22,102 bases of DNA from a virus, in IMG/VR virus record IMGVR_UViG_3300020446_000091, positions 1 through 22,102 of that record; one strand, 5' to 3'. The notes beneath the pieces are model-generated. The model saw only the letters and a list, made by a program, of their open reading frames with translations. It had not been told where the DNA came from and searched no databases. Below are positions 1 to 22,102 of this stretch, in pieces (position 1 is the first letter of the stretch; every line of letters starts with the position of its first letter). Both the position numbers and the translations under genes were made by a program.

Positions 1-452
1 GACGCATGGTCAATCCGCATCCGCACTTCCGTATCACGGCGACTGCAAACACGTACGGTAGTGGTGACAGCACTGGCATGTACGCTGCTGGTGTGAAGAT
101 CCAGTCACGTGCGTCGATGAACAGGTACGGAGTGTTCATCAATCTCGACTACATGGCTCCAGCGACGGAAATGAAGATGGTGCGTAAGGTTATTCCAGCA
201 CTGACCGACGCGTCGGCTCACCCGATCAGCGAGTTCTTGAAGGCGTATCGTCAATCGTTCCGTAACGGTGCGGTACAAACACCAATATCCCCACGTAACA
301 CAATCACGATGGCACGGATTGCAGCGTTCTACGAGCCTATCATTGGCGTAAGTAAAGCGGTCGAGCGTGCCATCAATACGAATGTGGTTCTGTCTGCTGA
401 CGAGGCTGATGCCGATGTCATCAAGGGGATCGCGGATAAGGCGCTCGCATGA
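1..452 (+). CDS. CobS/MoxR-like AAA+ ATPase, C-terminal part (5' end outside window)
   Basis: Only the C-terminal ~149 residues are present; the frame is open to the left edge, so the gene starts outside the window. The visible part contains a sensor-1 type stretch (ITATANTYGSGD) and an SRASMNRYG stretch typical of the arginine-finger region of CobS/MoxR AAA+ proteins. Family members use ATP to remodel partners and are usually encoded next to a VWA-domain protein, which is what follows here at 505. The Walker A and B motifs are not in the window. In cobalamin synthesis CobS works with CobT to insert cobalt, but no corrin genes are visible, and phages often carry CobS-like genes without that pathway. 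A 10-bp hairpin overlaps the stop codon. Family assignment is fairly firm; the cellular role is inferred. Confidence 0.8.
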   Translation, partial: RMVNPHPHFRITATANTYGSGDSTGMYAAGVKIQSRASMNRYGVFINLDYMAPATEMKMVRKVIPALTDASAHPISEFLKAYRQSFRNGAVQTPISPRNTITMARIAAFYEPIIGVSKAVERAINTNVVLSADEADADVIKGIADKALA

Positions 453-460
453 GCGCCTTA
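437..460 (+). other. Perfect hairpin over the stop codon of the AAA+ gene
   Basis: A 10-bp perfect inverted repeat (437-446 with 451-460) encloses a GCAT loop and includes the TGA stop at 450-452. No T-run follows, so it is not a standard intrinsic terminator. It may be an mRNA stability or attenuation element that sets the ratio between the AAA+ protein and the downstream VWA protein. Confidence 0.55.
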
Positions 461-504
461 CCACAAACACACACTCTCAACAATCAACAACGAAAGATGA
501 AAGT

Positions 505-2298
505 ATGATATTTAATAACAACAATCCCGTAGCGTTGCAACGTGAACTTAACGGCCTTTCACGAGGCCTTGGTCGTAGCGACGTACAAACAATCTTCCAA
601 GGCGACGGTGCGTCTGCGTCTAGCAAGAAAATCTATCTCCCGAACATGCCTATAGATGCGCAGCTTACAGACGAGCAAATGCGTGTGTTCCGTGGCTATC
701 ACATACACGAGGTCGGTCACATTCTGCATACGAATGATCGCGTGTGGAAAGCCGAAGTCAATTCGTATGTCAACAATGACGAGTACTGGCGCAAGGATGT
801 GTTCAATGCGCTTGAGGACGTGATGATCGAGCGCAAGATAAACGATCAGTACGCTGGTGCGAAGCGCAACCTTGAAGAGACCGTTCAGCGCGTACTGGGT
901 AACAACCTTGCGCAGATCGAGGAACACGGCATGGCAAGCACGGGTGACATGGTTCCGTACGCAATCTTGCAGATGTGTAGGAAAGCGATGGGTTACAAGT
1001 CGTCCAACTTGGACACGTTCTTGGACATGCTGCCTGACGATGTTGTCGAAGAAGCGGACAAGTGGGTAGATCAGGTGCTTGCTGCCGAGGACACGAGTTC
1101 GATCGTGAAGATTGCACGCAAGCTTGGTGACTGGATGGAAGCTGAGGGCGTACGTCAACAGCCTCCGCAACCACCGACACAACCTCCGCAACCGCAAGAC
1201 GGTACGCCCACAGACAACCCCGATAGCGATTTCGAGGCTGATGGCGACACTGAGGACGATCCGAAGCCTGATGACGACGATGATGGTGGAGAAGAGGGTA
1301 ACTCTCGCGTCCAACAAGCGCAGACCAACAGGAACACTGACGCAGAGGACAGCAAGCCCCTCACGTTGAACGAACTGATGAACAGGGCGCTTGAGGATGT
1401 CATCGACGAGGAAGCCAAGAAGGTCATTAGCGAGGCCGAGGACAGCGACTTCTTGCTGCCGTATCGTTCAATCAATGAGTACGCTCCTTACGAGGACATC
1501 GAGGCACAGCGCGAGACCCACCCGAACGCTGACGAGTACCTCAAAGAACGCTCGACACGGTACGACAATCTGCTGAAGTCTATGGGTAAGCACTTACGCA
1601 GCCGTTCATCGTCACTCGCTCGCGTGTTGCAGTCGCAAGAGAATGAGTTCTGGATCGGTGGCAAAGAGCATGGTCGTTTGGATCGCAACCGCATGGTCGG
1701 AATTGTGACTGGTGAGAAGAACATTTGGGCGCAGCAGGTTAAACAGCAGACGCAATCGACAGCGGTCATGGTGATGATGGATCAGTCTGGCTCGATGTCG
1801 TTCGGTCAAGTTCGACGTGCATTGATCGCACTGAACGAGACGCTTGCACGAGCGCATGTTCCGTACGGCATCATCGGATGGTCTTGCTCGAACTACCAGA
1901 TCCTTAAAACGATGAAGGAAAAGGGTCGTACCGAGCACGTGAAAACGCAGATTGGCGGCATGGGTGATTGGTCTGGTGGTACAGATCCGTACCCAGCTTT
2001 GCTGATGTGCTACGAGAAGTTTCACGAATGGTCGCAAGCCGAGCGCAAGATTGTTCTGTTCTGTAGCGATGCTGCGTTTTGTAGTTCGGACAGTCACAAG
2101 ATGCGCAAGCTAAACGCTTTGCTCGAACCGCAAGGCTACGAACCTTACGGCGTGTTGATTGATAGCCATAATGCACAGTCGCTTGAGATTGCGTTCCCTC
2201 GTGGCGTCGTCAAGACGGACAGCAAGAAGCTGCCCGAGACCATGCTCGATCAACTGCAAAAGCTTCTTGCGATTGGAGCGAATAGTGTCGCTGCCTGA
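505..2298 (+). CDS. CobT-like VWA-domain protein with HExxH motif
   Basis: A 597-residue protein starting at ATG 505, after an AAGATGAAAG purine-rich stretch; an upstream in-frame ATG at 367 lies inside the preceding gene and is unlikely. An HEVGH zinc-binding motif is at residues 68-72, with a likely third ligand region NALEDVMIER at 101-110. A proline-rich then strongly acidic, low-complexity segment follows (about residues 218-275), as in CobT proteins. A C-terminal VWA domain carries the MIDAS motif D426-x-S428-x-S430 and a later GGTDP. It follows the CobS/MoxR-like ATPase directly, the standard pairing in which AAA+ and VWA proteins form a metal-chelatase or chaperone-like complex. The HExxH suggests a metallopeptidase or a zinc-stabilised N-domain. 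No cobalamin genes are nearby, so a cobaltochelatase role is doubtful. Cytoplasmic; no signal peptide or membrane segment. Confidence 0.85.
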   Translation: MIFNNNNPVALQRELNGLSRGLGRSDVQTIFQGDGASASSKKIYLPNMPIDAQLTDEQMRVFRGYHIHEVGHILHTNDRVWKAEVNSYVNNDEYWRKDVFNALEDVMIERKINDQYAGAKRNLEETVQRVLGNNLAQIEEHGMASTGDMVPYAILQMCRKAMGYKSSNLDTFLDMLPDDVVEEADKWVDQVLAAEDTSSIVKIARKLGDWMEAEGVRQQPPQPPTQPPQPQDGTPTDNPDSDFEADGDTEDDPKPDDDDDGGEEGNSRVQQAQTNRNTDAEDSKPLTLNELMNRALEDVIDEEAKKVISEAEDSDFLLPYRSINEYAPYEDIEAQRETHPNADEYLKERSTRYDNLLKSMGKHLRSRSSSLARVLQSQENEFWIGGKEHGRLDRNRMVGIVTGEKNIWAQQVKQQTQSTAVMVMMDQSGSMSFGQVRRALIALNETLARAHVPYGIIGWSCSNYQILKTMKEKGRTEHVKTQIGGMGDWSGGTDPYPALLMCYEKFHEWSQAERKIVLFCSDAAFCSSDSHKMRKLNALLEPQGYEPYGVLIDSHNAQSLEIAFPRGVVKTDSKKLPETMLDQLQKLLAIGANSVAA

Positions 2299-2530
2299 GT
2301 TCAAGCGAGACATCAAGCCAACGATACGGCGTGAGTGGATGGAACTCATGCCGCGTCGTTCGATGGGCTTCTGGTGGCGTGTTGGCGTCGTCGTGAAGCT
2401 GCGTCGAGTACGCCAGACTGACATGAAAAAAATAAAGGCAATCTGCGTAGAGGTGGATGCCGCACATCCCGAGCATAGGAGGTTCACGACATGGTTGTCG
2501 GATCAGCAGCTTTCTTTTGTCTTGCGCTAA
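2285..2530 (+). CDS. Hypothetical small basic protein
   Basis: An 81-residue protein that I do not recognise. The likely start is GTG at 2285, 6 bases after a GGAG at 2275-2278, overlapping the end of the VWA gene by 14 bases; its own end overlaps the cell-wall hydrolase start at 2491. This tight overlap on the same strand, and a protein-like mix of charged and aromatic residues (FWWRVGVVVKLRRVRQTD), support a real gene. It is rich in Arg and Lys and has no clear membrane segment or known motif. Function unknown. Confidence 0.6.
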   Translation: MSLPEFKRDIKPTIRREWMELMPRRSMGFWWRVGVVVKLRRVRQTDMKKIKAICVEVDAAHPEHRRFTTWLSDQQLSFVLR

Positions 2531-2883
2531 ACGTGTACTTTGAGGCACGTGGCGAGGACTTGGCGTCACAGTACGCCGTTGCGGAGGTCACGCTTAATCG
2601 CGTGGCTTCCCCCGATTTTCCCGATGATATTTGTAGCGTTGTATGGCAACGCAAACAATTCTCTTGGACACATGATGGAAAGAGCGACAAGCCCAAGAAC
2701 GCACGAGCGTGGCGTCGTGCAGTTACCGTTGCAGGTTACGCGCTAGAGGACGATGGCCACGAGGTCGTCGGATACAAGGCACTCTACTACCACGCCGATT
2801 ACGTCAAGCCGTACTGGTCAACAGCATACGAGCGACTTGCCAAGGTTGGGCGACATATCTTTTACGGAATTAAAAAAGGGTAG
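2491..2883 (+). CDS. SleB-type cell wall hydrolase (endolysin-like)
   Basis: A 130-residue single-domain protein of the SleB/Hydrolase_2 family, which cleaves peptidoglycan glycan strands. The N-terminus shows NVYFEARGE with the expected catalytic Glu (E18), then AVAEVTLNRV, the DICSVVWQRKQFSWT stretch and ALYYHADYVKPYW, all in family order. The start at ATG 2491 is supported by a strong AGGAGG at 2477-2482, 8 bases upstream. The hydrophobic N-terminus belongs to the catalytic fold, so there is no separate signal peptide; export would need a holin or virion delivery. It ends the rightward operon, and its stop lies inside the terminator stem. A second, unrelated cell-wall enzyme is encoded at 7232-7900, so this one may serve virion entry or accessory lysis. 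Confidence 0.85.
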   Translation: MVVGSAAFFCLALNVYFEARGEDLASQYAVAEVTLNRVASPDFPDDICSVVWQRKQFSWTHDGKSDKPKNARAWRRAVTVAGYALEDDGHEVVGYKALYYHADYVKPYWSTAYERLAKVGRHIFYGIKKG

Positions 2884-2899
2884 CCCGTCGGCTACCCTT
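2876..2899 (-). terminator. Hairpin terminator, strongest for leftward transcription
   Basis: The stem GGGTAGCC/GGCTACCC (2878-2885 with 2890-2897) has a CGTC loop. It is flanked by an A-run at 2872-2877, which on the minus strand gives a U-tract right after the stem. On the plus strand the tail is only TTCTGTGT. It therefore fits best as the terminator of the leftward operon 4431-3066, and may work in both directions because the plus-strand hydrolase gene ends inside it. Confidence 0.8.
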
Positions 2900-3018
2900 C
2901 TGTGTATGTTCAACGTGTAAGAGGAGACTTACCGCCACATACTGACGCGGTTAAGGGGTATTAAACACTATGCTCAACAAACCACGTTGGCACTCACAAA
3001 CCAACTTGATGCACAGTT

Positions 3019-3042
3019 GCAAGGGCCATGTAACTCCCTTGC
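3019..3042. other. Hairpin in the gap after the leftward operon
   Basis: GCAAGGG (3019-3025) and CCCTTGC (3036-3042) form a 7-bp perfect stem with a 10-base loop, with no T-run on either side. It sits in the 182-base stretch 2884-3065, where I see no convincing gene. It could be part of the 3' UTR of the leftward transcript. Confidence 0.35.
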
Positions 3043-3065
3043 GATTTCCCCAACGCACTCACGCC

Positions 3066-3254
3066 TTACGATACGCTTCTGACCCGTCGGTTCAGCGCGT
3101 ATTCTTTAATCTTGTCGAGGTACGCACGCAGATCTTCACAGTCTTGCTTGCGTGTGTTGCGGCCCATTGCTTTCGCTTCTAGTCGCATGTTCTCAATCTT
3201 TCGCTCCATGCGTTCGCACAGTTGAGCGATATGTATTTTCTGATCTTCTGTCAT
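3066..3254 (-). CDS. Hypothetical small coiled-coil protein
   Basis: A 62-residue, highly charged protein with a heptad-like helical pattern (AQLCERMERKIENMRLEAKAM). The start at ATG 3254 follows the stop of the upstream gene after one base (TAGAATG), so translation is probably coupled. It is the last gene of the leftward operon before the terminator. No recognised domain; function unknown. Confidence 0.6.
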   Translation of the reverse strand: MTEDQKIHIAQLCERMERKIENMRLEAKAMGRNTRKQDCEDLRAYLDKIKEYALNRRVRSVS

Positions 3255-3255
3255 T

Positions 3256-3492
3256 CTACTTGTCCTGTATCAATTCTAATGCGCGTGTAACGCGTGATGT
3301 GTTTGTCGATGCGCCTATCATTTTACTTCTGGCGCGTTCGATAATTGTGTTCCGCCAATCGTGGTTCTTGAGCGATAGTACGAGGCCAAGCACGAGGAGA
3401 TCGTTGTCTTTCATTTCGTGCGTCAGCCCTGCTCGTACGTACAAATCAGGCTCGATCGCGATTGCTGGGATACTGTCGTCAGTGATGTACAA
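3256..3492 (-). CDS. Hypothetical protein, probable TTG start
   Basis: The frame is open up to an ATG at 3627, but the stretch upstream of about 3492 overlaps the HTH gene and reads like an out-of-frame shadow of it. A TTG at 3492, overlapping the HTH gene end (3479), gives a 78-residue protein beginning YITDDSIPAIAIEP after the start. No Shine-Dalgarno is visible, only a run of seven A residues, so the start is uncertain and translation may depend on re-initiation. No known domain. Two Arg/Lys-rich stretches (NTIIERARSK, TSRVTRALEL) hint at nucleic acid contact, but this is weak. Confidence 0.5.
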   Translation of the reverse strand: MYITDDSIPAIAIEPDLYVRAGLTHEMKDNDLLVLGLVLSLKNHDWRNTIIERARSKMIGASTNTSRVTRALELIQDK

Positions 3493-3766
3493 TTTTTTTC
3501 GTACGTACTTCAGCGTGTTTGCCAACGAACTTCTCCCATTTTTCTCTGATCTCGGGGGATGACCAAAGCACCTTCTCAACACTTGCATTGCGTACACCAC
3601 CTCGCTTGCACTTACGTGGGAACTCAATGCGGTACTTCAGTGATGTGTTGTGAACAGCTTGTCTGCTCACTCCCATCAGCCTTGCGGTTTCTGATTTAGT
3701 GAAACCTCTGTCAGCCCACACTTTGTATGTTGACCAATGATGGCCCTTCTTAAATGGATGTGTCAT
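3479..3766 (-). CDS. Small helix-turn-helix DNA-binding protein
   Basis: A 95-residue basic protein with an HTH near residues 18-45 (RGFTKSETARLMGVSRQAVH), of the resolvase/regulator type. The rest (EKVLWSSPEIREKWEKFVG) is a short helical tail. The start ATG at 3766 overlaps the upstream stop as ATGA, indicating coupled translation with the 222-residue gene. The neighbourhood of integrase and attachment site suggests a regulatory or directionality role, but nothing in the sequence fixes that. Possible excisionase-like or repressor function; target unknown. Confidence 0.65.
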   Translation of the reverse strand: MTHPFKKGHHWSTYKVWADRGFTKSETARLMGVSRQAVHNTSLKYRIEFPRKCKRGGVRNASVEKVLWSSPEIREKWEKFVGKHAEVRTKKIVHH

Positions 3767-4431
3767 AAGTCACCCATATCCAATGCGTAGATTATCTTTG
3801 CGACGCTGCCGAGCTTGAACTTCTTTACTTCGGCTGCTGCCAACGTACCCTCTCTATGAAGCGTGGCGCACCTCGCACCTATGCGGTCATAGATCGCTCG
3901 TTGATCCAAAGACATTTCTTTTAGTAGCACCTTGTCGTAACCTGTTACGCACCAGAATATCTCCGAATACGTCATTCGTTGATGCTCTTCCAAAGCAGTG
4001 AAGATTATCTCGTCCAGTTCTGGAGTAGATATATCAGTCAGGTCATCAGTTGTGATGTCCTCGTTGTCATCTATTACATCCTCAACTTCGTCTTCGTCTC
4101 CAAAGACTACGGGAGGTGGTGACACCTTACGTTCTGCGTCCGTCACTTTATTCGCCAAACTAATGACGTTTGTTTCGACTTCTTCATCCGTGCCGACAAT
4201 AGTCAGCACCATGTTTGGACACACACGAACCATTGATGGAACGTTAGGAACAATGACACAATTGATTTGGTCATACTTGTTAAGGTTATGCTGGCTTACA
4301 AGCTTCTTTGGAATGTAAGCGTTGAAGTAATTTTTATCTGTACAGTACGCTCCACCAGCAGGTAGAACGTGATTTACCATCATCATTTTTGTATTTATTT
4401 TTGTCTGCATGGCACACTCGTTGTTTGACAT
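3763..4431 (-). CDS. Hypothetical protein with acidic linker
   Basis: A 222-residue protein I do not recognise. About 115 N-terminal residues of mixed strand/helix character are followed by a very acidic linker (GDEDEVEDVIDDNEDITTDD), then a C-terminal helical part (TYSEIFWCVTGYDKVLLKEM…) that may be a winged-helix-like domain. The start is ambiguous: ATG 4431 has no clear Shine-Dalgarno, and in-frame ATGs at 4410 and 4386 are alternatives. It is the first gene of the leftward operon, behind a TATAAT box with palindromic sites at 4463-4483, so it is likely regulated there. Confidence 0.6.
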   Translation of the reverse strand: MSNNECAMQTKINTKMMMVNHVLPAGGAYCTDKNYFNAYIPKKLVSQHNLNKYDQINCVIVPNVPSMVRVCPNMVLTIVGTDEEVETNVISLANKVTDAERKVSPPPVVFGDEDEVEDVIDDNEDITTDDLTDISTPELDEIIFTALEEHQRMTYSEIFWCVTGYDKVLLKEMSLDQRAIYDRIGARCATLHREGTLAAAEVKKFKLGSVAKIIYALDMGDL

Positions 4432-4462
4432 TTGAACTTGAAACGATCTGTCAGTCCTGTTT

Positions 4463-4483
4463 TGACGTCACGTCGTGATTATA
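4463..4483 (-). promoter_or_regulatory. Leftward promoter -10 box with overlapping palindromic operators
   Basis: On the minus strand a perfect TATAAT lies at 4483-4478. The 11-base palindrome TCACG-T-CGTGA (4468-4478, plus strand) shares its last base with that box, and an 8-base palindrome TGACGTCA (4463-4470) adjoins it. No good -35 box is seen, which suits an activated or repressed promoter. It would drive the operon 4431-3066. Confidence 0.5.
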
Positions 4484-4490
4484 TTTTCAA

Positions 4491-4506
4491 ACAACGAAGG
4501 GTCTTG
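4491..4506 (+). repeat. Inverted repeat flanking attP (left arm)
   Basis: ACAACGAAGGGTCTTG is repeated in inverted orientation at 4588-4603 with a single mismatch. The pair brackets the half-tRNA core at 4526-4564 next to the integrase gene, as expected for integrase arm-type binding sites. Confidence 0.55.
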
Positions 4507-4525
4507 CTTTCGGATAACCCCATCT

Positions 4526-4564
4526 TTAGGAGGGGGCTGCTCTATCCAGTTGAGCCACGGGGCC
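4526..4564 (-). other. attP: Candidate attP core: 5' half of tRNA-Arg(CCU)
   Basis: Read on the minus strand from 4564 down, 39 bases have tRNA layout: acceptor strand GGCCCCG, TG, a D-arm with GCTC/GAGC stem and AACTGGATA loop, A, anticodon stem GCCCC, and loop CTCCTAA with anticodon CCT. The sequence then diverges (AGATGGGG…): no 3' anticodon strand in register, T-arm or CCA-proximal acceptor strand follows, so this is not a working tRNA. Tyrosine integrases often use tRNA genes and cross over in the anticodon loop. With the integrase gene ending 82 bases away, this is best read as the phage attachment core, matching a host tRNA-Arg gene. The identity lies in the 5' half, less usual than the 3' half. 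Confidence 0.75.
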
Positions 4565-4587
4565 AGAGGTAAAGCCTTGTATTTCCA

Positions 4588-4603
4588 CAAGAACCTTCGT
4601 TGT
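4588..4603 (-). repeat. Inverted repeat flanking attP (right arm)
   Basis: CAAGAACCTTCGTTGT is the inverted partner of 4491-4506 (15 of 16 bases match). It lies between the half-tRNA core and the integrase stop codon, a plausible arm-type integrase site. Confidence 0.55.
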
Positions 4604-4645
4604 ATGTTTCGATGTCTGCCCGTCACGTACGCAACGGATAGTATC

Positions 4646-5659
4646 TTATAAGACTGCAACAGCCTTGATGTGATCGTCAAGCGTGGTGTTCATATAGCGA
4701 ACAACCATCTTTAGATCTGTGTGTCCGAGTAGGTCAGCGACGACCTTAACAGGGACGTTCTTTCGGCATAGGTTCGTTGCGAACGTATGTCGTAAAGCAT
4801 ACATACCTATATGGTCTGCGATGCTCGTTTGATCTCTGGCTTTTGACCAGAACTTCGACAACTGATTGCTGTCGTATATGGGGCGTCCGTTCACAGTGAA
4901 AACGTTAGTTTGCTGTGGCGGTTCGCTCCACGGTATAACTTTCTTGGCTTTTTCGTGCAGTGGGATCGTACGCGACCTAGTGCCGCCACCTCTGCCCTTT
5001 TTGCTGTGGAGAGTTATCAGGTTACGATGCCAGTCGATGTCGGTAAACTGTAAGTTTATAGCTTCGATCGGTCTAGCACCAGTGTATCTTAAGAATGTGG
5101 CAAACCTACGTACGTCAGGGTGAAGCACCTCAAATATTTCTTCGATCTCTTCCTCCGTCAGTGTGTCCGTGTTGTGCGGATTGTCCGCAGGTTTATCCAG
5201 TTTTATGTAGTCGCAATGCCCAAGCTTTGCGCCAAAGTTAATAATGCTCTGCAAGGCGGTAAGCGTACGGCGTATTGTTCCATCCGTATGACCACGTGCA
5301 ATGTGATAGTCAGCGATGTAATCCTCGATTGCCTCGTGAGTTAGTGACCGTATTGGCATGTCACCGAACTCGTCGATAAATCTCGTGACGAATTGCTGCG
5401 TAGTCTTCGCTCCACCTGTGGATCGACTTCGCAAATACTTTTTAGCGACTGTGCTAAAGGCTGTCTGCGATGCCGAACCTTTTAACTTTGAACTTAGGTT
5501 TACGTGACCATTCAATATGGCCATTTCGTACTCACCTAATCTTTGCTTGGCGACTTTCCTATCTTTGGTATCTAGGCTGTGACGAATACGCATCTTATTA
5601 AACGATCCTTCTGTCCTATACATACCGTTAGGCTCTCGCCTTAATTCTAAAAAACTCAT
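4646..5659 (-). CDS. int: Tyrosine-family site-specific integrase
   Basis: A 337-residue phage integrase that recombines attP with the host attB. An N-terminal arm-binding region and an SAM-like core-binding domain (about residues 65-150) precede the catalytic domain (about 165-330). Catalytic residues visible: R196 (TGARPIEA), a lysine near 220-221 in the beta-hairpin, R290 in YALRHTFAT, H313 in LGHTDL, and the nucleophile Y322 (VVRYMN). The first position of the usual HxxR box is Tyr (Y287), a known variant. ATG at 5659 is preceded by GGAG with an 8-base spacer. It is third in an operon after a LuxR-type HTH gene and a small basic protein, and lies 82 bases from the half-tRNA attachment core, into which it would transcribe. 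Confidence 0.95.
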   Translation of the reverse strand: MSFLELRREPNGMYRTEGSFNKMRIRHSLDTKDRKVAKQRLGEYEMAILNGHVNLSSKLKGSASQTAFSTVAKKYLRSRSTGGAKTTQQFVTRFIDEFGDMPIRSLTHEAIEDYIADYHIARGHTDGTIRRTLTALQSIINFGAKLGHCDYIKLDKPADNPHNTDTLTEEEIEEIFEVLHPDVRRFATFLRYTGARPIEAINLQFTDIDWHRNLITLHSKKGRGGGTRSRTIPLHEKAKKVIPWSEPPQQTNVFTVNGRPIYDSNQLSKFWSKARDQTSIADHIGMYALRHTFATNLCRKNVPVKVVADLLGHTDLKMVVRYMNTTLDDHIKAVAVL

Positions 5660-5662
5660 GGA

Positions 5663-5881
5663 CTATACTCCATGTCCTACTGCGGGTGGGCCTAGGGGAA
5701 CTTTGGGGCTAGTCCAAGCTCGACCTCCAACCCAGTCCGTACTGTGAGAACCTCTCCGTTCCGCACGTATGAACTTAATCCTTGTCTTGTGAACATACGA
5801 CCTAGTAAATTTCCTAGCAACGTAAGCCCACCTATATCTTGGGTCGGCGTTGACTGTATCGACTACTGCGTCGTGCATCAT
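5663..5881 (-). CDS. Small basic protein between regulator and integrase
   Basis: A 72-residue, Arg/Lys-rich protein. Its ATG at 5881 overlaps the LuxR-type gene stop as ATGA and follows GGAGGTGA, a strong Shine-Dalgarno; its end carries the integrase Shine-Dalgarno. This embedding supports translation. The first 45 residues (RYRWAYVARKFTRSYVHKTR) look nucleic-acid binding; the C-terminus is Gly/Pro rich. Position and size would suit an excisionase, but no HTH signature is visible. Confidence 0.55.
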   Translation of the reverse strand: MMHDAVVDTVNADPRYRWAYVARKFTRSYVHKTRIKFIRAERRGSHSTDWVGGRAWTSPKVPLGPPAVGHGV

Positions 5882-6471
5882 TCACCTCCCATGTACTGTA
5901 GTTTGTTTTCTTGTGCGGCATATAAAGGCGCGTATTCATCAGGGACACTTAGGTCTTCCGACCAGTCTAAAGGTAGACCGCCACTTAGTCTCTGATATTC
6001 CTCGGCATCGGCTCTGTTCAAGATGTCTTGTCCGAACATGGCTGCTTGCCCTCTGGTTTTAACGCCAAACTTTTTACATACAGAACGTACGTGTAATTTT
6101 ACTGTGTTCTCTCCGATCCCCATTATAGGAGCTATGTCCTGATTGCGTAGGCCACCTATCAGCAACTGGAGAACGACGTGCTGTTTAGTAGTCATGTTGC
6201 GTAGCAGTGATAGTTCTGCTGCGTTAAGCTCGCCAGCCTTGATGGGGTTTCCGCTGCTGCCGCCGCCTCCCCCCGACTGGCCTATGATGTGATTGAGGAT
6301 AATATCTAGCTTGGCTTCGAGCCTCGCTATATCAAACCTCAAACTTTCGTTCATGTTAGGCATTTCTAGTTGATCCTTGATTGTTAAAGTTAATCTATCG
6401 TTGTCCGATAGTTCCTTATATTTGCGTCGGCGCAAACGATTTGTCAAGTTAGTTTTGTTAAAGTTGTCCAT
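5878..6471 (-). CDS. LuxR-type HTH transcriptional regulator
   Basis: A 197-residue regulator. Residues about 92-148 match the LuxR/GerE HTH: TTKQHVVLQLLIGGLRNQDI then TVKLHVRSVCKKFGVKTRGQA. The N-terminus is a basic segment followed by a short helix (residues 41-63) and a Gly/Ser linker (GGGGGSSG, about 67-74); there is no receiver or autoinducer-binding domain. ATG 6471 has AGAGGGG 8 bases upstream. It leads the operon regulator-small protein-integrase, so control of integration or the lysis/lysogeny choice is likely. Family members activate or repress by DNA binding as dimers; the signal, if any, cannot be read from the sequence. Confidence 0.85.
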   Translation of the reverse strand: MDNFNKTNLTNRLRRRKYKELSDNDRLTLTIKDQLEMPNMNESLRFDIARLEAKLDIILNHIIGQSGGGGGSSGNPIKAGELNAAELSLLRNMTTKQHVVLQLLIGGLRNQDIAPIMGIGENTVKLHVRSVCKKFGVKTRGQAAMFGQDILNRADAEEYQRLSGGLPLDWSEDLSVPDEYAPLYAAQENKLQYMGGE

Positions 6472-6516
6472 AAAGTTTGCCCCTCTGCATCTAAGTCATT
6501 GAATATAAGGTAAAAA

Positions 6517-6544
6517 AAGTTACCATTTTTTTTACTTAAGTCAA
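6517..6544 (-). promoter_or_regulatory. Candidate promoter for the regulator-integrase operon
   Basis: On the minus strand, TTGACT (6544-6539) and TAACTT (6522-6517) are separated by 16 bases, about 45 bases before the LuxR-type start. The 181-base gap 6472-6652 is AT rich, with a near-palindrome around 6565-6580 and a short GGTAA/TTACC hairpin followed by T residues (6509-6532, plus strand). I see no gene in it. Confidence 0.4.
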
Positions 6545-6652
6545 CAATAGTGTACAGCAATACAGTAAATCCCTATTAAATAAGGGTATTCTGATCTATA
6601 AAGATAAGACAGTTATATATATAGAGACGTCGAATCGACAGCTTACCTAGCG

Positions 6653-6859
6653 TCAAGCACCCTTCAGATCGGGTGCTCGGACACACTCCATTGATAACCT
6701 ATAATAGTCGTTGGTTTCCCACTTGATCCAAGAATTTTCGCTAACGATGTTTTGACACTGTATTAATGTCATAGGTATTTGGTAAACATATTGGTTTCCA
6801 ATGTACTCCCAATCAGTGCCGTTGTTTCCCCACATACTTATGACAATTAAATACAGCAT
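6653..6859 (-). CDS. Hypothetical small protein, last gene of the lysis operon
   Basis: A 68-residue protein with a short hydrophobic N-terminus (LYLIVISMW) and two cysteines (C35, C59), possibly secreted or membrane attached. The start ATG overlaps the stop of the o-spanin gene as TAATG, so it is translated with it. A hairpin (6656-6662 with 6671-6677) covers its last codons and may mark the end of the transcript, although no U-tract follows. No family recognised. Confidence 0.6.
   Translation of the reverse strand: MLYLIVISMWGNNGTDWEYIGNQYVYQIPMTLIQCQNIVSENSWIKWETNDYYRLSMECVRAPDLKGA
6656..6677 (-). other. Hairpin at the 3' end of the lysis operon
   Basis: AGCACCC/GGGTGCT forms a 7-bp stem with an 8-base loop, directly before the last stop codon of the leftward operon. 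There is no U-tract after it on the minus strand, so it may protect the 3' end or be a weak terminator. Confidence 0.4.
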
Positions 6860-7071
6860 TAGTCGCTATTGCAAATTCTTTGATGGGTTTCGTTGTGTAC
6901 TAAGATGTCAGTAAGAAGTTGCTTGTCTTCGTTCATAAGCATATCGACCACATCGTCGTGGCCGAAATACATTGGACTGCTGATGTCACAGTAACTGTCG
7001 TTACTTATCTTTGCGCACCCAGTTCCGAGCGCGGTCAGCAAAATTATCATCGTTAAGTGAATTGATTTCAT
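6859..7071 (-). CDS. Probable o-spanin lipoprotein (Rz1-like)
   Basis: A 70-residue protein with an N-terminal lipoprotein-type signal: MKSIHLTMIILLTALGTGC, then a short polar mature part. The lipobox is imperfect (LGTG before Cys). ATG 7071 is chosen; a TTG at 7077 is an alternative. It overlaps the preceding i-spanin-like gene by 71 bases in another frame, the overlapping Rz/Rz1-type arrangement. It would sit in the outer membrane and pair with the inner-membrane partner to disrupt the outer membrane at lysis. The mature part is not proline rich, as many Rz1 proteins are, so the call rests on signal, size and position. Confidence 0.65.
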   Translation of the reverse strand: MKSIHLTMIILLTALGTGCAKISNDSYCDISSPMYFGHDDVVDMLMNEDKQLLTDILVHNETHQRICNSD

Positions 7072-7228
7072 CGTCAACGTCTTTCTGTAGTTTCATCTTT
7101 TTCAATCGGTCTTCGTCGATCTTTCTTTTTACTTTGTCTTGCCCTCTTGCGATGCCTGCTGAGTAGATGCCTAGTAAGCCGAGCATGAAGGCCGCACCAA
7201 TCAGTGCGTACATTTGTAATCTTGCCAT
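7001..7228 (-). CDS. Probable i-spanin (Rz-like) inner-membrane protein
   Basis: A 75-residue protein with one N-terminal membrane segment (residues 6-25, MYALIGAAFMLGLLGIYSAG) and a charged, coiled-coil-prone periplasmic part (KVKRKIDEDRLKKMKLQKDV). This is the i-spanin layout. The Shine-Dalgarno GGAG lies in the last codons of the amidase gene just upstream. The 3' part overlaps the lipoprotein gene. It is shorter than lambda Rz. Confidence 0.7.
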   Translation of the reverse strand: MARLQMYALIGAAFMLGLLGIYSAGIARGQDKVKRKIDEDRLKKMKLQKDVDDEINSLNDDNFADRARNWVRKDK

Positions 7229-7231
7229 CGT

Positions 7232-7900
7232 TTATCTCCAGCCTGATGCCCAACTCTTAAGACGTTCCCTCATAATGTAGATCCCAAATAAAATGGTGAT
7301 GCCTGCGAACCCAAGTATGATGTACTGTGCTGTCTGATCCATTCCACTCAAGGCGGTGGCGGAGGTTCCGACGGAGGCGGCAACAGTGGCGGCGGAGGCC
7401 TTAACAGTTTTTGACTGTGTTGGTTTAGTGCGTTCGGGTTGCGTACGGTTGCGTGCAACTTCTTCTCCCGCGAGCCACTTCTGGCATCTGAACCCAGGAC
7501 AGGCCTTAGAACTCACCCTATTATGTCCTATAATTTTATCGGTACGGATGTCGTACTGCTCCTGTAGGTCTTTGATTGTTGCGTACAACTTGGAAAGCTG
7601 GGGTGCTGTGAAGTGATCTGTCGCCACGTCATCTGCGTCCGAACCAAATCCACCTACGAGTGCGATGCCTATTGTATCGTTATGCCCACGTGCATGAGCA
7701 CCTTTCGTACCGAGTGGTCGGGTGTGCGCAAGCTCTCCATTACGTCCGATGATGATATGATATCCGATACTCGACCAGCCATTATCCTTGACGTGCCACT
7801 TCTCGATCTCTTTTATCTGGGCGTCGAACCCTTTGTCTTCATACCAACTTGGGCGTGTTGCTGTGCAGTGTACGATAATTCCCTTATGCTTGACTGTCAT
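7232..7900 (-). CDS. N-acetylmuramoyl-L-alanine amidase (T7 lysozyme type) with C-terminal membrane anchor
   Basis: A 222-residue zinc amidase (Amidase_2) that cuts the bond between muramic acid and L-Ala in peptidoglycan. The T7-lysozyme residues are in place: H11 (VHCTATRP), Y47 (GYHIII), H126 (IGHNRV), K132 and C134 (SKACPGF). Unlike T7 lysozyme (about 150 residues) it continues with a Thr/Ala/Ser-rich linker (about 152-186) and a C-terminal membrane segment (192-210) ending in a basic tail. There is no N-terminal signal. It is followed by an i-spanin and an o-spanin, a classical lysis order. Its start overlaps the nuclease-like gene upstream by 4 bases. Confidence 0.9.
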   Translation of the reverse strand: MTVKHKGIIVHCTATRPSWYEDKGFDAQIKEIEKWHVKDNGWSSIGYHIIIGRNGELAHTRPLGTKGAHARGHNDTIGIALVGGFGSDADDVATDHFTAPQLSKLYATIKDLQEQYDIRTDKIIGHNRVSSKACPGFRCQKWLAGEEVARNRTQPERTKPTQSKTVKASAATVAASVGTSATALSGMDQTAQYIILGFAGITILFGIYIMRERLKSWASGWR

Positions 7901-8292
7901 ATCTTAAACTCTCTCTTAATGCTTTCTATCTGCGCTTCTTTCGTAAAGCGCGATGGGTTGAGCTTAAGGGTTATGGGAGGATTGTCGTCCCACCTACGGG
8001 CTAGACACAGGCCCAAGTCGAGAGCGACGAATACATATACGCCGTCGTAAAAATCTAATTTTCGTCCCTTATTTACTTGGAAGGAATAGACCAAGCTTTC
8101 TTTTATTCTATCCCTACGATCATGTGGGCCTCTCGATGACTTAACCTGTACGCGAATGTGCTTACTGTCTGGGGGCTTAACCCAGAGGTCATCGTGTGGT
8201 AGGTCAACGTGTACGGTTCGCAGACCCATGCTTTCTAAGACATACGCAACGAAGAACTCGCCTGCCCTGCCCGAGTATATATTTTCCTGCAA
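7897..8292 (-). CDS. PD-(D/E)XK-like endonuclease (TTG start)
   Basis: A 131-residue protein with the features of a PD-(D/E)XK nuclease: GRAGEFFVAYVLESMGL (Glu in the first helix), an Asp in LPHDDLWV, then IRVQVKSS, where Gln replaces the usual Glu of E-x-K. That variant occurs in restriction-like and group-I-homing-like members. No ATG is available before the domain, so TTG at 8292, directly after the upstream stop, is the likely start. It sits between a membrane coiled-coil gene and the amidase, unusual company for a nuclease. Possible roles: Holliday-junction or host-DNA cleavage. Substrate unknown. Confidence 0.65.
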   Translation of the reverse strand: MQENIYSGRAGEFFVAYVLESMGLRTVHVDLPHDDLWVKPPDSKHIRVQVKSSRGPHDRRDRIKESLVYSFQVNKGRKLDFYDGVYVFVALDLGLCLARRWDDNPPITLKLNPSRFTKEAQIESIKREFKI

Positions 8293-8568
8293 TCACTTCG
8301 TACGCAGTAAGTTCTCCAGATGTGAAATTGTAACTTTGGCTGCGCTTAAGTCTGATCGAAGTTCTGCGATCTCCAATAAAAGTCCCTGTATCTCACTGGT
8401 CTTTTCGTCCAGCTTGTTCGCCAACCGATCAACTTGATCTTTAAGTGTGTTCTGGTACTCGGTTGCTGCTTCCCGTCGCGTCTTCTCTTTCATAGAGACG
8501 AAGCTCCAAAAGCCAGCACTACCAATAAGTGCCACGCCCAATGTCACTATATGTTCAAGTCCCACCAT
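8293..8568 (-). CDS. Membrane-anchored coiled-coil protein, possible lysis accessory
   Basis: A 91-residue protein: one membrane segment (about residues 7-25, IVTLGVALIGSAGFWSFV), then a basic junction and a long coiled coil (NTLKDQVDRLANKLDEKTSE…). ATG 8568 is preceded by AGGGA. The layout resembles i-spanin or XhlA-like phage membrane proteins. As a clear i-spanin candidate exists at 7001-7228, this could be a holin-associated factor. No exact family recognised. Confidence 0.65.
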   Translation of the reverse strand: MVGLEHIVTLGVALIGSAGFWSFVSMKEKTRREAATEYQNTLKDQVDRLANKLDEKTSEIQGLLLEIAELRSDLSAAKVTISHLENLLRTK

Positions 8569-8585
8569 TTGTTCCCTTTAGTTGG

Positions 8586-8657
8586 CTATCGGCAAGATAG
8601 CTACCAATCCTTATACTGTCTTCCCTACTACAGCGGCGAAGCCTTAGCGTAGCCGCT
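8586..8657 (-). other. Intergenic hairpin pair in the lysis operon
   Basis: The only sizeable gap inside this operon (8569-8655) has two potential stems: CTATC/GATAG (8586-8590 with 8596-8600, GGCAA loop) and AGCGGC/GCCGCT (8632-8637 with 8652-8657), the second overlapping the upstream stop codon. Neither has a U-tract. They may be RNA-processing or partial termination sites setting expression of the downstream lysis genes. Confidence 0.35.
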
Positions 8658-8883
8658 AACAACTTCCGTCACAGCAGGAGCAGTTGCCCTTTTTGCATGA
8701 TAGTGATTTCTTGAGCCAGAGGTATATTGCGTACACTGTAAGCAGATATACAGTTGCAATACTTACATCCACGATGTGTTCTCTCATGTTGTAAATAAAT
8801 TCAATGCCTGCTTGTACGTCACCTTCGGTGTAGCCGATGTTTACGTTCTTCGTACCAGTAAAGTTTTCTATGGTTTGTTCCAT
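8656..8883 (-). CDS. Small single-span membrane protein with Cys-rich tail (holin candidate)
   Basis: A 75-residue protein with a polar N-terminal part, one membrane helix (about 38-57, VDVSIATVYLLTVYAIYLWL) and a basic, cysteine-rich C-terminal tail (CKKGNCSCCDGSC). ATG 8883 directly follows the upstream stop codon. Size, single helix and position upstream of the amidase make it a holin candidate; the Cys cluster is unusual and might bind metal. No family recognised. Confidence 0.6.
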   Translation of the reverse strand: MEQTIENFTGTKNVNIGYTEGDVQAGIEFIYNMREHIVDVSIATVYLLTVYAIYLWLKKSLSCKKGNCSCCDGSC

Positions 8884-9048
8884 TTATTTCTCCGCCCACA
8901 GGCAAGCTATGGTTTCGTTAGATTTAGTTACAATAACCTTCGCTTTCTCTTTTTCGAGCAAGCATACTTCTTCTGATCCGTGCGTACTGATTTGGTAATA
9001 GTTGATTTCACCAGTTGTGGTGAAGTTGAGCCATACAAGAAACCACAT
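8884..9048 (-). CDS. Hypothetical small protein with hydrophobic N-terminus
   Basis: A 54-residue protein. The frame opens further upstream, but ATG 9048 overlaps the previous stop as TAATG, matching the coupling seen elsewhere in this operon. It begins MWFLVWLNFTTTGE, a short hydrophobic, possibly signal-like stretch, followed by a polar part with two cysteines. Probably membrane associated or exported. Function unknown. Confidence 0.5.
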   Translation of the reverse strand: MWFLVWLNFTTTGEINYYQISTHGSEEVCLLEKEKAKVIVTKSNETIACLWAEK

Positions 9049-9515
9049 TACCAGCGACCCATGTATTTGCCTGTGAAATAAAAGCCAACGACCACAACAA
9101 TACATGCAATTCCTATTCCAATCGCAAGCTGTGCTGCTTCAATAACCTCTGCCCTTCTTTGTTCGGCTGCTTTCCTTGCGGCCTGCCTCTGTTTACGCGC
9201 CTCGTTTTCCCAAATTTTGAAGCGATCGTATGTTCCCGCACGGCAGTACAAGCGCATGTAGCTGATTAATTCTTCGCGCTGTTCTCTCATTCTTTCCAGT
9301 GCTTCAAACTCTTTCCATTGTTCTTCCGTACTACCAGTCAGTGCAAGGATGGGGTTGGCTTTCTTTTTGCGCACAGCTTCTTTAGCTTCTTCTTCAGCGC
9401 CAATGAATTTTCCAACAGCCGCTATAACCCCTGCCCCTTCTTTCCCGTTGGCGCAAGCCTGCTTGATAATGGCATACGCTGCGTTCGCTGCGCTTATGGC
9501 CTCTAAAATAGCTAT
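9048..9515 (-). CDS. Tail-anchored helical protein, apparent ATA (non-ATG) start
   Basis: About 155 residues. A GTG at 9374 could start a 108-residue version, but the frame is open and protein-like upstream (AILEAISAANAAYAIIKQAC) to a stop at 9528-9530. In that stretch no ATG, GTG or TTG suits a start; a GAGG Shine-Dalgarno stands 9 bases before an ATA at 9515, which would be ATG after one change. The protein has an Ala-rich N-terminus, a charged helical middle (EALERMREQREELISYMRLY) and a C-terminal membrane helix (GIGIACIVVVVGFYFTG). I recall similar small proteins in marine phages but cannot name the family. A virion or membrane role is possible. Confidence 0.6.
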   Translation of the reverse strand: MAILEAISAANAAYAIIKQACANGKEGAGVIAAVGKFIGAEEEAKEAVRKKKANPILALTGSTEEQWKEFEALERMREQREELISYMRLYCRAGTYDRFKIWENEARKQRQAARKAAEQRRAEVIEAAQLAIGIGIACIVVVVGFYFTGKYMGRW

Positions 9516-9579
9516 GTCCGTACCCTCTTAGTTGTGTGAACTATGAAGGTGAAATTGAGCGTAAGTTTTTTCTATCGTA

Positions 9580-9981
9580 TCATTCTGGTTTGGATTGGTC
9601 GTCCCGAAGATAGCCCTCTGACTTAAGGTAAGCTATGTAAAAATCCTTCCAATCCTTCAACCGCATAACAACAAGACTGTCTTCCAAACTCTCTCGATTT
9701 CTTCTGGTAATAACGGTTGCGTACTCTGGGCTTTTCGTTGCTTCAACATTTCTTTCAGCTTGTTGTAACGCCTCACGAACATTAAGCCTTTCGACCCGTT
9801 TTGCTTCCACGAATACGCCTGTCGATCCGAGGATGTCTGCACCTCCAGCATGAAGCCCGATCCTCCCACCACCAGATAGCGGTGCTCGTTGGCATTGTTC
9901 GTGTTTGAAAACATATTCATTCATGTACTTTGCGAGATCGTTCTCGTACTTATCGCCCTTAGCTTTTTGTGGATTACCCAT
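9580..9981 (-). CDS. Holliday-junction-resolvase-like nuclease (PD-(D/E)XK)
   Basis: A 133-residue nuclease. ATG 9981 is preferred over the ATG at 10017 because GGAAG stands 6 bases before it and it overlaps the upstream gene end by 8 bases. The motifs run KYENDLAKYMNEY (Glu in the first helix), GGADILGSTGVFVEAKRVE (Asp, then E-x-K), then a helix with REALQQAERN. This matches small phage resolvase/VRR-like nucleases that cut branched DNA during replication or before packaging. Cytoplasmic. It follows a DNA-binding HTH/zinc-ribbon protein. Confidence 0.75.
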   Translation of the reverse strand: MGNPQKAKGDKYENDLAKYMNEYVFKHEQCQRAPLSGGGRIGLHAGGADILGSTGVFVEAKRVERLNVREALQQAERNVEATKSPEYATVITRRNRESLEDSLVVMRLKDWKDFYIAYLKSEGYLRDDQSKPE

Positions 9982-10285
9982 AGTGTTCTTCCCACATATA
10001 GTCGGATGCGTCTTCACGCTCGTGGCATGAGGTGCATCTGTACTGTTGTATTGGTCTTGATTTAGTGCAGCCGCAAATCATGCACGGCCTGTTCCAAACT
10101 TTCGGCTTTGACCTATAGTGGTACTTGGCCCCAGGAAAGTAAGCCAGTTCCATCTTCATCATAATACGTTTTAGTGTGTCCACGCAGCAGCCTAATTGCC
10201 TTGCTAAGTGTGCGTTCGTGAAGTTTGAGTGATTGTCTTTTAACCAATTTGCCTGCTCTGTGGACAACGAAAATCTCTTCGACAT
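9974..10285 (-). CDS. HTH and zinc-ribbon DNA-binding protein
   Basis: A 103-residue protein. The N-terminal half (residues 7-45) is an HTH that resembles sigma-like or homing-endonuclease-associated modules (TEQANWLKDNHSNFTNAHLA, then RQLGCCVDTLKRIMMKM). The C-terminal half has CMICGC and CTSCHE, a CxxC…CxxC zinc ribbon. It starts at ATG 10285 and is the first gene downstream of the non-coding region, so it may be expressed from a promoter there and could regulate the operon that follows. Confidence 0.7.
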   Translation of the reverse strand: MSKRFSLSTEQANWLKDNHSNFTNAHLARQLGCCVDTLKRIMMKMELAYFPGAKYHYRSKPKVWNRPCMICGCTKSRPIQQYRCTSCHEREDASDYMWEEHYG

Positions 10286-10354
10286 TCCGCGCCCTTATAA
10301 TTTGTTCCCTCGGCGCAACTTAACACGGACATAACTTTTATACAACTTTCGGTC

Positions 10355-10382
10355 TTGACTTTTTTGACGAACACGGTAAAAT
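10355..10382 (+). promoter_or_regulatory. Rightward sigma70-type promoter in a gene-free region
   Basis: TTGACT (10355-10360), a 16-base spacer and TAAAAT (10377-10382) make a good vegetative-type promoter facing right. Both flanking genes are on the minus strand, so it points at no open reading frame, only at the hairpin-rich segment and the terminator at 10577-10604. Confidence 0.55.
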
Positions 10383-10488
10383 CGCAGCGACTTGCGAGCG
10401 CAGGTAAGCGAGTTCGCGCCAACGGGAGTTGGCTCGAACGAACGAGGCAAGCGGTTAAGCAAAGCAGCGTAGCGATTTTCAGACTAAC

Positions 10489-10527
10489 TTGCGTACAAAA
10501 AAAAGTTGTGTTTTAGTTTTGCGTACA
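10489..10527 (+). repeat. Direct repeat TTGCGTACA, 30-base spacing
   Basis: TTGCGTACA occurs at 10489-10497 and again at 10519-10527, exactly 30 bases apart (about three helical turns), separated by A/T-rich sequence. The spacing suits a pair of protein-binding sites on one face of the DNA. Confidence 0.5.
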
Positions 10528-10576
10528 CTACATTTAAAGGGACAGAATATTCCTCCCAATTTTCTGTACAAAACTT

Positions 10577-10604
10577 AAACCCCCTTCTCCAAGGGGGTTT
10601 TTTT
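10577..10604 (+). terminator. Intrinsic terminator, strongest rightward
   Basis: CCCCCTT (10580-10586) pairs with AAGGGGG (10591-10597) around a CTCC loop, extended by AAA/TTT, and is followed by seven T residues on the plus strand. The leftward primase gene ends at 10603, so the element may also end that transcript, with a poorer U-tract. Confidence 0.8.
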
Positions 10605-12549
10605 ATTGCAGATTAGCGATGTTACTTTGGACGTAGGTTTCTCTCAGATCCTTAGTCCAATCGGCTACTGTGGTTATAGGCTTACCAATTTTTCTAGATA
10701 TTTCCAGATCAGACAATGGTGGCATCACTATGCCCTCACTGTTTCTCCACGGTCTAGCGGCCTTCATTGCCTTCTGTTTTGCTGTGCTCTCGGAAACTAC
10801 ACGCACATTTTGTGTGTTCTCGTCTTCCAAGAAAGCAATATACATAACAGGTTCATGCGTATCACTCCACTCTCGTACCTTACCGTACCTAAGTTCAAGA
10901 CAAACTTGCAGTCTTTCTGTTGGGGTTTTGATCGGCGCAGTGCCAAGCAAAGTCATAGGTGTTCTAGGAAGATCACCGTCATAAATCCCTGCCTTGATCT
11001 CTGCTGTTTGCTTCTCAATATATACTTGCGTAACTTTGATTTGCGTTTCGAGTACGGTCAACTGGTTCGATGACCCTGCCTCCCTGCCTGACCTGCCGCC
11101 ATCAGTGGGTTTATTACTGTGATGTACGAGCATCACTGTGATGCCATTGTTACGTAAAGCAAGGGCAAGCTTATTTATGTTGCCCCACTCTTCTGCACTA
11201 TTTTCCATCAATCCCGACCAAGCTGTACGGATCGTATCAACCACAACTATGTCTGGCTTGTTAAAGTTGATCCAACTTTGGAGGTTGTTAAGGCCGCTAT
11301 CTTCCCGAAGGTTCATCATCCGATCATCAATGAATGGCGTCCATATCATAAAGTTATGCTTGGCGTCACCAAAGGATCTTTTGGAACGGCTCAAAAAATT
11401 TGAGACGTTCTGCTTGCTGTTCTCGAAATCTAAATACAAAACACGGGGCGTCTTGTGTATGTCGTACGGCCCAAAAGATTTTTGACCAGACGCTGCTGCA
11501 TATAAAAGGTGGCGCAAGAACATAGACTTTCCGTGTCCACTGTATCCGTGAACTTGGACAATCGTTCCTGTGTCTGGAATTATCGGATCTACAAAGTATT
11601 TAACCTTGCTCGCTTCATCTGCCAATCTATCTGCATCGAACGTGGTTAAAGGCTTGAACTTAGAGGGGTCTAACTTCGGCTCTTCCTTAACCTTTTTGTC
11701 CTCCTTATTATATGCGTGATCTATTACGCTCTGAAACTCTTTCTGGTTTACCTTGTGAGGTTCGTAAAAAAACTCTTCGACGTAAGCTATCATTTCGATT
11801 TCGCATCGCTCTCTATTATAGCCCTGTGCTGCTAACTCTCCAGCCAGACTTAAAAGCATCTGATGTCTATTGTCGCCAACCCCTGCCATCAAGCGTCTGC
11901 CACTCTTCTCGACAATCTCTCTTGTTGTATCGACTACGCTCTTTTTAATTTTAATGTGCGCAAGCGATAGGTTCTCGAACTTGAAGTCTTCAAACCTAAC
12001 GACGTTGGATGTTTGATTGGCTTGCGATTTTAAACCATAGCTTTTTTCTGGGTACGGAGGTACATCGTCCCAGTCATTGCCAGATAGCTGCGAATAGTTT
12101 GGAGTAGGCGGCACAAGAACAACTCCCTTGTGCGCCTTTCGATCAAGACCTTTGACCGTATCTCTAGGCCACTCGATCCCGTCGGCATTGCTCCAAGTCA
12201 ATGTCTTTATATGACCAGCGTTTGCAGGCCATTTAAAATAGAAGTGCTTACCACGCTTGGTCTTTACAACCCAAGGCGTATTGGTAAGCCCAACGCTTTT
12301 TGCGAACACTTCTGCTTCTTCGTTGTCGCAATCAACAACAAGTACGCCAGAAAGTTCTCCAGTGATTATACCAACATGGGCTTCGGGAAACTTGTCCCAC
12401 CACTCTATGACCTGTTCTTCTGTCGGAAACTTTCCTTCGTCATATATATGGCCCCATTTTGGTGCAGGGTGTTTTTCGTTTGGATGGATTGGTACAACCC
12501 ACCACCCGTCATCTAGCATCTCCAATGCTGTGTTGAGATAGTCGCTCAC
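10603..12549 (-). CDS. Prim-Pol primase fused to RecA/DnaB-like helicase ATPase
   Basis: A 648-residue replication protein. Residues about 1-165 form a bifunctional primase-polymerase domain: VVPIHPNEKHPAPKWG, the catalytic pair D73 and D75 (VVDCDNEEA) and the KHFYF motif at 101-105. After a linker helical region, residues about 315-560 form a RecA-like ATPase: Walker A GYSGHGKS (335-342), LYLDFE with a likely catalytic Glu (376), Walker B IVVVD (D438) and VMLVHHSNK (472-480). This is the RepA/AAA_25-like helicase type. GTG 12549 has GGGAG 6 bases upstream. It would prime and unwind DNA at the phage origin. It follows a Cro/YdaS-like gene that it overlaps by 41 bases. Confidence 0.9.
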   Translation of the reverse strand: MSDYLNTALEMLDDGWWVVPIHPNEKHPAPKWGHIYDEGKFPTEEQVIEWWDKFPEAHVGIITGELSGVLVVDCDNEEAEVFAKSVGLTNTPWVVKTKRGKHFYFKWPANAGHIKTLTWSNADGIEWPRDTVKGLDRKAHKGVVLVPPTPNYSQLSGNDWDDVPPYPEKSYGLKSQANQTSNVVRFEDFKFENLSLAHIKIKKSVVDTTREIVEKSGRRLMAGVGDNRHQMLLSLAGELAAQGYNRERCEIEMIAYVEEFFYEPHKVNQKEFQSVIDHAYNKEDKKVKEEPKLDPSKFKPLTTFDADRLADEASKVKYFVDPIIPDTGTIVQVHGYSGHGKSMFLRHLLYAAASGQKSFGPYDIHKTPRVLYLDFENSKQNVSNFLSRSKRSFGDAKHNFMIWTPFIDDRMMNLREDSGLNNLQSWINFNKPDIVVVDTIRTAWSGLMENSAEEWGNINKLALALRNNGITVMLVHHSNKPTDGGRSGREAGSSNQLTVLETQIKVTQVYIEKQTAEIKAGIYDGDLPRTPMTLLGTAPIKTPTERLQVCLELRYGKVREWSDTHEPVMYIAFLEDENTQNVRVVSESTAKQKAMKAARPWRNSEGIVMPPLSDLEISRKIGKPITTVADWTKDLRETYVQSNIANLQ

Positions 12550-12739
12550 TATTTGCTCCCATGAAATATTGATCTAGGCACACCGAAGGAAATGCCTCTT
12601 TGATTTGTGATAAGTAAGCGGAACTAACACTGCCTCTTCTGATCCACCCATACGGAACTGATCGTCCTGTCTTCAGTGTTGAAGACACCCTTCTTGCTCC
12701 TCCCAGATCGTTTACTAATCTTTCGATGTCGAATGTCAT
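12509..12739 (-). CDS. Cro/YdaS-like HTH regulator
   Basis: A 76-residue protein. ATG 12739 is preferred over an upstream start at 12784, since AGAGGAAA precedes it and the extra N-terminus reads as leader. Residues about 6-45 (LVNDLGGARRVSSTLKTGRS, then VPYGWIRRGSV) match the small Cro/YdaS-type HTH in which the Trp-Arg-Arg-Gly turn follows the recognition helix. It lies at the divergent promoter region between the replication and recombination operons, as for a phage early-gene repressor. Its C-terminus overlaps the primase gene start. Confidence 0.75.
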   Translation of the reverse strand: MTFDIERLVNDLGGARRVSSTLKTGRSVPYGWIRRGSVSSAYLSQIKEAFPSVCLDQYFMGANSERLSQHSIGDAR

Positions 12740-12766
12740 GTGCTTTTTCCTCTTGCAATATTTTTG

Positions 12767-12795
12767 CTTATACGCTACACACAACTAATTAACAA
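12767..12795 (-). promoter_or_regulatory. Leftward promoter in the divergent control region
   Basis: On the minus strand, TTGTTA (12795-12790), a 17-base spacer and TATAAG (12772-12767) face the Cro-like and primase genes. The opposite strand has a weaker pair, TTGCAA (12753-12758) and TACACA (12776-12781), facing the 12822 gene. Both sets overlap, so one bound regulator, probably the adjacent Cro-like protein, could control both operons. Confidence 0.55.
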
Positions 12796-12821
12796 CCCTC
12801 AAACGTCAAGGATCAACTTTT

Positions 12822-13193
12822 ATGTCTAAAGAAGAACGGCTCAAGGAGCTTGCGGAAGCGTATAAAGAAGCAGAGGAAAAGTTTACTTATCTTAAGGATG
12901 AGCTTGGCTTTTTAAAAGCACACATCTTAGCAGAGCTTCCAGAGGAACCAGACGAACATATTATAGGAATGAATGACGGACACTTTATGACTGTTCGCAT
13001 CCCAGAGAAATGGACTTGGGATAAAAAAATGCTCAAGAACATTTACCAAAACGTAGCCACACCTGACTGCGTAAACACTAGCTTTACCGTTGATCGCAAG
13101 AAATATGAAGCGTCTTCAGAACAAGTTCAACAGGAACTTATGAACGCGTTGACTATCGAATGTGGCACGGCAACATTCAAGGTATCAAAATGA
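12822..13193 (+). CDS. Hypothetical protein, first gene of the recombination operon
   Basis: A 123-residue protein. AAGGA stands 9 bases before ATG 12822. The first 40 residues form a charged helix or coiled coil (RLKELAEAYKEAEEKFTYLK); the rest is mixed, with FTVDRKKYEASSEQVQQEL. It overlaps the next gene as ATGA, so it is translated with the RecA-like ATPase. No recognised family; a DNA-recombination accessory role is inferred only from its partners. Confidence 0.65.
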   Translation: MSKEERLKELAEAYKEAEEKFTYLKDELGFLKAHILAELPEEPDEHIIGMNDGHFMTVRIPEKWTWDKKMLKNIYQNVATPDCVNTSFTVDRKKYEASSEQVQQELMNALTIECGTATFKVSK

Positions 13194-13972
13194 AAATACA
13201 ACCATTAAAAACAAATGACATCACTGTAAAAGGGGCGTCAAAAGTCTTGGTGTATGCACACCACGGCGCAGGCAAAACAACTCAAGCAGCACATTACGCT
13301 GATCGGTATGGCAAAGGTCTAATCATCAGTGGTGAAAGTGGGCTATCGTCTATTGCAGACAAAGAGATAGACTACCTAAAGTTCACAACTTTCGATCGTG
13401 ATGCAGGTGAGCACAATCATAGCTTCAAGGACATTGTTAAGTATACGCAAACTCCAGAGTTCGCTGCACAAAAGTATGCTTGGATTATGATTGATAGTGC
13501 TACTGAGCTTTCGCAACGCTGTATGGCAGATGTTGAGAAAGAAGTTGGCGACAGCAAGAACGGCTTTGAAAAGTGGGGCTTGTATGAACGCAAGATTACC
13601 AACGCACTAAAGTGGATACGTGACCTTGAAATGCACGTAGTCATTACTGCTCTTGCAGCAGAGGAAACAGACGACAATGGCGTTGTTAATTTTTGGCCAA
13701 TGCTCGTACAAAAGAAGGTACAAAAACTTATACCTGCTTTGTATGACCATGTGTTTTGCCTTGTTCGCAAGACCACGGAAAGCAATGGCAAAGTAGATGT
13801 ACGCAGATACATCATCACAGAACAGGTTCACGGATGGCATGGCAAGTCACGTGACCCGTACCGTCGGCTTTCACCTACAGAAAATACTGACGATGTTACC
13901 GAACTCTTGGAGCGTATCTATATGACCCAAGATCAATACAAAGATTACTTGAAGAAAGGGACTAACAAATGA
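13190..13972 (+). CDS. Sak4-like RecA-fold ATPase (phage recombinase)
   Basis: A 260-residue ATPase. ATG 13190 overlaps the previous stop as ATGA; an upstream ATG (13160) is inside the earlier gene. Walker A is at about 23-31 (AHHGAGKTT), Walker B at 98-103 (WIMIDS, D102), and VITALAAEE follows in the sensor position. Size and layout match phage nucleotide-binding proteins of the Sak4/AAA_24 group, RecA-fold proteins that promote annealing together with an SSB. The next gene, overlapping as ATGA, is SSB-like and the one after is a Cas4-like nuclease, a common recombination set. Confidence 0.85.
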   Translation: MKIQPLKTNDITVKGASKVLVYAHHGAGKTTQAAHYADRYGKGLIISGESGLSSIADKEIDYLKFTTFDRDAGEHNHSFKDIVKYTQTPEFAAQKYAWIMIDSATELSQRCMADVEKEVGDSKNGFEKWGLYERKITNALKWIRDLEMHVVITALAAEETDDNGVVNFWPMLVQKKVQKLIPALYDHVFCLVRKTTESNGKVDVRRYIITEQVHGWHGKSRDPYRRLSPTENTDDVTELLERIYMTQDQYKDYLKKGTNK

Positions 13973-14403
13973 GCTTTAATGGCTTTGCAAATATCGACTT
14001 ATCACACCTTAAAGATGACCGACCTGCTATGTTAGGGGTTGGAAGCCACGAGGTTACTATCAAAGAGGCCAAGGTTGAGGCCAACGCAGGTAAGGGAACA
14101 CATCAATTGGTCGTAAGCTATGCGAACGACGATGGCCAGATACGCCAGTGGATTTATCTGAACCACCCCAAGAGCGAGAAGGCAACTGAGATTGGATTGA
14201 TCCAAGTTAAAAGGTTGTTGATTGCTGTTGGCCATGACGGTAACTCGACACCAGATGACGTGAACTACTTAAAAGGTAAGAAGGTAGGAATTAAAGTTGT
14301 CGATGACGAGTACAACGGCGAGGTAAAGAAAAAGGTAAGCTCGCACTTTGCAGTAGAAGGTGCGGACAACTCTAATGACTTAGATGACGAAATACCTTTT
14401 TAA
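13969..14403 (+). CDS. DUF669-type single-strand-DNA-binding-like protein
   Basis: A 144-residue protein of the DUF669 type, often found next to Sak4-like ATPases. It begins FNGFANIDLSHLKDD and ends in an acidic tail with DLDDEIPF, the partner-recruiting C-terminal tip of SSB proteins. The core (VTIKEAKVEANAGKGTHQLV) is beta rich, consistent with an OB fold. It starts at ATG 13969 within the ATPase stop (ATGA). It would coat ssDNA and assist the Sak4-like ATPase. Confidence 0.8.
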   Translation: MSFNGFANIDLSHLKDDRPAMLGVGSHEVTIKEAKVEANAGKGTHQLVVSYANDDGQIRQWIYLNHPKSEKATEIGLIQVKRLLIAVGHDGNSTPDDVNYLKGKKVGIKVVDDEYNGEVKKKVSSHFAVEGADNSNDLDDEIPF

Positions 14404-15234
14404 ATGTTCCCAGCAGACCCGAGGGTTTCCAAGGTCTTAGAAGCAATAGACACTGGTTATCTTAAAGAAGAGAGAGGGGAGGCTCGTCAATATATTGGCG
14501 CAAGTATGGCAGGTACTGACTGCGTAGCGCAGCTTGCTCTTTCTCTTCGTGGGTTTCCAGATGTTAGTATTGACCCACAACTCCAGCGCATATTTTTTGC
14601 GGGACACAAAATAGAAGACTGGGTTTTGTACGACTTAAGGAAACGAGCAGATCTTCGGGTTTGGGAAAAGGACGACATGACTGGACGCCAACACAGGCGT
14701 GAATGGCTTAACGGTCATGTCGTTTGTAACGCTGACGGTATCATTGATTTTGAAGATGGTACTGGACAGGCAATCCTAGAAGTTAAGTCTATGAACGACA
14801 ACAACTTCGGGAACTTTAAACGGAACGGTGTTAAGAGTTCGCATCGCAAGTATTATAGACAGATGACTATGATGATGGCGATGTTCGGGATCGAGCAATC
14901 TTTCTTCATTGCGTACAACAAAAACACAAGTGAATATCACGCTCAACTCGTTTCCTTCGATCAAGAGGAATGGGATGAAATGTACGTAAAGATACAAAGT
15001 GCGCTCGAAGGGCAGGCAGGGCGAGTTGCTTCTGTACCTAATGATTGGCGATGTAAGTCGTGTTTCAAAAGGGAAAGCTGTTGGAGCCAAGAAGTTGACG
15101 TAAACCCTGCCTGTCATTTTTGCAAGCACTCGTTCGCAAATCAAAACGGAGGTTGGACATGCAAGCTTACAAACAAGGAAACAGTTGATCCTTGTGATAA
15201 GTATGCGCAGTTCCGACCAGAGCCAAAGGTTTAG
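14404..15234 (+). CDS. Cas4/RecB-like exonuclease with Fe-S type cysteines
   Basis: A 276-residue PD-(D/E)XK nuclease. Catalytic layout: H68 (GHKIED), D111 (VVCNADGIIDF), E126 and K128 (ILEVKSM), Q153 (YYRQMTM). The four cysteines of Cas4/AddB-type iron-sulfur nucleases are in place: C40, then C217, C220 and C226 (CKSCFKRESC). A second set, C237, C240, C253 and C264, follows and is not part of standard Cas4. The ATG directly follows the SSB-like stop. No CRISPR array or cas1/cas2 is nearby, so it is a phage recombination exonuclease, supplying ssDNA to the Sak4-like and SSB-like proteins. Confidence 0.85.
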   Translation: MFPADPRVSKVLEAIDTGYLKEERGEARQYIGASMAGTDCVAQLALSLRGFPDVSIDPQLQRIFFAGHKIEDWVLYDLRKRADLRVWEKDDMTGRQHRREWLNGHVVCNADGIIDFEDGTGQAILEVKSMNDNNFGNFKRNGVKSSHRKYYRQMTMMMAMFGIEQSFFIAYNKNTSEYHAQLVSFDQEEWDEMYVKIQSALEGQAGRVASVPNDWRCKSCFKRESCWSQEVDVNPACHFCKHSFANQNGGWTCKLTNKETVDPCDKYAQFRPEPKV

Positions 15235-15236
15235 CA

Positions 15237-15482
15237 ATGGATATACTAGATCAATTAAAAACAGTCCGAACGGACATTATAAAAAAAGAAGCAGAAATAG
15301 AAAGCGTTGCTGAAAGACTTGAGGCTCTTGTTGATAAGACTGGCGACGACGCACATAGGGCGAAAACAAAACTTCGCCACGAACGTGAGCGTCTTGTTGA
15401 TATGAAGTGCTTGTCGGCAGAGCTTGAGGTGGAGGCAATACGTATGGGGTACGCAAGGTTTAAAGTAGATGGAAAAGACTAG
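15237..15482 (+). CDS. Hypothetical small coiled-coil protein
   Basis: An 81-residue, mostly helical, charged protein (QLKTVRTDIIKKEAEIESVA, RHERERLVDMKCLSAELEVE), probably a coiled coil. AAAGG stands 7 bases before ATG 15237, with the previous stop 2 bases before the ATG. It overlaps the next gene by 14 bases. Function unknown. Confidence 0.6.
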   Translation: MDILDQLKTVRTDIIKKEAEIESVAERLEALVDKTGDDAHRAKTKLRHERERLVDMKCLSAELEVEAIRMGYARFKVDGKD

Positions 15483-15795
15483 AAGTATACCTCTGAAAGA
15501 GGGCGATAGATTAATTAACACAGATCGCAATGGAGAATATGGAGAGCCATATGACAACTTCCGTGCGATTGCAGCAATGCTAACAGTGGTTCTAAGGCCT
15601 ATTCTTAAGGAAGGGACGAAAGTTCAGTGCCATCACGTTAGTATGATTATGATGGTCGTAAAACTATCACGTATGATAACTAGCCCATTCAAACTCGACA
15701 CGTGGGTGGATATCGCAGGATATGTCGGCGCTGGATGGGAAGCTACAGAAAGAGAGCAAGCAGATGACGCCCGAAAGAAACCCAGTGGAGACTAG
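15469..15795 (+). CDS. DUF6378-like phage protein
   Basis: A 108-residue protein. It has the pattern RNGEYGEPYDNF, MIMMVVKLSRM and DTWVDIAGYVGAGWEA seen in the DUF6378 group of small phage proteins, which look like compact all-alpha nucleotide-metabolism (MazG-related) folds; the activity is not established. It overlaps the preceding and following genes, so it is part of the rightward operon. Confidence 0.7.
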   Translation: MEKTRSIPLKEGDRLINTDRNGEYGEPYDNFRAIAAMLTVVLRPILKEGTKVQCHHVSMIMMVVKLSRMITSPFKLDTWVDIAGYVGAGWEATEREQADDARKKPSGD

Positions 15796-15943
15796 CCTTG
15801 ACCTGCTGATGCAGGCCATAAAGCAGTCGAAGACACCAGAGACGAGAGCAATATTATCTCGTGCGGTTTTTTATTTGAAAGAGCAGCAAGCAAAGTTAGA
15901 CGAGGTTCCATTAGAACAAATAGATCCTCGCCCTTTTGATTAG
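15764..15943 (+). CDS. Hypothetical small protein, last gene of the rightward operon
   Basis: A 59-residue protein. ATG 15764 is preceded by GAGAG and overlaps the previous gene by 32 bases; an ATG at 15722 is less likely. Predicted all-helical (LDLLMQAIKQSKTPETRAIL). Its TAG overlaps the stop of the opposing giant gene by 3 bases, with no terminator between them. Function unknown. Confidence 0.55.
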   Translation: MTPERNPVETSLDLLMQAIKQSKTPETRAILSRAVFYLKEQQAKLDEVPLEQIDPRPFD

Positions 15944-18900
15944 TCTGCTTTCCTACCAGCGAGGACATCTACGATAGTCTCTCGTACACCGCTTGTCTGA
16001 CCGATGACAGGTATACGGCTAACGATTTCGCGTACTGCTGCTCGTGGCTTACCATTCGACCCCTCTCCTAAAATTGCATTTTCTCCTGCTTGCACACCGC
16101 CTGCTAAGATAGTTTGTGCATCATGGAGTACGCCTAGTGATGGGCCGAGTAGCATTTCTGTAATACGTTGCGCACCGTACGCACCGTTATCTAGTTGAGC
16201 AGCAGTGTCGTACATGATTGATCCGATAAGACCGAGGCCACCCATTTGCATTAGGCCATCACGATACCAACCAAGAGCTAGTGCAACACCTTCGTCGTCA
16301 CTAAGTCCATAATCTTTTAAGAACTCTAAGCGTCTGTCTCGTAATGCAAATGATCTATTCTCTTCGCCGCCTCTCCCTTGTACGACATCTTTAGCACCAA
16401 CGACCCCTGCGCCAAGAACAGGAGCGCCCACCATGTACATTAGTGGTAAAAAGTTCTGGTGGTCTTTTGCTTCTTTATAAACTTTGAAGCCCATGCGTGT
16501 CATCATAAGTGGAAATGACTTAAGCTGGAAGATCATCTGACCTATTGGTGACTGCGCCCATAACGGAATATCTAATGGGTTTGGTGTAAAGATCGTTTCG
16601 TTTGTGAACCTGTGCATTGCGCCTGCAACTTGATAATACATCTGGTCAACTTCGGCAGAACCGCCACTTCGTAAAATGCGCTCGATGTTCATTCCTGGTT
16701 GCTTGTACAGGTCGCCAAGTCCGTACTCGTCCAAAACCCGCCGAGCTTGTCGCCCAGCTTTTGTGTTTGGCTTGCGTACTGCTATCTCTTGCTGTGATTT
16801 AAACCACTCGTAAGATACCGCTGCCGATATATCACGCATTGTATTTGTCCAATCAGTCAACCCGATCGCTGTAAAGAAACCAGCCGAGAAGCGTGTTGTG
16901 TCCATACCAAATGCACGTGACATGCGCTCTTGCACAATGTTCTGTGTTGATGCGCCAACGTTGCGTATCATTTCCCTGTAAGCTGGGCCTACCTCTGGAT
17001 CTACCATCCATTTGCGGTACGCTTCTGTTGACGCACGCAAGTTACCGCTACGTATAAGCGGCAGCATAACGTCTCCCAATGATGATAGAGTAACGAACGG
17101 TAAGAGCGTAACGCTGTTAAATGAGCGCAGCCATGATGACGGCTTCTCAAGATGCTTTTCAAAACTTGCATTGTATACTGGTTTTCGAGCAACAGCTTTG
17201 TACAAGTTGTCAGCCTCTTCAACCATATGCGACTGAGGCATAAAGTCTGCATCCAAGCCTTTTGTGTCTACCAGCGCGTTTGCAATTGCACGAGCACGGA
17301 ATGAAAAGTTCCTTCGCATCTGCTCGCTACCACTGTTTTGACCATCAGTCTCAACCATAGACATTATGTTTTCAAATATTTCGTCCTCTGTTGCTCCACT
17401 GTTTGCCATACGCGCAAGCTCTTCAGCCTTTTGCTTACCAAGCATCTGACCTTCTGGCCCTCCCTTTTGGATCGGAGCCATAAATAAAGCAGACCTAAAG
17501 ATAGCATGTGCGCCCTCCCCTGCAACTTCGTCCTTGGTATTTGATGGGTCTACAAAAAGTTTGTAATCCTTGCGCAGAACTTTATCTGAACGTAGAAGTT
17601 TAGAAATAGCATCTAAACCACCGTTCATAATCGCCAAGTAATCAAAGTAACCGAACCCGCCGACACCAAACTTTTGTGCTATGTCGATACGTTGCTCAAC
17701 ACTATCTGCGTACTTTGCACCTATAACCATAAGATCGTTCTCAAGAAACTTGGCTAGGTTGTTAGCTGGGTCACGCATATCGGTAAATCTTGTGGCCCAA
17801 CTTTCGTCAAGTCTGATTAAACGCTGGTAGTCTATATTGTCTACACCGCGTTCTCCGCCTCGATTAAATGCGTGCGCGTCGCCTGTCCATACACCGTCTT
17901 CGTGTATGAGCCTATCAGCCACGCCTTCTGCTTTTAATCTGGCTTGTTGAGGTTCAAGAACCGCGCCACGCTCTGCGTGTTCTGCCGTAAAGTATTTAGA
18001 CAGAATATCGACAAACCCTTCTCTATCAGTCTCAATTAAATCGCGTCGCCATACTTGCGGAACATAGTTCTTTTTGATGTTACCAACGTCATAGCCAGCA
18101 GATACAAGTCTGTCCCTTGCTTCTTTAAAATATGTACGCATGTACTCATATATTTCACGCTCGTCTGATGATAGTGTATTGACTTTGCCTTCGTTTCTAA
18201 GTGCGCTCAATATATTTAGGTGACTTGTAACTGGCTCTTTTCTTGTTGGCGGTGGAATACGTAGCATAGAACCAAGGTTCTCACCAACGTTATATGCGTA
18301 CAGCATTTCTCCTAAACCGTTTCGTAGCCAACGCTTCATACCACTTCCGCTGTCAGGAAGCTTAATAAGCATACGTTGCAACGGCCCCAAGAACTCACCA
18401 GTACGCACGGCGTATCTTTCAAAATGTCCTGCTCCCCCGTCGCTTGGTAGGAAGAACTCTGAAAGATTACGCATCCCCGCTTTAGCTAACCGCTGCGCAT
18501 TGTTTCTAGCCAGTCCAAATTTAGTTACGCGTCTTAACTCTCTGCCTTCGTTCGGTGTAATCTTTTTACCGCGCTTAACTTTTGCAATAATGTCAGATGC
18601 TTTTTTAGGCATACCTGCCATTTCTAAAGACTGTATAACTTCCTCAAAAGCTTGGTCGCCACCATCGTTAGCTACTTCTATACCATCAACATAGTGGGCT
18701 ATCGGGTCGCTTGGCATGTTGTCATTAAACGCCATTTCTGGCTCATTAAACAATGGCGCACGAAGATCCCGAACGTCTGTATCGTTGAGCATCGTCTTTC
18801 GACCGCCAACGTTTATGCTGGTGTATCCTAAGTCACGCATGATTGTATTTAACTTGTTTTCACCGCCTGCTGCTTGCGCAAGTGTATCAATCATTTGCTC

Positions 18901-21900
18901 TGGACTGTAAGATCCTTGCATATCATCAAGTAATCTTGCAGCATTATTTATACCTGTTGTTCTATCGTCAGCATCAATAATCGCACGCGATATAGCCTTA
19001 ACAATACCGTCAGACGGTATCATATTCCTGTTAAAGTTTGCTGGCTTTATGTCTCTTATTAGTACTGGTGTAGACATATAAATGTCTGGGATACCTTCTG
19101 CTGCAAGCTCTACACGTAACGCTTCTTCTTCGTAGTAAAGTTGTTGTATGCGGTTGGGCTTACCACCTTGAGAACGCAAGTTGTTTATTTGACCTCTAAC
19201 CTTTTTAAGATCGTCAATAAGCTCTGCTGCCTCATCGCTTAAATCGGTTACAGGCATCGCACTAATTTTATTACGTGGCTGTGTGTCAACCTTTATACCA
19301 GATCTCATTGGGCCACTTGTGCTTACATCTACATAATATGGAACTATATCATCTGACTGCACAAATTCTTGCATTGCTCTAATAGTTTTTGGAGACGCTT
19401 GCATTATGTAATCGTCCGCAAAATCTTGCACAAATTCAGACGGTATATCGTCAACAAATTTGTTTTTCGGAGACATAGGGTCGAATGAAGATGTTTCTGA
19501 AAGCATGTTTCCGTACGTAACCAGAGGAGCAAATCTTCTACGGGCTGACGGTTGTGCAATTAAACCGTTCATTACGTACGCAACACTTTCTCTCATCGAG
19601 GTACGTACGTCGTTTAAGATCTCAAACATATGCTCTCTTGCAAAGTCTTCGTCTACTGTGTCAAGCAGGGCGGCAGCCTGTTTGTTAGATTTTATGTCAC
19701 TATCTTCTGCAACTATCCTAGCCAAAATTGTTGACGGATCATAACCAAGAGCACCCGCTGCACGTCGTAGTGTTTCTCGCTGTGCGTCTGGTAACAGATT
19801 AGAATTGTACGCATACTGTGCAATTGTCTCTACAGATTTTGATATGTCTTCTGACTTGGACAACTCTCCAGCGATTTTACGTACGTCATTTCGTACGTTC
19901 CTAAAACTTTCCGACTTAATGTTTGGAGAAAACTTAACGCCTAAATACATCAGTCGAGAAGCAAGGGTGCGTGAAGCTGACTGTAGCTCGCTAGTCCTAT
20001 GCGTAATTGATTTTATCGCCTGTCTTGCAGTGAATGGAAGTTCTGATGGCACACTTGGATCTACGCCAATATCTGCATCCATCATCTTTTCTGTTTCTAT
20101 GGCTTTTTGCACAAGGTTATTTGTAACCGTGTTTTTCTTATCTCTTCGCTGCAATTCAAATTCAATCCCACGCGCTAAGTCGAAGGTCATCTTTATCATT
20201 GGGTCAGCGTCTGTAAGATCATTGGGTAGATTGCGTGTCATAATGACTGCTTTTGTATAGTTGCTTATCATTTCTGGCAGGCGCATTTCCTTAATTGATC
20301 GAGCCAACTTTTTGTCTACAATTGGAGTTGCGTTTGGCATAGACCTTATTAGCCCAACAATGTGTGATCTTATTTTTTTAGATTGTTTTGTCTCCGCACC
20401 ATCATTCAAACTTTTCTCGTAAGCCTCAATAGACGTGTTAATGTCAAGTTCGTTGATGCGTACCTTTGGAGCATCAGTTTTGTCTGGTGCTGCTGTTGGG
20501 TCTTTTATCTTCTGGTTGTTCTTTATATTTCTGCCTGTTTTTCTACGCTTTGCTTTGGCTGCGTTTGCACGACCTATAACACGCTTAAACCTTTGCGCTC
20601 TTTTGATAGTTTGTGCGCCATTTGGAAGCTCTGCTCTGCGAGTTATTTCTGTAGAAGTCGCCTTAAACTCTGGAATGTCTCCCATTTCTACATCTAGGTA
20701 CGCATTGTTCATAGTTGCTTGCACTTCTTCTATAAGCTCTGCAAGTCCAGCTTTTTCCATAATATTAGAAACACCGTCATAAACCTCTGGCCCAAAACCT
20801 ATACCGTCGAAGTCTTCACCATCTTTAGTTTTGACTTCCATTTTAAACCTACGGGTAACGCTTTCGATTTGTTGTGCAGCAGTACGCATCGCCCCGTGGT
20901 GTTTCTTGACTACACCAAAAGCACCTGAGTACGGACGCAGAGTTTCATCGTTTTTCTTCGCAATAATACCTGCTTCTTTCTTGGTCGTAACCATACCGCG
21001 AAATTCAGTTGCAAGCTTACTTAAATTATCTGCTACCGCATCAAGATCGCCATTATCAAACGCGCTTCTTGCTGCATAAAAAGCCTCGCTCATCATTACA
21101 AAACGAGAACGTATAGCTTTACCTTTGTTTGTCGTTGGCTCGACAGGAGCCATAACCTCTACTCGATCTGCCTTGACGTCATCTATAATTAGCTTGTTAA
21201 AGATAGGAAGCATGTCTTGGTCTATAATTTCATTACCATTCATCTTAGCCAAGAGCGCCGCCACGTATCTTGTGATTTTTTGCCAAAGACCTTCGTCTTT
21301 AACAGAAAGCATATCATGTCGCTTTGTTAGCCAAAGAGCGTACTGGTTTGCAAAATATTCGTGAAATCCCTCGCCAAAGTTTTCTGCGCCAGCATCACCT
21401 GCAATAGTTTTCATTACAGGTGACTTGGTGTATATTTCGTCCATTGCGTCTGGGTATAGCTTTCCGTTTTCGTCGTAAAACTTACCCATAGCTTCTAGGA
21501 ATTGTAGTTTAGTGTCGGCATCTAAAAGGTTTTGCCAAGTCCAGTGACCCATTTCATGCGCCAAAATAAACTCGCTATTAAAAACCTTTCTTTGTGCTGC
21601 CCCACTTAGACCTCTATAACTAGCGTTTAAATGTATTGAATTACTGTAGTTCTTTTGAAAAACAGTTAAAACGCTAGTAAAACTATTACCTCTAAAACTA
21701 TTATAAAAAATAGGTGCATGATCGTCTGGCAAGACATCACGCATCATCTTTTCCATATTTGCTTTTGCGTTTGCTGGCGCACTACTGTAAATGTTGTCTT
21801 TTAAAAAGCGTATACTTGCCTCAAGGCTTTGTGAGTTATGCCTTATTCCGTCAGGTGCAAAAAACTTTTGAGCCTCCATAATATTTTTATACACCGCTAT

Positions 21901-22102
21901 TCTGTGTGCTAAAGGAAGCTCCTCTGGCCCTTTTCCAAGGTCAGCTTTGGCGTTAAAAGGGATATTTTCAAAAAGAACAGACAAATGATGCAAGTCATAA
22001 ACGGTTGCATTGTTGTTCATTATTTTATTGTCTAGGCTTTTACTATAGGTATTGTCACCATTGTTCCTAAGAACATTTACTGCAACTTTAAGTGCATGTT
22101 GC
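15940..22102 (-). CDS. Giant protein with N-terminal zinc metallopeptidase, probable virion/DNA-ejection protein (5' end beyond window)
   Basis: At least 2,053 codons. An ATG at 22020 gives 2,026 residues, but the frame has no stop up to the window edge and the ATG lacks a Shine-Dalgarno, so the real start is probably outside. Near residue 155 (from that ATG) is HEMGH, followed about 60 residues later by EGFHEYFANQ, the likely third zinc ligand: a zincin domain. The middle is long, helical and Lys/Arg/Asp rich, with few obvious motifs. The C-terminal part has NETIFTPNPLDIPLWAQSPI, FQLKSFPLMM and hydrophobic stretches (PLMYMVGAPVLGAGVV, MQMGGLGLIGSIM), resembling the end of phage internal virion or polyvalent proteins. 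It probably travels in the capsid and is injected. The metallopeptidase is well supported; the virion role is inferred. Confidence 0.7.
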   Translation of the reverse strand, partial: QHALKVAVNVLRNNGDNTYSKSLDNKIMNNNATVYDLHHLSVLFENIPFNAKADLGKGPEELPLAHRIAVYKNIMEAQKFFAPDGIRHNSQSLEASIRFLKDNIYSSAPANAKANMEKMMRDVLPDDHAPIFYNSFRGNSFTSVLTVFQKNYSNSIHLNASYRGLSGAAQRKVFNSEFILAHEMGHWTWQNLLDADTKLQFLEAMGKFYDENGKLYPDAMDEIYTKSPVMKTIAGDAGAENFGEGFHEYFANQYALWLTKRHDMLSVKDEGLWQKITRYVAALLAKMNGNEIIDQDMLPIFNKLIIDDVKADRVEVMAPVEPTTNKGKAIRSRFVMMSEAFYAARSAFDNGDLDAVADNLSKLATEFRGMVTTKKEAGIIAKKNDETLRPYSGAFGVVKKHHGAMRTAAQQIESVTRRFKMEVKTKDGEDFDGIGFGPEVYDGVSNIMEKAGLAELIEEVQATMNNAYLDVEMGDIPEFKATSTEITRRAELPNGAQTIKRAQRFKRVIGRANAAKAKRRKTGRNIKNNQKIKDPTAAPDKTDAPKVRINELDINTSIEAYEKSLNDGAETKQSKKIRSHIVGLIRSMPNATPIVDKKLARSIKEMRLPEMISNYTKAVIMTRNLPNDLTDADPMIKMTFDLARGIEFELQRRDKKNTVTNNLVQKAIETEKMMDADIGVDPSVPSELPFTARQAIKSITHRTSELQSASRTLASRLMYLGVKFSPNIKSESFRNVRNDVRKIAGELSKSEDISKSVETIAQYAYNSNLLPDAQRETLRRAAGALGYDPSTILARIVAEDSDIKSNKQAAALLDTVDEDFAREHMFEILNDVRTSMRESVAYVMNGLIAQPSARRRFAPLVTYGNMLSETSSFDPMSPKNKFVDDIPSEFVQDFADDYIMQASPKTIRAMQEFVQSDDIVPYYVDVSTSGPMRSGIKVDTQPRNKISAMPVTDLSDEAAELIDDLKKVRGQINNLRSQGGKPNRIQQLYYEEEALRVELAAEGIPDIYMSTPVLIRDIKPANFNRNMIPSDGIVKAISRAIIDADDRTTGINNAARLLDDMQGSYSPEQMIDTLAQAAGGENKLNTIMRDLGYTSINVGGRKTMLNDTDVRDLRAPLFNEPEMAFNDNMPSDPIAHYVDGIEVANDGGDQAFEEVIQSLEMAGMPKKASDIIAKVKRGKKITPNEGRELRRVTKFGLARNNAQRLAKAGMRNLSEFFLPSDGGAGHFERYAVRTGEFLGPLQRMLIKLPDSGSGMKRWLRNGLGEMLYAYNVGENLGSMLRIPPPTRKEPVTSHLNILSALRNEGKVNTLSSDEREIYEYMRTYFKEARDRLVSAGYDVGNIKKNYVPQVWRRDLIETDREGFVDILSKYFTAEHAERGAVLEPQQARLKAEGVADRLIHEDGVWTGDAHAFNRGGERGVDNIDYQRLIRLDESWATRFTDMRDPANNLAKFLENDLMVIGAKYADSVEQRIDIAQKFGVGGFGYFDYLAIMNGGLDAISKLLRSDKVLRKDYKLFVDPSNTKDEVAGEGAHAIFRSALFMAPIQKGGPEGQMLGKQKAEELARMANSGATEDEIFENIMSMVETDGQNSGSEQMRRNFSFRARAIANALVDTKGLDADFMPQSHMVEEADNLYKAVARKPVYNASFEKHLEKPSSWLRSFNSVTLLPFVTLSSLGDVMLPLIRSGNLRASTEAYRKWMVDPEVGPAYREMIRNVGASTQNIVQERMSRAFGMDTTRFSAGFFTAIGLTDWTNTMRDISAAVSYEWFKSQQEIAVRKPNTKAGRQARRVLDEYGLGDLYKQPGMNIERILRSGGSAEVDQMYYQVAGAMHRFTNETIFTPNPLDIPLWAQSPIGQMIFQLKSFPLMMTRMGFKVYKEAKDHQNFLPLMYMVGAPVLGAGVVGAKDVVQGRGGEENRSFALRDRRLEFLKDYGLSDDEGVALALGWYRDGLMQMGGLGLIGSIMYDTAAQLDNGAYGAQRITEMLLGPSLGVLHDAQTILAGGVQAGENAILGEGSNGKPRAAVREIVSRIPVIGQTSGVRETIVDVLAGRKAD

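Follow-up and report, generated by a model that had tools for sequence, protein, structure and literature searches.

A probable phage attachment site built from the 5′ half of tRNA-Arg(CCU) behind the integrase gene of a CRP-810-related phage

The window analyzed here, a whole IMG/VR virus record of 22.1 kb, carries a tyrosine integrase gene (int) that reads into half of a tRNA gene. This region is very probably an attP, and the phage, a relative of Roseobacter phage CRP-810, would be temperate or at least able to integrate: it would recombine with the anticodon-loop region of the host tRNA-Arg(CCU) gene, strand the host 5′ half and rebuild the tRNA behind int. An attP made of the 5′ half of tRNA-Arg(CCU) behind int had been proposed in the initial annotation. 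The proposal was confirmed by the match of all 39 bases to host genes and by the direction of int, and the positions given there for the half and for the integrase gene (stop at 4646) were right (Table 1).

Table 1. Features at and around the probable attP, with positions in the window
Feature	Position	Strand	Basis
Tyrosine integrase gene (int), 337 aa, reading toward the half	4646–5659	-	PF00589, E 5.5e-24; PHROG integrase, 1.3e-53
LuxR/GerE-type regulator gene, upstream of int	5878–6471	-	PF00196, E 1.4e-12
Conserved gene directly downstream of the attP, same strand as int	3763–4431	-	similarly placed ORF in relatives
Probable attP core, tRNA-Arg(CCU) 5′ half, nucleotides 1–39	4526–4564	-	39/39 host match, no complete tRNA
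Inverted repeat copy, int side; candidate integrase arm site	4588–4606	.	ACAAC motif recurrence
Inverted repeat copy, far side; candidate integrase arm site	4488–4506	.	GTTGT recurrence
Hairpin just past the int stop codon, no U-run	4619–4638	-	stem kept across the window's clade

Read on the minus strand, the half is spelled GGCCCCG TG GCTC AACTGGATA GAGC A GCCCC CTCCTAA and then gives way to AGATGGGG; from the int stop codon onward the order is an 81-base gap, GGCCCCGTGGCTCAACTGGATAGAGCAGCCCCCTCCTAA and AGATGGGG. The half is identical (39/39) to nucleotides 1–39 of the Rhodobacterales tRNA-Arg(CCU) gene, spans the 5′ strand of the acceptor stem, the D arm, and the anticodon stem and loop, and diverges from the host gene at nucleotide 40. 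The tRNA layout first noticed in the letters, ending at the anticodon loop and then diverging, thus held up against host genes. Judged from the sequence, an identity that runs from tRNA nucleotide 1 to the anticodon loop is not chance. ARAGORN found no complete tRNA anywhere in the window, as had been expected of a tRNA finder in this region, and Rfam gave no match at the half, its weak below-threshold matches lying elsewhere in the window only. A strong, terminator-like hairpin (CCCCCTT..AAGGGGG, then a T-run) was noted at 10545–10606 of the window, where several Rfam leader models match below threshold. The tRNA sequence in the attP starts at nucleotide 1, reaches the crossover region and lacks the 3′ part, which is the composition of the 5′-fragment kind of site. 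The host gene that the initial annotation had advised looking for was found: a complete tRNA-Arg(CCU) gene matching the body of the half is present in 98 of 150 Rhodobacterales genomes, at one place per genome. Most of these host genes have the identical GGCCCCG acceptor, many are identical over all 39 bases, and beyond the half they run on as GGGGCAGGTTGCAGGTTCGAATCCTGCCGGGGTCGCCA / GGGGCAGGTT...

The neighbourhood of the half is that of a phage. Behind the half comes a phage gene that keeps its place in relatives, and the site is therefore a free-phage attP, not an attL or attR. An ORF similar to this gene is in the matching place in the viral loci L002 and L003 and, more distantly, in L009 and L019. 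The catalytic domain of the integrase is present, with the LRHTF and GHTD..RY motifs conserved in the alignment of relatives. A LuxR-type gene stands beside int in the same order in L002, L003, L005, L007, L012, L019 and phage CRP-810, and the order LuxR-type gene, int, half tRNA is common to two relatives with 84–85% integrase identity and to distant ones with 33–50%.

CRP-810 is also the best isolate match of the window's primase (36% identity over 97%), giant virion protein (30%) and CobT-like protein (29%), and its integrase has the best E-value among isolates for the window int. By these related replication, virion and CobT proteins, together with the LuxR–int order, the window phage can be classed as CRP-810-type. 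CRP-810 integrates in a tRNA gene, as is proposed for the window phage, but in place of a half it has a 13-bp core and a complete tRNA-Thr that is convergent with int; the published core lies in the middle of the host tRNA-Thr (PMC11288001). In the CRP-810 sequence (L089:3768-3842), the complete tRNA-Thr was seen just after int on the opposite strand, with the short core separate from it. This layout looks like tRNA-dependent lysogeny, which would be a different solution in a related phage. In the tRNA-dependent lysogeny of actinobacteriophages, the function of the host tRNA after integration depends on phage DNA, as is proposed here, but the host tRNA is destroyed and replaced by a whole phage tRNA, whereas the window phage would supply a half (PMC10865867). 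The window, which is part of a phage genome, does not belong to that type, having the 39-base half and no complete tRNA. In pelagiphage HTVC011P (L087:5592-5676), int is directly followed by a complete tRNA-Leu(UAG), and a second copy of the anticodon-loop sequence lies further on; this may be the same whole-tRNA strategy.

The use of a 5′ half extends well beyond the window. An alignment search gave 47 integrase loci, 37 of them with readable downstream DNA, and a 5′ half stands behind int in 33 of these 37 (24 tRNA-Ser(GCU) and 9 tRNA-Arg(CCU)), as counted by hand with near-duplicate contigs included. The halves are all on the int strand and start ~30–100 bases past the int stop, with no complete tRNA among them, and the half is kept behind int across integrases down to ~33% identity. 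A recognisable half was absent in four of the 37 loci (L110, L119, L123 and L126). The integrase of L119 is close to that of L118, and the whole attP interval including the tRNA-Ser half is missing there; the integrases of L123 and L126 are close to that of L125, and a different stem-loop (ACTAGCCCTCTGGCACGGGGCTAGT) takes the place of the tRNA-Arg half, possibly for another target. In the integrase tree, in which some deep branches are weak, the tRNA-Arg users fall on two separate branches and the tRNA-Ser users on others; with three labels, the least number of changes is five, vs 11 in shuffles. On these alignments, the integrase clade has inherited the use of a 5′ half, which its tRNA-Arg(CCU) and tRNA-Ser(GCU) users share.

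Such an insertion site is of a known but uncommon kind. The Islander collection has 3760 islands with a 3′ fragment and 159 with a 5′ fragment among 3919 (PMC4383910), which bears out the earlier remark that elements more often carry the 3′ half. As in the window, the element in a 5′ island carries the 5′ part of the tRNA, and a stranded 5′ fragment marks the far end. The clade is unusual in its consistency since Islander has the 5′ kind in so few islands, vs 33 of 37 loci in this single phage integrase clade. An int gene followed by a tRNA in the same orientation is itself rare, SIT plus OD making up < 8% of 1273 pairs (PMC2951348). The T7-like cyanophages P-SSP7 and S-TIP37, for which integration at tRNA-Leu was shown by PCR (PMC8776855), resemble the window by sequence in having int and then a same-strand tRNA 5′ half that reaches the anticodon loop. 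They differ in the tRNA, in their cyanobacterial hosts and in that no stable lysogens were found for them, and the S-TIP37 integrase is only 25% identical to the window int over 59%. Archaeal pTN3-like integrases also have their attB in the tRNA 5′ half, and the rebuilt tRNA is expressed from the element side, from the integrase promoter; bacterial cases were described as seldom seen (PMC8371274). Unlike the window, these are archaeal mobile elements whose own integrase gene is split on integration. The present phage group was not found described as a 5′-half user within the part of the literature covered.

Integration junctions were sought in host genomes. The Rhodobacteraceae genomes were scanned for the half not followed by GGGG, which gave 11 loci; two of these (L021 and L031) were rejected as stranded halves, being complete tRNAs with GGGA. 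In a Pseudorhodobacter MAG contig (L047), host flank is followed by the 39-nt half and then by 520 bases of phage DNA. The contig is 97.5% identical over 560 aligned bases to the viral contig L012, whose integrase belongs to the window's integrase clade. By this match, the junction is an attL formed by a related phage, at which the host promoter and the host 5′ half have been stranded. Since the contig stops within the prophage, this attL is the sole junction seen for the phage family. The search for attL and attR in lysogens, which the initial annotation had recommended, was thus answered by the attL of a relative, and the attR of this family was not seen. In the same way, the idea that the host tRNA is rebuilt from a phage 5′ half gained support from the host promoter and 5′ half stranded at this attL.

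Other elements were found at the same target. An unrelated 11-kb element in genome G008 has a stranded half, with int placed after it, at one end; at its other end the contig breaks off within a rebuilt tRNA. In G002 and G007 the halves and the complete genes are on separate contigs, and G005 has two halves 8 kb apart. Tandem islands occupy the tRNA-Arg(CCU) 5′ half in G437 (L083:422-460 and 9947-10023), both with TTGACATGT upstream. The G437 island has an intact rebuilt tRNA with GGCTCAG on the element side and CTGGGTC on the host side, and one acceptor stem pair of the hybrid has turned into a U-G wobble. From the matching tandem copy, we infer that the 5′ strand of this tRNA came from the element. 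In terms of sequence, the G008 and G437 cases show that unrelated Rhodobacterales elements also strand the tRNA-Arg(CCU) 5′ half, with an attL/attR pair in one unrelated island.

It is hardly credible that the half in the window plays no part in integration and is a decayed remnant, or host tRNA sequence picked up by chance. Such a reading would fit the finding that an integrase profile (E <= 1e-60), in a search run without a positive control, found no lysogens of the window's clade in 298 Rhodobacteraceae genomes, but it has against it the exactness of the match, the place behind int that is kept across the clade, and the real attL of a relative. In the reading as a functional attP, the tyrosine integrase would act on the anticodon-loop regions of attP and of the host tRNA-Arg(CCU) gene and recombine the two, the crossover presumably falling inside the anticodon loop, and the window phage itself would integrate in this manner. 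At attL, the host promoter and the host 5′ half would be stranded, while at attR the phage 5′ half and the host 3′ half would make a complete tRNA with int as the upstream DNA.

The DNA around the half shows further structure. The half is flanked by an inverted repeat with 17/19 pairs, whose score is above all shuffles of the flanks. The ACAAC motif recurs at tRNA position −38 in the window, L002 and L003 and at −52/−42, ten bases apart, in L009 and L019, and GTTGT is at position +70/+71 in all of these. The repeat copies with these motifs are likely to be integrase arm sites. In phage lambda, sib is a fold in the int transcript that lowers int expression. It is improbable that the flanking repeat acts in a comparable way, folding in the int transcript of the free phage to lower int expression until integration parts the arms. 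Across attP, the int transcripts of the window (z −3.8) and of L019 (z −5.7) fold better than their shuffles, but the fold is weak in L002, L003 and L012 (z −1.8 to −2.5), and in L009 and L019 the ten-base spacing of the tandem copies suits arm sites better. Apart from the putative arm sites, the stem of the hairpin just past the int stop codon is kept with paired changes on both sides in 5/5 members of the window's clade, and the hairpin is absent from most tRNA-Ser phages tested. It was rejected as a terminator for lack of a U-run.

Because the host promoter stays with the stranded host 5′ half on integration, the rebuilt tRNA must have phage DNA upstream. The proposed dependence of the tRNA on phage-side sequence stands to this extent, the host promoter being stranded at attL; dependence on the integrase transcript, the other part of the proposal, was not established. 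For the tRNA-Ser phages, a promoter of their own is indicated. The upstreams of seven non-redundant tRNA-Ser phages are ~36% identical outside two hexamers, with an invariant TTG at −36 to −34, TA at −13/−12 and C at −8 from tRNA nucleotide 1, a register that was spotted by eye before counting, so that the count was not blind. The TTG and TA of native host tRNA-Ser(GCU) genes fall in the matching register. The TTG-17-TA element is most likely a phage-borne promoter, captured or convergent, so the cassette of these phages most likely includes its own host-register promoter. The tRNA-Ser phages need not rely on int transcription since this promoter-like element precedes the half.

No such element was found in the window's clade. 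A promoter model trained on host genes gave no convincing site in the window (p 0.18 and 0.38 in two runs) and weak candidates in two tRNA-Arg relatives, L116 and L094 (p about 0.034); with native tRNA-Arg upstreams withheld from training, this model recovers 63–70% of them at p < 0.05 and misses about a third. A simple scan found no sigma-70-like site in 4350–4800, where no match does not mean no promoter, and no intrinsic terminator was found after int on the int strand. In this clade, the rebuilt tRNA would most likely be made by readthrough from int with 5′ maturation by RNase P, or from a weak unrecognised promoter.

The chances are about even that the phages bring a cassette of promoter and 5′ half, with coupling to int minor, the promoter of the tRNA-Ser clade being clear and that of the tRNA-Arg clade hidden or degenerate. 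The invariant register in the tRNA-Ser phages, shared in its TTG and TA by native genes, argues for this, as does a TTGTTA-16-TATAAT read by eye 19 bases before the half of P-SSP7. The failure to find the element in the window's clade argues against it; moreover, just one tRNA-Ser phage individually reaches p < 0.05 with the host-promoter model, which leaves the conserved register to carry the case. The proposal of the initial annotation, in which the tRNA of a lysogen is made only from the integrase transcript and prophage expression sets the supply of tRNA-Arg(CCU), is possible but doubtful. It is consistent with int running into the half across the short gap, with the window offering neither a sigma-70-like site near the half nor a host-type promoter, nor a terminator in between, and with the conserved post-stop hairpin, which could protect the 3′ end of the int mRNA once the tRNA is removed. 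A parallel is offered by the archaeal pTN3-like elements, in which the integrase promoter is stated to drive the rebuilt tRNA (PMC8371274). Against it speak the promoter-like element of the sister tRNA-Ser clade, the weak candidates in L116 and L094 and the native promoters that the model misses. Integrases are usually little expressed in lysogens, and low int expression would starve the tRNA.

The back-up available to the host also weighs against strong coupling. A tRNA-Arg with CTTCTAA is present in 10/10 host genomes checked by pattern and was called as UCU by ARAGORN in the 3/3 host genomes tested. As tRNA-Arg(UCU) can also read AGG, it is a likely back-up in all ten, and its presence makes the effect on tRNA supply probably small. 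Loss of tRNA-Arg(CCU) may be mild for the host, and the strong link between host tRNA-Arg supply and prophage suggested at first is unlikely. To our knowledge, tRNA-Ser(GCU) is the sole reader of AGC and AGU. We hypothesize that a UCU back-up on one side, and tRNA-Ser(GCU) without a back-up on the other, would fit a promoter being present in the tRNA-Ser phages but missing from the tRNA-Arg phages. A rather unlikely extension holds that one clade has two handovers: the tRNA-Ser users would bring a host-register promoter, and the tRNA-Arg users would obtain the tRNA solely from the end of the integrase transcript, a dependence made tolerable by tRNA-Arg(UCU) reading AGG.

In most tRNA-targeting elements the swap concerns the tail of the gene, and the tRNA promoter stays untouched. 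By exchanging the head instead, a widespread marine phage clade would take over the upstream region of the host tRNA gene. The 5′ halves are missed by tRNA finders, which suggests looking for them in phage genomes. The tRNA-Ser and tRNA-Arg users of this clade, with and without a recognisable promoter, would form a natural pair of designs for asking if host tRNAs can come under prophage control.
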